Shown one piece after another: positions 1-64,000 of a stretch of 64,000 nt of DNA. A program made the translations under genes and the position numbers. The notes beneath the pieces were generated by a model. The model worked only from the letters and a program-made list of their open reading frames with translations, had not been told where the DNA came from and did not search any database. Location: positions 18,208-82,207 of IMG/VR virus record IMGVR_UViG_3300022916_000010. One strand, written 5' to 3'. Every line of letters starts with the position of its first letter. Position 1 is the first letter of the stretch. This stretch comes from a virus.

Positions 1-2
1 CA

Positions 3-416
3 TATATTGCCTATAAGTCAGTTACTAAACTAGAAAGAAAAGAAGGTAGAATACCAAGTAAAATCTTCTTTATCCCCTGGGCACTTCTAGGTCCACCAGC
101 ACTCGCAGTTGCAGCAATACTATGGTTAATCCACTATACAGAAGAAAAAAATCGCACAAAAGTTGATTATAACGAAATGTCACAAACCGTAGTAGATGCA
201 CTAGAAAAAGAACAACTACAAACAGATATGAATAACCTTGTAGATGAAATCAATCAAATGGCTGATGACAATACTAAAAAAGATATTATAAAAGAAAACC
301 AAAGCGGTAAAGTAGTAAAAGAAGAAGTATTCGTAAAAGATGGAAAAGTCGTACAAAATGATATAACCGAAGAGAATATGCTTAAAGATTGGGTAGAAAA
401 AGAAAGCACACTATGA
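3..416 (+). CDS. 5'-truncated membrane-anchored protein with charged tail
   Basis: The frame is open from base 3, so the gene begins before the window. The ATG at 177 is in the same frame but internal. A hydrophobic stretch at about bases 65-135 (F-I-P-W-A-L-L-G then A-V-A-A-I-L-W-L) is a likely membrane segment. It is followed by a Lys/Glu/Asp-rich, probably helical tail. The stop overlaps the next start (ATGA at 413-416), which suggests translational coupling. No family is recognised. Confidence 0.75.
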   Translation, partial: YIAYKSVTKLERKEGRIPSKIFFIPWALLGPPALAVAAILWLIHYTEEKNRTKVDYNEMSQTVVDALEKEQLQTDMNNLVDEINQMADDNTKKDIIKENQSGKVVKEEVFVKDGKVVQNDITEENMLKDWVEKESTL

Positions 417-577
417 ATATAACAGTTACAAAAAGATTAAATGACTACCATGCAGAAGCAGAAAACGGCATGTGGGGATGCGGTAAAACTCCAATGGAAG
501 CTATCGGGAGTCTTGTCAATACTCACCCCGAATACTTCAATATCATTATAAAAAGAGATTTTATTAAAGAAGAATAA
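413..577 (+). CDS. Small hypothetical protein, HicB-like core pattern
   Basis: 54 residues. The ATG at 413 overlaps the upstream stop and is preferred to an in-frame upstream codon inside the previous gene. The middle (W-G-C-G-K-T-P-M-E-A-I-G-S-L-V then H-P-E-Y-F) resembles the small beta-alpha HicB-like or phage 'GxT..EAIG.L' pattern. That is a resemblance only. Its stop overlaps the next gene. Confidence 0.7.
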   Translation: MNITVTKRLNDYHAEAENGMWGCGKTPMEAIGSLVNTHPEYFNIIIKRDFIKEE

Positions 578-819
578 TGGAAAATAATACATTAGTAAAA
601 TTCGATATGGACTCGTTACCCACAAAATATCACTACGAATATAGAAACATAGGACTAGAACATGATGATGTATTTATATATCTCGGAGATATTATACAAA
701 TGCCAGGACACTGCACAGTTATTAGAATGAAAGATAATAAAGTCTTTACAGGTATGCATACAGAAAACTTCACACCAGTCACAGATGATGAAGATGTTAT
801 CGATATTATACTAGATTAA
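577..819 (+). CDS. Hypothetical protein
   Basis: 80 residues, acidic, probably beta-rich, ending in a run of Asp and Ile. It starts in a TAATGG overlap with the previous stop, so it belongs to the same translationally coupled string. Not recognised. Confidence 0.7.
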   Translation: MENNTLVKFDMDSLPTKYHYEYRNIGLEHDDVFIYLGDIIQMPGHCTVIRMKDNKVFTGMHTENFTPVTDDEDVIDIILD

Positions 820-869
820 ATATTTTTCGCATAATAATAAAAACCCAACAATAAAAGAAGAATAATAAA

Positions 870-1055
870 ATGACAAACCAAGAAAAAGACGAAATGGATG
901 ATAAATTCAAAGAATTAAATGATAAATTCACAGAACAAATCACACTACTACAAAAAGAAATAAAAAGACTAAATAATGAACTGCATATAACAAATGATGA
1001 ACTTAATAGAGTAAGAAAAGCAGCTAAAGTACCACCAAGAGGTATGCCCTGGTAA
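870..1055 (+). CDS. Short coiled-coil protein
   Basis: 61 residues, almost entirely charged heptads (L-N-D-K-F-T-E-Q-I-T-L-L-Q-K-E-I pattern), ending in a Pro/Gly tail. The ribosome binding site is AAAAGAAGAA before the ATG. Probably an oligomeric coiled coil; function unknown. Confidence 0.7.
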   Translation: MTNQEKDEMDDKFKELNDKFTEQITLLQKEIKRLNNELHITNDELNRVRKAAKVPPRGMPW

Positions 1056-1088
1056 TAACTATGAATATAACAATTAAACTAATAACAG

Positions 1089-1493
1089 ATGGAAAATAGA
1101 TTCGTAGCAGATTATAACGATTCCATGACTCTCTATATGCTAACACATATATGGAGAGGAAATACTATAGTACACAAAAATGACCTACAAGAAGTTATAA
1201 CACTAGCTGAAATACATAATGCTAAAGTCCTTGTAGATGGTAAAGAAATAACCCCTCAAAAGAAAGAAGAACCCACAGTAACTAAAGGAAACAATGGAAC
1301 ACTAGAAACAGAACAACTAACACTAGTTCAAAATAACGAAGAACTTATGAAAGCCCTAGATGTTAATGATCTTATGGATAAATTCTTCAGAACAGAATAT
1401 GCAACGGACCCACTAGAAGCTAAAGCCAATATGTACGAAAAAGCTATTAAACTACTTACTCCTAAACAAAGACAAGCACTAATCGATGAATAA
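1089..1493 (+). CDS. Hypothetical acidic protein
   Basis: 134 residues with a charged linker around residues 55-75 and a helical C-terminus (A-N-M-Y-E-K-A-I-K-L-L-T-P-K-Q-R-Q-A-L). It is the last gene before a repeat-rich gap. Its A-rich codon use (ATA, ACA, AGA) matches the four genes before it and differs from the T-ending codons used from 1.86 kb on. A 12-codon ORF at 1061 just upstream may be spurious. Confidence 0.75.
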   Translation: MENRFVADYNDSMTLYMLTHIWRGNTIVHKNDLQEVITLAEIHNAKVLVDGKEITPQKKEEPTVTKGNNGTLETEQLTLVQNNEELMKALDVNDLMDKFFRTEYATDPLEAKANMYEKAIKLLTPKQRQALIDE

Positions 1494-1540
1494 AATCAAT
1501 TGTAAAATAAAATAGATGTGTATACAAGTATGCACCCACA

Positions 1541-1593
1541 GTATACAGTATACACTTTTGTATACAGTATACACTTTTGTATACAGTATACAC
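1541..1593 (+). repeat. Three 19-bp direct repeats rich in GTATAC palindromes
   Basis: The unit GTATACAGTATACACTTTT occurs at 1541-1559 and 1560-1578, with a shortened third copy at 1579-1593. Each unit holds GTATAC palindromes. Perfect 19-bp spacing is typical of iterons or tandem operators. Confidence 0.85.
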
Positions 1594-1691
1594 TACCAAA
1601 TTATATATTTAATATTTATTAATTAAATGTAAAAATAAAATAGAAAAAGACACTTGAATACGTTATGAGAATATGCTGAGAATACGTTTGA

Positions 1692-1772
1692 AAAATGTCT
1701 GGTACAAAAAGTAAAATATGTCTGGAGTACTTTTCAAATATGTCTGGAGTACTTTTCAAATATGTCTGGAGT
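1692..1772 (+). repeat. 22-bp direct repeats around TATGTCTGGAGT
   Basis: AAATATGTCTGGAGTACTTTTC-type units lie at 1714-1735 and 1736-1757, with a partial copy at 1758-1772 and a degenerate one at 1692-1704. The period is exactly 22 bp, about two helical turns, so bound proteins would sit on one face. The whole gap 1494-1861 holds these repeats plus AT-rich sequence and no gene. Candidate replication origin or control region. Confidence 0.85.
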
Positions 1773-1861
1773 TAATTAATCTCTATTTAATGAGGCGTTA
1801 CCCCAACAATTAATAATTTAATTCATTTTAGTTATTAATAATAAAATAAGGAACTAATACA

Positions 1862-2317
1862 ATGGTTAAAGAACATGATTATGGTAAATGTTGCAGGTAT
1901 GATTCTGGTCGGGATGACATTTATGATACTTACAGCATCATTCATAATAAGAGTTATATGAATGAAAAATATATTAATAAAATTAATTATATTGATCCAA
2001 AGATGGATGATTATATTAGAGAGAATTCTATCAAGTCTGATCCTTATAAGTCTGGTCCTTATAAGTCAATGTTTTCTTGTGTTCAGCAGCCTCGTCCTGC
2101 TGTAGAGCTTCCTCCTATTAGTTATGATCCATCTAATCCTCCTGCTTGGGATAGAGCTACTGTGAGGGTTATTGATATGCCTGTAGTAACTGTACAAAAG
2201 TTGGCTGTATTACCGTCTGCTCAGAAGTCCCTGAAAGCTTTCCTGGTATTTTGTGCTGAAGTAAACGCTAAACGTCGGAAACGATTCTGGCGTAGAATAT
2301 TTGGGAATAAAAAATAA
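1862..2317 (+). CDS. Hypothetical protein with basic C-terminus
   Basis: 151 residues. The N-terminal half is Tyr/Asp/Asn-rich and contains a short duplicated Y-K-S motif; the middle is Pro-rich; the tail is strongly basic (K-R-R-K-R-F-W-R-R). First gene after the repeat block, with AAGGA before the ATG. Not recognised. The basic tail could bind nucleic acid. Confidence 0.7.
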   Translation: MVKEHDYGKCCRYDSGRDDIYDTYSIIHNKSYMNEKYINKINYIDPKMDDYIRENSIKSDPYKSGPYKSMFSCVQQPRPAVELPPISYDPSNPPAWDRATVRVIDMPVVTVQKLAVLPSAQKSLKAFLVFCAEVNAKRRKRFWRRIFGNKK

Positions 2318-2388
2318 ATCTATTATCTTATTGATAATATTGGTGGGCGAAAAATAAATAATAGATTTGAAAATTAAGGAAGAAGACT

Positions 2389-2862
2389 ATGTGTTTATAC
2401 ATTGATGATAAAGCTACTGCTAGGATCAACAAGTTATTTGATGAGAATGGTGGTAAGCTTGTTATGTTTAAGGCTTTATGGATCAAAAAGCGATGGGGAA
2501 CCGCATCATTACGTTCTCCTTATAGATGGCGCTGCAAAGAATATACTCCTGGTTGGATCAAATCTGATCGTATTGAAAAAGCATTGACTAATGGTGAGAA
2601 GCGAACGTTGAGGGACGATTCCACCTATAATGTAATTGAGAAAGGCATTCATGTTTATTGTACGGAGGAAGGTGCGGCTCATCATTTAACCAAGTTTTCT
2701 AATGACATTGTTATCCCTGTGACAGTATATCGTAAAGACTTCATCGCTGCTGGGATTCATGGCGATGCTGTATTTATGAAAGTCTTTATGAAGAAAGCGG
2801 ATCATGACAAAGCTATGAAAGTATTTTTAGATAAAAAAGATTTTCATACTGCGTTGAGATAA
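2389..2862 (+). CDS. Conserved-looking phage hypothetical protein
   Basis: 157 residues with an AAGGAAGAAG ribosome binding site. The blocks S-P-Y-R-W-R-C, then G-I-H-V-Y-C-T with nearby Ala/His, then V-T-V-Y-R-K-D-F are a pattern seen in uncharacterised phage proteins. No catalytic motif is evident. Followed by two short hairpins. Confidence 0.75.
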   Translation: MCLYIDDKATARINKLFDENGGKLVMFKALWIKKRWGTASLRSPYRWRCKEYTPGWIKSDRIEKALTNGEKRTLRDDSTYNVIEKGIHVYCTEEGAAHHLTKFSNDIVIPVTVYRKDFIAAGIHGDAVFMKVFMKKADHDKAMKVFLDKKDFHTALR

Positions 2863-2863
2863 A

Positions 2864-2946
2864 CAGGGGGGGATTTTCTCCCTGAATTTTCGGGTAAAAT
2901 TATTAATTGCGAAGAAAAAAATAACAGGGAAAGATTCAATCCCTGT
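2864..2946 (+). other. Two small hairpins built on CAGGG...CCCTG
   Basis: CAGGG at 2864-2868 pairs with CCCTG at 2880-2884, and ACAGGGA at 2924-2930 pairs with TCCCTGT at 2940-2946. Both 3' arms carry the TCCCTG word that recurs downstream. There is no clear T-run, so these are not obvious intrinsic terminators. Confidence 0.5.
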
Positions 2947-2960
2947 AGAAGGGCAATAAG

Positions 2961-3449
2961 ATGATATTTTGGATATTAATGATTATAGCTGCTGTTTTAA
3001 TAACTATAGGTATTATGGCTAAAGGTCGTTTTCATCCAGTAGTTATTCCTATAGCGATGAGTTTATTTTTAGTAGTTGTAGGCATAACTAATATAGTTGC
3101 TATATTACATATGGCTGCTGTTACTGATCAAAATCAAGAAACTCATGAGCGGGAATCACTAATTATCCCTGTTAGAGATGCTGGAAATCCAGTTATTTCA
3201 ATCACCAAAGAGGATTCTGAATTATCGTTATTCGTTTCTGGTAAAGAATTTACAATGAATGACGATAATTTTGAGATTGTATATACAGATGTGAAAGAAG
3301 CAAAACCTGTATTAAATATTGATAAATCGTATGTAGATGTTCCTTGGTGGATATCTCCATACAGTTATAGAGTTCGTACTCTCGTTGAGTATCAACTTGT
3401 TGTAAGTCATAACACTGTTTTCCAAATTAGGGAAAGGACAAAACGATGA
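2961..3449 (+). CDS. Membrane protein, tandem paralogue 1
   Basis: 162 residues with two N-terminal membrane segments (about residues 1-20 and 28-50), then a soluble beta-rich domain ending near a V-P-W-W-I-S motif. The start M-I-F-W-I-L and the W-W-I motif also occur in the next gene. The stop overlaps the next start. Confidence 0.8.
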   Translation: MIFWILMIIAAVLITIGIMAKGRFHPVVIPIAMSLFLVVVGITNIVAILHMAAVTDQNQETHERESLIIPVRDAGNPVISITKEDSELSLFVSGKEFTMNDDNFEIVYTDVKEAKPVLNIDKSYVDVPWWISPYSYRVRTLVEYQLVVSHNTVFQIRERTKR

Positions 3450-3949
3450 TATTTTGGATTTTACTGAGTCTGTCGATTTTTCTGCCGTTGGTTTCTTATT
3501 ACAAGGATAATAATCATTACAAAGATCTTGGAGATACCATCGCTGTTATTGTAGTTTTGGTATTTTTTACTTGTGTTGTTACTGGGATCACCATTGGCTG
3601 TCATTCTGCCAGTCAAGACATGACAAGCGATGAGTTTGTTCAAAATACGTATACCACCGAAGTCCTTGAGGGTACTGACGCAGAAAATGCCATTGTAAGC
3701 TCAGAAACGGACGCTAAGGGCATTAATTTAATTTTACATGACTTAGACGGTAAAAGAATTGTAGTCCCTTACAGCGTCAAAGAATGCAAGATTATCAAGG
3801 ATGATCTTTCATCTGACAAACCTCGGGTCGTTTATACTCATCGTTACGTTCCTACTCCTTGGTGGATTTGCCTTGTTTCATTCAATGCTAAAGAGACGAA
3901 GAAGTATGAGGTTTTTGTTCCTCAGAGCGTCATGTTTGACCTAAAATAA
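3446..3949 (+). CDS. Membrane protein, tandem paralogue 2
   Basis: 167 residues, again M-I-F-W-I-L with two membrane segments and a C-terminal T-P-W-W-I-C motif. The start overlaps the previous stop (ATGA). The pair probably arose by duplication and has diverged strongly. Confidence 0.8.
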   Translation: MIFWILLSLSIFLPLVSYYKDNNHYKDLGDTIAVIVVLVFFTCVVTGITIGCHSASQDMTSDEFVQNTYTTEVLEGTDAENAIVSSETDAKGINLILHDLDGKRIVVPYSVKECKIIKDDLSSDKPRVVYTHRYVPTPWWICLVSFNAKETKKYEVFVPQSVMFDLK

Positions 3950-3979
3950 TAATTTTACATAATTTTAAAGAAGGAACAT

Positions 3980-4025
3980 GAGTTTTTATATAATATATAT
4001 ACAGAGTATATATATTATATAACTC
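3980..4025 (+). terminator. Long AT-rich hairpin
   Basis: GAGTT pairs with AACTC, and after a 3-nt bulge a 14-bp AT arm (3988-4001 with 4007-4020) closes a CAGAG loop. It stands alone between two genes. No T-run follows, so it may be a processing or end structure rather than an intrinsic terminator. Confidence 0.5.
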
Positions 4026-4095
4026 ATTTCCGGTTTTGCAATAAAGTGTGTAAATCTTATATTTTCTGATAAGTGGTTTTCATTTTGGAGACAAT

Positions 4096-4311
4096 ATGTT
4101 ATTGAAGAATGAAGTTGAGAGTTTATTGGTTTCTGCTGTTGTACTTTCTGACGAGAGGTTTACTGAGTTGTGTGCAGGATTACAGCAGCAGGCTAATGAG
4201 CGTAATTTACGTAATCGTTTGTTTAACAAGATGAATGAAGACTCATTTATTAAAAATAAGGAAATAGATAATGCCCCAGATAAAACCGAGCCAAAAGAAC
4301 TCGAAAGTTAG
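4096..4311 (+). CDS. Small helical hypothetical protein
   Basis: 71 residues, Leu/Glu/Asn-rich, with TTGGAGACAAT before the ATG. The last 41 bases overlap the next gene in another frame. Not recognised. Confidence 0.65.
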   Translation: MLLKNEVESLLVSAVVLSDERFTELCAGLQQQANERNLRNRLFNKMNEDSFIKNKEIDNAPDKTEPKELES

Positions 4312-4594
4312 TGTTGTTGTTGACGCCCAGAAAAAAGATTTGATGAAAGAATTTGTAGAGAAATGGGCAGCAGACGAGCAGCAGGATTGTGAGAACTTCT
4401 TTTTAGTTAAAGACTTACAGACTAATGGGATTGATAAACGAGTATGGTTAGGTCGATTTCGAGTGAATTGGTATCATCAGGAAGTCCCTGAAGGCAAGAC
4501 GATTATTGCGAGTAATATGACTCGATCACTGTTTGTAGTTGTAAAAGAGAGTCTTGATGGAATGTATTTGGACATTCCTCAATTTAAGGATTAA
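4271..4594 (+). CDS. Hypothetical protein
   Basis: 107 residues with a basic N-terminus, an acidic helix and a beta-rich C-terminal half. Starts inside the end of the previous gene. Not recognised. Confidence 0.65.
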   Translation: MPQIKPSQKNSKVSVVVDAQKKDLMKEFVEKWAADEQQDCENFFLVKDLQTNGIDKRVWLGRFRVNWYHQEVPEGKTIIASNMTRSLFVVVKESLDGMYLDIPQFKD

Positions 4595-4598
4595 AAAG

Positions 4599-4754
4599 AT
4601 GAGATATTTAGCTATCACTCTTATTTGTATTGCATTAATACTCGCTCATGTTGTAAATCTAATGCAAAGTTACTCAATCGAAGAATTAGAGCAGGACAAT
4701 AAAGTTTTGGTTGAGCGCATAGTTGAAGTTGAACGTCAATTAGATAAGGAATAA
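4599..4754 (+). CDS. Single-pass membrane protein with coiled coil
   Basis: 51 residues: one membrane helix (residues 3-22) followed by a Glu-rich coiled coil. This is the size and layout of a phage spanin or anchor subunit, but no lipobox or partner is visible. The start at 4599 is chosen because the membrane segment begins there. Confidence 0.65.
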   Translation: MRYLAITLICIALILAHVVNLMQSYSIEELEQDNKVLVERIVEVERQLDKE

Positions 4755-4757
4755 AAG

Positions 4758-4976
4758 ATGAAGATTACTCTTGAGAAGACTCATGGGACTGGTGCTGTCG
4801 AAACAACTACGATTGATCTTGTGCAGCTTAATGAGAACCCTGAGTTGCCTAGTGTTCCTCTTGTTTTATTGAAGGTAGAGATTGGGGAACTTCTTTCTGA
4901 CTTGGCTGATATTGAGCCTGCCCGGATGAACCCTACCACCAAAAACTTTATTAAGTTATTGAAGAAGGTAGAATAA
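4758..4976 (+). CDS. Small hypothetical protein
   Basis: 72 residues, three bases after the previous stop. N-terminal beta strands (T-L-E-K-T-H-G-T-G) and a Leu-rich helix. Its TAA overlaps the next ATG. Confidence 0.65.
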   Translation: MKITLEKTHGTGAVETTTIDLVQLNENPELPSVPLVLLKVEIGELLSDLADIEPARMNPTTKNFIKLLKKVE

Positions 4977-5110
4977 TGTTAAAATTACCTTGCTTAATAG
5001 CTTCAATAGTATTTCTGTCATGTTTTTTCGTAACTGGTGATATTGGGATGTTTATAGCTGCTGTTGTTATAGGTATCGCTAGTTATCTTTTCCCGAGCGA
5101 TATTCAATAG
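4976..5110 (+). CDS. 44-residue membrane protein
   Basis: Very hydrophobic: two membrane segments separated by T-G-D-I-G-M. Starts in a TAATG overlap and ends six bases before tRNA-Arg. Confidence 0.65.
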   Translation: MLKLPCLIASIVFLSCFFVTGDIGMFIAAVVIGIASYLFPSDIQ

Positions 5111-5116
5111 ACATTT

Positions 5117-5189
5117 GCGTCTGTAGCTCAATGGATAGAGCATCTGCCTTCTAAGCAGAATGTTACAGGTTCGAATCCTGTCAGGCGTG
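5117..5189 (+). tRNA. tRNA-Arg(TCT)
   Basis: Full cloverleaf: acceptor GCGTCTG with CAGGCGT (G-U allowed), D stem GCTC/GAGC, anticodon stem TCTGC/GCAGA around CTTCTAA, T stem ACAGG/CCTGT. Discriminator G73; CCA not encoded. It would read AGA, a codon common in this AT-rich genome. Confidence 0.93.
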
Positions 5190-5195
5190 TTATAT

Positions 5196-5271
5196 AGGCG
5201 GGTGGCGGAATTGGTAGACGCACGTAGACATACGATTGTCGGTTTAAGTCCGAGAGTAGGGCGGTAGCCCG
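5196..5271 (+). pseudogene. tRNA-Leu-like relic lacking an anticodon arm
   Basis: TGGCGGAATTGGTAGACGCA at 5203-5222 is a typical class II tRNA-Leu D arm. It is followed directly by CGTAGACATACG, which looks like a tRNA-Leu variable arm, and then a T arm (GTCGG, loop TTTAAGT, CCGAG). The 17-base anticodon arm is missing and no 3' acceptor strand pairs with the 5' end. A small GGGC/GCCC hairpin follows. Either a degraded tRNA or a tRNA mimic. Confidence 0.6.
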
Positions 5272-5277
5272 AAAACA

Positions 5278-5382
5278 ATGATCCAATGCGTTCTTACATT
5301 GACTAAAGAATTACAAAATCTTGCGCGAGAGGTAAAGCTTCAAGGAAGAGATATTAGTAGACTTCAGGATTTGAGGCCATAA
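5278..5382 (+). CDS. Possible 34-residue protein
   Basis: ATG to TAA with a charged helical composition (L-T-K-E-L-Q-N-L-A-R-E-V), directly after the tRNA-Leu relic. No good ribosome binding site; it may be chance. Confidence 0.3.
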   Translation: MIQCVLTLTKELQNLAREVKLQGRDISRLQDLRP

Positions 5383-5386
5383 TAAA

Positions 5387-5980
5387 ATGGAAGAGATAAC
5401 ATACAGGCAGGTGGTAGACCGAATAATGGGCTGTAGCACCGAACCTTTAGCTTGTGGTCATATTGATGAATATCCAGAAGATAAGATTTGTAATCTTTTG
5501 GAAGATGAAGATACATCAGATGAGCAGTTAAAGATTATCATTCAGGCGTGGGGATCTGTCCGATCCCTGCTTGGTCCTGCATTATCTGGTGATAAGCGTT
5601 TGAATATGCCTGTGGAGAAAGTGGATTCTGCTATTCATCTTCTTTTTCATATTGTTGAGATGACAGCATATCCTGGTTTTCAGCAGAGAGCCGTAAGTGA
5701 CTTCAAAAGAGCTATTAATGGTGATTTCGTTGATAAATATGTTCAAATTATTGCATTTGCTGCTTCTGGGTATGATTTTGATGAATATACAGAATATTGG
5801 GCAAAAGCTTTAGAGATAGAAAACATTGCTGTGCTTGCATTTAGGCTGTTAATTGAAAAAGAACCTTTTTGCAAGACAAGGATAAAAAAGTTTTTCGACA
5901 GGTTGGTTTCGAATGTCGAAGCAAACGATTGGGATATAGATATCGCTCTAGTCAAAGACCTTTATGGAGAAGCGGAATAA
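5387..5980 (+). CDS. Hypothetical helical protein
   Basis: 197 residues, alpha-helical throughout, with an Asp/Glu-rich segment near residues 30-45. Shares its stop with the next start (TAATG), so the two are probably co-translated. Not recognised. Confidence 0.8.
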   Translation: MEEITYRQVVDRIMGCSTEPLACGHIDEYPEDKICNLLEDEDTSDEQLKIIIQAWGSVRSLLGPALSGDKRLNMPVEKVDSAIHLLFHIVEMTAYPGFQQRAVSDFKRAINGDFVDKYVQIIAFAASGYDFDEYTEYWAKALEIENIAVLAFRLLIEKEPFCKTRIKKFFDRLVSNVEANDWDIDIALVKDLYGEAE

Positions 5981-7032
5981 TGGGATGTTATAATGCATGT
6001 TGCAATTTGTCCAATTTACCTATTCTGTGTGGAGACAAGGTACGTTTAGTTCTTTTGCTTCCAGACATTAAGGGGAGATGTGGTCATCCTGTGCAAGATA
6101 GTATTATCAAATCAGATGATCTTTTTCAACCTTTTTCTGTTGCAATAAAAGGTGAATATGATGATTATGGTTGCATAGACGTAGACGAAGAAGATCCGAT
6201 GTCTACACATTTGTTGTCATTTTTTGAGCGACTTCAGAAAGAGGGAAGAATCGATCTTGGTAAGGATTTTCCGGAAGGGAGATACAAAGAGTATGGTAAT
6301 GGTCTTCTTAGATGGTTGAAGATCATTGGGTATGAGATGGATTTTCGGATTGACATAAGTGTTTTTGGGAAGAGTCCTCATTTCGAGCAGGATTGGCAAC
6401 AACTCATGTATTGTTTGGTACATGAAGATGTTTATCAAAAAGCGATTGGTTTATTGTCATTGAAGGTTTTGGATTGGCATTCTGAAATTTCATATTTTGA
6501 CAATATTAAATCTCATGCTGATTGTTGGTATAATTGGGCGAAAAAGAATTTTGCAGCGATTGAGGATAATGAACGTGCAAGATTTACAATGAGTGATATT
6601 CATTGGCCTGCTTCTCATACTGTTATAGCGATTAATGCAGCATTAGATTTAACGCCCGCCAGTGACTCAGAAGAGGTACATAATCGGTTTTTAGGTTTTA
6701 ATGAGGATAAAAGGTATAATATAACATTATGGTCTAAGTTGTACTATGAGCCTATCTATAAAGCCATTTCTGATGGCGTTGATACTAATGATATTAGATG
6801 GACTTCATTCAGGGATTCATTATGTGAGCTTGCATCTGTTTCTATGGCAATGACTTATGTGATTGGGAAGACTTGGTTGCCTTTACAGACTAGAGGACAG
6901 GGCTTTGATCCTGATCTTCATGAAAGACAAGTGGGGTTTAATCTTTTCTGCGCGGAATTTATTAACTCCTTGCGCAAAGAGTCTTTAGAAGAAGATAATT
7001 ATATAGAAGAAATGATGGGAAAATCTCCCTGA
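5980..7032 (+). CDS. Hypothetical protein, possible metal or nucleic acid site
   Basis: 350 residues starting M-G-C-Y-N-A-C-C, with more Cys early on and a C-terminal helical half. The ATG at 5980 overlaps the upstream stop; an in-frame start further upstream would lie inside the previous gene. The stop TGA is part of a TCCCTGA word. No family recognised. Confidence 0.8.
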   Translation: MGCYNACCNLSNLPILCGDKVRLVLLLPDIKGRCGHPVQDSIIKSDDLFQPFSVAIKGEYDDYGCIDVDEEDPMSTHLLSFFERLQKEGRIDLGKDFPEGRYKEYGNGLLRWLKIIGYEMDFRIDISVFGKSPHFEQDWQQLMYCLVHEDVYQKAIGLLSLKVLDWHSEISYFDNIKSHADCWYNWAKKNFAAIEDNERARFTMSDIHWPASHTVIAINAALDLTPASDSEEVHNRFLGFNEDKRYNITLWSKLYYEPIYKAISDGVDTNDIRWTSFRDSLCELASVSMAMTYVIGKTWLPLQTRGQGFDPDLHERQVGFNLFCAEFINSLRKESLEEDNYIEEMMGKSP

Positions 7033-7076
7033 AAATAGCTGGAAAATTGTGAGCTTGTCTGAAAGGGCAAAAACTC

Positions 7077-8240
7077 ATGGAAAAAATAGAATATCACATA
7101 CATCCTGCTTTAACTCTTCCGTTCGATGACTTGTATAAAGGTCTTCAGGAAGAGGTAGAGGCTGGATACATCAACGTTCAAACTAAAGATGATTTAGAGC
7201 TTTTCAATTATAGTGCTACTGCTACTTATGATAAGCATTGGAACATTTTTACTCTTGTGGCCAGAGGTTTAATCCTTTGCCCTTCTCAAAAGAAGGTAGT
7301 CGCTGCTCCTTTTCCCAAGTTCTTCAATTATGGAGAGGTAGAAGAAGACCTACCTGATTTGGGTTTTTCTACTACTTTGAAGATGGATGGATCTTTAGGG
7401 ATCGTTTATTTTTGGAATGGAAAATGGAATGTAGCTACTCGTGGTTCTTTTGCTTCTGATCAAGCTGTTTGGGCTGAGAAGAATTTACAGAGCTACATGC
7501 TTGATTATATGCATGAGAATGCTACTTATTTAGTGGAAATAATCTATACTCAGAATCGCATTGTTGTAACTTATGATTTTGAGGGATTAGTTTTACTGGG
7601 GGGGTACTTTGTAGATACTGGTCATGAATTGCAAAGAGAGATATTGGAAGCCACCAGTAGAGAGACTGGAATGGGTTTGACTGAAACTGCTCATTTTGAT
7701 TCTTTGGATGATATGTTGGGAGTTTGCAAAACGTTGTCGTATAATGAAGAGGGTTTCGTTGTACGGTTTACTAATGGTTATCGTATCAAGATCAAGGGTG
7801 ATGAGTATTGCAGGTTGCATCGCTTAGTTTCTAATTGCACTCCATTGGTTATCTGGGACATGATGAGAAACTTAGATGATCTTGAAAATGCGAAAAAAGA
7901 TTTGCCAGAGGAATTTCGTAAAGATTTTGATGCTATAGAATCTATACTGAATGGGAAGCTGGACGATCTTTTAACTGAGGTAGAAGAGGTTTATCTATCT
8001 ACTAAAGAGTTGGGTGATAAAGAGTTAGGAATGTATTTGCAGAATCCAAACAATACTATCGACCCAAGGGTTAAAAGATTCGTTTTTCCCTGTAGAAAAC
8101 GAGATTTTTTAGAGACTATACGAACTGGGTCTAAGTCTAAACTTCGTAATAGTTTGTTCGAATTGTTTAGACCTACTGGCAATGTATTGGAAGGTTTTGA
8201 GCCTTCTACTGCTATGAATCGTTTTGAAGAAGAGAAGTAA
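7077..8240 (+). CDS. RNA ligase, T4 Rnl1-like
   Basis: 387 residues. The nucleotidyltransferase motif I is K-M-D-G-S-L-G with the AMP-accepting lysine at residue 102, preceded by the P-F-P-K-F-F-N-Y segment typical of T4 RNA ligase 1 (R-x-F-x-K-F-F-N). The later E-G-F-V-V-R and K-I-K motifs fit motifs IV and V. Rnl1 enzymes seal 5'-phosphate/3'-OH RNA ends, classically tRNAs cut in the anticodon loop by host nucleases. The length matches T4 Rnl1. The next gene overlaps by one base (TAATG). The odd tRNA genes in the window give this enzyme plausible substrates. Confidence 0.88.
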   Translation: MEKIEYHIHPALTLPFDDLYKGLQEEVEAGYINVQTKDDLELFNYSATATYDKHWNIFTLVARGLILCPSQKKVVAAPFPKFFNYGEVEEDLPDLGFSTTLKMDGSLGIVYFWNGKWNVATRGSFASDQAVWAEKNLQSYMLDYMHENATYLVEIIYTQNRIVVTYDFEGLVLLGGYFVDTGHELQREILEATSRETGMGLTETAHFDSLDDMLGVCKTLSYNEEGFVVRFTNGYRIKIKGDEYCRLHRLVSNCTPLVIWDMMRNLDDLENAKKDLPEEFRKDFDAIESILNGKLDDLLTEVEEVYLSTKELGDKELGMYLQNPNNTIDPRVKRFVFPCRKRDFLETIRTGSKSKLRNSLFELFRPTGNVLEGFEPSTAMNRFEEEK

Positions 8241-9088
8241 TGGAACTAGAAGACTTAAAGAATATTTTAGAACAGAATAGATACGTAGACCATCCTGATT
8301 TTGAGGATTCTACAATTTCTGAACGCATTGAGAACCAAGACCTTCCAGAGGATGTGGATGTATCTTGGTTTTTCAATTGTGATCTTCCTGTTAGAACGTC
8401 TAAAAATATTGTTGTATTAAGTCGGGAAGAAGAACGGAATGTATTTTTGCGTTATAATTTAGCGCGAAAAAGAATTTCTCAGGTAAAAGAGTCATATCCT
8501 GATGGACTCACGGATACAGCTAAACAAGAGATAATGCATTGGTATAAAGTTGTATTAGCAATGCAAAAGAAGTTAGTAGAATATAATCTAGCACTAGTCA
8601 TAAATACAACAAAGAGATTTTTGAAGAGTGGTTTAGATTATGAAGATATGGTATCTGTCGGTAATGAAGCATTACTGAGAGCTATTAAGACATTCGATAT
8701 TTCTAGAGGCAATAAGTTTTCGACTTATGCAACTTGGTCTATTATAAAAACTTTTGCCGGAGAAATTAAGAAGAAACAAGAGAGAGAAGAAAAGTTCCCT
8801 GTCTCTTATGACACTGAAGATGGAGAAGATGTAGAAGATCTATCCACCGATTATAGTAAGTTAATAGATGTTATTAGAACAGCATTAAAAGATAATTCTG
8901 CTGGACTAACTTACCAAGAAAGAGTCGCTGTTGAAATGAGATACTTTTTTGATGGAAAGAAACCCACTTATTCTGATGTTGGTAAAGAGCTTGGAGTAAG
9001 CAGGCCGTGGGCTAAACACCATGAGGAAAACGGTTTACGTAAATTGAAAAAATTCCTCGAAAAAACAGATTATTGTGTTGCATTTTAG
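8240..9088 (+). CDS. Sigma-70 family RNA polymerase sigma factor
   Basis: 282 residues. Region 2 is clear around residues 115-175: L-D-Y-E-D-M-V-S-V-G-N-E-A-L-L-R-A-I, then F-S-T-Y-A-T-W-S-I (the region 2.3-2.4 core). A region-4-like helix-turn-helix follows near the C-terminus (T-Y-S-D-V-G-K-E-L-G-V-S-R-P-W-A). It would redirect host core RNA polymerase to phage promoters. Region 1.1 is replaced by an acidic N-terminus. The gene is translationally coupled to the RNA ligase. Confidence 0.9.
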   Translation: MELEDLKNILEQNRYVDHPDFEDSTISERIENQDLPEDVDVSWFFNCDLPVRTSKNIVVLSREEERNVFLRYNLARKRISQVKESYPDGLTDTAKQEIMHWYKVVLAMQKKLVEYNLALVINTTKRFLKSGLDYEDMVSVGNEALLRAIKTFDISRGNKFSTYATWSIIKTFAGEIKKKQEREEKFPVSYDTEDGEDVEDLSTDYSKLIDVIRTALKDNSAGLTYQERVAVEMRYFFDGKKPTYSDVGKELGVSRPWAKHHEENGLRKLKKFLEKTDYCVAF

Positions 9089-9105
9089 CGATTTTATGCT
9101 AGAAT
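9078..9105 (+). promoter_or_regulatory. Sigma-70-like promoter for the AT-hook gene
   Basis: TTGCAT at 9078, a 16-bp spacer and an extended -10 (TGC then TAGAAT at 9100-9105). The -10 region ATGCTAGAATATAGTA nearly repeats ATGCTATAATATAGTA at 14415, so these look like two copies of one promoter class. Confidence 0.65.
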
Positions 9106-9146
9106 ATAGTAGAAAGCAAATTTAAACTTTTTAAGGAGATGTAGCA

Positions 9147-9611
9147 ATGGCTGAACTGATTTATGTTGATGCAGAAGGAAACGAACTGAGTCGTAAGGTC
9201 AAGGGTAAGGGTCGTCCCCCGCGTGGCGCCGTGAAGCAAGACAATGGCGATTTTATTGTTAGCCCCGTTGCTGACGCTGTTCGCTTTACCCCTGAGTATA
9301 TTACCTTTGGGCCTGATGGCGAAATCGCTGTCGAGTTGAAGGATGCCGATGGGAATTTGGTTTCCCGTTTGGCAAAGGGCCGAGGTCGGCCAAAGCCTGG
9401 TTTTACCAAGCTGACTGAAGGCGAATACGCTGGTCATTGGACTAAGGTTTTTGATGCAGATGGTAATGCTGTAGATGAAACTGTAGTTGCTACGGTTGTC
9501 GAAGATTCGGAAGCCGAATCGGAAGCAGAAGCCGGTGATGAACCAGAAAACGAAGTTACAGTAACAGTCACCGAAACTGATACTGTAACTGACCCCGCCG
9601 CGACTGTGTAA
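9147..9611 (+). CDS. AT-hook DNA-binding protein
   Basis: 154 residues with two G-R-P cores in basic contexts: K-G-K-G-R-P-P-R-G near residue 22 and K-G-R-G-R-P-K-P-G near residue 83. The tail is acidic, Glu/Thr/Val-rich and low-complexity. The AT-hook binds the minor groove of AT-rich DNA, which suits this genome. It has its own promoter, an AAGGAG site and C/G-ending codons, all pointing to strong expression. Probably a phage nucleoid or transcription-associated protein. Confidence 0.75.
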   Translation: MAELIYVDAEGNELSRKVKGKGRPPRGAVKQDNGDFIVSPVADAVRFTPEYITFGPDGEIAVELKDADGNLVSRLAKGRGRPKPGFTKLTEGEYAGHWTKVFDADGNAVDETVVATVVEDSEAESEAEAGDEPENEVTVTVTETDTVTDPAATV

Positions 9612-9633
9612 GTAACAAACATCGTTACTGAAG

Positions 9634-9673
9634 CATGAGACTGACCTGGGTGATCATCCCAGGTTCTCTCATG
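9634..9673 (+). terminator. Stem-loop after the AT-hook gene
   Basis: CATGAGA pairs with TCTCATG and, inside it, ACCTGGG pairs with CCCAGGT around a GTGATCAT-type loop. No long T-run follows, so it may protect the mRNA 3' end or terminate weakly. Confidence 0.5.
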
Positions 9674-9698
9674 TACTTATAAGAAAAGGAGATTTAAA

Positions 9699-10322
9699 AT
9701 GAAGAAGTTATTTTTAGCGATTTTATTTATTGCTATCACTACGAGTACTGTTGTTGCAGAGACCCCGACAACAAAGCCTGCACCTGCGGCTCCTACTGCG
9801 GATACTTATCAGCATCTTGGTTTGATGCTTGCTAATATCCAGCTAAAGAATTCCATGAAGCAGGCCGAAAAAGAATATCAAGCAAAGGTATTGCAGGCTA
9901 AGAAGGATTATGTTAAACAACTTCATGGAGAATTGAAGAAGTCTGTTGACAAGGGTGATGCAACGTTGTCTAAGATTCTTGTTCTTAGAATGGCCGAGGT
10001 TAACAAAGAAATTGAAGCTGCAACGCCGGCCGCAACACCTAAGATTAAGCCGGTCCCTGTTCTGCCTCCGACAAGTGTAGCTCATAAGTGGGAAGGCGTT
10101 TATAAGTTCACTTATGGAACAATTGAGATTCAACCCGATGGTAAAAGTATTTTGAACGGTATTCATAAGGGAACTGGCGTTAGTGTAAAGCTTGATAGAG
10201 CCTTGTTAATCACTTGGAATGCGGGAAATAAACGAGCATCGAACGAGATCTTCATTTTGAAGGATGGAGTGTATCGTTCTTTCCACAGTCATAAGGTAGT
10301 TTCTGCAACTAAAACTAAGTAA
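9699..10322 (+). CDS. Secreted or periplasmic protein with signal peptide
   Basis: 207 residues. The signal peptide is M-K-K-L-F-L-A-I-L-F-I-A-I-T with a likely A-E cleavage near residue 20. Then come a Pro/Ala linker, a Lys/Glu coiled coil (residues 45-105), a second Pro linker and a small beta domain. AAAGGAG precedes the ATG. It shares this signal/coiled-coil/beta layout with the protein at 19226. Role unknown. Confidence 0.8.
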   Translation: MKKLFLAILFIAITTSTVVAETPTTKPAPAAPTADTYQHLGLMLANIQLKNSMKQAEKEYQAKVLQAKKDYVKQLHGELKKSVDKGDATLSKILVLRMAEVNKEIEAATPAATPKIKPVPVLPPTSVAHKWEGVYKFTYGTIEIQPDGKSILNGIHKGTGVSVKLDRALLITWNAGNKRASNEIFILKDGVYRSFHSHKVVSATKTK

Positions 10323-10333
10323 AGGATAATAAA

Positions 10334-11461
10334 ATGGCATTTTTCGGAGTAACAATTGAGACTATAGAGAAAGTATATCCGCATCCTAATGCAGATAGAC
10401 TTGAACTGGCTAAACTGGATGGTATGGAATTTCAATTTGTTATTCCTAAAGGTGTTTATACTTCCGGTGAAGAGGTTATCTACTTCCCTATCGATTCTCT
10501 GCTTCCTGATTGGGTTTCTGAGAAGATGGGATTACTGGGAAAATTATCCGGCAGTAAGAAAAACCGTGTCAAAACTGTCCGTCTAAGGGATGAGATTAGT
10601 CAAGGCATTGTAGGTAAGCTGGATATGCTGGGCGAGGATGTTGAGAAGCCTGATCCTACCGAGATTGATGAGCCTTTTACCACCGAACAGTTAACTCAGT
10701 ATTTTGGAGTAGAGAAATATGAGCCACCTGTTCAGTTTAGCATGATGGGGGGGAATCAGACTAAACTTACTACTTTACCTGAAGATCTTACTATCTATGA
10801 TATTGAAGGTGCAGAAAGGTATAAGCATCTAGTGGAAGCACTAATGACTAGACCTTGCTGGATTTCTGAGAAAGTAGAAGGGTCTAATTTCTCTGTCACT
10901 ATTGGAGTTGATAGAACTGAGTACGTTAACTCTCGTAGACATACTATTGAAACTGAGGATAAGTCTACTAATCCTTGGTGGCAAGTAGCTATTAGAGAAG
11001 GTATTTTGGATTTTGCTAATGCAATTGCCGATGAACATCCAGGCAAAAGCGTTACTGTTTATGGAGAGATGCTTGGTCCGAAAGTCCAAAAAAATATCTA
11101 TAAATTCCCAGAGAATACGGTGAGACTGTTTGACCTTAAAATCAATGGTCTTTGGGTTAATACACCGATCTTTATTGATTACATTAATAAGGTGTTTGGC
11201 AAGAAGGCAGGATTGATACTTGTTCCTACTCTTGGCTATAATATAACATTAGAAGATTGGTTGCTGTCTAAGAATCCTCACGAGACTGATCTGTTCCCGA
11301 AGGGTGTAACGATACAGCAAGCCTCTAATGGGTATTCTATGCTTTATCCGGATGTTCGCAGAGAAGGCATTGTTATCAAGCCACTGGAAGAAGAGTATAT
11401 TAAGGGGCGTCGTTTAATCATCAAGCAGCGTAGTCCTATCTACCTTGCTGATGAGAGATAA
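10334..11461 (+). CDS. RNA ligase, DraRnl (Rnl5)-like
   Basis: 375 residues. An N-terminal OB-fold-like module (V-Y-P-H-P-N-A-D-R-L-E near residue 15, as in tRNA-binding folds) precedes a ligase domain with motif I E-K-V-E-G-S-N (Lys about 180), Y-G-E-M-L-G (motif III-like), E-G-I-V-I-K-P (motif IV) and L-I-I-K (motif V). This order is characteristic of the Deinococcus DRB0094 family, which seals nicks with 3'-OH RNA ends. It is the second RNA ligase in 3 kb, followed closely by a metallophosphoesterase. Confidence 0.85.
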   Translation: MAFFGVTIETIEKVYPHPNADRLELAKLDGMEFQFVIPKGVYTSGEEVIYFPIDSLLPDWVSEKMGLLGKLSGSKKNRVKTVRLRDEISQGIVGKLDMLGEDVEKPDPTEIDEPFTTEQLTQYFGVEKYEPPVQFSMMGGNQTKLTTLPEDLTIYDIEGAERYKHLVEALMTRPCWISEKVEGSNFSVTIGVDRTEYVNSRRHTIETEDKSTNPWWQVAIREGILDFANAIADEHPGKSVTVYGEMLGPKVQKNIYKFPENTVRLFDLKINGLWVNTPIFIDYINKVFGKKAGLILVPTLGYNITLEDWLLSKNPHETDLFPKGVTIQQASNGYSMLYPDVRREGIVIKPLEEEYIKGRRLIIKQRSPIYLADER

Positions 11462-11469
11462 GTAAATAT

Positions 11470-12123
11470 ATGATAATTGCATGTATATCTGATATGCATG
11501 GACAGATGGATGAGGTACAGGTCCCTGAATGTGACTTGTTAATCATTGCGGGAGATATCTGCCCTACTACGAATCACGAAGCAGCGTGGCAAGCCAACTG
11601 GTTGAAAGATCATTTCGCCAGTTGGCTTTCTTCTGTGCCTGCTAAAAATATAGTAGGGATTGCAGGTAACCACGATTTTGTTTTCCAGTATGCAAAAAAA
11701 TGGACTATTGAGCTTTCGTGGCACTATCTTTATAATGATAGTGTAGAGATTGATGGAATTAAAATATGGGGAAGTCCCTGGAGTCCACATTTTGGGTATA
11801 ATTGGGCATTTAATTTTCCCACAGGTAATGCTGGTAAAACTAGAGCAGCACTTTTATATCAAACTATTCCACTAGACACTGATATTGTAATTACTCATGG
11901 CCCACCAAAAGGATATGGAGATTATGTACATTGGGATGGATCGTTGGCTGGTTGTCCTATACTTTTGAGTAGAATGTATGAAATACAGCCAAAGCTACAT
12001 GTATTTGGACATATACATGGGGGAACTGGTGTTTATCAATCTGCCGATATAAAATTTATAAATGCTAGTGTGTTATCTGAAAATTATGAGTTGACTAAAA
12101 ATCCGATAATGACTGTGTTATGA
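11470..12123 (+). CDS. Calcineurin-like metallophosphoesterase
   Basis: 217 residues with the metal-binding series S-D-M-H-G (residues 7-11), A-G-D-I-C, G-N-H-D, T-H-G-P-P and G-H-I-H-G. The family hydrolyses phosphomono- or diesters. Placement eight bases after an RNA ligase suggests, but does not prove, healing of 2',3'-cyclic or 3'-phosphate RNA ends. Its TGA overlaps the next ATG. Confidence 0.85.
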   Translation: MIIACISDMHGQMDEVQVPECDLLIIAGDICPTTNHEAAWQANWLKDHFASWLSSVPAKNIVGIAGNHDFVFQYAKKWTIELSWHYLYNDSVEIDGIKIWGSPWSPHFGYNWAFNFPTGNAGKTRAALLYQTIPLDTDIVITHGPPKGYGDYVHWDGSLAGCPILLSRMYEIQPKLHVFGHIHGGTGVYQSADIKFINASVLSENYELTKNPIMTVL

Positions 12124-13211
12124 TCCCTATCAACTATATATGTTTTTTATCTGCTACAGGCTTTGCTACAGCAGCAAAAAATAATATACAAGCACTTCAT
12201 GAAGCTGGTTATGATGTTAATATAACTGCGTTAGACTTAGGTTCTCATAAAAAAATAAATAGTGACCTGCATGATTTCTATAAATCACTAATTAAAAAAA
12301 GTGTAAAAAATCCGAGTATTGCTCTTTATCATTGTATCCCTCAAATGCAGAGAAGAGTTAGAAGTGTAGGTAGGACAATAGGTTATGCGACTTTTGAAAC
12401 TACAAGTCCTCCGGATAATTGGAGTATTTACTTAAATCGCAATGATGCTATTATAACACCGAGCATGTTTAATTATAGAGAGTTTAAAAAACTAAAGCTC
12501 ACAACTCCTATTTTTTATATACCTCACTGTATAAACTTTAATGTTTTTACACCTGAAGTTTTAAAATTAGTTGTACATAAAACTAGTTTTAATTTTCTGT
12601 TCATGGGAACATGGAAGCAAAGAAAAAATTATGAGAAATTGATAACAGCTTTCTTAGAAGAATTCTCAAAACAAGATGATGTTTCTCTCACTATCAAAAC
12701 TACAAATACAACCAGAGTACAAGTCGAAAATACTATAAAAAGAATAAAAAGATCTATAAAAAAGATTGGAGAATTTCCTGAAATTATTATAGATGTTTCG
12801 ACTATAAATGATGATGACGTAGCGAGTTATATAAAATCTTTTGATTGTTATATTTCTGCAAGTTTAGGAGAAGGTTTTGGATTACCTGCATTACAGGCAA
12901 TGGCCTTAAAAGTCCCTACGATTGTCCCAGATCATTCTGGTTGTGTTGAGTATGGTAATACGGATACTTCATTATTATTGGTCCCTGAAGGCTATAATAA
13001 AATACCATGTCTAGACAACATCTTCCAATTTAAAAATGCTCTCTGGCCCTATATCTCTGTGTCTCAAATCAGAGAAAGGATGAGATATGCTTTTTCTCAT
13101 AGAGAAGAGATGACTGTAAAGGCTGATGCTGCATACACTTACGTGAAACAAAGATTCAGTTATCCGGTAGTAGTTAAGAAGTTAGCAGAAGTTTTGTACT
13201 GTACCATATAA
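12120..13211 (+). CDS. GT4-type glycosyltransferase
   Basis: 363 residues of GT-B fold. The C-terminal half has F-L-F-M-G-T-W-K-Q-R-K-N-Y and E-G-F-G-L-P-A-L-Q-A-M-A, the nucleotide-sugar-binding E-x7-E region of family GT4, then D-H-S-G-C-V-E-Y-G. It could modify phage DNA, virion proteins or host surface glycans. Overlaps the phosphoesterase stop by four bases. Confidence 0.85.
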   Translation: MIPINYICFLSATGFATAAKNNIQALHEAGYDVNITALDLGSHKKINSDLHDFYKSLIKKSVKNPSIALYHCIPQMQRRVRSVGRTIGYATFETTSPPDNWSIYLNRNDAIITPSMFNYREFKKLKLTTPIFYIPHCINFNVFTPEVLKLVVHKTSFNFLFMGTWKQRKNYEKLITAFLEEFSKQDDVSLTIKTTNTTRVQVENTIKRIKRSIKKIGEFPEIIIDVSTINDDDVASYIKSFDCYISASLGEGFGLPALQAMALKVPTIVPDHSGCVEYGNTDTSLLLVPEGYNKIPCLDNIFQFKNALWPYISVSQIRERMRYAFSHREEMTVKADAAYTYVKQRFSYPVVVKKLAEVLYCTI

Positions 13212-13594
13212 AAGTATATTAACTTCGTTATAATTTATAGATTAGTAGCAGTTAAATAAGTGCAAAAATGATTTTGTAACTACTTATTCTATAACGGTTT
13301 ATAATTCTAAGTAAATAAAATTTTGCGAAAGAGATGTTATACAATCAATATATTAAGTCTTAACATAAAAAACAGCTTTAGGACTTAGCATTCATAACTT
13401 GTTATCATAACTGTAGTTACAAGATAATTAGAGTTATGACAATAAGAAGTAAGTTAATTTTATTAAATCTAGTACAGTGCAATTAATAACTTCCCCTAGT
13501 CAAAATGTAATTTCTCCCTGAAAATGGGAGCGAAAAAGTGTGGGGGAGTCGTCAGTAAACTTCGGCGTAAACTCTTTTATTGAAAGGCTTTAGT
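13212..13594 (+). other. Gene-free AT-rich gap with an inverted repeat
   Basis: No credible gene. The arms 13398-13412 (CTTGTTATCATAACT) and 13432-13446 (AGTTATGACAATAAG) are complementary at 13 of 15 positions. TTGTAACTAC and GTAGTTACAA fragments also pair across the gap. A TCCCTGAAAATGGGAG hairpin lies near 13515. Possibly a regulatory or replication element. Confidence 0.5.
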
Positions 13595-14395
13595 ATGTAT
13601 TCGATTGCGAATCCGCGAGTAAAACTTACGCAGGGTGTTGTTTTGTATCGGGGTCCTAGCCTTATCGATAATAAAGAGATTGTTGTTATTAGTACTGGTT
13701 TTAATGGTAGCGACAATGAAAAGACTGGCGACGAAATTCAGACTTGGATATTGCCGGCTCGAAAAAGCCCCCTTGATGCATATATGAAGGGTCAGGACTG
13801 TTCTGTCTGTGGCGATTGTAAACATAGTTCTGTTGCAAATGGCGGTTGGGGAACATGTTATACCAGGGCTTTCCATGCTCCGAATAATATTTGGAATGCT
13901 TGGAAAAATCGCAAGTATGAATTTCCTAACACTGTTAATGTCCGTCTGTTCCATGAAAGTGTGGTCAGAATGGGTTCTTACGGTGATCCTTCCGCAGTTC
14001 CTATGGAAGTATGGGAAGCCATTACTAGGAACGCAGCAGGCTGGACTGGCTACACTCATCATTGGGCAAAGAGCTTTTGTGACGCAGACTTAAAGCGGTT
14101 TTGTATGGCGTCAGTTGATACTTTGGCTGAATATCATCGTGCGAAAGCTAGGGGTTGGCGTTGTTTCCGCATTCGTTTGGATAAAGATGATCCACTACAA
14201 AAGAATGAAATAGTTTGTCCTGCGTCAGTAGAGGGCGGCAGGAAGACGATTTGCGAGAAATGTAAACTCTGTAGCGGCGATTCTAATGCGTCTGACAAAG
14301 ACGTTGCGATTGTTGCTCATGGTCTGGACTGGAAGGTAAAAAGGTTCCGCAAAAGCATTAAAATGAAGATTGCCAAAAAGAAAGTGATTTGGTAA
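13595..14395 (+). CDS. Cys-rich phage protein of unknown function
   Basis: 266 residues from the ATG with GAAAGG upstream. C-S-V-C-G-D-C-K-H near residue 65 and W-G-T-C-Y-T shortly after, then C-x2-C-x2-C (C-E-K-C-K-L-C) near residue 225, suggest metal binding. The body resembles uncharacterised phage proteins with G-S-Y-G-D-P and a D-P-L sequence. A role in replication is possible, but I cannot support one. Confidence 0.75.
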   Translation: MYSIANPRVKLTQGVVLYRGPSLIDNKEIVVISTGFNGSDNEKTGDEIQTWILPARKSPLDAYMKGQDCSVCGDCKHSSVANGGWGTCYTRAFHAPNNIWNAWKNRKYEFPNTVNVRLFHESVVRMGSYGDPSAVPMEVWEAITRNAAGWTGYTHHWAKSFCDADLKRFCMASVDTLAEYHRAKARGWRCFRIRLDKDDPLQKNEIVCPASVEGGRKTICEKCKLCSGDSNASDKDVAIVAHGLDWKVKRFRKSIKMKIAKKKVIW

Positions 14396-14424
14396 TTGAT
14401 TTTTCGGTGTTTCGATGCTATAAT
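14396..14424 (+). promoter_or_regulatory. Sigma-70-like promoter
   Basis: TTGATT at 14396, a 17-bp spacer and an extended -10 (TGC-TATAAT at 14419-14424). Same ATGCTA(T/G)AATATAGTA core as the promoter at 9078. Confidence 0.65.
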
Positions 14425-14458
14425 ATAGTAACAGCAGACACTGGGTGGAAAATAAGAT

Positions 14459-14486
14459 AAAGCCTTCTTTCGGGAAGGCTTTTTTC
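14459..14486 (+). terminator. Intrinsic terminator close downstream of a promoter
   Basis: AGCCTTC (14461-14467) pairs with GAAGGCT (14474-14480) across TTTCGG, followed by TTTTTTC. It lies about 35 bases after the likely transcription start and before the gene at 14504. It could be an attenuator or define a short RNA. Confidence 0.75.
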
Positions 14487-14503
14487 TTTATAAGGAGGTA
14501 ATT

Positions 14504-14746
14504 ATGTTTATAGCAATTCTTGCAATTTGTGTGGTATCTGTTTTATTGTCGTTTTTTATTACTATGGTTTTGTTCTGTTTGGTTCAAATTTTTTCGCAAA
14601 AAAATATCATTAATGATGCATGTACTGAATGTAGAGGTTTTTGTCAAGTAAGTATCGGGTCGCCGTATGGAAGTACGTGTTTTGATAATGATTGTTTTGA
14701 AATTTGTCCAAAATGTAAAGGTTCTGGGAAAAATATTAATAACTAA
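14504..14746 (+). CDS. Membrane protein with zinc-finger-like Cys motif
   Basis: 80 residues: one long membrane helix (residues 3-30), then C-T-E-C-R-G-F-C and C-P-K-C-K-G-S-G, a DnaJ-type C-x2-C-x-G-x-G pair. AAGGAGG site before the ATG. Confidence 0.75.
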   Translation: MFIAILAICVVSVLLSFFITMVLFCLVQIFSQKNIINDACTECRGFCQVSIGSPYGSTCFDNDCFEICPKCKGSGKNINN

Positions 14747-14811
14747 AATTTCTCCCTGATTACTGCATCACTTTTTCTTTTTGCAGATGAACTACATTTA
14801 AGGAGTAAAAA

Positions 14812-15000
14812 ATGGCTGCTGCATTAAAGTGCGATAAATGTGGGATTCTGTAAACTGCGAATTCTGATCGTGGTGCTGGAACAGTTCAATACAAAAATAA
14901 TATACAGATCAATGGTCATGATGGGGCAACCTGTAAAGACTTGTGTAGTCATTGTTTTAATCAGTTTACGGCAGAATTACGTAATTTTATGAGTAGTTAG
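14812..15000 (+). pseudogene. Zinc-ribbon gene with in-frame TAA at codon 14
   Basis: A strong AAGGAG site precedes ATG. The peptide begins M-A-A-A-L-K-C-D-K-C-G-I-L, then TAA. The same frame continues for 48 codons with C-K-D-L-C-S-H-C and ends at TAG (14998-15000). The Cys pairs on both sides of the stop make one zinc ribbon, so this is an inactivated gene or a readthrough case. Confidence 0.65.
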
Positions 15001-15013
15001 AAGGAGAAGAAAA

Positions 15014-15490
15014 ATGTTAGGATTTATTTTATTTTGTGCGTTGAGCGTTGTGTTTTTGGCAATTGCCATTAAGATTCTTTGTAAGGAATGCAAATATTCT
15101 AATTATGTTGGAGAATGGATTGGCGGGATGTTGCTGGTAGTTATGACATACTCAATTTTTGTTTTTTTGATTGGCATTACTCTATCTGCTACGACTGGAT
15201 TTATTCCAGTCGAAGAAGGTCATGCCGATGTTTATGTCGGAAGCGTTGAATATGGGGGAATTTGGTGGAAAGACTATCAAGCTGATGTTTTTTGCGGAGA
15301 AGTGAAAAACAACAGCAAATTTACAGTAACAACTCACCGGCATGATCTGGGCAAAGAATTGTTTGGATATGCTGGTAAGAAGGTTCGGATTACATATCGT
15401 AAATGGTTAGGCGTTTGCCCGGTTTGGCTTGGCAGCACCGACAAGGAACTTATGAAGATCGAAGTCCTCGAAGATGAAAAGGATAAGTAA
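15014..15490 (+). CDS. Membrane protein, DUF3592-like layout
   Basis: 158 residues: two membrane segments (residues 3-22 and 38-62), then a beta-rich domain with D-V-Y-V-G and a Y-R-K-W-L segment before a charged tail. AAGGAG site. Function unknown. Confidence 0.75.
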   Translation: MLGFILFCALSVVFLAIAIKILCKECKYSNYVGEWIGGMLLVVMTYSIFVFLIGITLSATTGFIPVEEGHADVYVGSVEYGGIWWKDYQADVFCGEVKNNSKFTVTTHRHDLGKELFGYAGKKVRITYRKWLGVCPVWLGSTDKELMKIEVLEDEKDK

Positions 15491-15491
15491 G

Positions 15492-15761
15492 ATGGCAAGG
15501 TATACTAGAGTTACAGTACGACCTTTTAGGGTGTCTAGATATCCCTTTAAGGCAACGGAAATGGTTTTTACCCTGCCTCGTAATGGTGCTGTACAAGCAG
15601 TAGAAATGTTAATGGCTTATATGGATTATGGTAGTAATCAATATGGTATATGTTCAGCCGTAGATGTCTCACAAAGAAAAAGTGGAATTGACGAAGATAT
15701 TGATTGGTCTGGTATTTATGCAGAAGAAATTTCCCCTGAAAAAGAAAGCAGAAAAGGGTAG
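15492..15761 (+). CDS. Small basic hypothetical protein
   Basis: 89 residues. The ATG at 15492 has AAAAGGATAAG upstream. Basic beta-rich N-terminus, Met-rich middle. Directly upstream of the truncated PARP-start copy. Confidence 0.65.
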   Translation: MARYTRVTVRPFRVSRYPFKATEMVFTLPRNGAVQAVEMLMAYMDYGSNQYGICSAVDVSQRKSGIDEDIDWSGIYAEEISPEKESRKG

Positions 15762-15779
15762 AGGCAGGAGAGAATAACA

Positions 15780-15860
15780 ATGCCAAATGTAGTTGAAACA
15801 AAAAAATGGGTCATGTCAAATATTGGCAACAATAACAATAAAGTAAACAGAGGATTTTGA
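15780..15860 (+). pseudogene. Truncated copy of the PARP gene start
   Basis: 26 codons: M-P-N-V-V-E-T-K-K-W-V-M-S-N-I then an Asn run and TGA. The first nine residues equal the start of the PARP-like protein at 16652, but nearly every codon differs synonymously. It carries an AGGAG site. The GIY-YIG gene lies between the two copies, so this looks like the 5' remnant of a gene split by homing endonuclease insertion. Confidence 0.7.
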
Positions 15861-15893
15861 TAAACTTTCACGAATTTAAATGTGGAGGTTTAT
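15860..15893 (+). promoter_or_regulatory. Hairpin sequestering the GIY-YIG gene's ribosome binding site
   Basis: ATAAACTTTCAC (15860-15871) pairs with GTGGAGGTTTAT (15882-15893), 12 bp including two G-U, around a 10-nt loop. The 3' arm holds the GGAGG site for the ATG at 15895. The same arrangement occurs at the HNH gene at 28464. Confidence 0.7.
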
Positions 15894-15894
15894 T

Positions 15895-16674
15895 ATGAAA
15901 GAAACTGGTATTTACGGGATAAAATGTTCAGATAATGGCAAAATGTATGTCGGGAGTGCTGTTTGGATCAGCAAACGATGGTCTGGTCATCGTTGCAGAT
16001 TAAATAACAATCAGCATCATAGTCAGCACTTACAAAATTCTTGGAACAAATACGGAGAAAAAAGTTTTATTTTTGGTATAATAGAACTATGTGACAAAAG
16101 TGATTTACTAAAGAGGGAAGAATTTTGGATAGAATATTTTAAAGCATTAGATAGAGAGTTCGGATTTAACGCTTTAAACGCTGACAGAAAAAATATGTCT
16201 GAAGAGACAAAAAAGAAGATTTCAAAATCTTTGAGAGGCACAAAAAGAACAGAAGAAACTAAAGAAAAAATGCGTCAAGCTCAACAAAACAGAAGTAAAG
16301 AATGGCGCAATAAAATTTCTTTAGGTAAGAAAAATAAAAAATTCACAAAAGAACATAAGCAAAAATTGTCTAAAGCAGCAAAGAGACGATGGTTTTCTAT
16401 AAAAAAAGATAAGACTGAAACATCCTCATTATGGTCAGAAGAACACAAAAGAAAAATGAGCCAAGCAAAAATTGGAAAAGTCCCTGTCTGGTCGCTCAAA
16501 AGTGTATTTTGTGTAGAGACTGGTGAAGTCTTTGATGGTATAGTCAAGGCGGCTGAGAGATTAGGGGTAACTGCTTCAGCAATATCAAATAGTATTAGAA
16601 GAAAAAGAAAATGTAAAAATTACACTTTCTGTTTTATAGAGGAAATTACAAATGCCCAACGTGGTAGAAACTAA
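15895..16674 (+). CDS. GIY-YIG homing endonuclease
   Basis: 259 residues. N-terminal G-I-Y-G-I-K-C then M-Y-V-G-S-A-V is the GIY-YIG signature, with R-W-S-G-H-R, N-S-W-N-K-Y-G and E-x2-W-I-E-Y completing the nuclease domain (residues 1-90). The rest has Lys-rich NUMOD-like repeats (S-E-E-T-K-K-K-I-S-K) and a C-terminal helix-turn-helix (A-A-E-R-L-G-V-T-A-S-A-I-S). It would cut at a homing site, probably in the PARP start. Its end overlaps the PARP start. Confidence 0.88.
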   Translation: MKETGIYGIKCSDNGKMYVGSAVWISKRWSGHRCRLNNNQHHSQHLQNSWNKYGEKSFIFGIIELCDKSDLLKREEFWIEYFKALDREFGFNALNADRKNMSEETKKKISKSLRGTKRTEETKEKMRQAQQNRSKEWRNKISLGKKNKKFTKEHKQKLSKAAKRRWFSIKKDKTETSSLWSEEHKRKMSQAKIGKVPVWSLKSVFCVETGEVFDGIVKAAERLGVTASAISNSIRRKRKCKNYTFCFIEEITNAQRGRN

Positions 16675-17938
16675 GAAGTTTGTTTTGAGTTCTATTGAAG
16701 TGAATTCTAATAAGGTTTGGCAATATACTTTATATGATAATGACGATGTTCTATGCGAATGGGGGAGAGTCGGTAAAGGTATGCAAAGTAAGACCTTCTC
16801 TGGTGTTGGACTGCGTTACGCTGAAAAGAAAGCCCGAGAAAAAGAGAATAAAGGCTATCGTGCGGTAGCTACTTTGGATAGTGGCGGATCTACGTCTAGT
16901 AAAGTTGTTGCTAAAGGCAATCTCAAAGATATTGCCAAGCGACAGATTCAGTCTACTAATCCAGTTGTTGTTAAGCTTATTGAGTATCTTACCGATGTAA
17001 ATGCTCATAATATCTATGATGCAACTGGTGGTAAGATTACTTTTGATGTTGATAGCGGTCTTTTTAAGACACCGTTAGGCATTGTTACCAAAGACAGTAT
17101 TGATGAAGCCAGAAAGATTTTGGCTTCTCTTGGCGATGCAGTAGCAAAGCAAAAGTTTGGTCTTTCTTCTACTAGGCGTCATGTAGAAGATTACCTTATG
17201 CTTATTCCCCAAGAAGTAGGCAGAAAGCTTACTGTTGAGGGGTTCTTGCCTGACCTTGCGGCTGTCCAAAAGCAGAATGATGTTTTGGATGGTCTTGAAT
17301 CGTCCTATGCTTCTGCAATGTCTGGGGCTAAAGATGACAAAGGCAAGAAGGTTGTTGTCGCCGAAAAGAAGCTTTTCAATGTTGCTATGGATGTTGTAAC
17401 TGAAGGCAAAGTTGTTGATCGGATCAAGAAACTGTATGGACAGACTAGAAATAGAATGCATGTTTGTCATTCTTTGAAGGTCCATAGGGTCTATTCTGTA
17501 TCAATCGCTTTCATGCTGGATGCCTTCAATGCAAAGGGTAAGAAGATTGGCAATGTAAGAGATTTATGGCATGGAACTAGGGCTAGTAATTTGCTGTCTA
17601 TCCTTAAAGGTGGTTTTGTAATTCCGCCGTCTAATGCTTCTCATTGCACGGGGCGAATGTATGGAAACGGCGTTTATTTTTCTGACCAATCCACTAAAAG
17701 CTTGAATTATGCTTATGGATATTGGGGCGGCTCAAGAGATAGCAACTGCTTTATGTTCTTATGTCAAGTTGCTATGGGTAAAGAATATATCCCAGCTACT
17801 TATGGGCGCAGTTTCCCTAAGAGCGGTTACAATTCTACTTTTGCGAAGGCTGGAAGAAGCGGCGTACAAAACAATGAGATGATTGTTTATAAGACTAATC
17901 AAGTCAATCCGGTTTTCTTGATCGAGTTCAAAAAGTAA
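16652..17938 (+). CDS. WGR-domain PARP-like ADP-ribosyltransferase
   Basis: 428 residues. WGR domain at about residues 5-85 (L-C-E-W-G-R-V-G), a PARP regulatory-like helical domain at about 110-240, and a catalytic domain from about 295. The H-Y-E triad is intact: His307 in L-W-H-G-T-R, Tyr342 in G-V-Y-F-S-D and Glu409 in N-N-E-M-I-V-Y. Such enzymes transfer ADP-ribose from NAD+; WGR reads nicked or broken DNA ends in eukaryotic PARPs. The order and length resemble PARP2/3. Rare in phages. It could act on host proteins, DNA ends or RNA ends. Confidence 0.9.
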   Translation: MPNVVETKKFVLSSIEVNSNKVWQYTLYDNDDVLCEWGRVGKGMQSKTFSGVGLRYAEKKAREKENKGYRAVATLDSGGSTSSKVVAKGNLKDIAKRQIQSTNPVVVKLIEYLTDVNAHNIYDATGGKITFDVDSGLFKTPLGIVTKDSIDEARKILASLGDAVAKQKFGLSSTRRHVEDYLMLIPQEVGRKLTVEGFLPDLAAVQKQNDVLDGLESSYASAMSGAKDDKGKKVVVAEKKLFNVAMDVVTEGKVVDRIKKLYGQTRNRMHVCHSLKVHRVYSVSIAFMLDAFNAKGKKIGNVRDLWHGTRASNLLSILKGGFVIPPSNASHCTGRMYGNGVYFSDQSTKSLNYAYGYWGGSRDSNCFMFLCQVAMGKEYIPATYGRSFPKSGYNSTFAKAGRSGVQNNEMIVYKTNQVNPVFLIEFKK

Positions 17939-17975
17939 TCTCCCTGAAAATCGAGCCATTTTTGAGAGTAGTATT

Positions 17976-18242
17976 ATGAAAATGACAAAAGATATTGAAG
18001 CTCTCTTGGATTATTGCCAAGATGACAGAGAATGGGAAAGCTTTTGGGAACAGATTTGCGATAATGGTTCTGACGCACTGACTAATGGAGAGAATCTTTA
18101 TTTTCAACGTCGTAAAAATCCCATTGACAATGAAGCAATACAAGAGTTGATGGAAAAGGCTGCAATGGACCCGAATCAAAATCACATATGGGCTATAGCT
18201 CATAGAATTAGAAAGGAATTGGAAAATGGATCAAACGACTAG
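17976..18242 (+). CDS. Hypothetical acidic helical protein
   Basis: 88 residues, mostly helical (W-E-S-F-W-E-Q-I-C near residue 25). The last 17 bases overlap the next gene. Not recognised. Confidence 0.7.
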   Translation: MKMTKDIEALLDYCQDDREWESFWEQICDNGSDALTNGENLYFQRRKNPIDNEAIQELMEKAAMDPNQNHIWAIAHRIRKELENGSND

Positions 18243-18888
18243 AGACAAGATTGTTGAGGTTATTGAGGGCTTTGTCAAGGCTGATGAGATGTTCTCGGCT
18301 TTTGATGTTACGTCCGTTCTGCGTAACACTCATGGGTTGACGGTCAAGCATTACGAAGTCAAGAAAGTTGTTCATGGAATGTATGATAATTGGTCGGTTG
18401 GCGCCGATGATGATTATCTGTTTGATGGTTATGGTCGGGCTTTGTCTTGCTTGGCTAACTATAATACGTATGTTTACTATCCGCAAAGTAAGCATCCGAA
18501 TGATTATGATCCTGATAATCTTCAGTCTGCACCTGCCACGGCCCCTGTTGTGGCAAGCACTAATGCTATAGCACCGACGCCGGCACCGGCACCTGCTGCT
18601 CCTATGAGCGGGCCTGGCTGCAAAGTAGATCAACGAGGTAGGCTTTTGATTAGGTCTGCGTTGGTTAAGACGATGGGACTGAAGCCTGGTGATACGGCTT
18701 TTGTCAATGTCGGGACTAGCAAGTTGGTTGTTTCCGCACCGCCGTCAATGACCCCTGTTGCAATGAGATATATTGTGGATAAGGACAACGCTATTCGGAT
18801 TTCCAATAGGATTCTCCGCAAGGTTAATCTTGGGAGTCACCAGAACGTTCTGGTCGTTGTCAATGGTAACACGTTAGTTGTTGGCTAA
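18226..18888 (+). CDS. AbrB-like DNA-binding protein
   Basis: 220 residues. The N-terminal 90 look winged-helix-like. After an Ala/Pro linker come a SpoVT/AbrB-type swapped-hairpin motif (V-D-Q-R-G-R-L-L-I then L-G/L-K-P-G-D-T-A near residue 150) and a second related segment at the C-terminus. Likely a transcription regulator. Confidence 0.7.
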   Translation: MDQTTRDKIVEVIEGFVKADEMFSAFDVTSVLRNTHGLTVKHYEVKKVVHGMYDNWSVGADDDYLFDGYGRALSCLANYNTYVYYPQSKHPNDYDPDNLQSAPATAPVVASTNAIAPTPAPAPAAPMSGPGCKVDQRGRLLIRSALVKTMGLKPGDTAFVNVGTSKLVVSAPPSMTPVAMRYIVDKDNAIRISNRILRKVNLGSHQNVLVVVNGNTLVVG

Positions 18889-18903
18889 TAAAAGGAAACT
18901 GCC

Positions 18904-19047
18904 ATGAAAGAGCCGATTTGTTGGAAATGCACGAATAAGATTTGCGAAGACAATGAAGATGGAGCAATGAAGCTTGTTGGTTGCAAGGCAGAAGCCAAGA
19001 TCAAATGTTATGAAGATGCAAAGGAATTGTGTCCTTTGATTCAATAG
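18904..19047 (+). CDS. 47-residue Cys-rich protein
   Basis: Six Cys (C-W-K-C near residue 6, then four more) suggest a small zinc knuckle. AAAGGAAACTGCC precedes the ATG. Not recognised. Confidence 0.6.
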   Translation: MKEPICWKCTNKICEDNEDGAMKLVGCKAEAKIKCYEDAKELCPLIQ

Positions 19048-19225
19048 TAAAGTATAGTGTGAGTTGAGTTCGATTAACTAGGACAGACCCTAGGGTAAAA
19101 ACATACGAAAGCGTTATTGGCAATAACGTGGCTCCATAGTTACAGTGCAACAGTATGGCCGACGGGGAGATCGAGCAATTTTTCTGGGTGTAGTTCAGCT
19201 TGGCAGAACAAAAAAAGGAAAGAAA
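19048..19225 (+). other. Noncoding stretch with hairpins and a tRNA 5' half
   Basis: CTAGG/CCTAG hairpin near 19078 and CGTTATT/AATAACG near 19112. At 19184-19209 CTGGGTG-TA-GTTC-loop-GAAC is a perfect tRNA acceptor strand plus D arm; no anticodon arm or 3' half follows before the next gene. Its CTGGGTG is identical to the acceptor strand of tRNA-Pro at 20087. Confidence 0.55.
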
Positions 19226-20038
19226 ATGTATAAAAAAAGAATTTCGTTGTATATGGCAATATTGATTGTTTTTTCTTTTTCATCTGTTGTTTTAGGTGAA
19301 GATGCTAATATTACTCAGTATAAAGCTGAAATAAAGATGCTTCAGGCTGCTATAGCATCTCGTGATGCCAAAATTGAAAAATTACAAAAAGAAATAAATG
19401 ATAAAAATTTAGCTAAGTATTTAGTTGTTGATACAGTTTTAGCAAACAAATTGAAGGCTTCTTCGATACCAAACGCCCCAGACAAAGGTGATGAAATTTT
19501 GGGTATCGGCCCAGTAGCCAATAATAAATACCCAGAATTATTATTGAATGGCAGATTGCAAGAACTTTTAACGACAACATCTACTAAAAGCTTTCAGGTC
19601 ATACAAAGATATAAAAATGGTAATAAATTTTTATGGAAATCGCATCGAGTTTTGATTATATTTTCACCTGATGTACACGCTCCTTTAGTTTTTACTCATG
19701 CGGGAGTTCTTTTTAATGTTATAGGTAATCCCGAAGCTCATATAATAATGAAGAATGTATCATTAAAGTCTGTAGCTGCTTATGAAGTATCTATTGCATG
19801 TTTTGATCGTTTTAAGAAACCTGTAACAGGAATGTTTGGAAAGATCAATATTGTTTCTGGTATTTCTCAAACTACAATTGAAACTGGAGAAAGTGAACGG
19901 TCTTCTTGGACGCTTCACGGCCACGAAACAACTGCTAAAATCATTATAACCTTAGACAAAGTTAAGTTTTCTGATGGTTCTGAATGGAAGCCTGCAATTG
20001 GGAATCCTGTCACTGCAATTGGAACTAGTAAAAAATAA
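19226..20038 (+). CDS. Secreted protein with signal peptide and coiled coil
   Basis: 270 residues from the ATG at 19226, where a signal peptide begins (M-Y-K-K-R-I-S-L-Y-M-A-I-L-I). Cleavage is likely near V-L-G-E (about residue 24). A Lys/Glu/Asp coiled coil spans residues 28-62; the rest is beta-rich. Function unknown. Confidence 0.8.
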   Translation: MYKKRISLYMAILIVFSFSSVVLGEDANITQYKAEIKMLQAAIASRDAKIEKLQKEINDKNLAKYLVVDTVLANKLKASSIPNAPDKGDEILGIGPVANNKYPELLLNGRLQELLTTTSTKSFQVIQRYKNGNKFLWKSHRVLIIFSPDVHAPLVFTHAGVLFNVIGNPEAHIIMKNVSLKSVAAYEVSIACFDRFKKPVTGMFGKINIVSGISQTTIETGESERSSWTLHGHETTAKIIITLDKVKFSDGSEWKPAIGNPVTAIGTSKK

Positions 20039-20086
20039 TATTATCACAGTCCCTGACTGCGGAAAATATTTTATATATAATAGTAT

Positions 20087-20160
20087 CTGGGTGTGGCGCA
20101 GTTTGGTAGCGTGTCTGCTTTGGGAGCAGAAAGTCGTAGGTTCGAATCCTATCACCCAGA
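20087..20160 (+). tRNA. tRNA-Pro(TGG)
   Basis: Acceptor CTGGGTG/CACCCAG is perfect. D arm GCGC/GCGT, anticodon stem TCTGC/GCAGA around TTTGGGA, T stem GTAGG/CCTAT. A73; no CCA. TATAAT at 20076-20081 is a plausible -10. Confidence 0.92.
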
Positions 20161-20194
20161 CTTAGAAAGGGAAATAAAAAGAAAGGGAAATAAA

Positions 20195-20410
20195 ATGAAA
20201 TGGTTTATTATAATCTGGTTGATTTGTGCTTTAGTATCATATCCATTGTACAAACACGTTGCCACCAAGGATGATTTGAAATGGACAGAAGGGCATCGTA
20301 TTGGATGTTTGGCTATGTGTATAGCATTTGGCCCAATCAACCTACTCGTACTTGCAATTATTTATACAATTGATTATGTAGCGACTTTCAACAAAGAAGC
20401 CAGTTGGTAG
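20195..20410 (+). CDS. Two-pass small membrane protein
   Basis: 71 residues with membrane helices at residues 2-18 and about 40-62. GAAAGGGAAATAAA before the ATG. Unknown. Confidence 0.7.
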   Translation: MKWFIIIWLICALVSYPLYKHVATKDDLKWTEGHRIGCLAMCIAFGPINLLVLAIIYTIDYVATFNKEASW

Positions 20411-20414
20411 CAAA

Positions 20415-20993
20415 ATGAATAAAGACGAATATACAGTAACAGTTCAGGTGACTCAGCCTTTGTCAAGGGATGTATCTGAAGCTGTTCTCAAGTTTCCAAG
20501 CGAAGTTCAAGTAGAAGATGCTTTGCAAAAGGTATTTGAATCTTATGCTGCTTCATGGCAAGAGGAACTTGGGGAAGATGCAAAGATAAAAGTTATTGAT
20601 GTTCAGATTGATGATGAGCCGGGGGACAACAGTGTCAACCCAGAAGTATTAAGAGATTATTTGGAAATGATCGGTTTGGCAAAAGAAGTGTTGATGTCTA
20701 ACACTGCCAGCCTAGAAAATAAAAATAAAGCTTTTGAATTGATATTAAGGGTCTATAAGAAATATCCTAATATCCTTGTCACAGAAGAAAGCATAGATGT
20801 AAAAACAAAAGAATGTGGAACAATTCCCATTCCCAGAGAAGCTTATAACAAGGTTGCTGTGGCTTTGAATTCTGGAACGAATAAGATTCGATGCATAAAG
20901 GCTTTACGTGCAATGATGACTGATATGCATTTGAAAGAGGCAAAAGAAGTTGTTGAATTTATTATGGAATCTACTGCTGTGGCAACAATATGA
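20415..20993 (+). CDS. Protein with bL12 C-terminal-like domain
   Basis: 192 residues. The C-terminal 45 (N-K-I-R-C-I-K-A-L-R-A-M then L-K-E-A-K-E-V-V-E) match the helix-turn of ribosomal protein bL12, which recruits EF-Tu and EF-G. The N-terminal part is unrelated. bL12-like proteins have been reported in huge phages; the fusion suggests translation targeting. A second such protein lies at 42467. Confidence 0.7.
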   Translation: MNKDEYTVTVQVTQPLSRDVSEAVLKFPSEVQVEDALQKVFESYAASWQEELGEDAKIKVIDVQIDDEPGDNSVNPEVLRDYLEMIGLAKEVLMSNTASLENKNKAFELILRVYKKYPNILVTEESIDVKTKECGTIPIPREAYNKVAVALNSGTNKIRCIKALRAMMTDMHLKEAKEVVEFIMESTAVATI

Positions 20994-21325
20994 AAATGTA
21001 TCATGCTTCTAAATCACCGAAGTTAGATATTGACGGAATAAAAATAAATCAAAAAACTCTAAATTCTTTTTATCCTAAAAGTGACTACATATATCTTGGG
21101 ACTTTAAGATACATATTGTCTCAGTATTTCCAGTATACTCCTAGAGGGAAATACTTTATGTATGAAGTAGATGTAACTGATATCCCATTGTTCGATTTTA
21201 ATTTTATCGGGCAAAAAAGAACGTCGGTTAAAATTTCCCCTGAAAATGTAAGGAAAATTTGTGCGTATAGAGTCGGATGGCCTGAGACAAAGAAAAAAAG
21301 GTTTAGGAGAATCAGAGATGAATGA
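20990..21325 (+). CDS. Hypothetical protein, possible small ART fold
   Basis: 111 residues, overlapping the upstream stop. M-Y-H-A-S-K near the N-terminus, Y-I-Y-L-G-T mid-chain and Y-E-V-D-V-T-D-I-P weakly recall small ADP-ribosyltransferase-like folds. The match is weak. Confidence 0.6.
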   Translation: MKMYHASKSPKLDIDGIKINQKTLNSFYPKSDYIYLGTLRYILSQYFQYTPRGKYFMYEVDVTDIPLFDFNFIGQKRTSVKISPENVRKICAYRVGWPETKKKRFRRIRDE

Positions 21326-21515
21326 TGCTAATGCTATCCGAGGCATTTTTATGCATAGAATGATTAGGCATATTGCCAAAGCTCATTCAACATTTATCTC
21401 TATTAGTAGAGAGAGTTTATATTCATTTGATGATCTTGCGAATGCTAATTATACAAAAATAGAAGATCGCCTAATCAGTTTAGGCTTTCTGAGTCTACCA
21501 AAGAAATTTAACTAG
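21318..21515 (+). CDS. Small helical protein
   Basis: 65 residues. The ATG at 21318 has an AGGAG site inside the end of the previous gene. Charged helices; unknown. Confidence 0.6.
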   Translation: MNDANAIRGIFMHRMIRHIAKAHSTFISISRESLYSFDDLANANYTKIEDRLISLGFLSLPKKFN

Positions 21516-21528
21516 AAAGGAATTCAAA

Positions 21529-21861
21529 ATGGTAGCTTCTTTTATTCTCGTGATGTCGTGGTTTGTGTTGATTGCACTGGACCTGTTCATGCAAGGACTG
21601 ATTGTTAGTATTGCATGGAACGTCGTTGTCCCTGCTGTCGTTGGTTCCATGTTTGGAGTAGAAGCCCCTGAGATGGGGATTGCTGTTGGCGCAGCAATTG
21701 CTATGTTTATGGGTATCTTCAAAGCCCAGTCTTATAAGCAAGATACAAAAGGCATGGAAATTGATGAAGTGACTACTTATCTTTGGGGAACTGCTATCGG
21801 TCGTTGGATTATTGGTTTTATCGGTATCGGTCTGATGGCTCTTGCAGTTGCGTTTATCTAG
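21529..21861 (+). CDS. Multi-pass membrane protein
   Basis: 110 residues with about three membrane segments (residues 3-30, 48-66 and 88-110). AGAAAGGAATTCAAA before the ATG. Unknown. Confidence 0.75.
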   Translation: MVASFILVMSWFVLIALDLFMQGLIVSIAWNVVVPAVVGSMFGVEAPEMGIAVGAAIAMFMGIFKAQSYKQDTKGMEIDEVTTYLWGTAIGRWIIGFIGIGLMALAVAFI

Positions 21862-21874
21862 TTCTCCCTGAAAA

Positions 21875-21924
21875 TAAAGGATTTTTTGCGAGAGGTAGAT
21901 ATTACCCTCGCAAGAATCCTTTAT
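21875..21924 (+). promoter_or_regulatory. Hairpin between genes
   Basis: TAAAGGATT-type sequence plus TTGCGAG pairs with CTCGCAA plus AATCCTTTA around a GGTAGATATTACC segment. It ends right at the GGAG that serves the start at 21935, so it may tune translation. Confidence 0.45.
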
Positions 21925-21934
21925 GGAGATAGAA

Positions 21935-22384
21935 ATGTTTGAAACAGAACAACTAGAAAAACTCAAAGAACTCAAAAAAATGCTTGACAAGGCGAGTTTT
22001 GTGATGCATGACTCCCCGACCATCGAGCTACAAACCGATCCTAATTCCGATCCTCTTGTTATGTTTGATGGGCTTTTGGGTATCTATTATGCTCAAAATG
22101 CAGTAACTAAGAGAACCCTCTCTGGTGACATAACAATTGATGGTTTTGTTATAACGGAATTTCATTACTATTCTGGTGATAGAGAAACGCCTCCTGATGT
22201 TGATGAGGCTGAAGTTTATGCCAGCGATAGACTTATGGATATCGTAAGATGGGCTATGCTAAAGAGATATGAAAACATGTTGGATGGAACTCTTCAAGGT
22301 ATAGAAGAAGCGGAAATGGACCTAGAAGAATCCATCGGCGATATCATGCAAGAGTTTTTGGATAAGGGCGAGACTCAAGAATAG
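21935..22384 (+). CDS. Hypothetical acidic protein
   Basis: 149 residues. The ATG at 21935 is preferred because GGAG lies between it and the upstream in-frame ATG. Coiled N- and C-termini with a central beta region. Unknown. Confidence 0.7.
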   Translation: MFETEQLEKLKELKKMLDKASFVMHDSPTIELQTDPNSDPLVMFDGLLGIYYAQNAVTKRTLSGDITIDGFVITEFHYYSGDRETPPDVDEAEVYASDRLMDIVRWAMLKRYENMLDGTLQGIEEAEMDLEESIGDIMQEFLDKGETQE

Positions 22385-22431
22385 TCCCTGTAAAATCTAC
22401 AACAATTGAGTGAAGATGAAAGGAACTTGCC

Positions 22432-22725
22432 ATGAATGATTTATATCCTACTTTGGTCGTAACGTCTTACAGTAAACACAATTCGGTTGAGAAGATTACG
22501 AAGGCATTGAAAGATGCTCCTCAGCAGAAATGTAACACCCCTGAAGCGATGGCTGGTAAAGTCTTCGAAATGCGTTACAATGGCAAGGGGCCAGTAGGCA
22601 CCTTGAGTGAGTATTTTATTCATGGTAATATTGCTTCTGCCTTGATTATGGTTGAGGATGGAAGCGTGATGGTAGAAAGACAAGAAAACGGCGAATGGGT
22701 CGCTGTTGATACCAAAAAAGGGTAA
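22432..22725 (+). CDS. Hypothetical protein
   Basis: 97 residues, mixed alpha/beta. GAAAGGAACTTGCC before the ATG. Unknown. Confidence 0.7.
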   Translation: MNDLYPTLVVTSYSKHNSVEKITKALKDAPQQKCNTPEAMAGKVFEMRYNGKGPVGTLSEYFIHGNIASALIMVEDGSVMVERQENGEWVAVDTKKG

Positions 22726-22729
22726 GAAA

Positions 22730-23071
22730 ATGAATCATGTTTTTAATCACAGGCGTCCGCATTTGGATCGTAAGGGGAATCTCCGCGTTCCGAACCGTAA
22801 GGTAAAGACTTTCAAGGTCGGTGAGAACCTTGTTCTCACGAGGGACGTTGATAGTTCTCGTACTGGCAGCGTTATGGAAGTTGCCAATGTCGATCAGTTT
22901 CCTTTTGTCGTTATGAAGCCCGTCATTATGTCTTGGAAGGGCGGAAGTATTGACAAAAGCAAAAATCAATCTCGGTTCCATTATGTTTTCGATATGAGGA
23001 AGGACGTTTTTGTCCGAGCCACGAAAGCATACATCGATCATCTTAACGAACATGCGGTAAACTATTCGTAA
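22730..23071 (+). CDS. Hypothetical basic protein
   Basis: 113 residues from the ATG at 22730 with AAAGGGTAAG upstream. Basic N-terminus (H-R-R-P-H-L-D-R-K-G-N-L-R), beta-rich core. Possible nucleic-acid binder. Confidence 0.65.
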   Translation: MNHVFNHRRPHLDRKGNLRVPNRKVKTFKVGENLVLTRDVDSSRTGSVMEVANVDQFPFVVMKPVIMSWKGGSIDKSKNQSRFHYVFDMRKDVFVRATKAYIDHLNEHAVNYS

Positions 23072-23120
23072 TATCGTCGCACCGATAGTTGCAACCACCA
23101 TTAGTTAAGAAAGACATAGT

Positions 23121-23534
23121 ATGCCTAAGAAGAAAAATATCAATCGGCAAAAGGGTCGCCAAAAAAGTTACAAAAGATTAGCTGATTTTAAGCCAGAAGA
23201 AGTTCTTCCCTTGACTTCTTCTGGTGCTGCTCCTAGAGAATTTGTTATAAGAGGGGAAGCTTTCAAAGTTAAAATGGCTTCAGCCCGCTATTCATGTTTC
23301 AAAAAGAGTTTAGCTTGTGTTACATGCGGTATTGTTGGCACCAAAATGATTTTGGAATTGCCCCCGAATACAAATATTCCGCATTTCAATCTGTATGCGG
23401 TAGACGATCAACAGCAATTGATTCTTATGACAAAGGATCATATTATTCCTAAATCAAGAGGCGGCAAAGACTCCCTGAGAAATTTTCAAACAATGTGTAC
23501 AATCTGTAATTGCGAAAAGGCAGATAAGATATGA
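23121..23534 (+). CDS. HNH endonuclease-like protein
   Basis: 137 residues. C-V-T-C-G near residue 70, D-H-I-I-P-K-S-R-G-G-K-D, then N-F-Q-T and C-T-I-C-N with A-D-K complete an HNH fold with a Cys4 zinc site, as in McrA-type HNH nucleases. The basic N-terminus fits DNA binding. Free-standing; could be a homing or DNA-processing nuclease. Confidence 0.8.
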   Translation: MPKKKNINRQKGRQKSYKRLADFKPEEVLPLTSSGAAPREFVIRGEAFKVKMASARYSCFKKSLACVTCGIVGTKMILELPPNTNIPHFNLYAVDDQQQLILMTKDHIIPKSRGGKDSLRNFQTMCTICNCEKADKI

Positions 23535-23986
23535 GAGAAATTAGGACAATGAGCGTTGTTGTTGGTTCTGCTGCATGTGATGCTAAATGCCCGTATTGCA
23601 TTAGCAAAATGACAGGCATTAAGGACCACCAACATTGTAGCAATATTCATGGTAGGGCGCAATGTTTTTGCCAGAAGGAAAATAAAATGAGATGGATTAA
23701 GTATAAACAACATTGGTCGCATAGCGTAGACAAAAGGTGGACATACATTGAAGTCCCTGAAGATTATAAATTTACTGAGGCTGGCGAATTTCTAAATGAC
23801 ACTGGCAGACTAAGTAATTTCTCTGACAAATGGCGAAAAGTAGTGTGGCGACGGGTTTACAAGTTGCCTAAAGCTATTCTCGATAAAGAATTAGAGTATG
23901 CTGAAGACGGAGTAAAATATGCACAAGAAAAAGTTGCAGCACTGAAAAAAATGCAGAAAAAGTCTCCCTGTAAAAAAGTAGAATAA
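23531..23986 (+). CDS. Radical-SAM N-terminal fragment fused to another small protein
   Basis: 151 residues. Residues 8-29 (V-V-V-G-S-A-A-C-D-A-K-C-P-Y-C) are the C-x3-C-x2-C iron-sulfur motif of radical SAM enzymes. After about 45 residues the sequence changes, and an internal ATG at 23687 with AAGGAAAATAAA starts a probable separate 99-residue protein with W-rich and coiled segments. The first part is therefore probably a remnant of a deleted radical SAM gene. Confidence 0.65.
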   Translation: MREIRTMSVVVGSAACDAKCPYCISKMTGIKDHQHCSNIHGRAQCFCQKENKMRWIKYKQHWSHSVDKRWTYIEVPEDYKFTEAGEFLNDTGRLSNFSDKWRKVVWRRVYKLPKAILDKELEYAEDGVKYAQEKVAALKKMQKKSPCKKVE

Positions 23987-24015
23987 TGATACAGCGTAGA
24001 GAAAGGGACTAATCT

Positions 24016-24666
24016 ATGCGAATTAAGATACCTACAACAAGTTATCATATGGCTCCTGCTAATAAAGAAGTCCATAAGATCAAACCTATTGGGGAACTAC
24101 TGCGTAGGTATATCGCAGAAGCTATCTCCGCAAATCCTCATGCCACTATTGTAGATCCTTTCGCAAGAAATGCTACATTGGCAAATTTCACCAATGATAT
24201 CAGCCGAGATACAGATGCGGCTTTTCATATGGATGCTGCCGATTTCTTAGAGTTTCTGTATCAACAAGGGGTAAGGGCCGATGTTGTTATATTCGATCCA
24301 CCTTTCTCAGCTTCTCAAAACGCCAAAGCTTATAAAGTCAAGGAAAAAGGTACAAGACTCCAAGATACCATAGTCAGATGCAAGCAGATTCTTCCTAGAT
24401 TAGTAAGAAATGGGGGAATTGTTATTACAACTGGTTGGACTGCTAATGGAGTTGGCGATTGGAGAGGCTTTGATAAGATTGAATTCATGACTGTCAATCA
24501 TAGTTATAATCGCTATGCTACTACTTGTTTAGTCGAAAGAAAGGTTTTCGAGCCTATCCATGTAATTTGGAAATATTTTGAGGCTGATAAATGTTCTCAA
24601 AGACATGATAACAATTGCGACAAAGCAAGAGAAGAGTTGGCAGACTCATATTTTAAGATTCCCTGA
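24016..24666 (+). CDS. DNA methyltransferase-like protein
   Basis: 216 residues. I-V-D-P-F-A-R-N-A (SAM-binding-like motif I) near residue 45 and I-F-D-P-P-F-S-A near residue 94 (motif IV, D-P-P-F variant) fit adenine or cytosine-N4 methylases. No target-recognition region is obvious. Ends with TGA in a TCCCTGA word. Confidence 0.7.
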   Translation: MRIKIPTTSYHMAPANKEVHKIKPIGELLRRYIAEAISANPHATIVDPFARNATLANFTNDISRDTDAAFHMDAADFLEFLYQQGVRADVVIFDPPFSASQNAKAYKVKEKGTRLQDTIVRCKQILPRLVRNGGIVITTGWTANGVGDWRGFDKIEFMTVNHSYNRYATTCLVERKVFEPIHVIWKYFEADKCSQRHDNNCDKAREELADSYFKIP

Positions 24667-24707
24667 AATTAAGCACAAAATCAAAAAGAGCAACTGAAAG
24701 GGAAAAT

Positions 24708-25361
24708 ATGTCAATTCGTAGCGAATATATGGGGGCACAACTGTCTGGTAAGATCTTGTCAACGGTTATTGATGATGTTATCAGAGTTATCAAAAAGTCA
24801 AGAAAAAAGTTTGATGCTATCGCCTTTAGGGGAATGAGTGGAGCAGTAGTAGCTCCTGCCGTAGCAGCTAAACTTGGCAAACCTTTGATTCTTGTGAGAA
24901 AAGATTGCGAAAACTCTCATAGTAGTTCTATGGTAGAAGGTTGCGAAAAAGACCAATGCGAATATATCATCATTGATGATTTTGTTTGTTCTGGGGCTAC
25001 TATAAAAGCCACAATCGATATGATTGATGAAGAATTCGGGGGCGGCTATAATTATTCTTGCGTAGGGGTTTTCTTATATTCTCCTGGGGGAAAAACAGAA
25101 CAAAGAGTAAAAGAAGTCCTCAGACACGATCACAATTTAGAACTTTACGTCAAATTCTGTCTCCCTGCAAAAAGAAAAGAAATTCGTGTGGGAGATATCG
25201 TTATGAATAGTTGGAGTAGATTCATAGTCGAACATATTACTTTGGCCGGGGCCGATATACCCTCAGTCAAGGTTCTGGAGAAAAACGAGTCTATTGAGAT
25301 ACATGGTGAAGGCGGTTTAAGATATCGGTTAAGCGAGATAAGCTTCGAAGGAGAAAAATGA
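24708..25361 (+). CDS. Phosphoribosyltransferase
   Basis: 217 residues of type I PRTase fold. The PRPP-binding loop is Y-I-I-I-D-D-F-V-C-S-G-A-T-I near residue 95, preceded by F-R-G-M-S-G-A. Possible roles are nucleotide salvage or NAD metabolism. It lies among ADP-ribose-related genes. Confidence 0.8.
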   Translation: MSIRSEYMGAQLSGKILSTVIDDVIRVIKKSRKKFDAIAFRGMSGAVVAPAVAAKLGKPLILVRKDCENSHSSSMVEGCEKDQCEYIIIDDFVCSGATIKATIDMIDEEFGGGYNYSCVGVFLYSPGGKTEQRVKEVLRHDHNLELYVKFCLPAKRKEIRVGDIVMNSWSRFIVEHITLAGADIPSVKVLEKNESIEIHGEGGLRYRLSEISFEGEK

Positions 25362-25597
25362 TGTCGAATGTTTATGTTGTTATTAGACATAATCAAACTG
25401 GCCGATGTTTTCTTCTTGATCGGCGTTATTTCTTGATTGATAAGGATCATTATTGCAAGAATGTCCCTGCCAGCTATTGTCAAAAAGATGAAGAATGGAT
25501 ACCTTCGTTTGTTTGGCAAAAGCCTTTATGGGCCAGACACATGAAGGCAAAGGAATTTACTGCGTATTGGTATGATCCTCAAATAGCCTTGGGATAA
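25358..25597 (+). CDS. Hypothetical protein
   Basis: 79 residues, ATGATG start overlapping the PRTase stop. Trp/Tyr-rich C-terminus. Unknown. Confidence 0.65.
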   Translation: MMSNVYVVIRHNQTGRCFLLDRRYFLIDKDHYCKNVPASYCQKDEEWIPSFVWQKPLWARHMKAKEFTAYWYDPQIALG

Positions 25598-25601
25598 CAA
25601 A

Positions 25602-25799
25602 ATGATTAAAATCGGCGACGAAATCCATACTCGTTTCGGTAGAACTGAGATAGAACAAATGCAGATCACCGATTATCCTCGTACAAAGTGCGGCACTAAT
25701 GTTGATGAAGTAGATGAAGATGACATTAGGGCCAATAAGGTGGTTTTTATATTGGCTAATGGGCATTGGTGCTATTCAGATCAGGTATATCTTCCCTGA
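25602..25799 (+). CDS. Small acidic hypothetical protein
   Basis: 65 residues, beta-rich, four bases after the previous stop; the stop lies in a TCCCTGA word. Unknown. Confidence 0.65.
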   Translation: MIKIGDEIHTRFGRTEIEQMQITDYPRTKCGTNVDEVDEDDIRANKVVFILANGHWCYSDQVYLP

Positions 25800-25843
25800 T
25801 AAAATGAAGGAAATTGTCATAGTAAAACGAAAGAAGGATTATT

Positions 25844-26032
25844 ATGGCTAAGAAAAAGAAACTTACGGAACAGCAGAAATTGGTCAAGTCCCTGCGTCGA
25901 GCGGCCAGAGAGGCCGAATTAGACGTTGTAAGGGCGTCAGGACGACTTCGTTCCAATTCCTGGGGCGGAAAGCCTTCCAACAGAAAAAAACGTCGTAAGG
26001 CCAAATTGGACCTACACAAAGGCGACTGCTGA
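25844..26032 (+). CDS. Small highly basic protein
   Basis: 62 residues with about 20 Lys/Arg. GAAGGATTATT before the ATG. A nucleic-acid-binding or ribosome-associated role is likely; no family match. Confidence 0.65.
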   Translation: MAKKKKLTEQQKLVKSLRRAAREAELDVVRASGRLRSNSWGGKPSNRKKRRKAKLDLHKGDC

Positions 26033-26095
26033 TCATATCCCTGCAATAACTCGTAAAATGCTCATGAGTCAATCGCTCATAGAAGGAGAAAAACG

Positions 26096-26500
26096 ATGAA
26101 ACGCTCTGCAATGCTCACTATGGTTTTGTTCTCTATTGCTCTTGGTGGTTGTGCCGGTACGCATCTTGAAACAGGCAAAGGGGCCTGGCTCACCTTTACG
26201 TCTTCTACAACCCTAGAGGTTATGAAGGCTCCTGTGACTCATTCAATGGGCCTTGGCGAAACTGCCAATATCATTGCTCGTAGGGAACCGAATAGTCCGA
26301 TGGGACAAGAGGCCCCTGCTGGAATGGTAGCTATCAATATACCCACCGTTTCGTATGAAGATGAGAAAAAGACCCCTGAAAAGACGTACAAGTATTACGA
26401 TGAACAAACGCAAACGCATAAGATCGTTCCTTGGGATGAGTTGCCGGCTGAGTATAAGAAGGCATATGCGTCTTCCAACTCTATTCCGTCTACTTGGTAA
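26096..26500 (+). CDS. Lipoprotein
   Basis: 134 residues. Signal peptide with lipobox L-G-G-C (Cys about 19) followed by a soluble domain of 115 residues. AGAAGGAGAAAAACG before the ATG. Possibly superinfection exclusion or lysis; unproven. Confidence 0.8.
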   Translation: MKRSAMLTMVLFSIALGGCAGTHLETGKGAWLTFTSSTTLEVMKAPVTHSMGLGETANIIARREPNSPMGQEAPAGMVAINIPTVSYEDEKKTPEKTYKYYDEQTQTHKIVPWDELPAEYKKAYASSNSIPSTW

Positions 26501-26595
26501 TCCCTGTAGTTTGATGTTGAATTCCTAATGAGAACAAGAGCTAGATTGACTGACGTTGTAATCCTGGCTGGAAGATAAGCCCTCTTGTTCTTTAT

Positions 26596-26668
26596 GCGCC
26601 TATAGCTCAATTGGCAGAGCATCACACTTTTAATGTGGCGGTTCCAGGTTCGAGTCCTGGTGGGCGTA
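26596..26668 (+). tRNA. tRNA-Lys(TTT)
   Basis: Acceptor GCGCCTA/TGGGCGT (G-U pairs), D stem GCTC/GAGC, anticodon stem TCACA/TGTGG around CTTTTAA, T stem CCAGG/CCTGG. A73; no CCA. Confidence 0.92.
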
Positions 26669-26675
26669 TTTTTCT

Positions 26676-26924
26676 GGGCGGAAGTTATTTGGCATAACAG
26701 CATCCGGAAAGTAGTCCTAGGAGATTATTGCGTCTGATCGTCTAATGAGTGGCTAACTGTGCAACACTACTCTACCAAAGTTTGATCGACTTACCAAGGG
26801 TATCAGATTGCATGGAAGATACCTGGCATTAGGCCAGGAGACCAGGGTTTAATTCCCTGTAAGACAAGGCAATATCGTAATGCTTTCGGAAGAAGGTCGC
26901 GGGGTTCGATTCCCAGCCCGCCCA
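26676..26924 (+). tRNA. Interrupted tRNA-like gene with about 180-base insertion
   Basis: The 5' part (GGGCGGA acceptor, TTAT/ATAA D stem, then CATCC) and the 3' part (GGAAG, variable bases, CGGGG-TTCGATT-CCCAG T arm, CCCGCCC, A) fit one tRNA. The anticodon stem has one mismatch. About 180 bases (from 26706 to 26887) interrupt the anticodon loop. GAAAG and CTTTC at the insertion ends pair and extend the stem. Inside are CCTGG/CCAGG and CAGGG-TTTAATT-CCCTG hairpins, the latter T-arm-like. The group I core elements were not recognised. Anticodon identity is unclear. Confidence 0.6.
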
Positions 26925-26943
26925 TTAAAAATTGGAGAAAATC

Positions 26944-27291
26944 ATGAAAGTCAAATTCAACACAGACTGCGAAATTGAAGTCATCAGTAGCTATGATGAG
27001 GCTCTTGACGATGTTGAGGGTTCCACCGAAATAATTCGGGCTGGCTCTAAGCTAGATTTCGATGTTATCGGCCATCCTGAACGTTTTCAGGCAGGGAAAG
27101 GGTTTGTAGAAGATAAAACTCTTGTTAATGTCCAATTCCCTGATGGAAGCGTAGCTTTCGGAATCAGTACAGAATGGTTTGACGAAACGAACAGCGACGA
27201 AGTTCCTTGGTACAATGTCCCTGGCGGTCCTATCCCTGATAATATCACTGATAAAGAATGGGATGCACTGGTGAATCCAACAAAAAGGTAA
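26944..27291 (+). CDS. Hypothetical protein
   Basis: 115 residues from ATG 26944 with TTGGAG upstream, starting 20 bases after the tRNA-like 3' end. Beta-rich with Pro/Gly turns near the C-terminus. Unknown. Confidence 0.7.
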   Translation: MKVKFNTDCEIEVISSYDEALDDVEGSTEIIRAGSKLDFDVIGHPERFQAGKGFVEDKTLVNVQFPDGSVAFGISTEWFDETNSDEVPWYNVPGGPIPDNITDKEWDALVNPTKR

Positions 27292-27297
27292 ATAACA

Positions 27298-27438
27298 ATG
27301 AAATCCAGAGATAAGGCGATTGCAATTGTTTCGATGTGGGTCGGAGCGGCGGTTGGTAGCATTTTTCTTGCCCATATGGGAGTGATTGCGTTTGCAATTG
27401 CTTTCGTTGGTACGATTGTTGTTTCAATAGAAGACTAA
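27298..27438 (+). CDS. 46-residue membrane protein
   Basis: Basic start (M-K-S-R-D-K) then two hydrophobic segments with small residues. Seven bases after the previous stop, with AAAAGGTAAATAAC as ribosome binding site. Confidence 0.65.
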   Translation: MKSRDKAIAIVSMWVGAAVGSIFLAHMGVIAFAIAFVGTIVVSIED

Positions 27439-27439
27439 T

Positions 27440-27766
27440 ATGATCTGCTTACGATGTGGATATTGTTGTCACCGAATGTCTGTTATGATCGTTGATGATC
27501 CTAGCAAAGGTATAGCACAAGATAATATTATCCACCATAATGGTCAAGGTCAACCATGTAAACATCTACAAAAAGATGGGGATCAATTCTCTTGTTCAAT
27601 CCATGATAAAGATTGGTACGATGAAACTCCCTGTTTTTCGCATGGACAAATGGAGAAGTCTGCCGAAACGCCTTGTAGGCTCGGTAAATATATGTTAGCT
27701 AATCCTAACATATTAGCTCACGCTCTGAAAGGAAATGAAAATGGCTCACTTGCTCGAAGAAGCTAA
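27440..27766 (+). CDS. YkgJ-like Cys-cluster protein
   Basis: 108 residues. C-L-R-C-G-Y-C-C at the N-terminus, P-C-K-H-L, then C-S-I-H and T-P-C-F reproduce the YkgJ-family CxxCxxCC metal/iron-sulfur cluster pattern. Role unknown. Confidence 0.75.
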   Translation: MICLRCGYCCHRMSVMIVDDPSKGIAQDNIIHHNGQGQPCKHLQKDGDQFSCSIHDKDWYDETPCFSHGQMEKSAETPCRLGKYMLANPNILAHALKGNENGSLARRS

Positions 27767-28403
27767 AAACGTTGGTATCTTTATTGTATGCTTGACTTTA
27801 ACTCTTATCGTTTTTATGTTGATCTCTACTTTGGGCGATGGAGAAGAAAATATTACCCCTGAAGAAGCCTCAGCAAATCAATATGTAGAAGATACATACG
27901 GAACGGGAGCTTTGTATCCTCCTAAGCCTAAGCCTCCTATCCGTTATGCATCTAAACAGCAACCAATAGATAATAACCCAAAGATTGACAATTACCCTAG
28001 GTACGTCAATCCTAAGCGTTTTGGTCAAAATGAGTTGAAAACTATTGTCGTCGCTGCGAATCGTAACAAATGCGGTGGAGATTTGTTTTTAATTCTTTTG
28101 GCTATTCGTAAAGCCGAAAATGGACGGCCTGGCTTAGAGTTCGGAGTTTTACATCCAAGAGCAATCAATACCAATTTGGATACTCAAGCTGGCTGGGCTG
28201 CTGCTACTGTAGTCAAGAATTATCAAAGATGGTTGAATTCTGACAAAAGCCTGAATTTCATTACCTTCTTAGGTAATCGGTATTGCCCCACAACTGGTAA
28301 TTTATCAGCCGCTGAACGTAGGCTAAATGGTAACTGGATTGGAAATGTCACGAAGTGGTACAAAATTTTTAGGATTGAACATGAAAAAACTGTATCGTCT
28401 TAA
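27741..28403 (+). CDS. Membrane-anchored lytic transglycosylase-like protein
   Basis: 220 residues. An N-terminal membrane helix (residues 9-32), a Pro/Lys linker, then a lysozyme-like domain: A-I-R-K-A-E-N-G (catalytic Glu candidate), E-F-G-V-L, D-T-Q-A-G-W-A-A-A-T-V, then F-I-T-F-L-G-N-R-Y-C-P and N-W-I-G-N-V. It likely cleaves peptidoglycan as a signal-anchor endolysin or exolysin. Overlaps the previous gene by 26 bases. Confidence 0.75.
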   Translation: MAHLLEEAKNVGIFIVCLTLTLIVFMLISTLGDGEENITPEEASANQYVEDTYGTGALYPPKPKPPIRYASKQQPIDNNPKIDNYPRYVNPKRFGQNELKTIVVAANRNKCGGDLFLILLAIRKAENGRPGLEFGVLHPRAINTNLDTQAGWAAATVVKNYQRWLNSDKSLNFITFLGNRYCPTTGNLSAAERRLNGNWIGNVTKWYKIFRIEHEKTVSS

Positions 28404-28416
28404 AAATAATTAAAGG

Positions 28417-28465
28417 ATATTTATCTCTTTTCTCGGAACAAGTTTCTTAGAAAGGAGATAAATAT
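28417..28465 (+). promoter_or_regulatory. Hairpin sequestering RBS and start codon of the HNH gene
   Basis: 28417-28433 pairs with 28449-28465 over 17 bp (one G-U) around a 15-nt loop. The 3' arm contains the AAAGGAG site and the first two bases of the ATG at 28464. This mirrors the RNA hairpins that keep T4 homing endonuclease genes silent on read-through transcripts. Confidence 0.8.
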
Positions 28466-29015
28466 GAAAATATGTGAAGTTAAAGAGTGTGATAGGAAAA
28501 GTTTTTGTAAAGGATATTGCACTAAACATTATCAAAAATGGAAGAAATACGGTAACCCTGAGTATATCAAAGACTTAGGAAGACCCAAAAGTGGTATAAA
28601 TTTTGTATGTAAGGAATGTGGAAATACTTTTTATCGTAGTCCGTCTGAGATAGAAAAAGCTAAGAAACATAATAGTGAATGCAAATTTTGCTCTAAAAAA
28701 TGCGGTTATGACCACTCTAGAGGAAAACAAAAAAAGATTGTTCCATTAGAAGAAAGAGAATGGAAACATAATCGAAAAGGATATCTTTCTACAACTGTAA
28801 GAGGAAAAACTGTTTTACAGCATAGATGGATTATTGAAAAACATTTAGGCCGTAAACTAAAAAAAATCGAAATAATTCATCATCTAAATGGAATCAAAGA
28901 TGATAATCGAATAGAGAATCTTGCAGTATGTACAAATACTACTCATCATTTATTCATTAGGAAACTGAAAGATAGGATTAAGGAATTGGAAGATCGTATT
29001 CTCTCCCTGTCCTAA
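28464..29015 (+). CDS. HNH homing endonuclease
   Basis: 183 residues. An N-terminal Cys-rich zinc motif (C-E-V-K-E-C then C-K-G-Y-C), a second C-K-E-C-G and C-K-F-C pair, then the HNH_3 core Q-H-R-W-I-I-E-K-H-L-G-R, I-I-H-H-L-N-G, D-N-R-I-E-N-L. Free-standing homing endonuclease; its AT-rich codon use differs from its neighbours, a sign of recent arrival. Confidence 0.88.
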   Translation: MKICEVKECDRKSFCKGYCTKHYQKWKKYGNPEYIKDLGRPKSGINFVCKECGNTFYRSPSEIEKAKKHNSECKFCSKKCGYDHSRGKQKKIVPLEEREWKHNRKGYLSTTVRGKTVLQHRWIIEKHLGRKLKKIEIIHHLNGIKDDNRIENLAVCTNTTHHLFIRKLKDRIKELEDRILSLS

Positions 29016-29054
29016 AATAGAGTTTTGTTAAAGGCAACACGAAAGGATAACAAA

Positions 29055-29405
29055 ATGTACGGAATTATTATCGGTATCATAATCGTGGGAATATATATAT
29101 TATGGACTGAGTTTGGATTAAGAGATTGGACAGGTTGGATTTATATTAAGAAGTTTTTCGCTAAGGTCGGTAGAGGCTTGAAGAGAGTTTTTACTAGCAA
29201 TTTTTTCCAACAAGTGGTTTGTATATGGGTTTTTTCTATTGTGTTGGAGATCTGCACTGGCCTTCAGTCTTCGCTTGTGTCTTGGGAATGGTGGGTTATG
29301 ACATTCACGTTCCTGTTTTTTGCTGATTATGCCTTCCCAAGAGCGGAAGAACAAAAAAAAGTAGAAGATAAGGCCGACCAAAAAAGCGTCCCTGAAGATA
29401 AGTAA
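29055..29405 (+). CDS. Membrane protein
   Basis: 116 residues. The ATG at 29055 has GAAAGGATAAC upstream. Membrane helices at residues 2-18, 52-70 and about 76-92; charged tail. Unknown. Confidence 0.7.
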   Translation: MYGIIIGIIIVGIYILWTEFGLRDWTGWIYIKKFFAKVGRGLKRVFTSNFFQQVVCIWVFSIVLEICTGLQSSLVSWEWWVMTFTFLFFADYAFPRAEEQKKVEDKADQKSVPEDK

Positions 29406-29447
29406 TCTTTTTGGGAAATGAGTAAACCATAAGAAAGGAAACACAAA

Positions 29448-29702
29448 ATGGCGTATTCTCAGAAGTTGAAAAATGTCAAGAGGGTTTCGCATTGCGAGCC
29501 TGTCAAGGGTCATATTGACCAGTCTAAGGGGCAAGTCGAGGCTTCCCTGTCCCAGAACAAGAAATCTGGTAGGTTTGACTTGGCTGTCGATGGCAATTTC
29601 GTCTACAGCGGGCCTTTCAATTTGGCTCTCGGAGTTGCGAAAAACCATGATGTCGTTTGGGATACGGAACCTAAGCTAGAATGGAAGCACGTTAAAATTT
29701 AA
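29448..29702 (+). CDS. Hypothetical protein
   Basis: 84 residues, basic and beta-rich, with AAAGGAAACAC before the ATG. Unknown. Confidence 0.7.
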   Translation: MAYSQKLKNVKRVSHCEPVKGHIDQSKGQVEASLSQNKKSGRFDLAVDGNFVYSGPFNLALGVAKNHDVVWDTEPKLEWKHVKI

Positions 29703-29740
29703 CAGGGGGAATTTTCCCCATAATTAGAAAGGGTAAGAAG

Positions 29741-29998
29741 ATGAAGGTCATTGGAATTATGTTTGCAATCGCGTTGTTCTTGGCGGCGATTGGCGGCGGT
29801 CTGTATGTTTGTATCTACCAAGGTTGGGTTTTGGGTATCGTCGGCATCATCGAAGCGGCCAAATGCGAGCCGGTCGAGTCTTGGGGTGTCGCTTGGGGCG
29901 TCGTTAGGATCGTTTTCGCTAACGTCGCTGGAGCAGTCGTCTTTTGGATCGGCGCCGCCATCTCTGGAGCCATTGCTGCTGCGTCCTCCGCAAGGTAG
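29741..29998 (+). CDS. Membrane protein
   Basis: 85 residues, Ala/Gly/Val-rich with two membrane segments. GC-rich compared with its surroundings. AAAGGGTAAG site. Confidence 0.7.
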   Translation: MKVIGIMFAIALFLAAIGGGLYVCIYQGWVLGIVGIIEAAKCEPVESWGVAWGVVRIVFANVAGAVVFWIGAAISGAIAAASSAR

Positions 29999-30016
29999 TC
30001 CCTGATCTACAGTATC

Positions 30017-30062
30017 AAAAGGGTAGTAATATAGGCAAGACAGCTTATGTTACTACCCTTTT
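30017..30062 (+). other. 13-bp perfect stem-loop without T-run
   Basis: AAAAGGGTAGTAA (30017-30029) pairs with TTACTACCCTTTT (30050-30062) around a 20-nt loop. GGGG follows instead of T, so intrinsic termination in this direction is doubtful. The opposite strand would end in TTTT after the stem. Confidence 0.6.
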
Positions 30063-30092
30063 GGGGTGATGCAAACAATAAAGAAGTAAAAC

Positions 30093-30152
30093 ATGAAACA
30101 CAAAATCAGAATGATTAAGTATATATTTCTGTTTTCTCTTGCACTATTGTAG
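30093..30152 (+). CDS. Possible 19-residue hydrophobic peptide
   Basis: M-K-H-K-I-R-M-I-K-Y-I-F-L-F then stop; AAGAAGTAAA upstream. A possible membrane microprotein or chance ORF. Confidence 0.3.
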   Translation: MKHKIRMIKYIFLFSLALL

Positions 30153-30165
30153 AAAGGTTGATACA

Positions 30166-30321
30166 ATGAGATTCCGAAGTATGATTATGATAGGCTCCAT
30201 GTGGGCTGCTGCTGTTACGATATGTTCAATGGCTGGAACTATTGGAGTCTGGGCTTTCGTCCCTGCTGCTGTGGCTACTATTGCTATAGTTTGCACTGAC
30301 GCAGACAACCGAAGTTCTTGA
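30166..30321 (+). CDS. 51-residue membrane protein
   Basis: Two membrane segments. The ATG at 30166 has AGAAAGG seven bases upstream, preferred over the in-frame ATG at 30139. Shares a short layout with the next gene. Confidence 0.65.
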   Translation: MRFRSMIMIGSMWAAAVTICSMAGTIGVWAFVPAAVATIAIVCTDADNRSS

Positions 30322-30346
30322 AAGAGTGGTAAGAAAGGCTGATATA

Positions 30347-30481
30347 ATGTCTATTGGAAAAGGTATCGCAATTTGTGGTATATGGGCTACTATTCCGCTT
30401 GCTATCTACTTTGCTGGTCCAATAGGTATTTGGTTGGGCCTTTTCGCAATGATAGCAACTTGTCATATGCCTGGAAAATAA
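30347..30481 (+). CDS. 44-residue membrane protein
   Basis: Basic start, two hydrophobic segments with G-P-I-G-I-W. The preceding AAGAAAGGCTGATATA resembles that of the gene before, suggesting a small tandem pair. Confidence 0.65.
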   Translation: MSIGKGIAICGIWATIPLAIYFAGPIGIWLGLFAMIATCHMPGK

Positions 30482-30482
30482 A

Positions 30483-30908
30483 ATGGATATTAAAGAATTC
30501 AATAAATCAACATTCTTCTTGTCGAATTTCTTTCCGTCGAAAATTACTTTTTGCGGAAAAGAATATCCGTCAGTAGAACATTTCTATCAGGCTGTTAAAG
30601 CTACTGATGAAGAAGACCATGATGCTGTCATGGAAGCCGAAACCCCTGGCAAAGCCAAGAAAATCGGTAGACAGATAAAGATGAGAGATGATTGGGAATT
30701 CATCAAGCTAGATGTAATGTGTTTAGCTTTACGTATGAAGTTCTCTGATCCTAGCCTAAAGCAACAATTACTTTTTACTGGCGATGCAGAGTTAGAAGAA
30801 GGCAATACTTGGGGCGATAAGTTTTGGGGTATTGATTTGGTTACTGGCGAAGGCGAAAACATGCTAGGTAAAGCTCTTATGGAATTAAGGAAAGATTTGA
30901 GAGGCTGA
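30483..30908 (+). CDS. NADAR/YbiA-family protein
   Basis: 141 residues. F-L-S-N-F-F then Y-P-S-V-E-H-F-Y-Q-A-V-K-A, A-R/G-K-A-K-K-I-G-R, M-R-D-D-W and N-T-W-G-D-K-F-W-G-I-D are the family hallmarks. NADAR enzymes cleave N-glycosidic bonds in ADP-ribose-type substrates, including ADP-ribosyl-guanine. The phage also encodes ADP-ribosyltransferases, so this could reverse or defend against such marks. Confidence 0.85.
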   Translation: MDIKEFNKSTFFLSNFFPSKITFCGKEYPSVEHFYQAVKATDEEDHDAVMEAETPGKAKKIGRQIKMRDDWEFIKLDVMCLALRMKFSDPSLKQQLLFTGDAELEEGNTWGDKFWGIDLVTGEGENMLGKALMELRKDLRG

Positions 30909-31036
30909 AAAGTCTCTTTTTTTGTACAAATCTGTTAAGCATTTTCTACGTTTCTTCAGGGGAGAAAAATATACTCTATGTTATCCCTGATAAACGATTG
31001 TCTTTTAAGTAAGGCAGACGAGGAAAGGACAACAAC

Positions 31037-31339
31037 ATGAGCGACAACAAAGATATGAGGACGTTTGTTGAAACAGTTTTGTTTGCTCTTGAGACAAAGC
31101 CTCCGAAGTCTAGTAAATATCGCAGTATACCGAGCGATTACGAGATTTCTCAAGACTTGGCTGTTGACGTAAAGGCTAGGCTGTTGAGTCTGACCCCTGT
31201 TGAGTTGATTGATTTTATTATGTCTGTCAAATGGGTTTTGTTCTTGAACGGACTAGAGCATCGGCTGTCGAAAGTCCTGAGAGCCTTGAAAGATTTTTTT
31301 GCAAATGAGATCATGGGAAATAGTTTCCCTGATAAATAA
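31037..31339 (+). CDS. Hypothetical helical protein
   Basis: 100 residues, helical, with GAAAGGACAACAAC upstream. Unknown. Confidence 0.7.
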   Translation: MSDNKDMRTFVETVLFALETKPPKSSKYRSIPSDYEISQDLAVDVKARLLSLTPVELIDFIMSVKWVLFLNGLEHRLSKVLRALKDFFANEIMGNSFPDK

Positions 31340-31399
31340 CCCAAAAATGGGTAATGATGGCGGCAACAGGGCCGACCACAAACTTGAAAGGATGTAATC

Positions 31400-31738
31400 A
31401 TGACGGATGCGAACACGACGGATGCGGTTGAGGCGGTTGAGGCGACGAATGAGGCGGCTTCTTATGACGTTCGCCAGCGTAACGGCAAGAAGGGGCCTGG
31501 CAAGCATGTTGTCACGGTCGCTACCAAGGGCGATGCCGAGACGATTAAGGGCATTCTGGAGGGCGAGGCCGAGGATGGCGTCCAGACGATCATCAAGGCC
31601 AACCAGGCGGTCGTTATCGTCACGGTCGAGGACTTCAAGGCCGGCCGCGAGGCTTACGCTGCCAAGGAACAGGCTCGCAAGGATGCCTTGGCGTTGCTGT
31701 CGCCCGAACAGCAGGAGGCTTTGGGCGTTACGCTGTAA
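31400..31738 (+). CDS. Acidic Ala/Glu-rich protein
   Basis: 112 residues, distinctly GC-rich codons, repeated D-A/V-E-A at the start. Followed by a strong stem-loop. Codon use suggests high expression. Confidence 0.7.
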   Translation: MTDANTTDAVEAVEATNEAASYDVRQRNGKKGPGKHVVTVATKGDAETIKGILEGEAEDGVQTIIKANQAVVIVTVEDFKAGREAYAAKEQARKDALALLSPEQQEALGVTL

Positions 31739-31760
31739 CGTCCCAAACGGCAAGAGTTTA

Positions 31761-31791
31761 GGGGGAAGGGCGTACGAAAAGCCCTTCCCCC
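31761..31791 (+). terminator. Stem-loop after the Ala/Glu-rich gene
   Basis: GGGGGAAGGGC (31761-31771) pairs with GCCCTTCCCCC (31781-31791), 11 bp, 9-nt loop. No T-run follows; probably a 3'-end structure. Confidence 0.55.
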
Positions 31792-31871
31792 GCCAGTCTT
31801 GTAAGGTCTGTTATTCACTTCTCCCTGTTTTTCTATCTGCTATTTGTTATGTCTAACTGAAAGGGATAACA

Positions 31872-32507
31872 ATGGAAATCTACAAGGCTCAGATCATTGC
31901 GGCAAAACTGATGGCAAAGCATGGTATCACTTGCCCGCTCAAAATCTCAAGAGGCAAAAAGACGTTAGGAACATGCCATTGGAAATACGGCAAAGGTGGC
32001 ATACCGGAAGTTAGCCATATCTCCCTGTCACGCTATCTGATTTCTCTTAACGGAGAAGAAGAAGTAAGGGAAACCATATTGCATGAAATCGCTCATGCTT
32101 TGGTCGGTTATAGTCACGGGCATGATAGAGTCTGGAAACTCAAAGCGATGGAGATTGGATGTACCCCACATCGCCTAGACTTCAAGGCCAAAATGCCAGA
32201 AGGTAAGATCGCCGCTGTTTGTCCGCGATGCAAGAAAGTTGTGGGACATCGCCACCGGCGTAGTCAGAATATGCATCGTCACGTTCACCGTGGTTGCGGA
32301 ACTCGGATTGTTTGGGTAAACAACAATCAGAGAGAGATTGACAGAGCAATGCAAATGCCTATCCCTGAGAAACAGCCCACTACTCCATTAGAGCAGCTTC
32401 ATGCTTTGTTAGCAAAGCCACACAGGTTTGTCAGAACCAATCCACCTGCGAGAACGGTTGTAAAAACCAAAGCCCCTGAAAAGGTAGATGATATTGTAAA
32501 CTTGTAA
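31872..32507 (+). CDS. SprT-like zinc metalloprotease
   Basis: 211 residues. H71-E-x-x-H75 with a third histidine near residue 84 (G-Y-S-H-G-H-D-R-V-W), followed by a Cys zinc-ribbon (C-P-R-C then G-C-G). SprT/Spartan proteins degrade DNA-protein crosslinks or act near replication. The C-terminal Pro-rich tail is unusual. Confidence 0.85.
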   Translation: MEIYKAQIIAAKLMAKHGITCPLKISRGKKTLGTCHWKYGKGGIPEVSHISLSRYLISLNGEEEVRETILHEIAHALVGYSHGHDRVWKLKAMEIGCTPHRLDFKAKMPEGKIAAVCPRCKKVVGHRHRRSQNMHRHVHRGCGTRIVWVNNNQREIDRAMQMPIPEKQPTTPLEQLHALLAKPHRFVRTNPPARTVVKTKAPEKVDDIVNL

Positions 32508-32549
32508 CGATCAAGCCGGCTTGGCGGCATGGCAGACGCTGTGAAGTAA

Positions 32550-32635
32550 GGCACTGTAGCCCAACTGGCAAGAGGCAACGGATTTAAAATCCGTGGAGTT
32601 TATTCTCCGTGTGGGTTCGACTCCCACCAGTGCTA
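32550..32635 (+). tRNA. tRNA-Leu(TAA)
   Basis: Class II tRNA: acceptor GGCACTG/CAGTGCT (one G-U), anticodon stem ACGGA/TCCGT around TTTAAAA, long variable arm GGAG/CTCC, T stem GTGGG/CCCAC, A73. Confidence 0.92.
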
Positions 32636-32677
32636 TTAAAATTTCCCCCTGAAAATGTAGAAAAGATTGGTAAGAGT

Positions 32678-32884
32678 ATGCTAACAGAACACCAAATATC
32701 CTACACAAGAAATCGAATCGCCGCAGAACACTTAGGTCTGATACGTTTCGATTATAAATGGAGATATATTCCGACAGATAAAAGCGGCATGAATTTTGTT
32801 TATTGTAGGAATCGGGCAGATGCTCTTGAGCTTCTGAACTTTTGGACTGGTGGGGATTGGATATATAGAATACCAGTCGCTTAA
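32678..32884 (+). CDS. Hypothetical protein
   Basis: 68 residues from ATG 32678; an upstream in-frame start would lie inside the tRNA. Aromatic-rich. Unknown. Confidence 0.6.
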   Translation: MLTEHQISYTRNRIAAEHLGLIRFDYKWRYIPTDKSGMNFVYCRNRADALELLNFWTGGDWIYRIPVA

Positions 32885-32956
32885 AAATTACTATTTTCTG
32901 TATGCAATGGGACGAACGAAACGAGGTATTTTAAAAAATCACTTAACTAAGGAGAA

Positions 32957-33175
32957 ATGCAATTGGGCGATATTTATATTAATAATTCGGGTAAAGATCA
33001 AAAACATGGGGGGTGTCTCCCCGCTATTCTTTCATTTATTATCCCTGGTTTAGGTCAATTATTGGCTGGGCATCCAATTAAAGCGATTTGTCATTTTGTT
33101 GTGGCAGTAGCTCTTTGGTGTGTTTTAATGGGGTGGATTATCCATCTCTATTCTGCCTGGGATGCGAACAGATAA
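32957..33175 (+). CDS. TM2-like membrane protein
   Basis: 72 residues. F-I-I-P-G-L-G-Q-L-L-A-G-H then a second helix and W-D-A-N at the end match the TM2-type double helix pattern. AAGGAG upstream. Confidence 0.7.
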   Translation: MQLGDIYINNSGKDQKHGGCLPAILSFIIPGLGQLLAGHPIKAICHFVVAVALWCVLMGWIIHLYSAWDANR

Positions 33176-33232
33176 AGTCCCTGAAACACAACCAACAAAT
33201 CCATAGAGGTAACTTAACCAAGGAGCCTCAAC

Positions 33233-33463
33233 ATGTATAAGTATTTCAAGAGAATCAACGACAAGAGGGTCGCATTCTTCAACACCACGAAATGCGAGAC
33301 TTGCGGAGCTATCATCCAAGCTCCCAACTCAGCTAATGGTATCACCAAAGAAATCCCTAAGTTTCTGAGGATGGGCATGGTAGAGTGGATTAAGCCGCTG
33401 CCAGAGGAAGGCTACTACAGCGAAGAAATGGGACAAGAGGCTTGCTTCAATTGCGGTAAGTAG
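33233..33463 (+). CDS. Zinc-ribbon protein
   Basis: 76 residues. C-E-T-C-G near residue 21 and C-F-N-C-G at the C-terminus form one zinc site. AAGGAGCCTCAAC upstream. Confidence 0.7.
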   Translation: MYKYFKRINDKRVAFFNTTKCETCGAIIQAPNSANGITKEIPKFLRMGMVEWIKPLPEEGYYSEEMGQEACFNCGK

Positions 33464-33513
33464 TTCTCCCTGAGATAATACACGAAATCGATTAGAGATG
33501 AAGGGGACTAACA

Positions 33514-33741
33514 ATGGAACTTAAAGATTTTCGTAAAGAACTAAAATCTTGTGGGTTTAGGGTAAAAACTGAGTCATTGTCTATTGGTCGTCATGCTACT
33601 ATAATCCGGATTAGCGATAAACAATCTATGCCATCGATTTTCTCCGGCGAAGAGCATCGTCAACAATGGATTAAAGCTATTGCAATTAAATCAGAAGCCA
33701 AGGGGAATCTTTGGGATAAAGGTGAGAAAATCTATACCTGA
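33514..33741 (+). CDS. Hypothetical protein
   Basis: 75 residues, mixed charge. AAGGGGACTAAC upstream. Unknown. Confidence 0.65.
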   Translation: MELKDFRKELKSCGFRVKTESLSIGRHATIIRISDKQSMPSIFSGEEHRQQWIKAIAIKSEAKGNLWDKGEKIYT

Positions 33742-33831
33742 TTAAGTAGTTCTCCCTGAAACAACACACGAAATTAATACTTAACGTAAGAGCAATAATA
33801 TAAGCTACTAATAATGAAAGGAGCTAGTATA

Positions 33832-33921
33832 ATGCGTTAAGGACAGCCCGATAAGGATACGTTTGGAGAGTATCGTTTGAAAATCCTGGGCCAAAATGGA
33901 AACTCTCCCCTGTCTCAGTAA
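33832..33921 (+). pseudogene. Mini-ORF with stop at codon 3 (Met-Arg-stop)
   Basis: AAAGGAG sits eight bases before ATG CGT TAA. The same frame then runs 26 codons (G-Q-P-D-K-D-T-F-G-E-Y-R-L-K) to another TAA. It could be a dead gene, a deliberate two-codon ORF or coincidence with the RNA structure here. Confidence 0.45.
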
Positions 33922-33994
33922 GATCTTTTATTCATAGCTGTCCCTGAGTAAAAGAAAATAGATTGAGATAGGGCCGGTATATGGGACAGCACAC

Positions 33995-34136
33995 GCCCCT
34001 GTAGTTTAATTGGCAAAACAACACCGTATGTCCAGAATACATAATGATTATGGGAAGCTAGAGACTGGACCTCCCTGCCTTCCAATAAAGAAAATGTATG
34101 ATGGTGGAGTTTCGGGTTCGAGTCCTGCCAGGGGTA
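33995..34136 (+). tRNA. Interrupted tRNA with 70-base insertion in the anticodon loop
   Basis: Acceptor GCCCCTG/CAGGGGT, D stem GTTT/AAAC, anticodon stem ACACC/GGTGG (four pairs plus a mismatch), T arm around TTCGAGT, A73. The anticodon loop holds 77 bases. GTATG occurs at both ends (34026-34030 and 34096-34100); removing one copy with the intervening bases leaves GTATGAT, exactly 7 nt with T33. Inside, GTCCAG pairs with CTGGAC. The restored anticodon would be ATG (His codons), unusual in bacteria. Confidence 0.7.
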
Positions 34137-34161
34137 TTACGTAACATTGAAAGGAAAAATA

Positions 34162-34443
34162 ATGTTCACGATAGCAGTTGTTGTTTACTCAATCATGTTT
34201 CTTTTTGGCTGTATGCTGTTTGCAGTCGGGAGTTGCATTCTCTTTGATGAAAAAGAGCCGAATGGACTGGCATTAGTCCCATTCCTGTTTGCAGTATTGT
34301 GCTTTGTGACCCCCATCTTAATGCTCACAACTCATGTATGGGAAAATGGTTATAAGTCTGGCCAAGTTGATGCACTCAATGGCGAGATTTATTACGAACA
34401 AAAAGAATCCTCTAACAATGATGCTTGGGAAAAGAAGGAATAA
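34162..34443 (+). CDS. Two-pass membrane protein, GY-GQ-DA family
   Basis: 93 residues: two membrane helices, then G-Y-K-S-G-Q-V-D-A-L-N-G-E-I-Y-Y and a charged tail. The same tail motif occurs at 34735, 35742 and 36058. ATG at 34162 with GAAAGGAAAAATA. Confidence 0.75.
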   Translation: MFTIAVVVYSIMFLFGCMLFAVGSCILFDEKEPNGLALVPFLFAVLCFVTPILMLTTHVWENGYKSGQVDALNGEIYYEQKESSNNDAWEKKE

Positions 34444-34447
34444 TAAA

Positions 34448-34705
34448 ATGGAAGAATTTGCAATGAGTTGCGCACTTGTTGTCGTAACTTTGGTCACGTT
34501 GCTTCTTGTTGGCGCAGTTTTGGATGGTCAAGAAATTTCCGAGTCTCAATACGATTCTCTGAAAGAATGGCAAGCAGAATTCCCTGAACTCAAAGAAAAA
34601 ATCGAAGATGCTTTGAACGATGGAGAAGTTTCGAAAATAGAGTTTAGGCGTATTGAACGATATAGAGAAGGTATCGAAAAAAAGAAAGAGATACTGACGG
34701 ATTAA
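34448..34705 (+). CDS. Membrane-anchored coiled-coil protein
   Basis: 85 residues: one membrane segment (residues 6-24), then a long charged helix. GAAGGAATAAA upstream at 34448. Unknown. Confidence 0.65.
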   Translation: MEEFAMSCALVVVTLVTLLLVGAVLDGQEISESQYDSLKEWQAEFPELKEKIEDALNDGEVSKIEFRRIERYREGIEKKKEILTD

Positions 34706-34734
34706 AAACTCCCTGAAAATAGAAAGGATTTACC

Positions 34735-35040
34735 ATGTTAGGGCTAGGAATTTTCTTCATCATTTTGGCGTTGCTTCTGGTATTGTTATCCATGACATGC
34801 GTATCTGCTCCGTCTGATGACGGTTGGGGACTTGTGTTTTTCGTTATTTTTCTTATGGTTACTGCTGGAGCGTTTGGATGCTTTACAAATATCGCCTGGC
34901 ATGAAGGATATGATAAATGCGAAAAAGAGAATGGTTCCCTGATTTTAGCAGAACAAAAGGGATACGTTAAAGGGCAAATAGATGCCTATAGAAGCATAGT
35001 CAAATCGGAAACAACTAAGGAAGATGAAAGTGGACAATGA
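34735..35040 (+). CDS. Two-pass membrane protein, GY-GQ-DA family
   Basis: 101 residues: two membrane helices, E-G-Y-D-K-C-E then K-G-Y-V-K-G-Q-I-D-A-Y-R. Same layout as the genes at 34162 and 35742. Confidence 0.75.
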   Translation: MLGLGIFFIILALLLVLLSMTCVSAPSDDGWGLVFFVIFLMVTAGAFGCFTNIAWHEGYDKCEKENGSLILAEQKGYVKGQIDAYRSIVKSETTKEDESGQ

Positions 35041-35221
35041 TTTTAAGAGGCTCTCTAAGCGAGCCAGGAAGCAAGGCTATACTTTCGAGCGTTGCGGTAA
35101 GATGTTCCGTCTGAGCAGCAAACGACACGCTCCAGACGGCGACTATATCGAATATGAGTATCTTAACGATGCTATCACTGATCTTTCCCTGATTAAAGCG
35201 GGAATAAACCCTCTTCTGTAG
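35024..35221 (+). CDS. Small basic protein
   Basis: 65 residues, starting inside the end of the previous gene with AAGGAAG upstream. Basic first half (F-K-R-L-S-K-R-A-R-K-Q-G). Unknown. Confidence 0.65.
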   Translation: MKVDNDFKRLSKRARKQGYTFERCGKMFRLSSKRHAPDGDYIEYEYLNDAITDLSLIKAGINPLL

Positions 35222-35252
35222 GCAATCAACAACCAACATAAAGGGTAAGAAA

Positions 35253-35405
35253 ATGGCTCATGGCGAAAACGATGCTTGTATGACTTGTGACCGTCCGACT
35301 TGCGATGGATGCCCCTACTTTTGGGAGGAGCCAGATTCTTATGATTCTTTTGACCTTTTCTTGGATCAGGAGTTCCAGCACGATCTCCCTGATATTGAAG
35401 ATTAA
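35253..35405 (+). CDS. 50-residue Cys/Asp-rich protein
   Basis: C-M-T-C-D-R-P-T-C-D-G-C-P-Y suggests a zinc knuckle, followed by an acidic tail. A similar C-D-x2-C-x2-C-P-F pattern occurs at 46133. AAGGGTAAG site. Confidence 0.65.
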   Translation: MAHGENDACMTCDRPTCDGCPYFWEEPDSYDSFDLFLDQEFQHDLPDIED

Positions 35406-35432
35406 ATCATTACGAGTAGAAAGGGAACAACA

Positions 35433-35729
35433 ATGAAACTTTTGACCAAAGCACTCAAAGTTAAGATTCCTCCGCTGTATGCCAATGAGAAAAAGTCTCT
35501 TGAAGAGACTATGGCAGTTGTCAAACTCTTCACCCCTGATGGGAATTGGACTTGGTATATCACCGAATTCGACGGAGTTGATAGGTTTTTCGGCTTGGTC
35601 GATGGTTTCGAGAAAGAATTGGGGTATTTCTCGTTGTCGGAACTGTTGAAGTTACGCGGCCCGATGGGCCTCCCTGTCGAAAGGGATATGTATTGGACAC
35701 CGAAGAGCCTAAAGGAACTAATGGGCTAG
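35433..35729 (+). CDS. DUF2958-like protein
   Basis: 98 residues: L-L-T-K-A-L-K then I-P-P-L-Y-A-N-E, V-V-K-L-F-T-P-D-G-N-W-T-W-Y, F-F-G-L-V-D-G and E-L-G-Y-F-S-L-S-E-L match the DUF2958 pattern found on phages and plasmids. Function unknown. Confidence 0.8.
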   Translation: MKLLTKALKVKIPPLYANEKKSLEETMAVVKLFTPDGNWTWYITEFDGVDRFFGLVDGFEKELGYFSLSELLKLRGPMGLPVERDMYWTPKSLKELMG

Positions 35730-35741
35730 AAAGGTTTTATC

Positions 35742-36023
35742 ATGTTATCAATTGCATTATTCGCTTGGGCTGCGATATTCATAATTATTCTTTGCTTGTT
35801 GGCGTCATTAGATAACAACTTTATCTCTACAAGCATTAGAGGATGTTTGATTTTTTCCCTTCTAATACTTGTCCCTCTGTTGTGCCATGACATAGGGAAT
35901 GCCAGAGAAGAATACGGCCACAAACAAGGTTACAAGCAAGGGCAAATTGACGCAATCAAAGGTGATATTAAGTACCAAAAGGTCCACGAAGAGAAGTGGG
36001 AATTGATCCCTGAAAAAGAGTAG
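35742..36023 (+). CDS. Two-pass membrane protein, GY-GQ-DA family
   Basis: 93 residues: two membrane helices, then Q-G-Y-K-Q-G-Q-I-D-A-I-K-G-D-I-K-Y and a tail with E-K-W-E. The clearest copy of the motif. Confidence 0.75.
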   Translation: MLSIALFAWAAIFIIILCLLASLDNNFISTSIRGCLIFSLLILVPLLCHDIGNAREEYGHKQGYKQGQIDAIKGDIKYQKVHEEKWELIPEKE

Positions 36024-36057
36024 AAAATACAGATAGGTAACACGAAAGGACAACAAA

Positions 36058-36384
36058 ATGGGACTGATATTTTTCTTAACAGCTTGTACGGTTATTTCGA
36101 TGGGAGCCTTGGCTGGATGCGTAAGCAGTCTGGTTATGATTGATAATAAAGAACTCAGAATAAACGTCGTCGCTGGGGCGTTGCTTGCTTTGAGCGTTTT
36201 GATGATTTCTGTATTGCCGGCGGCTTATTTATCGGGCAAGGCAGATGCAGTTAAATCTATGGTCCCTGTTGCACAACATTTTTACGAGGAAGGGCATACT
36301 GACGCTACAAACGGTAAGCCAAATAAATATCGCGCGACAAAAAGCGAGAAACTCCCTGAAGAAAACGACAAAAATAAAGAGTAG
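36058..36384 (+). CDS. Two-pass membrane protein, divergent family member
   Basis: 108 residues: two membrane helices and a degenerate tail (E-E-G-H-T-D-A-T-N-G-K-P). GAAAGGACAACAAA upstream. Confidence 0.7.
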   Translation: MGLIFFLTACTVISMGALAGCVSSLVMIDNKELRINVVAGALLALSVLMISVLPAAYLSGKADAVKSMVPVAQHFYEEGHTDATNGKPNKYRATKSEKLPEENDKNKE

Positions 36385-36419
36385 TATAACGAGTTGAGCT
36401 TAATAAAGCTCCTGCATTG

Positions 36420-36490
36420 AATTTTTCGTTCCTACCCTATGATACAACGAAAAATTATGCAGAGGGAGATAGTACCAACTTCTATCTCCC
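36420..36490 (+). other. Two adjacent stem-loops
   Basis: AATTTTTCGTT (36420-36430) pairs with AACGAAAAATT (36446-36456). GGGAGATAG (36464-36472) pairs with CTATCTCCC (36482-36490), whose 3' end runs into TCCCTGA. Here the TCCCTGA word partly lies in a hairpin arm. Confidence 0.55.
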
Positions 36491-36533
36491 TGACTCATTT
36501 TTTACAAATCCCTATCCTTGAAAGGATATAACA

Positions 36534-36707
36534 ATGCGATCAACTTTTTACGCCATTATCAAATTGACTGTTGAGCATGAAGGCGATATGGAAGATGCCC
36601 GGCGAGATGTTGGTTCTGATGCTGATTATCATTTCAGCTTTGACAATGGCAAAACAAAAATTGTAGATACAGAATGGTCAGATATAAGAACAGGAGATGA
36701 ATTGTGA
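36534..36707 (+). CDS. Small hypothetical protein
   Basis: 57 residues, acidic, beta-alpha-beta-like with aromatic residues (F-Y-A-I-I-K-L-T-V). GAAAGGATATAAC upstream. The stop overlaps the next GTG start. Confidence 0.65.
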   Translation: MRSTFYAIIKLTVEHEGDMEDARRDVGSDADYHFSFDNGKTKIVDTEWSDIRTGDEL

Positions 36708-36901
36708 TTATTAAGGTTTGGTACAGCGACGAAAGCGTGGGAGAATATCATTCTATCGAAGAAGCCCAAGCCGATATTCTCGAAAATTTGACAGGTTGCG
36801 ATTTTGCTATCTCTGTCGATAATGTCGCAGAAGTGGACGAACACGATAGAATTCTCAAAACTTACGGCTGTCAATGGGGCGTGAAACTTATCAATATCTA
36901 A
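36704..36901 (+). CDS. Small hypothetical protein, GTG start
   Basis: 65 residues starting with GTG in a GTGA overlap. A D-E-S-V-G-E-Y-H-S-I-E-E-A-Q pattern resembles small beta-alpha proteins. Unknown. Confidence 0.65.
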   Translation: MIIKVWYSDESVGEYHSIEEAQADILENLTGCDFAISVDNVAEVDEHDRILKTYGCQWGVKLINI

Positions 36902-36961
36902 TTCTCCCTGAAAAAGAATCTGGTATTGTATAGGGTAGTCCTAACAAAGAAAGGTTACAAA

Positions 36962-37540
36962 ATGAGCAAGACAGCGACTATTACTGCGAGCGAACAACTC
37001 TTTATCGACACTTCTGGCCAGCAGACGGTTATCGCCATTGATGAGTCTCAATTGGTTGCGATGCTGCGGGCCAACAAGGGCGCCAATTTCGTAACGGTCG
37101 TAACCAAAACCGATCCGAAAATGCGGAAAACTGGCAATCCGTTTGTCGGCAAGATGTTTAAGGTTTCTCGCGTTAATTGCATGATCGGCTGGAGTTACGC
37201 CAACTCGGTCAACAACCAACGCCAGCGAGAAGGCAATACCGACGTTTTCGTCGCCGAGCCTCGAAAATGGGGAACTCGGATCGACGGTACGCCGCTGATC
37301 GAGCATAAGGGACAATTCTACGTCGAATTGAAGGTCGAAAAGTCCCTTGACGCCAAGTATATCGGCCTCGACGGCAAGGAATTGGACGCTGCGACGTTGG
37401 CCGATGCAAGGGAATTCTTCAGCAAGCCGCGACGGGCGGCAACGCAACAGACCGACAAGGAAATCATTCTCCGCGACTATAAGGTCGCCAGCATCGTAGC
37501 GATTACCATGAACAAGCAAGCGTATATCGTTCGGCGGTAA
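36962..37540 (+). CDS. Hypothetical protein, GC-rich codons
   Basis: 192 residues with GAAAGGTTACAAA upstream of ATG 36962. Repeated T-V-V-T-K-T-D and K-W-G-T-R-I-D segments. Codons are C/G-ending as in 9147, 31400 and 41493, suggesting strong expression. A long antisense ORF here is a shadow. Confidence 0.75.
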   Translation: MSKTATITASEQLFIDTSGQQTVIAIDESQLVAMLRANKGANFVTVVTKTDPKMRKTGNPFVGKMFKVSRVNCMIGWSYANSVNNQRQREGNTDVFVAEPRKWGTRIDGTPLIEHKGQFYVELKVEKSLDAKYIGLDGKELDAATLADAREFFSKPRRAATQQTDKEIILRDYKVASIVAITMNKQAYIVRR

Positions 37541-38233
37541 GGGGAGCCGTTTCCCCTGACCAGCAAGCGAAAATTGAAAAGGGTAATGCTAAAAGAGAGC
37601 AGAGGACGCAAAGGACGTACAGTTTAGGGGAGAGGAAGCGATGCCTGTTAAGCTAGACACCTCGGCATAGAGCTTCCTCTCCCCGACATAGCAAGGACTA
37701 AAAAGACAAGTATCTTGGTACTTTTAACAAAAAGTTAAAATACTAAACAAACAAGAGAAAATCTTCTACGAAAATTGATAAATAATTTTTGTCCTTGTCT
37801 CCCTGAAAACAAGTCAGAAATCGTAATAAGATGTCAGCAAGGGCTAAGGAAAATTCCTGATGGGGCTTACAGCGGAGTAAGCCTCGCCCTTGCATTTTTC
37901 TTAAAAATGAATTTAGGCCAAGGGCAGGCATAGTCCTGTTGCGGCAAGTCGTTATTGGATATGCAAAGGTCGCTGGTTCGAGTCCAGCTATCTCGGCAAA
38001 GCCGGGATATAGCTCAGTTGGCAGAGCGCTGACAAGTCCAATACTTGAGCCTAAAAGGGAGAGCAATCGTTGCTCTGTCGGCCAATTATGAGCGTCGGCA
38101 GAGTTACCTAACCATAGAGGTTAGGGGCGATTGATTGCAAAAACGTTCGGCCCTCTCTTTTGCGATAGGGGGCTGAACGTTCTCTCTTATCTTATATATT
38201 CTCCCTGATTAGAAAAACAAAAATGGTTAGGGT
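37541..38233 (+). other. 690-base noncoding region full of RNA-like structure
   Basis: No convincing gene beyond a possible 13-codon basic peptide (M-L-K-E-S-R-G-R-K) at 37585. Stems: GGGGAGAGGAAGC 37627-37639 with 37672-37684; GGCTTAC/GTAAGCC inside AAGGGC/GCCCTT near 37838-37895; the permuted tRNA-like element at 37960-38044; CCTAACC/GGTTAGG near 38110; and AACGTTC/GAACGTT near 38142-38180. It reads like a small-RNA cluster. Confidence 0.6.
37960..38044 (+). tRNA. Circularly permuted tRNA-like element
   Basis: The 3' half comes first: AGGTC variable bases, T arm GCTGG-TTCGAGT-CCAGC, acceptor strand TATCTCG (37989-37995). Seven bases later comes the 5' half: CGGGATA (38003-38009), TA, D arm GCTC-AGTTGGCA-GAGC. 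The acceptor strands pair perfectly (one G-U), and the stem continues to 9 bp closed by AAA. Outside, TATTGGA (37953-37959) pairs with TCCAATA (38037-38043). No direct 5-bp anticodon stem is seen, so the anticodon is undefined. Confidence 0.65.
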
Positions 38234-38449
38234 ATGAGAATAGAAGAAGCGATTAAAGAGTGGAAAAAGAAAAAAAGACGTATGGGCTGCGTTTCGGCTG
38301 CTAATTGGTTCTGTACTAGGGTTAAAGGTTTTCATCCTGAACGTTTGGATAGGTACACAAAAGATGGGGAAGTGTATCAACATGTTGTGGCAACTAATGG
38401 AACGATACGGATAGATTTTGCTCCGTATGCTGATGTTCCATCTCCCTGA
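38234..38449 (+). CDS. Small basic protein
   Basis: 71 residues, Lys/Arg-rich start, C-V-S-A-A-N-W-F-C near the middle. The stop lies in a TCCCTGA word. Unknown. Confidence 0.65.
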   Translation: MRIEEAIKEWKKKKRRMGCVSAANWFCTRVKGFHPERLDRYTKDGEVYQHVVATNGTIRIDFAPYADVPSP

Positions 38450-38520
38450 TAAAACAATTGAAATCATAAAAGGTAGTCGCAAAGGACAACAACAAAAACC
38501 TTTTTCTGGGAGAAAAGACA

Positions 38521-38832
38521 ATGGCAAAGCAAAAGAAGGCAAAGAAGCGTAAGGTCGCCAATATCAAGTTGGGCATATCGGAAGTTTTTTGCCCCCGTTC
38601 CGCTCTGAGAGTTATCAAGCATAAGCTCAACGGCCCGAAAGCCAAGGGCAAGACGTTTGACGTTATCAATATTCTTGTTGACGGCAATGCTCGGCTTTCC
38701 ATCCTCAAGCTCGCCCGAACGGATGAGGATACGCCAACGTCACGCCGATACGCCGTAGAGGGCCTTGGGCGGCGGTTGGTAGGGACTAAGGGCAGTATGA
38801 TTGATGAGGCGGCGACCCGCCTTGTTCTGTAA
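38521..38832 (+). CDS. Basic protein
   Basis: 103 residues, Lys-rich N-terminus (K-Q-K-K-A-K-K-R-K), GC-rich codons. Followed by an intrinsic terminator. Possible nucleic-acid binder. Confidence 0.7.
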   Translation: MAKQKKAKKRKVANIKLGISEVFCPRSALRVIKHKLNGPKAKGKTFDVINILVDGNARLSILKLARTDEDTPTSRRYAVEGLGRRLVGTKGSMIDEAATRLVL

Positions 38833-38863
38833 CAAGGGGGCTTAAAACAAGCTGGAGGAGGGT

Positions 38864-38898
38864 AAGGGAAGCTGAGAAATTGGCTTCCCTTATTTTTT
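38864..38898 (+). terminator. Intrinsic terminator
   Basis: AAGGGAAGC (38864-38872) pairs with GCTTCCCTT (38883-38891), loop TGAGAAATTG, then ATTTTTT. Confidence 0.85.
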
Positions 38899-38947
38899 CG
38901 CCTAAAATAATCTCCCTGACAAATCAAACAAAATAGTAAATAACGTT

Positions 38948-39253
38948 ATGCCAAGAAGATCAATAAACTTTCTAGTCGGCAATGGAGTAAACCAATCAGA
39001 CCGAGATGCGTTTTTCGGCCCGATCCCTGATACAGATGAATGGTTTACATTCGTTGTCGTCGGCGATGCTTTTTGGTCTGACTTGCTTGTGGCTGCTGGA
39101 CTTTACCCGTCGAAAAGTCAAGCCAGAAAACAAGGATGGCACAAACCAGTCAAACATGGTTTTGATCATTTCTTTTTTGGCCTGGCGTCTAAGTGGGATG
39201 AAGAAGACCACTGCTATTGGGTCAAAGAAGCCAAGTTGATTATTACTCCCTGA
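38948..39253 (+). CDS. Hypothetical protein
   Basis: 101 residues, aromatic-rich (D-E-W-F-T-F-V-V-V, W-D-E-E-D-H-C-Y-W). The stop lies in a TCCCTGA word. Unknown. Confidence 0.65.
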   Translation: MPRRSINFLVGNGVNQSDRDAFFGPIPDTDEWFTFVVVGDAFWSDLLVAAGLYPSKSQARKQGWHKPVKHGFDHFFFGLASKWDEEDHCYWVKEAKLIITP

Positions 39254-39313
39254 TACAACAATCAAAATGATAAAAGGTAGTCGAGAACGAAACCCCTTTT
39301 CAGGAGTCGAAAA

Positions 39314-39490
39314 ATGGACCGTCCCAAGTATCCCTACAAGACGCCGACCGATCAGCAACCGAGTATGGACCAACTGGAAGAATGGATGTTTGACGGCGTT
39401 TGTGAAGCCACAGACGGTTGCATGGTCGAGCCGGACGGCTGGTGCGAACACGGCCACGTTTCCTGGCTTATCCATGAAGGCATTATGTAA
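39314..39490 (+). CDS. Small acidic protein
   Basis: 58 residues with AGGAG upstream; C-E-A-T-D-G-C then W-C-E-H-G-H could bind metal. A longer frame overlapping it is rejected. Followed by a terminator. Confidence 0.6.
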   Translation: MDRPKYPYKTPTDQQPSMDQLEEWMFDGVCEATDGCMVEPDGWCEHGHVSWLIHEGIM

Positions 39491-39500
39491 AAACGTCAAA

Positions 39501-39541
39501 GGGGAAGGCTTGGGAACACCTGAGCCTTCCCCTGTTTTTTG
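39501..39541 (+). terminator. Intrinsic terminator
   Basis: GGGGAAGGCT (39501-39510) pairs with AGCCTTCCCC (39523-39532), then TGTTTTTTG. Confidence 0.85.
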
Positions 39542-39560
39542 CCCGAAAAAGGAAATAACC

Positions 39561-39728
39561 ATGACAAGACAAGAAGCCCAAGCAGAGTTCTGCCAAACAA
39601 TCAGACCTTCAATCCTGAAACAACATGGCAGAAATGACAGACCAGCAATGAGGCAAGCATGGGTCATTTTTCTTGACGATCTTCACAGAAATGATCGTAT
39701 AACGGACGATCAAGTAAATAACTGGTAA
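39561..39728 (+). CDS. Small helical protein
   Basis: 55 residues, Arg/Gln-rich, AAAGGAAATAACC before the ATG. Starts right after a terminator, so it depends on read-through or a nearby promoter. Confidence 0.65.
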   Translation: MTRQEAQAEFCQTIRPSILKQHGRNDRPAMRQAWVIFLDDLHRNDRITDDQVNNW

Positions 39729-39749
39729 ACCCCTGAAGAGGATATCAAA

Positions 39750-39977
39750 ATGTCTAAAGCTACGATCAATATTCAAGTTAAGTTTGCCAAAGAAGTAGAC
39801 AACGACCAATTCCATCTGTTCGATGTTGCCCCTGCTCGGATACCAGCTATCGGAGAAACGTATATCGTACAGTTCCCTGGTGACACGCTGGCTTTTGGTA
39901 AGGTCACAGACATTGTTAGTTCTGTCGATCATGATGGCGGGCATACGCTCGTAACTATCAATATCGACAACAATTAG
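39750..39977 (+). CDS. Small beta-rich protein
   Basis: 75 residues, strand-rich (I-N-I-Q-V-K-F, T-L-V-T-I-N-I). GAAGAGGATATC upstream. Unknown. Confidence 0.65.
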   Translation: MSKATINIQVKFAKEVDNDQFHLFDVAPARIPAIGETYIVQFPGDTLAFGKVTDIVSSVDHDGGHTLVTINIDNN

Positions 39978-40128
39978 CATCCCTGAAAATGTGACAAGTA
40001 TAGTAAAGTATGGTTAAGAGAGATAGTAGAAAGGAAACTATGCCTCCCTGACAATTAACATAAAATTACTAAGTATACTATAGAGAAGAATGTCAAGTAT
40101 AATTTGCTAACCCACGAGGAGAAAAGTC

Positions 40129-40137
40129 ATGCTCTGA
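40129..40137 (+). other. Two-codon mini-ORF ATG CTC TGA
   Basis: GAGGAG lies seven bases before the ATG, spacing typical of a real start. The frame meets a second stop two codons later, so it is not simply a longer gene with one mutation. Confidence 0.4.
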
Positions 40138-40186
40138 CAACTCTAAAAAATAAATAATAAGAGATTGCGATTAATTATGGTTTTGA

Positions 40187-40243
40187 GAAGGGAAGTCGGC
40201 TCCCTCGGGGTAGCAATTGCGGCCGGCTTCCCTTCGTATTTTT
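40187..40243 (+). terminator. Intrinsic terminator with long stem
   Basis: GAAGGGAAGTCGGC (40187-40200) pairs with GCCGGCTTCCCTTC (40222-40235), 14 bp with one G-U, then GTATTTTT. Confidence 0.8.
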
Positions 40244-40276
40244 CCCCTGCACAAAGAAAGAAAAAAGAGAAGTAAT

Positions 40277-40498
40277 ATGAAAATGACAAGTTTCTACAAA
40301 CGACCGTCGAACAATTGTGGGACTATCACTGGTTTCATTAACCGTGATGGGGCTAAGTTGTTGGAAGTCGATGACTTGGGAGAATTCCACACCAGTTGTT
40401 GCTGGGGGTTCGCTCCGTCTGTCGGCGATGCTGTTGAAATGTTCGTGCATGAAGATCCCAAGGCGAAAAGCTGTTGGGTTCTCAGAAAAAGGAAATAA
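40277..40498 (+). CDS. Small beta-rich protein with Cys pair
   Basis: 73 residues from ATG 40277 (AGAGAAGTAAT upstream). S-C-C-W-G-F central motif. The same kind of W/Cys small beta protein occurs at 42146. Unknown. Confidence 0.65.
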   Translation: MKMTSFYKRPSNNCGTITGFINRDGAKLLEVDDLGEFHTSCCWGFAPSVGDAVEMFVHEDPKAKSCWVLRKRK

Positions 40499-40500
40499 AA

Positions 40501-40704
40501 ATGAAATTCGACTTGACGGCCCCGGCCTGGATGTTTATCGCTTGGATTCTGTCGTTTGCTTACCTTCTGGTGACCAAGTTGGCAGGTGTCCATGCTTTCA
40601 CATGGTTTGTCGTTTTGTCGCCTCTGTGGGGCTTTGGTGGCCTTTTTATGGCTGTCGTAATCCTATTGTTTATGATTATTCTCTATAAGCTAGGCAATAG
40701 GTAA
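40501..40704 (+). CDS. Two-pass membrane protein
   Basis: 67 residues, two hydrophobic helices. AAAAGGAAATAAA upstream; starts two bases after the previous stop. Confidence 0.7.
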   Translation: MKFDLTAPAWMFIAWILSFAYLLVTKLAGVHAFTWFVVLSPLWGFGGLFMAVVILLFMIILYKLGNR

Positions 40705-40739
40705 CTTCCCTGAAAAGACGCGGAAAAAGGATAATCTGT

Positions 40740-41051
40740 ATGGATATGAAATACATTGTTGTTGAGTTGTTTACCGATCAATTCTCCGTTGTTGTCTTCT
40801 CGGCTGACTTAAACCATGCCGCAATGGTTCCTAGCAATTGGGACCAATCCCTAGTAAGATCGGCCGGCTTCTGTCGTATTATGGCCGGCGAGATAGACCC
40901 AACAGAAAAAGAATTAGAAAGAGGAATTATCGACCCCCAAATCAAGTTGGTTGTCTCTTGTTGGGGAAAGTCTGTATCTCTCAACAAAGAAAATCACGCC
41001 GATGATGAATCCCTGATCCTAAAAGAACTAAAGCGTTGGGATAGGTATTAA
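40740..41051 (+). CDS. Hypothetical protein
   Basis: 103 residues, mixed alpha/beta, Trp residues near 32 and 76. ATG at 40740 or 40746. Unknown. Confidence 0.65.
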   Translation: MDMKYIVVELFTDQFSVVVFSADLNHAAMVPSNWDQSLVRSAGFCRIMAGEIDPTEKELERGIIDPQIKLVVSCWGKSVSLNKENHADDESLILKELKRWDRY

Positions 41052-41074
41052 GATACTCTCAAAGGAATAATGCT

Positions 41075-41236
41075 ATGACGATTGCTATTCTAATCGGAGC
41101 TTTAATCGGCATATTCGCTGTTGGAGCGTGGGCCGGCTACTGTCTTGGCCGCGATGTTTCAGAGAAAATGTTATTCCAGGCTTTAGACAAAGTTTTTGAT
41201 AAGCAAGCTAAAGAGAACAATTCCCCTGAAGAATAA
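41075..41236 (+). CDS. 53-residue membrane protein
   Basis: One Gly/Ala-rich membrane helix, then a charged helix. AAAGGAATAATGCT upstream. Confidence 0.65.
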   Translation: MTIAILIGALIGIFAVGAWAGYCLGRDVSEKMLFQALDKVFDKQAKENNSPEE

Positions 41237-41269
41237 CAACAAATCTCTTCTGGTCGAAAGGAATAAACG

Positions 41270-41458
41270 ATGAAAAGTATGGTATTTTTGTGGTTCCTCG
41301 GTATGTTCAATTTTTTCAGCGGCATTGCCAATGCTGTTTTTGCTATTCATTCTGCTTCATGGTTTAATGGGGGAGTATGTATTTTCAACATGGCAACGGC
41401 ACTTTTTACCTTTGCTGTCTTGAACAATGTCTATAATTCCCTGAATCCGACGATATAA
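41270..41458 (+). CDS. 62-residue membrane protein
   Basis: Two membrane helices, Phe/Asn-rich. GAAAGGAATAAACG upstream. Confidence 0.65.
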   Translation: MKSMVFLWFLGMFNFFSGIANAVFAIHSASWFNGGVCIFNMATALFTFAVLNNVYNSLNPTI

Positions 41459-41492
41459 TTATTAACGGTAGGCTAACAAAGGAGATAAAGCC

Positions 41493-41672
41493 ATGACCGC
41501 AACGCAACTCAAGGAATCGGGACTTCTCACCAGCAAGACGGATGCCGCCCTTCGCTACGATCTGACGAATGCCGAACGCGAGATTAAGCGTTATACCAAG
41601 GGGTCGCTCGGTTACAACCACTTCGCCGACGTTATCGACCTGATCCAGGAGGAACAAGCTCGGAGGGGCTAA
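41493..41672 (+). CDS. Small helical protein
   Basis: 59 residues, GC-rich codons, AAAGGAGATAAAGCC upstream. Ends in a GGAGGGG/CCCCTCC stem just before the tRNA. Confidence 0.65.
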   Translation: MTATQLKESGLLTSKTDAALRYDLTNAEREIKRYTKGSLGYNHFADVIDLIQEEQARRG

Positions 41673-41689
41673 CCCCCCTCCAGCCGCAC

Positions 41690-41764
41690 CGGCCCTTAGC
41701 TCAACAGGTTTAGAGCAGCGTTCTCATAAAGCGTCGGTTGCTGGTTCGAGTCCAGCAGGGCCCA
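41690..41764 (+). tRNA. tRNA with CAT anticodon
   Basis: Acceptor CGGCCCT/AGGGCCC pairs at six positions with a C1-C72 mismatch. D stem GCTC/GAGC, anticodon stem GCGTT/AGCGT around CTCATAA, T stem GCTGG/CCAGC, A73. An unpaired 1-72 is an initiator trait, but position 11:24 (C-G) and the anticodon stem without three G-C pairs are not. Elongator Met or Ile2 remain possible. Confidence 0.85.
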
Positions 41765-41813
41765 GTTTCCCTGACGAATAATATTCAATTGTAAAGATCG
41801 AAAGGATAAGAAA

Positions 41814-42104
41814 ATGATTCGATATACTCTTGATGACGAAATTCGTAAGCTCTGGAATGGGGAACATGGCGAGGCTCTGCGATATACTCCACTGCCTGCT
41901 GTCAATCATCATAAAAATGAACATCGTTTTATAGATATTTTAGGCTATCATTCCAAGACTGACAGGCTTCTTAGGGTTAAGGTCCATTTTCCTAATGGCG
42001 ATATTTTCGAGGGTTGTGTCTCTCTCGATTTTGTTTCTTTGCATCATGTGGACGAACTTTTCGACGGTCGGTTTAACTCAGATCAAGCTATAGTTTCTCC
42101 CTGA
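41814..42104 (+). CDS. Hypothetical protein
   Basis: 96 residues, His-rich middle. GAAAGGATAAGAAA upstream. The stop lies in a TCCCTGA word. Unknown. Confidence 0.65.
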   Translation: MIRYTLDDEIRKLWNGEHGEALRYTPLPAVNHHKNEHRFIDILGYHSKTDRLLRVKVHFPNGDIFEGCVSLDFVSLHHVDELFDGRFNSDQAIVSP

Positions 42105-42145
42105 AACCATAACAACAATCGTTAAAGGCAGAAAGGGAATAAACA

Positions 42146-42406
42146 ATGAGAACTTTTTACTTCAATACTGGCGTTCGACCAGAAAACTGCGACGGCAAGC
42201 TGTGGGGCAAGCAAGTTTGGCGCGGCGGCGTGAAGCAGATTCCCTACGATTGCGAGAATGTGCCCGCTGGAGCCGTCGAAATGTTTTTGTGCGACGACCC
42301 GAACCTTCCAGACGCAGAACTGGACAACGTAATTGTGCGTAAGGTCCATAATAGCGATATGATTTCCGATTATGCCTATTTTCGGCTGTTGAAAAAGTTT
42401 CCCTGA
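42146..42406 (+). CDS. Hypothetical protein
   Basis: 86 residues, beta-rich with D-V/A-P-A-G-A-V-E-M-F-L. GC-rich codons. GAAAGGGAATAAAC upstream. The stop is the TGA of TCCCTGA. Confidence 0.65.
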   Translation: MRTFYFNTGVRPENCDGKLWGKQVWRGGVKQIPYDCENVPAGAVEMFLCDDPNLPDAELDNVIVRKVHNSDMISDYAYFRLLKKFP

Positions 42407-42466
42407 ACAATCCCAAACAATAACAAAGGGTAAGAACGAAAACCCCTTACAAAGAGGAAATGAACA

Positions 42467-42796
42467 ATGAACAGCTTTACCATACAAGCGATGGACTTGA
42501 GCCGAAGCATTTTGGTTTGCCCTTCGGCGTCGATGACCCGCGATATGCGGGAGCAGGCGTTGCGAGTTTTGGAAGAGGGTCATCTTGCCAATCAGTCGCT
42601 TATCGTCATCGCCGATTTTTCCATCGAACGCGACGATCACGCCAAGATGCAGCATCTTGTCAGTTCCGGCCGCAAGATTCCGGCAATCAAGTATCTCCGT
42701 CACTTGACGGGCCTTAGTTTGCGAGATGCAAAGAACGCGGTCGAAAATAAGATGTTTTTCCTTCAGCCGAACGAAATTGTCGAACCGCCGGCGTAA
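42467..42796 (+). CDS. Protein with bL12 C-terminal-like helix motif
   Basis: 109 residues. R-K-I-P-A-I-K-Y-L-R-H-L-T-G-L then S-L-R-D-A-K-N-A-V-E strongly resembles the bL12 factor-binding helices (K-x-x-V-I-K-x-V-R-E-x-T-G-L-x-L-K-E-A-K). Second such gene in the window. Likely mimics the ribosomal stalk to contact translation factors. Confidence 0.7.
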   Translation: MNSFTIQAMDLSRSILVCPSASMTRDMREQALRVLEEGHLANQSLIVIADFSIERDDHAKMQHLVSSGRKIPAIKYLRHLTGLSLRDAKNAVENKMFFLQPNEIVEPPA

Positions 42797-43051
42797 CAAT
42801 ATCTAGGGTCGCAGCAAGGTTTAGAGGGATTCCCGGCCTTGTTGCGGCCCGGATTGGTGTTGCCGAGAGTCCCTGACCAGAATGATAAAATTGCTACAGA
42901 ATGGATTGAGCATCCAAGCAAAGACCTCTTTATCTCATACAACGTTTGGTTGCGGCCATGAGATAAATGTTTTTGCGAAAAGGAAAGGGGCCTGAAGGCA
43001 AGCGGGCAGAAAGTGACGGAGTAGTTCCTTTCACCCTTTCCTCTTTTTTAT
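42797..43051 (+). terminator. Noncoding region with hairpins and a terminator
   Basis: GCAGCAAGG/CCTTGTTGC at 42813-42848; TTTATCTCAT/ATGAGATAAA near 42930-42968; AGGAAAGGG (42981-42989) pairs with CCCTTTCCT (43034-43042) followed by CTTTTTTA, an intrinsic terminator placed just before tRNA-Leu(GAG). Confidence 0.65.
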
Positions 43052-43143
43052 TGGGTTGTGGCGGAATTGGCAGACGCGCCGCCGGAGAGGCGGTTGAAGG
43101 GTTGCGCATCCTTCGTTTGTAGGTTCGACTCCTACCGGCCCAG
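43052..43143 (+). tRNA. tRNA-Leu(GAG), odd anticodon loop
   Basis: D arm TGGCGGAATTGGCAGACGC is typical tRNA-Leu. Acceptor TGGGTTG/CGGCCCA, anticodon stem GCCGC/GCGGT around CGGAGAG, long variable arm GAAGGGTTGCGCATCCTTC, T stem GTAGG/CCTAC. Position 33 is G instead of the near-universal T, and position 73 is G rather than Leu-type A. Could be functionally impaired. Confidence 0.8.
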
Positions 43144-43178
43144 TTATCCCTGAATAAGTAAGGAGTTTTCATATCAGG

Positions 43179-43361
43179 ATGAAGCATGTACGTTTTAGAA
43201 CAGAAGATGGGAGAGGAACAATTGTCAAGACAGAACCTAGATACGGTTCTCCCTGCCCGTCTGTTGTCTATCTTGTCTCAGTAGGGAAAGAAGCCAGATG
43301 GTATTATCCAGATGGCAAAAGATTCCCGGCGAAGAAAACAAACGGAGATAAAAATGCTTAA
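43179..43361 (+). CDS. Small basic protein
   Basis: 60 residues, Lys/Arg/Pro-rich, AAGGAGTTTTC upstream. Overlaps the next gene by 8 bases. Confidence 0.6.
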   Translation: MKHVRFRTEDGRGTIVKTEPRYGSPCPSVVYLVSVGKEARWYYPDGKRFPAKKTNGDKNA

Positions 43362-43671
43362 GTCACATTTTGCCAACGTTGCAGGAATAAAGGTCGAAAA
43401 ATTTGTTTTCGATCAAATGCTCCCTGATGGCTCGCCAGATGTTCCAACAGATAGAGAATGGCGTAGAACACAACTTGCCGATATTATCGAACGAGAAACA
43501 AGAATCGGCGACCGACTGCAAGACCTCGACGACTTGCAGATATCGGTTAGTAACCTTTCTGATGCTTTGGATGATTTTATCAATGCTCTCGGAAAGACTC
43601 CGGTGCCAGCGAATCTTATGCAAAAATTACTCCGAGCACAAACAAAGGCCAATGAAAAGGCTAATCAGTAA
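43354..43671 (+). CDS. Helical protein
   Basis: 105 residues from ATG 43354. Coiled-coil-like Leu/Asp repeats at residues 45-80. Unknown. Confidence 0.65.
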   Translation: MLKSHFANVAGIKVEKFVFDQMLPDGSPDVPTDREWRRTQLADIIERETRIGDRLQDLDDLQISVSNLSDALDDFINALGKTPVPANLMQKLLRAQTKANEKANQ

Positions 43672-43720
43672 CGTTCCCTGAAAAATAAATCAAAATAAAA
43701 AAAGCCGAAAGGATCTGGGA

Positions 43721-43813
43721 ATGACTCCACTAGAAAAAGGACTGGCAATTTCCTTAACGATTGTCTTTTTAGGGATTATCGACTTGATTTGCTGGTTGAA
43801 AAAGAATCCCTGA
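43721..43813 (+). CDS. 30-residue membrane peptide
   Basis: One membrane helix (I-S-L-T-I-V-F-L-G-I-I-D-L-I) with short charged ends. GAAAGGATCTGGGA upstream; the stop is the TGA of TCCCTGA. Confidence 0.55.
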   Translation: MTPLEKGLAISLTIVFLGIIDLICWLKKNP

Positions 43814-43852
43814 ATAAAAAACGCAAAAGGGAAAGAGTAGAAAGGACAAACA

Positions 43853-44098
43853 ATGGATCAACTCAGAGAATGCTCTTGCGGAACACTGACAAACAACTTC
43901 CGCTGCCCCGATTGCGACAAGCCCGCTTACCCGCTCTGGACTGTTCACACCCCGTCCGGTCGCTGCGTAGGTTACGTATCCGGGGTAGATGCGAAAGATG
44001 CCATAGACAGCATCCAGCTTACTTCTAAGTTCGATAAACACATGGCTTTACAACCCCGGCCCAGCTACAATACACCGGAACAAGGGCCGCTGGGTTGA
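43853..44098 (+). CDS. Zinc-ribbon protein
   Basis: 81 residues. C-S-C-G near residue 7 and C-P-D-C-D form a zinc ribbon. AGAAAGGACAAAC upstream. Confidence 0.7.
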   Translation: MDQLRECSCGTLTNNFRCPDCDKPAYPLWTVHTPSGRCVGYVSGVDAKDAIDSIQLTSKFDKHMALQPRPSYNTPEQGPLG

Positions 44099-44150
44099 TT
44101 TTCGTCCCTGAATAAAAAACTCAAAAGGGAAAGAGTAGAAAGGACAAACA

Positions 44151-44330
44151 ATGGCAACGATGCCCGGAAGGAAAAAAGGACTCGGAAAGATATATCATAG
44201 ATATATTCACTCTGGCCCTGGTGGTTGGCATTGCCCTTGTTGTAATCCTTGGAGAACTTCTGTCCGGAAAATGAAAACCCTTGCCCGAAGAAAAGTACGA
44301 CGGGCTATGAAGCAAAGACTCCCTGAATAA
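44151..44330 (+). CDS. Basic Cys-containing protein
   Basis: 59 residues, strongly basic, with H-C-P-C-C near the middle. Same leader as the previous gene. Confidence 0.65.
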   Translation: MATMPGRKKGLGKIYHRYIHSGPGGWHCPCCNPWRTSVRKMKTLARRKVRRAMKQRLPE

Positions 44331-44351
44331 AAAACACAAAAGGGAAAGAGT

Positions 44352-44549
44352 ATGAACGAAACAATCCAACAAATTGCAGACCAGTACGCCGGCGAAAGCT
44401 GCTTACTGAACGATCAACCAGCTATGATCGCTGGAAGACTCCACGACTTCGCTCATGTTGTCGATATTGAAAGCGGAGCCAGCTATGAGTGGGCCTGGCC
44501 AACTGTCAAACGAATTATGGAAAGAGATAAGAAATTCAGAGTGGGATAA
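44352..44549 (+). CDS. Small hypothetical protein
   Basis: 65 residues, follows the third leader copy. Unknown. Confidence 0.65.
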   Translation: MNETIQQIADQYAGESCLLNDQPAMIAGRLHDFAHVVDIESGASYEWAWPTVKRIMERDKKFRVG

Positions 44550-44576
44550 TATCCCTGTAAATAAGAGGATAAAGAG

Positions 44577-44675
44577 ATGGCACTAGCAGGATTGATTCTT
44601 CTGATTGTCGGTCTATGTACTGGCAATATGGTTATGTGGGTTATTGGGCTTGTTTTGATGTTTTGTGCCGATTAA
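44577..44675 (+). CDS. 32-residue membrane peptide
   Basis: Nearly all hydrophobic. AAGAGGATAAAGAG upstream. Confidence 0.5.
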   Translation: MALAGLILLIVGLCTGNMVMWVIGLVLMFCAD

Positions 44676-44723
44676 ATCCCTGAAGAACAAACATAAAAGA
44701 AATAGACTGAAAGGGAACAAACA

Positions 44724-44849
44724 ATGGAACTCATGACAATCCTCGATGTTGTCCTTGCAAGTCTGTTAATCATCGCTGGTCCCGGCGGCATGATCTTGCT
44801 CATTCTCTCTGTATGGATGGATCGTCGGCGAGCCAATTCCCTGTTATAA
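44724..44849 (+). CDS. 41-residue membrane peptide
   Basis: One or two hydrophobic segments around G-P-G-G, then a basic end. GAAAGGGAACAAAC upstream. Confidence 0.55.
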   Translation: MELMTILDVVLASLLIIAGPGGMILLILSVWMDRRRANSLL

Positions 44850-44884
44850 CCCTATCTATTGTTTACTACCGAAAGGGAATAACA

Positions 44885-45190
44885 ATGACCGACAAGAAGC
44901 AAGAAGAACTCCTACAGACTCTCGCTGAAGCCCTTAACGTCATCGCCAAGGAATACGGCGAACCCGCTATCCTCGGCCAAGAAAAGGGTTTCGAACGTCC
45001 CACGCTCTGTTGGGATGGACCTTTCGAGTGGATCGCCTGTTTCGGCGGAACGTCGATCTGGGCTGGCGACACCGGGCGATACGGTATGCCACAAGAGCCA
45101 GTCTTAATGAGAGCAATCGAACAAGTCAACGCTGCTGGAGGCATGATCGAACCCCTGAATAACTGCCAAGTATGCGTTTATGAGGCATAA
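44885..45190 (+). CDS. Hypothetical protein
   Basis: 101 residues. The ATG at 44885 has GAAAGGGAATAAC. Helical N-terminus, then a Trp/Gly-rich part and two Cys near the end. Unknown. Confidence 0.65.
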   Translation: MTDKKQEELLQTLAEALNVIAKEYGEPAILGQEKGFERPTLCWDGPFEWIACFGGTSIWAGDTGRYGMPQEPVLMRAIEQVNAAGGMIEPLNNCQVCVYEA

Positions 45191-45200
45191 GGAGAAAACA

Positions 45201-45362
45201 ATGGCTTTGATAATACTGATTGTAGCTTTTACCCTACTGTTCACCGCCTGCATCGTCGGTAAGATGGGCTGGACAGCTAACCGTACAAGAATAAAAATAG
45301 GAATAGTTCTCTATCTTACTGCTCTTTGCCTTTTCATCAGCAATTTTATCTGGTTTCTTTAG
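45201..45362 (+). CDS. 53-residue two-pass membrane protein
   Basis: Two membrane helices joined by a basic turn. AAGGAGAAAAC upstream at 45201. Confidence 0.65.
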   Translation: MALIILIVAFTLLFTACIVGKMGWTANRTRIKIGIVLYLTALCLFISNFIWFL

Positions 45363-45407
45363 TCCCTGAACAAGAATAAAAAATCGCAAAAAGAGAAGTG
45401 AACAACA

Positions 45408-45533
45408 ATGAAGAAAACAGCTTTCACGTTGATCGAGCTTATCATGGTTATAGGCTTTGCGTCTTTTGCTGTTGCTGGCGCTGCTGTTGCTGGCGCTGCT
45501 GTTGTCGTAGCCCTGCTATTCTTTATTCCCTGA
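45408..45533 (+). CDS. 41-residue peptide with type IV prepilin-like N-terminus
   Basis: M-K-K-T-A-F-T-L-I-E-L-I-M-V-I-G matches the prepilin peptidase/methylation motif (F-T-L-I-E-L, Glu5) followed by a hydrophobic helix. There is no globular pilin domain. Ala/Gly/Val repeats encode the end; the stop is in a TCCCTGA word. Confidence 0.65.
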   Translation: MKKTAFTLIELIMVIGFASFAVAGAAVAGAAVVVALLFFIP

Positions 45534-45573
45534 TAAATAACGATCAATCATAAGAGACAGTAGAGAAGGGTTT

Positions 45574-45639
45574 ATGTTCCCGAGAGTCAACTATCGGCTC
45601 TGGCGAAAGAGAGTTGGATTGTCCCGTATTGGCCTGTAA
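45574..45639 (+). CDS. Possible 21-residue basic peptide
   Basis: GAAGGG upstream; M-F-P-R-V-N-Y-R-L-W-R-K-R. May be chance. Confidence 0.35.
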   Translation: MFPRVNYRLWRKRVGLSRIGL

Positions 45640-45728
45640 AAAGGATATGGAATCGCCTTTTCTCTCTTTCCCTACTATCTCCCTGATAAATAACGGTCAA
45701 TTGTTAAGGGCAACAAAGGAGCTACAAA

Positions 45729-46067
45729 ATGAACACTTCCCGAATTATGAACGCCCTTGAAACCATGACCGCCGACGCCTTGGAAGCCCACCGGAACGAA
45801 GTCCTGGCCTCTACCGCCGACCACAACGAAAAAACTTGCACAAAATGCGAAGAACTTGCCGAAGCTGATGCAATCCTGAACGCCCACGACACCGGCGACC
45901 GGGGGACCTGGAAGGATACCAACAGCGTCCCGGACCCCCTTCCGGAAGTCCCCTGCCCCGCTTGCAAGTCCACCCGGGTACTCTATACCCTGAATACCCG
46001 GACTGGCGATGCCAGTTGCAAATGCTCATCCTGCCGGAATCGCTGGCATACGACGATCAAGTCCTGA
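45729..46067 (+). CDS. TFIIS-like zinc-ribbon protein
   Basis: 112 residues. The C-terminal C-P-A-C-K-S-T-R-V then C-K-C-S-S-C-R-N-R-W-H matches TFIIS/RPB9-type ribbons; another C-T-K-C lies near residue 38. AAAGGAGCTACAAA upstream. A transcription-related role is possible. Confidence 0.7.
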   Translation: MNTSRIMNALETMTADALEAHRNEVLASTADHNEKTCTKCEELAEADAILNAHDTGDRGTWKDTNSVPDPLPEVPCPACKSTRVLYTLNTRTGDASCKCSSCRNRWHTTIKS

Positions 46068-46132
46068 TCCCTGAAGCGTAACGGTCAATTGTTAAGGGTA
46101 GCGAAACAAACCTCTTACAGAAGGAATCGAAA

Positions 46133-46231
46133 ATGCCCGAATCACACGAGACTGTCTGCGACCACGACGACTGCGAAACTTGCCCCTTCCATCTCTGCAC
46201 GGACAGCGAAGAGGACGGACTGGACGACTAG
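46133..46231 (+). CDS. 32-residue Cys/Asp-rich peptide
   Basis: C-D-H-D-D-C-E-T-C-P-F-H-L-C pattern, acidic end. Resembles the gene at 35253. Confidence 0.55.
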   Translation: MPESHETVCDHDDCETCPFHLCTDSEEDGLDD

Positions 46232-46274
46232 AACCATAGTCACAGAGGCGAGAAGTCGCCCCTGACCTCCCGAA

Positions 46275-46321
46275 GATGTAGCCCAATCGACTAGCAAAAG
46301 CTAGGGGCTACATCTTTTTTT
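46275..46321 (+). terminator. Intrinsic terminator
   Basis: GATGTAGCCC (46275-46284) pairs with GGGCTACATC (46305-46314), with inner CTAGC/GCTAG, then TTTTTTT. Confidence 0.9.
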
Positions 46322-46386
46322 ATTGCATTTATTTTTCGCCCCCTGAAATAAAGCCAATAATTAAAGAAGGCAGAAAGGGTAAGACA

Positions 46387-46602
46387 ATGGCTAAAGTTGG
46401 ACTCTGCACACTAGACAACGGACAGCAATTCACTCTGTTGGATACGATGGGCAATAAGCACAAGCCCACGATGGTCTGGACGGTAAAAGAATCCATAAGG
46501 GTCTATGGGCAAGCTGAACGGCATACGCTCTGCCAAAGCTCACTGACTGGCCTACACCAAGCCTTCCCTTGGGCAATGGACGTTTACCCTTTCCCTGAAT
46601 AA
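46387..46602 (+). CDS. Small hypothetical protein
   Basis: 71 residues, GAAAGGGTAAGAC upstream. The stop follows a TCCCTGA word. Unknown. Confidence 0.65.
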   Translation: MAKVGLCTLDNGQQFTLLDTMGNKHKPTMVWTVKESIRVYGQAERHTLCQSSLTGLHQAFPWAMDVYPFPE

Positions 46603-46638
46603 ACCTCTGCAATTGTTAAAGGCAGAAAGGATATAATC

Positions 46639-46764
46639 ATGTGGGACTTCTTGGCAACCATCGCTATCATTATCGTCTATTGGAATTTTGAGGAAAATGT
46701 TTTTATTCTGAAACTCAAAGCGTTAAGGTTTTTGGATGAACTCAAGCAATCCCTGAACAAATAG
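46639..46764 (+). CDS. 41-residue membrane-anchored peptide
   Basis: N-terminal membrane helix then a charged helix. GAAAGGATATAATC upstream. Confidence 0.6.
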   Translation: MWDFLATIAIIIVYWNFEENVFILKLKALRFLDELKQSLNK

Positions 46765-46797
46765 TCGCAATTGTTAAGGGCAGAAAGGGATCAGACA

Positions 46798-47043
46798 ATG
46801 ACAAAAGGCGAATGGCGACAAGAAATAGAGCGGCTCTGGGGCAGCAAGATAGAGCATAACGGACTGATCAATGGTATGGTCCGCACCGCCTCGATCATGG
46901 GACTGACGCCAACACAAGCCGTCGCCAGAATGAAGAGGAATCTGGCAGAGTATGCAGAGCGGCAAAAGGCTCGGTTCCCCATTCGCAAGCATCCCCTGAC
47001 GGTAGCAGCACAAAAGAAAAGAGCAGAACAAGGGAAATCCTAA
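46798..47043 (+). CDS. Basic helical protein
   Basis: 81 residues, Arg/Lys-rich helices. GAAAGGGATCAGAC upstream. Shares a TAATG with the next gene. Confidence 0.65.
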   Translation: MTKGEWRQEIERLWGSKIEHNGLINGMVRTASIMGLTPTQAVARMKRNLAEYAERQKARFPIRKHPLTVAAQKKRAEQGKS

Positions 47044-47213
47044 TGAACAATGAACCTTACGAGTCGCGTTGTCATCAATGCGGCACAGAAGAACAGCAAG
47101 CTTGGCTGTATCAATGCCAACGCTGTCACGCTGAAGTTTGCGTTGACTGTATCGACAAGCAAGGCCATTGCCTGGCTTGTCAGAACGAAATTGAGCAAAC
47201 CGAATCTCCCTGA
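47043..47213 (+). CDS. Double zinc-finger protein
   Basis: 56 residues. C-H-Q-C-G, C-Q-R-C-H, C-V-D-C and C-L-A-C form a B-box/RING-like or treble zinc fold. The stop is the TGA of TCCCTGA. Confidence 0.7.
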   Translation: MNNEPYESRCHQCGTEEQQAWLYQCQRCHAEVCVDCIDKQGHCLACQNEIEQTESP

Positions 47214-47272
47214 CACGACAGTCACAAAAGAAAAGAACAGAACGATAGCGAACCTAATGAAAGGGTAGAGCC

Positions 47273-47347
47273 ATGCGGTAGGCCGAAGAACTTTACGAAC
47301 TGTTAAAAATTATAATTAATAAAAACCCTAAGAGCGAGGAAGGTTAA
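47273..47347 (+). pseudogene. Mini-ORF with TAG at codon 3
   Basis: AAAGGG lies seven bases before ATG CGG TAG. The frame continues A-E-E-L-Y-E-L-L-K-I-I-I-N-K-N to TAA, a convincing amphipathic helix. Probably a small gene with a nonsense codon, or readthrough. Same Met-Arg-stop start as 33832. Confidence 0.5.
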
Positions 47348-47535
47348 TAGCCTTTCTCGTTTCACATATACCTATAGCGGTAAATAGTTGGGATATGTTC
47401 AGGGAAATTTTCCTGTGTGCCACCCCCCTACCCTACCCTGTTCATATATAGTAACATCCATATATACTAATGGATACCTTGATTTTCCATCACACCACAC
47501 AAACTTTTTTCCAGCAAATTCAAATATTAAATATT

Positions 47536-48408
47536 TTATTTATCCGACTCATCCGACTCATCCGACTCATCCGACATATTAAACATATTAGCTATTTCTA
47601 ATATTTTCTTAGCTACATGATCTTTATGAAATAAAGTACAATTAGAGCAGTCCCAAACTTTAGTTTGTGATTCATTTTTAATAAAGTGGCCTAGTTTATT
47701 ATTTTCGCAGGGATAGATAGGACAAAAGCAGAGCAGGCAGTTTTCCAATTCATTTTTTTCGTGGCAAGGATAATGTTTACAATTTTTATTAATCATTTTA
47801 TTCCTTTGCTTTTCTGTGCTTTTCTGTGCTTTCCATTGTATACAATATTGTTGTTCTATAGTTGGTCCTGTGGGATCATCTTCAGTTTTTCTGGTTGTAT
47901 TCCATTTATTACCGCAAGTCTGGCAATAGCGAGGACGATGTTTATTAAGTTTTCTATGTAGCCAATCGTGTCCTCCCCAACTATACAATTGAGCGAATTG
48001 ATTATTATGATGTATCCAACGACAATAGAATTCTCCCTTTAATCCTCTTAGGAAAGGAAGTACAACTCTATCTCTAATACATTTATATGTGGACTTATAA
48101 TATTTAAAATAGTTTATTATGTATGTAATTTGATTTTTGATTTTGATTTTAAGAGAACGTTCGGATGTACAGTTATCCCAAAAAGCTTTATTTTCATTTT
48201 CTTTTTGTTTAATATATTTTTTGGAGAAGTTTGGTGGTTCTTCGTGTTGTTTTTCGTAAGCATCATTACAATCTGGGCAGGGTTCACCGTTTATTTCGCC
48301 GGTTGATCCGCTACAGCAATTCATACCGCATGTCCCGCATCTAACGAAAGGATAATTACAATGGCCGCAATAATCCCAAGTATGTTCTTTTTTAGTATGT
48401 TTTGTCAT
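47536..48408 (-). CDS. Cys-rich protein with Cys-rich small domain at C-terminus
   Basis: 290 residues. The N-terminus has C-G-H-C, C-G-T-C-G, C-C and C-P-D-C. The C-terminal part H-Y-P-C-H, N-C-L-L-C-F-C-P-I-Y-P-C, D-C-S-N-C-T-L-F-H matches the 'cysteine-rich small domain' (zf-like) seen beside cobalamin genes in archaea and bacteria. A C-Q-T-C-G-N-K-W in the middle is another ribbon half. Last gene of the minus-strand island. Confidence 0.75.
   Translation of the reverse strand: MTKHTKKEHTWDYCGHCNYPFVRCGTCGMNCCSGSTGEINGEPCPDCNDAYEKQHEEPPNFSKKYIKQKENENKAFWDNCTSERSLKIKIKNQITYIINYFKYYKSTYKCIRDRVVLPFLRGLKGEFYCRWIHHNNQFAQLYSWGGHDWLHRKLNKHRPRYCQTCGNKWNTTRKTEDDPTGPTIEQQYCIQWKAQKSTEKQRNKMINKNCKHYPCHEKNELENCLLCFCPIYPCENNKLGHFIKNESQTKVWDCSNCTLFHKDHVAKKILEIANMFNMSDESDESDESDK
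47542..47575 (+). repeat. 9-bp tandem repeat in a gene end
   Basis: ATCCGACTC occurs three and a half times. On the minus strand it encodes the (S-D-E)n tail of the gene at 47536-48408. Confidence 0.85.
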
Positions 48409-48423
48409 AGTTTTGATCCTTTA

Positions 48424-48747
48424 TTAATCGCAAAGTTCATGAATAACTTTTTGATAGAATTCTAGTTTAATTTGTGCTTTTTGTAGTAATATAGTTTTAT
48501 CGACCATATCATCATTTGTAACTACTGATGTATCATTTAAGGAATCAGCAAGAGATAATAAAGAGCTTGCTAGATTGTTTTTAACTTCTTCTGGATCTTC
48601 TGGTGGTGTGGGTTTACTTAGAGATTTATTGCAGTATTTACAATCAAACGGTCCCATACCTACATCGAAGCTATATCCTTTTTGGCAGTGTGGGCAATAA
48701 TCATCCCATCCATCACATTCTCTATCATTAGTTCCAAACATAATCAT
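48424..48747 (-). CDS. Zinc-finger plus helical protein
   Basis: 107 residues. C-P-H-C-Q-K-G and C-K-Y-C-N make a zinc ribbon in the first 45 residues, followed by a Leu-rich helical tail. Start at 48747 or two codons later. Just downstream of the methyltransferase. Confidence 0.7.
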   Translation of the reverse strand: MIMFGTNDRECDGWDDYCPHCQKGYSFDVGMGPFDCKYCNKSLSKPTPPEDPEEVKNNLASSLLSLADSLNDTSVVTNDDMVDKTILLQKAQIKLEFYQKVIHELCD

Positions 48748-48753
48748 CCTTTT

Positions 48754-49986
48754 TTATTCAAAAAGACTTTCTTCATGAGAGTCTTTTGTTATTTTAATTC
48801 TATTTTGGGTTATGTTGAAGAAATCTTTTTCTTTTTCTATTCCTATAAAGTCTCTATTTGTATTGATTGCAGCTATTAGTGTTGATCCGCTACCGGCGAA
48901 TGGGTCTAGTACAATTCCTCCGGTTGGAGTTTTCGTTAGTGTGCAGAGATATTCCATAAGTTTTATAGGTTTAACGGTAGGATGTATATTATCCACTTGT
49001 TTATTATGAGTTTTTTCTGATTTTGAGGCTTTAGCGCAGTAAAAGAATCTGGCGGGACCGCCTTGATCGCAATATGTATTATCTACATAATTACCGCCAC
49101 CGAAGACGCCACCTTTATCTTGTCTGTCTTTATAGTCGTCTTTACCATAGTTCTTTTTCCAGCCGTTTCCAACGTCGCCGGCTTGTTCATCTAATTGTTT
49201 TGCTGCCTCTTCATCTAAGATTATGTTTGCTGGCCAGCGTCCTTTTGGTATTTCATATTCATTACCGGATTCATATTTACCGTATACTTTATTAGTTCCT
49301 GACGTTGTTGTATGTGGATTTTTTGCATGAATATCATCTTCTTTATCTATACCTATTCGGCTTTCATTTATATTGAGACCTGCTACATTGTATTTTTCTG
49401 CGTTATTAGCGAATGATTCTTCTATGGGTTTCATTGCAACGACAATTGGTTCAAATGCTGGTTTGAGGGCGGTTCCATATCCTTCCCATTTTTCAGCCGA
49501 GGTTGTAGCTGGTTTTGTAATATCCCATTCTCTATTCCATTTATTGTCTCCATGAGCAGCTTGTGCATCTTCTTCTAATTTATTGATATCTTTAAGGGTT
49601 GGATGTTTTCTTTTTCCAACTACTTCTCTTTCTTTTCCTGCTTTTCTATCAATAGCTTTACTTATATTATGTGATTTAGGGAATCCTGATCCATACAACC
49701 ACATCATACAGTCTCTTATTTCCCATCCAGCATCTTCTATAACGCATGTTAATCTATGATAAGTACGTGTGCCTCCGAACGCTAATAGTATAGTTCCGGG
49801 TTTTGCAACACGTAATACTTCTTCCCAATATACTTTACCTGGGACTCCATGATCCCAATCTTTTCCCATAAAGCTTAGACCATATGGAGGGTCGGTGATA
49901 ACAGTATCTATACTATTATCATCCCATTGTTTCATAATTTGTAAACAATCTCCTAAGACAATTTCATTTTTGGGCAATTTCTTCAT
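48754..49986 (-). CDS. DNA methyltransferase (amino-type, DPPY)
   Basis: 410 residues. Motif IV T-D-P-P-Y-G-L near residue 34 and, at the other end, motif I D-P-F-A-G-S-G-S-T near residue 372 place it in the beta class of N4-cytosine/N6-adenine methyltransferases. H-P-T-V-K-P precedes motif I as usual. The long middle is the target-recognition region. No restriction partner is visible. Probably protects phage DNA or controls packaging. Confidence 0.9.
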   Translation of the reverse strand: MKKLPKNEIVLGDCLQIMKQWDDNSIDTVITDPPYGLSFMGKDWDHGVPGKVYWEEVLRVAKPGTILLAFGGTRTYHRLTCVIEDAGWEIRDCMMWLYGSGFPKSHNISKAIDRKAGKEREVVGKRKHPTLKDINKLEEDAQAAHGDNKWNREWDITKPATTSAEKWEGYGTALKPAFEPIVVAMKPIEESFANNAEKYNVAGLNINESRIGIDKEDDIHAKNPHTTTSGTNKVYGKYESGNEYEIPKGRWPANIILDEEAAKQLDEQAGDVGNGWKKNYGKDDYKDRQDKGGVFGGGNYVDNTYCDQGGPARFFYCAKASKSEKTHNKQVDNIHPTVKPIKLMEYLCTLTKTPTGGIVLDPFAGSGSTLIAAINTNRDFIGIEKEKDFFNITQNRIKITKDSHEESLFE

Positions 49987-50114
49987 ACAGAATCTCCTTT
50001 TATATTATATCGTAATTGGGGTAATTATGAAATAAAACAAATAAAATGAGAGGTTATTTTTATTTTTCGCGTAATATAAAATTATATATTGTTTTTTTGA
50101 AATGAGGTTTTATT
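49987..50114. promoter_or_regulatory. Divergent intergenic region
   Basis: 128 AT-rich bases between the divergent methyltransferase and protease genes. It holds both ribosome binding sites (AAAGGAGATTCTG on the minus strand, AATGAGGTTTT on the plus) and must contain promoters for both; none is clear enough to mark. Confidence 0.45.
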
Positions 50115-51203
50115 ATGGATAAAGTTTCGTTATTAGATACATATTTAAAGAGTGCTGGTGTTAACAGTTCATTTGATCAGGTTGTTAATGCTGAGATGAT
50201 TCGTCAGAACATACCTTCGATATGGGATGAGACTCAGGGTGAGGGGATTAAGATAGCTGTATTGGATACTGGCTGTCAATATGATCATGTCGATCTACAG
50301 GGATCAATTGCATTTAAATTCAGCATGACTCAAGCTCGTAAAGCATACAGTTATTTAAGTTGGGCCAGATACTGGAAAAAGCAAGTTCGTTTATATCAAA
50401 AGAGGTTGAAGAGGACGAGAAATACTAAGAAACGAAACGGAATGAGGAAGAATTTAAAAAGTGCGCAAAAAAAAGTAACCTACTTTGTTCGTCGTTTTAA
50501 GGCTGCTCGTAGTAACGTATCTGACGCTCATGGTCATGGTTCTCATGTAACTGGTATTATAACTGCCAATAATAATGCTGAGGGTATTGTAGGTGTAGCT
50601 CCTAGAGCAAGAGTTCAGGTCATAAAGGTTTTAAATGATCAGGGTTATGGTTCTTATGATTGGGTTTCTGGTGGTATTGAGAAGGCGTTGAGTTTAGGTT
50701 GTGATATTATTAGTATGTCATTGGGCGGGACTTATGATCATCCTGGTATGCGTAAAATGGTAGATAAGGCATATGCTAGAAATGTTCCTATTATATGTGC
50801 TGCTGGTAATTCTGGGGATAAGGGCGTATTGGATTATCCTGGTAATTACAAAAAGACTATTGCTATTGGAGCATTAGATAAAAACAATTTACGTGCTGGT
50901 TTTAGTCAAACAGGCGAGAATTTAGATTTTATGGCACCTGGTGTTAACATTTTAAGTACTGTTCCTAAAGATAGTTATGCTGCATATAGTGGTACATCTA
51001 TGGCAACTCCCTGGGTAGCTGGTGTGGTTGCATTGATGTTAGCGAAGCATAGAAAGATTGGTGGTAAGACTCCTGTAGATACTGTTGCTCAGATCAAGGA
51101 TCATTTGAAGTGGGCTAGTATTGATTTAGACAAAGCTGGTAAAGACGAGAAGACTGGATATGGATTAATAGATGTAAAAAAAGCGATAAATGAATTAGTA
51201 TAA
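50115..51203 (+). CDS. Subtilisin-like (S8) serine protease
   Basis: 362 residues with an intact catalytic triad: Asp51 in A-V-L-D-T-G, His141 in H-G-H-G-S-H-V-T-G and Ser295 in S-G-T-S-M-A-T-P. The gap between Asp and His is about 50 residues longer than usual and highly basic (residues 75-132). No signal peptide, so it acts in the cytoplasm or virion. It directly precedes the W-Y-K-tagged gene cluster, which makes it a candidate processing protease. Confidence 0.9.
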   Translation: MDKVSLLDTYLKSAGVNSSFDQVVNAEMIRQNIPSIWDETQGEGIKIAVLDTGCQYDHVDLQGSIAFKFSMTQARKAYSYLSWARYWKKQVRLYQKRLKRTRNTKKRNGMRKNLKSAQKKVTYFVRRFKAARSNVSDAHGHGSHVTGIITANNNAEGIVGVAPRARVQVIKVLNDQGYGSYDWVSGGIEKALSLGCDIISMSLGGTYDHPGMRKMVDKAYARNVPIICAAGNSGDKGVLDYPGNYKKTIAIGALDKNNLRAGFSQTGENLDFMAPGVNILSTVPKDSYAAYSGTSMATPWVAGVVALMLAKHRKIGGKTPVDTVAQIKDHLKWASIDLDKAGKDEKTGYGLIDVKKAINELV

Positions 51204-51297
51204 TTTATATTGTTGTGCGAAAAAATTTATTTTGTATTAAAAATAATAATTTAAATGGCGCATTATTGTCTGTGAAAAATTTTTTGAGTGATAAGTA

Positions 51298-51669
51298 ATG
51301 AACTGGTATAGAGTTATAAAAATCGCATTGCCTATAACGGAGCGAAACAAACCGCAACATTATGTTAATATAGGTCATGGTCTGAATAAAAATAATGTAA
51401 CATTATGGTTAATAGATAAAAATTGGAATATAAAAACGGATACAGAAGCCCTTAATCATGTTAATATTTTTACAGAAGATGAGCTAGAAAACGGAATGGC
51501 TTATGGTAGATTTATGCAAAAAGAAAATGGAGAAAAAGTAGTAAGCGTTTATTGGTCCCATTTTATATTGCGAGAAACATCTCCACAACGATTAGAATTT
51601 ATTAAACAAAGAGTTGCGAAAATATTGGATCAGACATTTGATAACCCTGCAATATATGATTATGAATAA
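51298..51669 (+). CDS. W-Y-K family small protein, copy 1
   Basis: 123 residues, M-N-W-Y-R-V-I-K-I-A-L-P start. Family hallmarks: Y-x-N/D-I-G-H near residue 25, W-L-I-D-K-N-W, G-R-F mid-chain, and I-L-D-x-T-F-D-N-P-x-I-Y near the end. Function unknown. The stop overlaps the next ATG (TAATG). Confidence 0.85.
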   Translation: MNWYRVIKIALPITERNKPQHYVNIGHGLNKNNVTLWLIDKNWNIKTDTEALNHVNIFTEDELENGMAYGRFMQKENGEKVVSVYWSHFILRETSPQRLEFIKQRVAKILDQTFDNPAIYDYE

Positions 51670-52052
51670 TGAATTGGTATAAAGAAATAAAATTAGCATT
51701 GCCTGTTGTTGATACGCCTGGTTATATGCAATATTCAGACATAGGGCATACTGATAAAAAATTTAATCAACAAGAAATCATATGGATAGTAGACGAAAAT
51801 TGGAATTTCCAATCTTATCCTATAACTCCGGAAACGCAGAGAGATGCTCATTTTGATTTTTTTGGCAAAATGTATTATGATTCAATTGCTTCTGGTAGAT
51901 TTATATTAGATTTAGCTGGAAAAAAGAAAACTAGTCTTATTATAAATACATATCAAGGTGATTTACATCCTAGAAGATTAGAAAAGATTAAAGAAAAAGT
52001 ACATAAAATATTAGATATTCAATTTGATAATCCTGTTATATATGAGTTTTAA
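51669..52052 (+). CDS. W-Y-K family small protein, copy 2
   Basis: 127 residues, M-N-W-Y-K-E-I-K-L-A-L-P start, Y-S-D-I-G-H, W-I-V-D-E-N-W, S-G-R-F and N-P-V-I-Y-E-F end. Abuts copy 3. Confidence 0.85.
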   Translation: MNWYKEIKLALPVVDTPGYMQYSDIGHTDKKFNQQEIIWIVDENWNFQSYPITPETQRDAHFDFFGKMYYDSIASGRFILDLAGKKKTSLIINTYQGDLHPRRLEKIKEKVHKILDIQFDNPVIYEF

Positions 52053-52466
52053 ATGAATTGGTATAGAGTTATAAAATTAGCATTACCTGTAGTTAATGTT
52101 CCAAGAGAGATGGACTATACAGATATAGGTCATTATGACAAGATGGAACATTTTAGATTTGATAAAGTTGTTCAAGAGATTTTGTGGACAATAGATTATA
52201 ATTTTGATATTAAGACTATCCCCGTAACTGACATGAACATCGGAACGATTCATGACTACGCCTTTGATTTAGATTTTAGTTATAGATCAAAAGATTCTAT
52301 AGCATCAGGAAGATATATAAAACACAGAGATGGTTCAGGAAAAACTAGCGTAGCAATTAATGTAGATCCAGATACAACAAACCCTAGAAGGATGGAATAT
52401 ATTAAAAAACAAGTTTCTAATATATTAGATAGAGAATTCAATAACCCAGCAATATATGAGTTTTAA
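52053..52466 (+). CDS. W-Y-K family small protein, copy 3
   Basis: 137 residues, M-N-W-Y-R-V-I-K-L-A-L-P. Slightly longer between the I-G-H and W-T-I-D blocks. Ends N-P-A-I-Y-E-F. Confidence 0.85.
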   Translation: MNWYRVIKLALPVVNVPREMDYTDIGHYDKMEHFRFDKVVQEILWTIDYNFDIKTIPVTDMNIGTIHDYAFDLDFSYRSKDSIASGRYIKHRDGSGKTSVAINVDPDTTNPRRMEYIKKQVSNILDREFNNPAIYEF

Positions 52467-52934
52467 ATGAATTGGTATAAACAAATAAAATTAGCTCTTC
52501 CAGTTGATAAGACTATTCCATCAAGTCATTATATGGATTATGGTCATGAAGGATATTTTGAAATTGGAGATGTTGAAGGTATGATTTTTCATAAACTAGA
52601 GCCAGAAGCTCAAAAATCAGTCAAGAAAAAAATAGATAAAAATAAAGAAACTATATGGATAATGCAAAAAAATTATGAGATAATTGAGAATCCAGCGATA
52701 GGTGTTAATGATATAGGTATTATCAAAAGATATACTCATTGGGATGTCTGGGGGCTTCTAGATCAATCTATTTTAGCCAAAGGTAGATATGAAGGAGATA
52801 ACAATATAGTTTCTTTCGTATATACTTCTGCATTAAGAGGATATTCCATTAATAGAAGAAATCATGTTGAAAAAATGATGCTTAGATCTGTAGATAAACA
52901 TTTTAATAATCCTAAGATATCGGTATTTAATTAA
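52467..52934 (+). CDS. W-Y-K family small protein, copy 4
   Basis: 155 residues, M-N-W-Y-K-Q-I-K-L-A-L-P. Has about 30 extra residues after the G-H block (as do copies at 55451 and 55903) and A-K-G-R-Y. Confidence 0.85.
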   Translation: MNWYKQIKLALPVDKTIPSSHYMDYGHEGYFEIGDVEGMIFHKLEPEAQKSVKKKIDKNKETIWIMQKNYEIIENPAIGVNDIGIIKRYTHWDVWGLLDQSILAKGRYEGDNNIVSFVYTSALRGYSINRRNHVEKMMLRSVDKHFNNPKISVFN

Positions 52935-53722
52935 TGAATTGGTATAAAGAAATAAAAATAGCGTTACCTATAACGGAGAAAGATCCTCCTGTTCATTATA
53001 CAAATATTGGACATAGGATGCCGTCTAACTACAACAGTGTATTAAACAGAAGAAAAATTGTATACGCTGAAATATGGTATATCAATGATAAATGGGAATT
53101 TATTTCTGTTCCTGTAACAGATAGTAATACTCATGTATCTGAATTTCAAGCAGATGTTTTTTTGCATGGCATAGCAAGGGGAAGATATGATGAATCTTCT
53201 GATGGAGATAAATATGTAAGTGTTCTATTAGATTATGGAGTACAAGCTCATCATCCAGGCAGAGAAGAATATTTCATGAACAGAATCGAAAAGATTTTAG
53301 ATGAGAAGTATGGGAATCCAAATATTTATAGATATGCTAATAAAGAAATAAAGACTGCGTTGCCTGTAATGGAGAAAGACATTCATGGTCTTGACTATTT
53401 GGATATAGGTCACGAACATAGTTATAATCAAAGAGGAGAATCTCCAGTCAAATCTGAATTATGGTTAATAACTAAAAATTGGGAAATGTTAGCTATTCCT
53501 AGAAAGGGTGGCAACACTCATAATTCGATATTTGGTGATAAAGTATTTGATGCAATAGCAAAAGGAAGATTTGACGAGTTTGGTGATGGAGAAAAAAAGG
53601 CAAGCTTAATAATGGATTATACTCTAGGAGAAAATCCTAGAAGATTAGAACATATGACGAAAAGAGTAGAAAGCTTTCTAGATAACTATTACGGGAATCC
53701 GGATATATACAGGTGGAATTAA
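52934..53722 (+). CDS. Fused double copy of the W-Y-K family
   Basis: 262 residues: one complete unit (M-N-W-Y-K-E-I-K-I-A-L-P to I-Y-R-Y) joined in frame to a second that begins N-K-E-I-K-T-A-L-P, having lost its own M-N-W-Y and the intervening stop. Shows that the domain tolerates an internal, tag-less position. Confidence 0.85.
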   Translation: MNWYKEIKIALPITEKDPPVHYTNIGHRMPSNYNSVLNRRKIVYAEIWYINDKWEFISVPVTDSNTHVSEFQADVFLHGIARGRYDESSDGDKYVSVLLDYGVQAHHPGREEYFMNRIEKILDEKYGNPNIYRYANKEIKTALPVMEKDIHGLDYLDIGHEHSYNQRGESPVKSELWLITKNWEMLAIPRKGGNTHNSIFGDKVFDAIAKGRFDEFGDGEKKASLIMDYTLGENPRRLEHMTKRVESFLDNYYGNPDIYRWN

Positions 53723-54184
53723 ATGAATAATTGGTATAACAAAAACTTTTCAATTAAGGTCGCTTCTAACATATTAAAGGAAACGGACTTACGAGGAGAG
53801 ATAAAGCAGCAGGATGATGGTTTTTCTTACATAAAAGTAAATGACAAAATCGTTGAGGGGTTTTATCCAATGATTCCTGAAGCTTCTAAGCCTCCTTATT
53901 TTGGAGCAGATGGAATTGGAGCGCATGTTTCGTTTATATCTTCAGAAGAAGCAGAAGAAAAAGAATTGGCTGGAAAATTAAAAGAAGTTGGCAAAGAGAT
54001 TTGTTTTAAAGTAACTGGATTATATAGTACTAACCCTGCTGGTTGGGATGATATGAAAAGAGTTTGGTTTTTGACCATTGAGGCTCCTGAATTGAAGGAT
54101 ATAAGAAAGGGATATGGATTGCCAGCTAGTTACAATGGTAAAGGGCATAAATTCCATATAACTGTTGGAGTACAAAAATCATGA
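53723..54184 (+). CDS. W-Y-tagged 2H-phosphoesterase-like protein
   Basis: 153 residues, M-N-N-W-Y-N-K start. Two H-x-[ST] motifs (A-H-V-S-F near residue 75 and F-H-I-T-V near residue 147) fit the 2H phosphoesterase fold, which opens or closes 2',3'-cyclic RNA phosphates or related bonds. The body is unrelated to its small-protein neighbours. Confidence 0.7.
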   Translation: MNNWYNKNFSIKVASNILKETDLRGEIKQQDDGFSYIKVNDKIVEGFYPMIPEASKPPYFGADGIGAHVSFISSEEAEEKELAGKLKEVGKEICFKVTGLYSTNPAGWDDMKRVWFLTIEAPELKDIRKGYGLPASYNGKGHKFHITVGVQKS

Positions 54185-54702
54185 GTTGGTATAAAGTAGC
54201 TCAAAACGAATTTGATTATAAAAATGAATTAAGAGTTTTATGGAAAAGGTTGATCCATGAGGCAAAAGAGCAGAGTGGTATATATTTTGATTTGGAAAAT
54301 GACACTTCCAAAGGTAATATAAAAAGAATAAAATTAGACGCAAAAAATAATCTTGACAAAAATTATAGTATTTTAGCGGAAGCATTTGAAGCTGGTGGTG
54401 ATTGGCAAAATCCTGTATTGTATTTTCGTTGTCAAATAGCAGAAGATAGATATAAAAATGACAAATTTATTTTTATTCCTACATTGAAACAGGGAAATTC
54501 TAATTTAAAGAAATTTGAAAGAGGTTATTCTCCTACAGATAATTCTGAAACTGAGACAAAAAAAATTGATGAGAGAAAATGTTGGGATTCTTTAAAAGAA
54601 TATGCGGAAAAAAATATAAAAGAAATGAAACGGGACGAAAATGTACTGTTTAGTTTAACAGATTTATTTTTACCTAGGACAGAATGTGATATTAAGAAAT
54701 GA
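54181..54702 (+). CDS. W-Y-K-tagged hypothetical protein
   Basis: 173 residues starting M-S-W-Y-K-V-A-Q. Body helical and charged, not the small family. Overlaps both neighbours by four bases. Confidence 0.75.
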   Translation: MSWYKVAQNEFDYKNELRVLWKRLIHEAKEQSGIYFDLENDTSKGNIKRIKLDAKNNLDKNYSILAEAFEAGGDWQNPVLYFRCQIAEDRYKNDKFIFIPTLKQGNSNLKKFERGYSPTDNSETETKKIDERKCWDSLKEYAEKNIKEMKRDENVLFSLTDLFLPRTECDIKK

Positions 54703-55079
54703 ATTGGTATAAAACAATAAAAGTAGCTTTACCTATTATGGACGCTCCTGTTGGATCACATTATACCAGTGTCGGACATAATTTTGATAAGAGCAGGGAT
54801 ATTGAAGAAGAATTATGGATGATAGATAGACATTGGAAATTGCATACTGGAGTTCCTACTTACAAAAATCGTTTACATTATACTATGTTTTCTGCTACAG
54901 TCGCAAATGCTTATCTAGCAAAAGGCAGATATGAAGTAACACCTAATGGAGAAAAAAAAGTTAGTTTAACAATTAATGCCCCAGGTAGTTCAGAAATTGC
55001 AAAACAAGGGGCATTAAAAAATAAAGTTGTTAAAATATTAGATCAACATTATGGCAATCCCACAATATATGAGTTTTAA
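54699..55079 (+). CDS. W-Y-K family small protein, copy 6
   Basis: 126 residues, M-N-W-Y-K-T-I-K-V-A-L-P. The first 40 bases are almost identical to the next gene, so this duplication is recent. Confidence 0.85.
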   Translation: MNWYKTIKVALPIMDAPVGSHYTSVGHNFDKSRDIEEELWMIDRHWKLHTGVPTYKNRLHYTMFSATVANAYLAKGRYEVTPNGEKKVSLTINAPGSSEIAKQGALKNKVVKILDQHYGNPTIYEF

Positions 55080-55451
55080 ATGAATTGGTATAAAACAATA
55101 AAAGTAGCTTTACCTGTTATGAAACGTGATCAAGATTTAATATACACAGATATTGGTCACGATTGGGATCTCAACAGGTCCCAAAAAGAAGAATTATGGT
55201 TAATTGATAAAGATTGGAATTTTTTAACCGCTCCTGGTGGAAGGGAAGCAATACATGGTAGAAGTTTTCAAGGCAAATTACAAGGTCATTTGGCTGCGGG
55301 CAGATTCGTAATAGATAAATCCGGAAACAAGAAAGCTAGTTTACAAATTTCTTATGATGCTAAGACTCATCAAGTAGAATATATAATTAAACGAGCTTCT
55401 CAAATGTTAGATAAATATTATGATAATCCTGATATAGTGGTATTCAGATAA
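55080..55451 (+). CDS. W-Y-K family small protein, copy 7
   Basis: 123 residues, same start as copy 6. Y-T-D-I-G-H, W-L-I-D-K-D-W, A-G-R-F. Ends I-V-V-F-R. Confidence 0.85.
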   Translation: MNWYKTIKVALPVMKRDQDLIYTDIGHDWDLNRSQKEELWLIDKDWNFLTAPGGREAIHGRSFQGKLQGHLAAGRFVIDKSGNKKASLQISYDAKTHQVEYIIKRASQMLDKYYDNPDIVVFR

Positions 55452-55900
55452 TGAATTGGTATAAACAAATAAAATTAGCTGTTCCTATTACAGAAGCCCC
55501 TGGTAAGATGACTTATTTCGACGTTGGGCATAATGTAAACTTTTCTGCAAGAAAATATAATAATACGAATATAAATGAATATCCTGAAGAAGAGCAGAAA
55601 ATCATACGGGATTTTGAACATAAAGAAGCTTTATGGTATATCTTAAAAGATTTTAATTTTCTTTTAGTCCCTGCAATGGAAATAGCTGATAATGGCTTTA
55701 TTATGATAAATACGCATCGGGACTCGATAAATGGAAAAGATGTTTTAGCTCAGGGTAGATATGATAAAAATAAAAATGTAGTTTCATTTGTAGGATATTT
55801 CCCATCATCTGACAATCCTAAGAGACAAGAATATTCTAAAAAAAGGATTTATAGAATATTAGATCATATATTTAAAAATGCTCCTATATACGGATTTTAA
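55451..55900 (+). CDS. W-Y-K family small protein, copy 8
   Basis: 149 residues, long subtype with Y-F-D-V-G-H and an insertion before W-Y-I-L-K-D-F. Confidence 0.85.
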   Translation: MNWYKQIKLAVPITEAPGKMTYFDVGHNVNFSARKYNNTNINEYPEEEQKIIRDFEHKEALWYILKDFNFLLVPAMEIADNGFIMINTHRDSINGKDVLAQGRYDKNKNVVSFVGYFPSSDNPKRQEYSKKRIYRILDHIFKNAPIYGF

Positions 55901-55902
55901 TA

Positions 55903-56340
55903 ATGAATTGGTATAGACAAATAAAAATTGCTTTACCTGTAATGGATACTCCTACTGATGTAGGATATTTTGATGTAGGACATAGTAGTTTTTTTGATGC
56001 TAAAAATTACAGAAACAAAAAACTTTCTTCTCTGCCAAAAAATATACAAGAACAAATTTTAGAAAATATAGACAAAGATCAAATATGGTATATTTATTAT
56101 GATTTTTCTATAAAAGTTCTTCCAGCTTTAACAATAGATAGGTTTGGTAATGTTAGACTCAATTCTCATAGCGGGTATAACGCGATGGCAAAAGGAAGAT
56201 ATGATAAAGAAAAACATGCCGTTTCTTTAACAAATATGTCATATGATAAAAACCCTAAAAGACAAGAATATTTAAATAAAAAAATATATCAGATATTAGA
56301 TGATACTTTTGGGAATCCTGTTATATACGAGGATGATTAA
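55903..56340 (+). CDS. W-Y-K family small protein, copy 9
   Basis: 145 residues, long subtype like copy 8 (Y-F-D-V-G-H, W-Y-I-Y-Y-D-F). The stop overlaps the next ATG. Confidence 0.85.
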   Translation: MNWYRQIKIALPVMDTPTDVGYFDVGHSSFFDAKNYRNKKLSSLPKNIQEQILENIDKDQIWYIYYDFSIKVLPALTIDRFGNVRLNSHSGYNAMAKGRYDKEKHAVSLTNMSYDKNPKRQEYLNKKIYQILDDTFGNPVIYEDD

Positions 56341-57149
56341 TGAATTGGTATAAACAAATAAAATTAGCCGTTTCTGGAGAATATTGGATAGATGATTCTG
56401 GTAATGCATTATATGCTGATGGCGACGTAAGCGATTACAATCATGAGGCTTACGTCGCTGAACAGGTTATGGCTAAATATGACATTGATCCAAATGAAGT
56501 TGATTATATTTTAATGAGCGAAGAAGAACTCAAAGAAAGAGGAGTAACTGAAGAAGATATCAAACTCATTTTAGGGGAAGCGGATCTTAGGGAATATGCT
56601 ATGGTTCAGTGGGGATGGAAACGCCTAGAAGGCAATAATGTAGAAACAAATACTTTAACCTCTCAAGATTTAAGAAATATAGCAAATGGTTTATATGATG
56701 CCTTTAATGAAGAAGCAGAAAGAGACATGTTTAATATATATGTGATGAGTAATAATAAATGGTATGAGAATGTTCCATTTCACATTATAGAACAAGCCAA
56801 TCCGATGAAGATAAGAGGTTTTGCTATCGGACAAAAAGCCGAAAGATGGGCCTCTCAAGGACAATTCGGATTTGCCGAGCCTGTTAAATACGATTTTGAT
56901 AAACCAGTTCCTAATGTAAAACAGACTGAAGAAAAAATAGTGCCCGAAAAGAAAAAATCTCTTACTGTTATTGTTGATGGAGCCAACAGTTACGGAGAGA
57001 TGACTTTATACATCAATGGTAAACGATATAATTATAGATTACCTTGGAGTGCAAAAGATATTGGAAATAAAATAACTGACTTCAACCGTAAAGGTTGGGG
57101 AACTCAACTTAAAAGAATAATTGATAAAATAGATCCGTATATAATATGA
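56340..57149 (+). CDS. W-Y-K-tagged larger hypothetical protein
   Basis: 269 residues. The first ten (M-N-W-Y-K-Q-I-K-L-A) match the family tag exactly. The rest is unrelated: acidic helical N-half, Lys-rich linker near residue 205 and a C-terminal beta domain. A clear case of tag sharing without body homology. Confidence 0.8.
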   Translation: MNWYKQIKLAVSGEYWIDDSGNALYADGDVSDYNHEAYVAEQVMAKYDIDPNEVDYILMSEEELKERGVTEEDIKLILGEADLREYAMVQWGWKRLEGNNVETNTLTSQDLRNIANGLYDAFNEEAERDMFNIYVMSNNKWYENVPFHIIEQANPMKIRGFAIGQKAERWASQGQFGFAEPVKYDFDKPVPNVKQTEEKIVPEKKKSLTVIVDGANSYGEMTLYINGKRYNYRLPWSAKDIGNKITDFNRKGWGTQLKRIIDKIDPYII

Positions 57150-57847
57150 ACTGGTATAAGCAAGCACAAATTGAGCAAGCAGACTTAATCGCAGATTACG
57201 AATCTTATATTGAAGATAGTAATAGCGATGAAGAAGTTATAAATCTTATACAGAGATTAACTAAAGACTTCGAGATCATTGATTTCGATGGTGATAGAAT
57301 AATATCTGCCATTATTAATGGTACTCATGTGATAATTGAATTAGGTGGATATTATGAAGTTCAAGAGCCTGTAGACTGGATCCAGAATATAGCGAACAGC
57401 GGAAATGCTTATCGTTATGTAGACGAAAGAGATTTTAATAAAGAATTTTGGGATGACGTTTCTGATGGATTTATGTTATATCATGGAACTGGCGAAGAGA
57501 GGTTTGATGATATAATAAGAAATGGTCTTGAATCTAGAGATGAGACTAGAGGGATTTCTAACAGAGGAACTGGGTCTGCTGTGTTTACTTCTGATGACCC
57601 AGGAACCCCCAGGAACCATTATGATAAGGTGATTGAGATTAACGTCGGACAGATGAAAAGAGATGGTTACATGCCAACTGTGGGCAAAGAAGGGCCTTTA
57701 GAAGAGGCCGAATTGATAGAGACATTAGCTCATAAGATTGGTTTAGAGGATTTTTATTATGAAGTGGACAGTTCGGATGGATTAAGTCATGGTACAGTAA
57801 TATTTTATAATGACATTCCTGCTAGATATTTGAGGGAAGCAGAATGA
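57146..57847 (+). CDS. W-Y-K-tagged ADP-ribosyltransferase-like protein
   Basis: 233 residues, M-N-W-Y-K-Q-A-Q start. The C-terminal half has L-Y-H-G-T-G (His of an H-Y-E/ART fold), I-I-R-N-G-L, S-A-V-F-T-S-D-D-P and later E-A-E-L-I-E, as in PARP/TRPT1/DarT-like folds. Would modify a protein or nucleic acid using NAD+. T4 Alt, packaged and injected, is a functional parallel. Confidence 0.7.
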   Translation: MNWYKQAQIEQADLIADYESYIEDSNSDEEVINLIQRLTKDFEIIDFDGDRIISAIINGTHVIIELGGYYEVQEPVDWIQNIANSGNAYRYVDERDFNKEFWDDVSDGFMLYHGTGEERFDDIIRNGLESRDETRGISNRGTGSAVFTSDDPGTPRNHYDKVIEINVGQMKRDGYMPTVGKEGPLEEAELIETLAHKIGLEDFYYEVDSSDGLSHGTVIFYNDIPARYLREAE

Positions 57848-58227
57848 ACTGGTATAAAAAAATAAAAATAGCATTGCCTGTCGATACAAGATACGAACGA
57901 GGTCATCGTCGCCCTTCGTATTTAAGTGTAGGACATCAGGACAAACCTTTGGACCAGATATGGGCATTATTTAGTGATTATTATCTAGATGTTTATGATT
58001 TATATAATGAAGATGGTATTGTACTCACTCATGAAGATTTATGGCCAGATCGGTCTGATATGTTAGCGAGAGGAAGATATGAAGATTTTAATCATAGAAT
58101 AAGTTTAGTTTATGAACAAAAATATAGTATGGTTCGATTTCCTCCTAGAAGAGAAAAAATGAGAGAAAAAATTATATCTGTTTTGGATAAACAATTTAAT
58201 AATCCTACAATAATTGAGTATAGATAA
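57844..58227 (+). CDS. W-Y-K family small protein, copy 10
   Basis: 127 residues. Subtype with Y-L-S-V-G-H and D-L-W-P-D before A-R-G-R-Y, shared only with copy 11. Confidence 0.85.
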   Translation: MNWYKKIKIALPVDTRYERGHRRPSYLSVGHQDKPLDQIWALFSDYYLDVYDLYNEDGIVLTHEDLWPDRSDMLARGRYEDFNHRISLVYEQKYSMVRFPPRREKMREKIISVLDKQFNNPTIIEYR

Positions 58228-58601
58228 TGAACTGGTATAAACAAATAAAAATAGCCCTGCCTGTTGATGATTCTAGATATGAGAATCCTTTCTATTTAAG
58301 TGTAGGACATAAGGATGCTCCTGGCGATAAGATATGGGTTATGTATAAAGATTTTAGTTTAGATATAAAAGACTTATATAATGAAGAAGGTAAAACTTTG
58401 ACTCATTTGGACTTATGGCCAGACAAGAATGAAATGTTTGCTAGAGGCAGATATGAAGCTAAAAGGCATACAGCCAGTGTGGTATATTTTCCTGCGATAG
58501 TTTATGATGGCCCGATCAGCAGAATGGATTTTGCTAAAAAGAGGGTTATAAAAGAGTTAGATAGGGCATTTGGAAATCCTAGAATATTTGAGTATAATTA
58601 A
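58227..58601 (+). CDS. W-Y-K family small protein, copy 11
   Basis: 124 residues, close relative of copy 10 (Y-L-S-V-G-H, D-L-W-P-D-K, A-R-G-R-Y, F-G-N-P-R-I-F-E-Y). Confidence 0.85.
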   Translation: MNWYKQIKIALPVDDSRYENPFYLSVGHKDAPGDKIWVMYKDFSLDIKDLYNEEGKTLTHLDLWPDKNEMFARGRYEAKRHTASVVYFPAIVYDGPISRMDFAKKRVIKELDRAFGNPRIFEYN

Positions 58602-59221
58602 TGAATTGGTACAAAACATCAATGGGGCTATATGAGGATTTGGAGCATTATGGGCCTGGCGGTGAAGGTTATCTTGACGAATTACAAGATAAAAAGCATA
58701 AATCTTTGATGGATTGGTATAGAAGAGATAAATATATAAAAGATTATGGTTGGTCTGTTCCCAATAGAGAAGCCATATCAAAAATAAATGATTTTATTGC
58801 CGGCGAAAAAATATTAGAGATTGGTGCTGGTTATGGTTTATGGGCCAAGTTGCTACAGGATGAAGGAGCAGATATTGCCGCTACTGATGCACATTCAGAT
58901 TATTATGGAGAAAAATTTAATCCTTCTTCTAAGTCTTTTACTCATGTAGAGAGTTTAGATGCTTTAAAAGCTTTAGAGAAATATGGTGGTTATGGAGTTT
59001 TGATGACAGTTTGGCCTCCATATGCTGATTCAATGGCGAATGAAGCTATAAAGAATTTTAAAGGAAATAAGCTAGTTTATGTTGGAGAAGGAGGGTGGGG
59101 ATGCACTGGAGATGACGACCTTCATTGCACTCTTGAGAATGAATGGTCGCAAGTAGAACGTATTGATATACCTAAATGGGATGGAATACATGATGCGGTT
59201 TACTTATATATAAGAAATTAA
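58601..59221 (+). CDS. W-Y-K-tagged methyltransferase-like protein
   Basis: 206 residues, M-N-W-Y-K-T-S-M. SAM-binding motif I I-L-E-I-G-A-G-Y-G-L near residue 72 and A-T-D-A-H after it, with V-L-M-T-V-W-P-P-Y as a motif-IV-like segment. Class I methyltransferase fold; substrate unknown. Confidence 0.75.
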   Translation: MNWYKTSMGLYEDLEHYGPGGEGYLDELQDKKHKSLMDWYRRDKYIKDYGWSVPNREAISKINDFIAGEKILEIGAGYGLWAKLLQDEGADIAATDAHSDYYGEKFNPSSKSFTHVESLDALKALEKYGGYGVLMTVWPPYADSMANEAIKNFKGNKLVYVGEGGWGCTGDDDLHCTLENEWSQVERIDIPKWDGIHDAVYLYIRN

Positions 59222-59233
59222 TAGGAGCTTGTA

Positions 59234-59578
59234 ATGAAAAAAATAAAGACTGCATCTTTTAGCAAATTATCTTATGGTCAAACTTTTTCTGAGACATTAA
59301 ACATCAACGCTAATGATTTTATGTTTGAAGAAATGACTCATGAAGATTATATCGAAGTAGAGGTCAATGGAACTTTCAATCCTGGTTTCAAAGATACTTG
59401 GGAGAATCCTACTGAAACTGCCAATTATGAGATAGATAATATAATTTGGTTAAGAGCCTCTGATGGAGCTAGGCTAGATATAACTAATGAGATCATGGAA
59501 TATCCCGGCCTGTCCGAGAAATTAGTTGACCTGTTAGGTCGTGCTGGTGCTGGCGAAACTTTTGAATATAACGATTAA
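59234..59578 (+). CDS. Hypothetical protein at the end of the tagged cluster
   Basis: 114 residues, M-K-K-I-K-T-A-S start (no W-Y). Beta-rich middle, acidic C-terminus. AGGAGCTTGTA upstream. Unknown. Confidence 0.7.
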   Translation: MKKIKTASFSKLSYGQTFSETLNINANDFMFEEMTHEDYIEVEVNGTFNPGFKDTWENPTETANYEIDNIIWLRASDGARLDITNEIMEYPGLSEKLVDLLGRAGAGETFEYND

Positions 59579-59619
59579 ATAAAAAGAGATAACGCATTCT
59601 CACTATTGGAAAAATAAAT

Positions 59620-59976
59620 TTGAGAAAAATAATATCATGGTATAAAACGGCACAGGATGCTAATATCCCCTCAGCAGAAAAGTGGATAATATCAACAGCC
59701 AAGCGGATTATGGAATTGACAGATGCGTATGGTGATGCAAATACAAATAATGATTATCCAAAAGTATTAAAAGTAATGAATCAAATGCATTCATTAGCAA
59801 ATGTTTTAAAAGTGTATACATATAAATTAAGAGATGGCAATATCAAAAGCACAGGCTGCGATAAAGAAATAATTCAACATTCAATAAATTTTGTTAACTC
59901 TTTAGATGCAAGTGATATCCATCATATCAATAATAAATTATTGGGGCTAGTCGCCAATCTCTCAACATGTCTATAA
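59620..59976 (+). CDS. Tagged helical protein, TTG start
   Basis: 118 residues starting TTG. S-W-Y-K-T-A-Q-D at residues 6-13 repeats the tag. Body of long helices. The ribosome binding site is poor, so the start is uncertain. Confidence 0.65.
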   Translation: MRKIISWYKTAQDANIPSAEKWIISTAKRIMELTDAYGDANTNNDYPKVLKVMNQMHSLANVLKVYTYKLRDGNIKSTGCDKEIIQHSINFVNSLDASDIHHINNKLLGLVANLSTCL

Positions 59977-60035
59977 TTTTCCGATATAAAAGTATGTATT
60001 AAATCAGCCTGTCAAGCTGGAAAGGAGTTGTTCCT

Positions 60036-60569
60036 ATGGAAACAGAAGAAATGCTTTATACCGGAGAAATGCTGTACAACTGCCTAAAAGATCTAATCGT
60101 TATAGCTCATCATTCTCAAAACAAAATCCCGACCGATGTTAGAAGTTCAATCTCAAAAAAATCTTGGCTTAAAGAGTTTTGTACTATAGCGTTACGGTGT
60201 CCTAGACAATCTGGTCATGACTATGCTATATACAAATTAATTAAGAATAGTCCGGATAAAAGATTTGCTATAATTGCAAAAACAGTAGAAATGAAGCGAA
60301 ATATGAGGAGAAGACTCAATAACGTATTAGACATGGAAAAAAGTTTAGAAAAGATTCGATATGCAGAATCTAGATCAAAAGAACAAATAGCTTTAGACAA
60401 TCAGAGAATATTATCTTTTAGTTCTGGTAATTTGGATAACATTAGGGGGATAAGAGATGTTGATTATGTTATAGTCAATTGTGCGTCTTTGATGTCTACG
60501 TCTAAATTAGAAGAATTATATGAAATTTTGTGTGGTTTGAATAATACATTAGTTATTTTAGTGGAATAG
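60036..60569 (+). CDS. Degenerate P-loop/terminase-like protein
   Basis: 177 residues. C-P-R-Q-S-G-H-D-Y-A-I occupies the Walker A place but lacks G-K-T/S. I-R-G-I-R-D-V-D-Y-V-I-V-N-C-A-S occupies the R-G-x-D-x-V-I-I-D-E place but lacks the acidic pair. It looks like an inactive ATPase derived from a helicase or terminase. AAGGAGTTGTTCCT upstream. Confidence 0.65.
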   Translation: METEEMLYTGEMLYNCLKDLIVIAHHSQNKIPTDVRSSISKKSWLKEFCTIALRCPRQSGHDYAIYKLIKNSPDKRFAIIAKTVEMKRNMRRRLNNVLDMEKSLEKIRYAESRSKEQIALDNQRILSFSSGNLDNIRGIRDVDYVIVNCASLMSTSKLEELYEILCGLNNTLVILVE

Positions 60570-60572
60570 AAA

Positions 60573-60815
60573 ATGAAGTGGTGGAGAATAAAATCTGACG
60601 AAGAAGTTTATCAATCTGAGAATGGAGATTGTATCCTTGTACATGATATATCAGATACAAACGATTCTTTTGATTATGAATTGAGGCTCGTCTATAATAA
60701 TTGTTCACAAGAAATAAAAATAAAAACAACAATATCTTTTAAAGAAATTATGATTAAAATGTTAAAAAATCGCGTTGAAAATAAAAACTCTGATTTAGAA
60801 ATATTTTTAAAATAA
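60573..60815 (+). CDS. Small hypothetical protein
   Basis: 80 residues, M-K-W-W-R-I-K start, beta-rich then Lys/Asn-rich. Unknown; the N-terminus only loosely recalls the W-Y-K tag. Confidence 0.65.
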   Translation: MKWWRIKSDEEVYQSENGDCILVHDISDTNDSFDYELRLVYNNCSQEIKIKTTISFKEIMIKMLKNRVENKNSDLEIFLK

Positions 60816-60825
60816 GGAATATATA

Positions 60826-61041
60826 ATGGGAAAATCTGAAAATATAACTAAGCTGCTTTCAAGCAAAAAAGGACGAGTTATCGTTCATAACACTTTAGGT
60901 AATTTGGTAAGCGGGACTTGCGACTCACCAGAAGACTTAATTGCCCTTTATAGGGAAACTGCTGATCAATTAGAATTTTGTTTAAAAGACAGCAAACAAA
61001 ACAAAAACCAACTATTTTTTAGTTTTTGTGGGGCTTTATAA
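60826..61041 (+). CDS. Small hypothetical protein
   Basis: 71 residues, AAGGAATATATA upstream. Mixed charge. Unknown. Confidence 0.65.
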   Translation: MGKSENITKLLSSKKGRVIVHNTLGNLVSGTCDSPEDLIALYRETADQLEFCLKDSKQNKNQLFFSFCGAL

Positions 61042-61125
61042 ATCTTTTATTATAAACACAATATAATTAAGAGGAAAAAGCTCAAATAGCTTGTATTTTT
61101 AATAAAAATAGATAAGGTTTTTACA

Positions 61126-64000
61126 GTGGATATATATAATCCTAATTTAATCATAGATAGAGAAGGTACAGAGATAAAGAGTAGCATCGTACTCAACAAG
61201 TTTATAACCAATAAAGTTAGAGTGCGAATGCTCAATACTCGTTACTACCCAACTAAATCAGTCTCTAAAACCGTTTCTCCCAGGAATTTAAGACTTGAAA
61301 TAAATGATGATGTAATATTCTTGGATAAAACTCTCAGTGACTATTTTGAGTTTTCGTTTTTATCTCAAATGATAGTTGGGAATAAATCTCTTGCGTATTC
61401 AGTTCAATATAGTACCAATGACGGTTATTCAGAAGATGCATCAGAGTTTGAAGGTCAAGGATTAGACATTTATAGCATATTGGCAGGATATCCTACTTTT
61501 GTAAATGCTATAAATTTATTAGGATATGATAAAACTACTGTCGGAGATAACGTTGTTAAGGATGCTTCTTGGAAATTTATTTTTAGAGTTACTGATAAAA
61601 ATTATGCAGCTTTAGTCTATAATAATTTTGAGCTTACTTTATCAAAAATAAATAATATTGATAATTTAGTTATAGACAATATTGATGAATATTCATCAAT
61701 GTATTTCTACACAGCATGGTTTGATGATATCTTCCCATTCTCGTATAGTCAACCAGCATATAGCTCATCGAGCAGTAGTAGTTTACTAAATTATAGTTCA
61801 TCAAGCAGTAGCAGCGAGTCTAGCAGCAGTTCTAGTTCTCCCGCTGTTAGCTCTTCTAGCGAGTCAAGTAGTTCAGAGAGTTCTACAAGCTCATCGAGTT
61901 CCATAAGTAGCTCAAGCAGCCCAAGCTCTTCAAGCTCGGAAAGTTCAAGCAGCTCATCTAGCAGTTCTAGCAGCTCTAGCAGTCTTAGTTCATCAAGTTC
62001 ATGGAGTAGCTCTAGTTCTGAAAGCTCGTCTAGCTCATCTAGTAGTTCAAGCTCTATAAGCAGTTCAAGTTCATCTAGCGGCTCTAGTAGTTCATCTAGT
62101 TCTAGTTCATCTAGCAGTTCCAGTTCTCCAAGCAGTTCCAGTTCTGGAAGTTCATCTAGTTCATCTAGCTCTAGTTCGTCTAGTCCTTCATCTAGTAGTT
62201 CTGCTGGTGATCGCTCTAGCTCCAGTTCTAGTAGCCTATATAGCAGTAGTTCGAGTAGCTCTAGTAGTTCATCTAGTAGCTCTCCAAGCTCATCCAGTTC
62301 AGTAAGTTCTAGTTCGTCTAGTTCTAGTTCATCGAGTAGTTCTCTCAGTTCAAGTTCATCTAGCGGCTCTAGTAGCTCGTCTAGCAGTTCGTCTAGCTCA
62401 TCTAGTTCTGAAAGCTCATCTAGTTCTGAAAGCTCATCTAGTTCTGAAAGCTCATCTAGTTCTGAAAGCTCATCTAGTTCTGAAAGCTCATCTAGCAGTT
62501 CTAGCAGCAGTTCCCCAAGCTCATCTAGTTCTGGAAGCTCTAGTAGTTCTGGAAGCTCTAGTAGCTCAGAAAGCTCATCTAGTAGTTCTAGTTCGTCTAG
62601 CTCAGAAAGCTCTAGTAGCTCAGAAAGCTCATCTAGTAGTTCTAGTTCTTCTAGCTCTAGTTCATCTAATAATCAATCTAGTAGTAGCTCCTCTAGCAAA
62701 TTTAGCAGTAGTTCTAGTAGTTCTAGCAGTTCTAGCAGTAGTTCATCAAGTTCGCCTGGCACGTTACCAACCAATGTAAGCAAAATCAGAACTGACGGAA
62801 ATGGAGATTACACATCCATACAAGGTTGGATTGCTGATCAATCTGCTGTTTTATCAATAGCACAGGTTGGAGAATTAGTTTTAGATGAAATTCATGATGA
62901 AACAGTTTATATTGATGGTTTTACAACTACTGATGAAAAATTCTTATGGTTAAGAGCAGAAGCTGGTAATGAATTTGATCACACTGACTTGACAGGAGCT
63001 AGAATATCAGAATCTGGAACAGGATATTATGCAGTTAGAATCATAGATGATTATATGCGTCTTGGAGGACATGATAATGGAACTAGCACTGGCTCAATTG
63101 GAATAACTAGAATTTCTGGTTCTTTAATAAATGCTTACGGAGTGGAAATAATCAATGCTTCTGATGTTTTAATACAACAAATAATTATATATAATTATAC
63201 AGGATCTAGTAATGCATATGGATTTTACCATGATGGAACCGGAAACACTATATTTAAAAATTGTTTAGTATATGATCTTTATGTTCCTACTGGTTTCGGA
63301 GATACTGTTGGATTTAAGGCCAATACCAGTGCCAGTATGGAATGTTATAACTGTACTGTTCATAATCTAGACGCATCTGGAGCCGATGACGCATATTCAT
63401 TCTTCGGGACTACTGCTGGATCTATGTATTGTTATAATTGCTATTCTGGCGGTTGCAGCGCTGACGGAGATGAAGGTTTTCATCCTAACACAGTAGGTGA
63501 TTATAATATATCTGATGACACTTCAGCTTCTATTTTTACTAATAATTTGCAAAATAAAGCTGCTTCTAACCAATTTGTGTCTATAAATCTAGGTAGCGAA
63601 AATTATTATCTCAAGACTAATTCTGATCTTGAAGATCCCTTCTCTGAGAATAATGACAATTATAATATAGATTTTGATATCGCCGGAGCTATTCCTGGAG
63701 ATAGATATGATGTTGGTATTAATGAGTTTATAGAAGTTGGAGATTCTAGTTCATCTAGTAGCAGATACAGCAGTTCATCTAGTTCTAGTTCATCTAGTAG
63801 CTCATCCAGTTCGTCTAGCTCCCCTGTAGCTAGTAGTTCTAGTTCTAGTAGCTTATATAGTTCAAGCTCTTCATCTAGTAGTTCATCTAGTAGTTCAAGT
63901 TTGTATAGTTCTAGCTCCTCTAGTAGTTCTAGCTCTAGTAGTTCTAGTTTATACAGCAGTAGCAGTTCAAGTAGCTCTAGCCTGTATAGTTCTTCTTCTA
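61126..64000 (+). CDS. Giant Ser-rich fibre or adhesin, 3'-truncated
   Basis: At least 958 codons, open to the window edge. GTG start with TAAGG eight bases upstream. Residues 1-210 form a mixed domain. Residues 211-545 are a nearly pure Ser linker with sporadic Glu, Gly, Pro and Tyr. Next comes a domain of about 325 residues with beta-helix-like repeats (I-S-G-S-L-I-N-A-Y-G-V, repeated N-C/Y-N-C-T, Gly/Asn turns), then another Ser/Tyr repeat. Such linkers occur in tail fibres and surface adhesins. No signal peptide. Confidence 0.85.
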   Translation, partial: MDIYNPNLIIDREGTEIKSSIVLNKFITNKVRVRMLNTRYYPTKSVSKTVSPRNLRLEINDDVIFLDKTLSDYFEFSFLSQMIVGNKSLAYSVQYSTNDGYSEDASEFEGQGLDIYSILAGYPTFVNAINLLGYDKTTVGDNVVKDASWKFIFRVTDKNYAALVYNNFELTLSKINNIDNLVIDNIDEYSSMYFYTAWFDDIFPFSYSQPAYSSSSSSSLLNYSSSSSSSESSSSSSSPAVSSSSESSSSESSTSSSSSISSSSSPSSSSSESSSSSSSSSSSSSSLSSSSSWSSSSSESSSSSSSSSSSISSSSSSSGSSSSSSSSSSSSSSSPSSSSSGSSSSSSSSSSSSPSSSSSAGDRSSSSSSSLYSSSSSSSSSSSSSSPSSSSSVSSSSSSSSSSSSSLSSSSSSGSSSSSSSSSSSSSSESSSSSESSSSSESSSSSESSSSSESSSSSSSSSSPSSSSSGSSSSSGSSSSSESSSSSSSSSSSESSSSSESSSSSSSSSSSSSSNNQSSSSSSSKFSSSSSSSSSSSSSSSSSPGTLPTNVSKIRTDGNGDYTSIQGWIADQSAVLSIAQVGELVLDEIHDETVYIDGFTTTDEKFLWLRAEAGNEFDHTDLTGARISESGTGYYAVRIIDDYMRLGGHDNGTSTGSIGITRISGSLINAYGVEIINASDVLIQQIIIYNYTGSSNAYGFYHDGTGNTIFKNCLVYDLYVPTGFGDTVGFKANTSASMECYNCTVHNLDASGADDAYSFFGTTAGSMYCYNCYSGGCSADGDEGFHPNTVGDYNISDDTSASIFTNNLQNKAASNQFVSINLGSENYYLKTNSDLEDPFSENNDNYNIDFDIAGAIPGDRYDVGINEFIEVGDSSSSSSRYSSSSSSSSSSSSSSSSSSPVASSSSSSSLYSSSSSSSSSSSSSSLYSSSSSSSSSSSSSSLYSSSSSSSSSLYSSSS
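62401..62490 (+). repeat. 18-bp perfect tandem repeat in the Ser-rich linker
   Basis: TCTAGTTCTGAAAGCTCA is repeated five times in a row (starts 62401, 62419, 62437, 62455, 62473), encoding S-S-S-E-S-S. The surrounding 1 kb is less regular, so this is a recent slippage expansion. Confidence 0.9.

Follow-up and report, generated by a model that had tools for sequence, protein, structure and literature searches.

A short N-terminal motif that probably loads unrelated enzymes into the particles of large phages related to phage G

In phage T4, the internal proteins IPI–III and Alt carry a capsid targeting sequence (CTS), about ten N-terminal residues common to otherwise unrelated proteins, which is removed by the prohead protease gp21 (PMC9026906). 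A capsid targeting signal has also been demonstrated on a single protein of phage P1, DarB, where it lies in the first 30 residues and sends this counter-defence protein into the head (PMC9024508), and the head and ejection proteins of SPN3US and other phiKZ-type phages have propeptides, most of them 111–254 residues long, that are cut after Glu by gp245 (PMC10052503). The 64,000-nucleotide stretch of virus DNA analysed here (the window) encodes an array of proteins with a short common start, and this tag probably serves as an address by which enzymes are loaded into the virus particle; a literature search found no mention of it.

The tag resembles the T4 CTS in being a short start on unrelated proteins, in lying upstream of the fold and in having an ART-like protein among its cargo, as T4 has an ADP-ribosyltransferase, and tagged contigs likewise encode a prohead protease (below). 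The two have no sequence similarity, however; the gp21 site is [LI]-x-E, whereas the tag reads MNWYKx[ASI][QK] and contains no Glu, its presumed cut site lacks an acidic residue, the head lineages differ, and here the tag stands on long arrays of cargo genes. The P1 signal is also N-terminal, but the tag is a short motif repeated on many bodies. Phages of the SPN3US/phiKZ type are similarly large, have numerous internal proteins and devote a protease to the head, but their propeptides are mostly long and include no short common tag. Bacillus phage G (Donellivirus gee) has a major head protein of the same type (55% identity) and its own common start on about 20 proteins, including head-module gp13 and gp17 and four ART-like HGTS/HHTS proteins, but that start is MKRLIKK[AS] and the phage G genome has no MxWYK. 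The best reading is that the tag would be a capsid-targeting leader analogous to that of T4 and unrelated to it in sequence.

A W-Y-K start is present on 16 consecutive plus-strand ORFs at 51298–59221, which abut or overlap, in agreement with the at least 16 reported in a preliminary description of this DNA. Thirteen begin MNWYK or MNWYR followed by IKxA or xAQ, and the remaining three begin MNWYKTS (58601), MSWYKVAQ (54181) and MNNWYNK (53723). That description also held the bodies to be wholly different; there are indeed six distinct ones, but 11 of the 16 proteins belong to one homologous small (beta) family. By family homology its members are encoded at 51298..51669 (MNWYRVIKIA), 51669..52052 (MNWYKEIKLA), 52053..52466 (MNWYRVIKLA), 52467..52934 (MNWYKQIKLA), 52934..53722 (a tandem fusion of two units, the second with KEIKTALPV and without NWY), 54699..55079 and 55080..55451 (both MNWYKTIKVA), 55451..55900 (MNWYKQIKLA), 55903..56340 (MNWYRQIKIA), 57844..58227 (MNWYKKIKIA) and 58227..58601 (MNWYKQIKIA). 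No relatives of this family were found in annotated phages, and we do not claim a gelsolin/ADF-like fold for it, the matches being weak (TM about 0.4).

The other five bodies are a 2H phosphoesterase (53723..54184, MNNWYNKNFSIKVA; Pfam 2H-SAK, 6.4e-11; orthologues in G012 and G018), a 173-aa protein of unknown fold with no family match (54181..54702), a 269-aa protein of unknown function (56340..57149, MNWYKQIKLA; tagged relatives in G018 and G012), an ART/PARP-like protein (57146..57847) and a methyltransferase (58601..59221; phrog_19090, 2e-34; tagged orthologues in G015 and G010). The ART-like protein begins MNWYKQAQ (MDWYKSAQ in its G011 orthologue) and has a YHGT motif; its family matches are weak (PARP, 0.0016; RNA 2'-phosphotransferase, 0.018), and a structure prediction from two sequences reached pLDDT 39, with no usable fold.

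At the protein level the tag is an eight-residue linear motif, M-N-W-Y-K-x-[A/S/I]-[Q/K], with 4.7, 3.2, 6.2, 4.2, 3.1, 0.7, 1.8 and 1.5 bits at residues 1–8 and less than 0.4 thereafter. Among 2063 predicted proteins of 16 contigs, the W of WYK occupies position 3 in 89, compared with 36 occurrences past residue 15; leaving out the window and every gene that matches the search patterns, 48 remain where 0.16 would be expected, and the W-Y-K start is not due to chance. The MNWYKKIKK matches in L013, L016 and L019 all come from a single protein that has a T4-like core-type motif, and they were not counted. In the structure predicted for the beta-family protein at 54699..55079, residues 1–6 have pLDDT below 50 and the blocks of the body 74–94, and the tag columns rank among the most conserved of the family alignment in spite of this disorder. 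The tag is thus predicted to lie outside the fold, disordered ahead of the folded body.

Dozens of unrelated enzymes from large uncultured phages, relatives of the giant phage G, have the same start, and related IMG/VR contigs have arrays of unrelated tagged proteins. Their bodies include glucose-6-phosphate dehydrogenase (G6PDH), CCA/polyA polymerase, GNAT, P-loop kinase, DnaJ, ART-PolyVal and the anti-Thoeris protein Tad6. In all, 36 Pfam families are represented among 93 tagged proteins (including Tad6 at 4.5e-35, ART-PolyVal, G6PD, PolyA_pol and GNAT), so that the earlier claim of a tag on unrelated bodies holds; as this range of families and the disorder predicted for the tag show, it is not part of one homologous domain in all of them. 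Untagged versions of the same bodies exist (P-loop kinases in G004 and G007, the CCA enzyme in G003 and G022), and alignments with homologues in other phages do not begin before residue 21 of Tad6, 27 of the methyltransferase at 58601..59221 and 13 of G6PDH. G6PDH and the CCA polymerase are no obvious early effectors, which we count against virion loading. A search for MNWYKxAQ across 85,000 genomes of bacteria and archaea gave four matches, none of them a tagged start, and so no host can be inferred.

The tag is confined to one head lineage. The family of the phage G major head protein (phrog_2522) is present in 14 of 23 tagged contigs and in none of three untagged contigs with an S8 gene, and no T4 gp21 or gp23 family was found in tagged contigs. 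When contigs were picked by head protein alone, the tag was present in 18 of 47 of the phage G type and in 0 of 30 T4-like ones (P = 3e-5), MxWYK being absent from the other 29 of the 47. Judged by these sequences, the tagged phages are phage G-type large myophages. The 82-kb contig fragment to which the window belongs contains no phrog_2522 head protein, and no structural genes were recognised among its larger proteins scanned; we infer its phage G-type lineage from shared tagged orthologues. A head maturation protease domain, phrog_18299, lies in the N-terminal part of a giant head protein of G012 (80430–86426; 1e-9) and has orthologues in other tagged contigs, though it was not seen in the window's own fragment.

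The K-x-[AS] end of this modular, protein-level tag recurs in head-module leaders: in tagged contigs, orthologue families of the head module have divergent N-terminal leaders that retain it. K-x-[AS]-Q occurs within the first 50 residues of 19 of 157 head-module proteins and 5 of 354 others, a signal for which composition accounts in part, since the head-module rate is also elevated past residue 50. In a wider sampling of 80 head loci the K-x-[AS]-Q signal is weak, and we rejected it as a general rule; the one increase there, about twofold, is for K-x-[AS] within the first ten residues. The distance from the head gene to the nearest tagged gene is shorter than under rotation (P = 0.013). Lineage restriction, the head-module leaders and the phage G parallel together support a link between tag and head indirectly.

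The preliminary description had proposed a targeting signal, and a modular tag on unrelated bodies does behave as an address label. We think it rather likely that the tag is a protein-level address into the virion of phage G-type large myophages, with the prohead as the most likely destination, although capsid entry, cleavage and ejection are inferred. Its aromatic and basic part would bind the prohead core; the K-x-[AS] end would be the cut site of the phage's own head maturation protease, which, by analogy with T4, probably removes the tag; and the otherwise unrelated enzymes would be ejected into the host together with the DNA. The S8 protease beside the array would be an accessory gene or cargo, not the processing enzyme.

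That S8 gene (50115..51203, plus strand; PF00082, 1.8e-57) fits its original description as a cytoplasmic subtilisin with a basic insertion: it has no signal peptide, its Asp, His and Ser are intact (DTG 51, HGSH 141, GTSMA 293), and 21 of the 60 residues at 77–136 are Lys or Arg. The S8-based loading system proposed in the preliminary description, in which this neighbour would strip the tag as a dedicated protease, did not fare as well. The intact catalytic residues suit it, as does the S8 gene directly adjoining a tagged gene in G000, G007, G010 and G015, but the same adjacency makes S8 part of the accessory locus, perhaps as its cargo. Only 8 of 22 tagged contigs have PF00082 (weak phmmer matches add two, and many contigs are fragments), and the best three S8 relatives (45–47%) all lie in contigs without the tag, of which two are T4-like and carry gp21 and gp23. 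Because most tagged contigs lack S8 and its closest relatives are in untagged phages, a role as the dedicated protease is not supported. The hydrophobic, signal-like N-termini in G007 and G010 indicate S8 genes of different kinds, and tagged contigs that contain a head module come with a head maturation protease domain of their own; S8-based loading is improbable.

Aromatic and basic residues fit membrane interfaces, and the Trp-Tyr-Lys of the tag might instead anchor proteins at an interfacial membrane or replication compartment of the infected cell, with no virion signal at all. Metabolic and nucleic-acid enzymes among the cargo would suit such an address, but restriction to one head lineage, the leader motif in common with head-module proteins and the tagging of head-module proteins in phage G make it unlikely. 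Loading elsewhere in the particle (tail or baseplate, for example), or attachment to its outer surface, is slightly less likely again: two tagged proteins have LysM, a domain that occurs in tail and lysis proteins of phages, and the tagged arrays of G018 and G025 lie before very long structural-like genes, but the motif is common to head-core proteins and not to the tail genes read. An element that acts at the nucleotide level, in ribosome binding, in regulation or as a recombination hotspot, and only incidentally encodes MNWYK might be read from the overlapping genes with their common start sequence, most often spelled ATGAATTGGTATAAA. Yet all eight synonymous spellings of the AAY-TAY-AAR codons are in use, substitutions are conservative (Y to F, K to R, N to S/T/D) and upstream bases have no common element beyond that shared by homologous neighbours, so this explanation is very hard to credit.

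More broadly, and with chances we put about even, phage G-type giant phages would have a brief code at the N-terminus, written MNWYKxAQ in one branch and MKRLIKK[AS] in phage G itself, as a general import and processing signal, independent of T4 in sequence. Through it a large and rapidly changing collection of enzymes and anti-defence proteins would enter the head to be injected, and the injected set could be read directly from the genome. Few of the proteins that giant phages bring in their particles are known, and sequence does not give them away; an eight-residue tag that can be recognised would allow candidate injected proteins of uncultured phages to be listed, would hint at a role for many unknown genes in acting at once after infection (Tad6 and the ARTs, for example) and would offer a handle for packaging foreign proteins in phages. 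Because phage G is cultured, the loading idea is testable now.

Two further plus-strand genes follow the array. The product of 59234..59578 begins MKKIKTASF, a K-T-A leader without W-Y-K that is possibly a variant tag (compare orthologues that start MTWYKKCK and MKIIKTAK), and the TTG-start gene at 59620..59976 has the tag behind a short extension (MRKIISWYKTAQ).

Within the 82,207-base IMG/VR viral fragment to which the window belongs, re-reading of the region from sequence gives 16 genes in a row at 51298–59221, overlapping or abutting, whose products start MNWYK, MNWYR, MSWYK or MNNWYNK, and this bears out the preliminary description's count of at least 16 consecutive W-Y-K-tagged proteins. 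A further product (59620–59976), read from a TTG start codon, carries SWYKTAQ behind a short extension. The bodies were also said to differ; six unrelated ones do stand behind the tag, but 11 of the 16 genes form one family, so the distinct bodies number six rather than 16. In alignment, this small beta family has invariant residues M1, N2, W3, Y4, I7, K8 and A10, then G-H ... W ... A-x-G-R ... N, and the remaining five bodies are a 2H phosphoesterase, an ART-like protein, a methyltransferase and two uncharacterized proteins. The gene at 52934–53722 is a two-unit fusion whose second unit retains K-E-I-K-T-A-L-P-V without N-W-Y, a loss that would fit an internal copy needing no tag.

The tag is a modular unit. 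In the AlphaFold model of the beta family the body has pLDDT 74–94 by blocks and residues 1–6 fall below 50, yet these six are among the most conserved residues. In 93 tagged proteins scanned from the contigs (G numbers; L numbers denote sequence stretches), the bodies match 36 Pfam families, including GNAT, PolyA_pol with HD, AAA_33, cyclic-phosphate receiver, LysM, G6PD, ART-PolyVal, 2H, PcfJ, sigma-70 region 4 and the anti-Thoeris protein Tad6, and one additional tagged protein has a DnaJ domain. P-loop kinases are tagged in G003, G008 and G012 and untagged in G004 and G007; the CCA-adding enzyme is tagged in G011, G014 and G015 and untagged in G003 and G022. Homologs in annotated phages align only from residue 21 of the tagged Tad6 protein, residue 27 of the window methyltransferase and residue 13 of G6PDH. 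The Tad6-type Thoeris inhibitor of G015 (40555–40980; L092:555–980) has the tag MNWYKQAQ ahead of its domain.

Further tagged contigs were gathered by pattern scans over 2.9 million viral contigs. Of 2063 proteins predicted in 16 contigs, 89 have the WYK tryptophan as their third residue; it lies past residue 15 on 36 occasions in ~464,000 residues. With the window and every gene matching the search patterns removed, 48 tagged starts are left against 0.16 expected, and adjacent tagged gene pairs number 56 vs. 8.8 in shuffles. The tag is genuine and widespread; no mention of it was found in the literature searched, and it is apparently undescribed so far. When 123 tags are aligned on the tryptophan, information is confined to residues 1–8. 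Since every one of the eight synonymous spellings is in use and the exchanges seen are Y/F, K/R and N/S/T/D, selection acts on the tag as a peptide.

PHROG scans of the tagged contigs detected terminase, portal and the major head protein phrog_2522 (14 of 23 contigs), with a head maturation protease domain that forms part of a ~2000-residue protein; T4-type gp23 and gp21 were found in none of them. Among annotated proteins, gp27 of Bacillus phage G comes closest to this head protein (55%), and relatives occur in only 216 of 50,697 annotated phage records. To guard against circularity, contigs were re-collected by the head protein alone: MxWYK starts are present in 21 of 50 (18 of the 47 not seen before), with 44 matches vs. 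5 for the reversed pattern, whereas 30 contigs collected by T4-type head protein (~3.6 Mb) have none (Fisher p 3e-5 for phage G-type vs. T4-type). Phage G itself lacks MxWYK. About 20 unrelated phage G proteins begin MKRLIKK[AS] or a near variant (L165, L169–L186), and [KR]RL stands at residue 2 in 13, where the rate elsewhere predicts well under one. Head-module proteins with such starts include gp13 and gp17, while gp10 and gp20 fit less strictly. Four of these proteins (gp53, gp141, 178671–179219 and 245985–246467) have H-G-T-S or H-H-T-S after the tag and would be of ART/KptA type by motif only.

In seven contigs that contain a head gene, the distance from it to a tagged gene is within 1.6–10.1 kb, shorter than under rotation (p 0.013). 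K-x-[AS] is retained in orthologous head-module families with otherwise divergent N-termini (LKKQS/YKKAS/IKKAN/LKKHA/LKKHA; KKFSQNS/KKQSQSS/QKYSQSL/KKHAQSL; VKTAS/TKTAS/VKTAS/VKTAS/VKTAQ; and IKTAQ/VKKAQ/IKTAQ and ITEAQ, ahead of conserved Q-G-Y-W-I-R-N), and also in the protease-bearing giant proteins (VIKLA, FMKKA, IDKKA, FYKTA, IYKFA and LYKHA). K-x-[AS]-Q occurs in the first 50 residues of 19 of 157 head-module vs. 5 of 354 other proteins (p 7e-7), a difference whose leader-specific reading is limited by the enrichment of head-module proteins along their whole length. At 80 head loci, K-x-[AS] within the ten N-terminal residues is clearly raised, at 24 per 1000 vs. roughly 6–16, and K-x-[AS]-Q is not. 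Starts are also swapped within one small family (MTWYKKCK in G025, MKIIKTAK in G012), and a second, longer start, MxYK[IL]SKxxWxxIGxxAGWxKxA, likewise terminating in W-x-K-x-A, is shared by short proteins among the MNWYK genes of G004, G007, G010 and G014 (L141–L148, L155–L157, L123–L130). In G009 and G019 (L196, L212), a tagged gene (MNWYKKAQFLNDG...) follows the major head gene in the same orientation, starting ~120–140 bases after that gene ends.

The best explanation, in which we place moderate confidence, is that the tag is a capsid targeting sequence, a new variant unrelated in sequence to those known. In T4 ten residues are enough for capsid targeting, residues 4 and 7 serving targeting and 8 and 10 processing (PMC9026906), and the first 30 residues of P1 DarB take a reporter into the head (PMC9024508). 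Most likely, by analogy with T4 and P1, the tag would bind the prohead core and carry its protein into the prohead, and the head protease would cut it at or near K-x-[AS]; the tagged proteins may later be ejected from the particle. The proposed likeness to T4 lies in core binding, entry and cleavage by the head protease, and the sequences are unrelated. The preliminary description instead proposed a system based on the S8 gene (50115–51203, + strand), which it called a cytoplasmic subtilisin; its product is an intact subtilase with a basic insertion and no signal peptide. S8 genes directly adjoin a tagged gene in G000, G007, G010 and G015, where those of G007 and G010 encode signal-like starts. 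The search of related phages that had been suggested does not support that mechanism, as PF00082 finds S8 in only 8 of 22 tagged contigs (two more by weak phmmer matches) and the three closest relatives of the window gene all lie in untagged contigs, two of these with gp21 and gp23. This distribution, together with the adjacency in four contigs, indicates that S8 genes belong to the same accessory locus as the tagged genes, and S8 is unlikely to be the maturation protease.

Elsewhere in the window are a sigma-factor-like protein (phrog_351; 8240–9088) and a 290-aa Cys/His-rich protein (47536–48408, − strand) with DESDESDESDK repeats at its end. Upstream in the same contig lie a member of phrog_850, a family labeled "RNA-binding protein" (L009:5679–7349), and an RNA ligase (phrog_24030) split over two ORFs (L009:628–3124), with HNH and homing endonuclease sequences inside and between them, which suggests an intron or intein.
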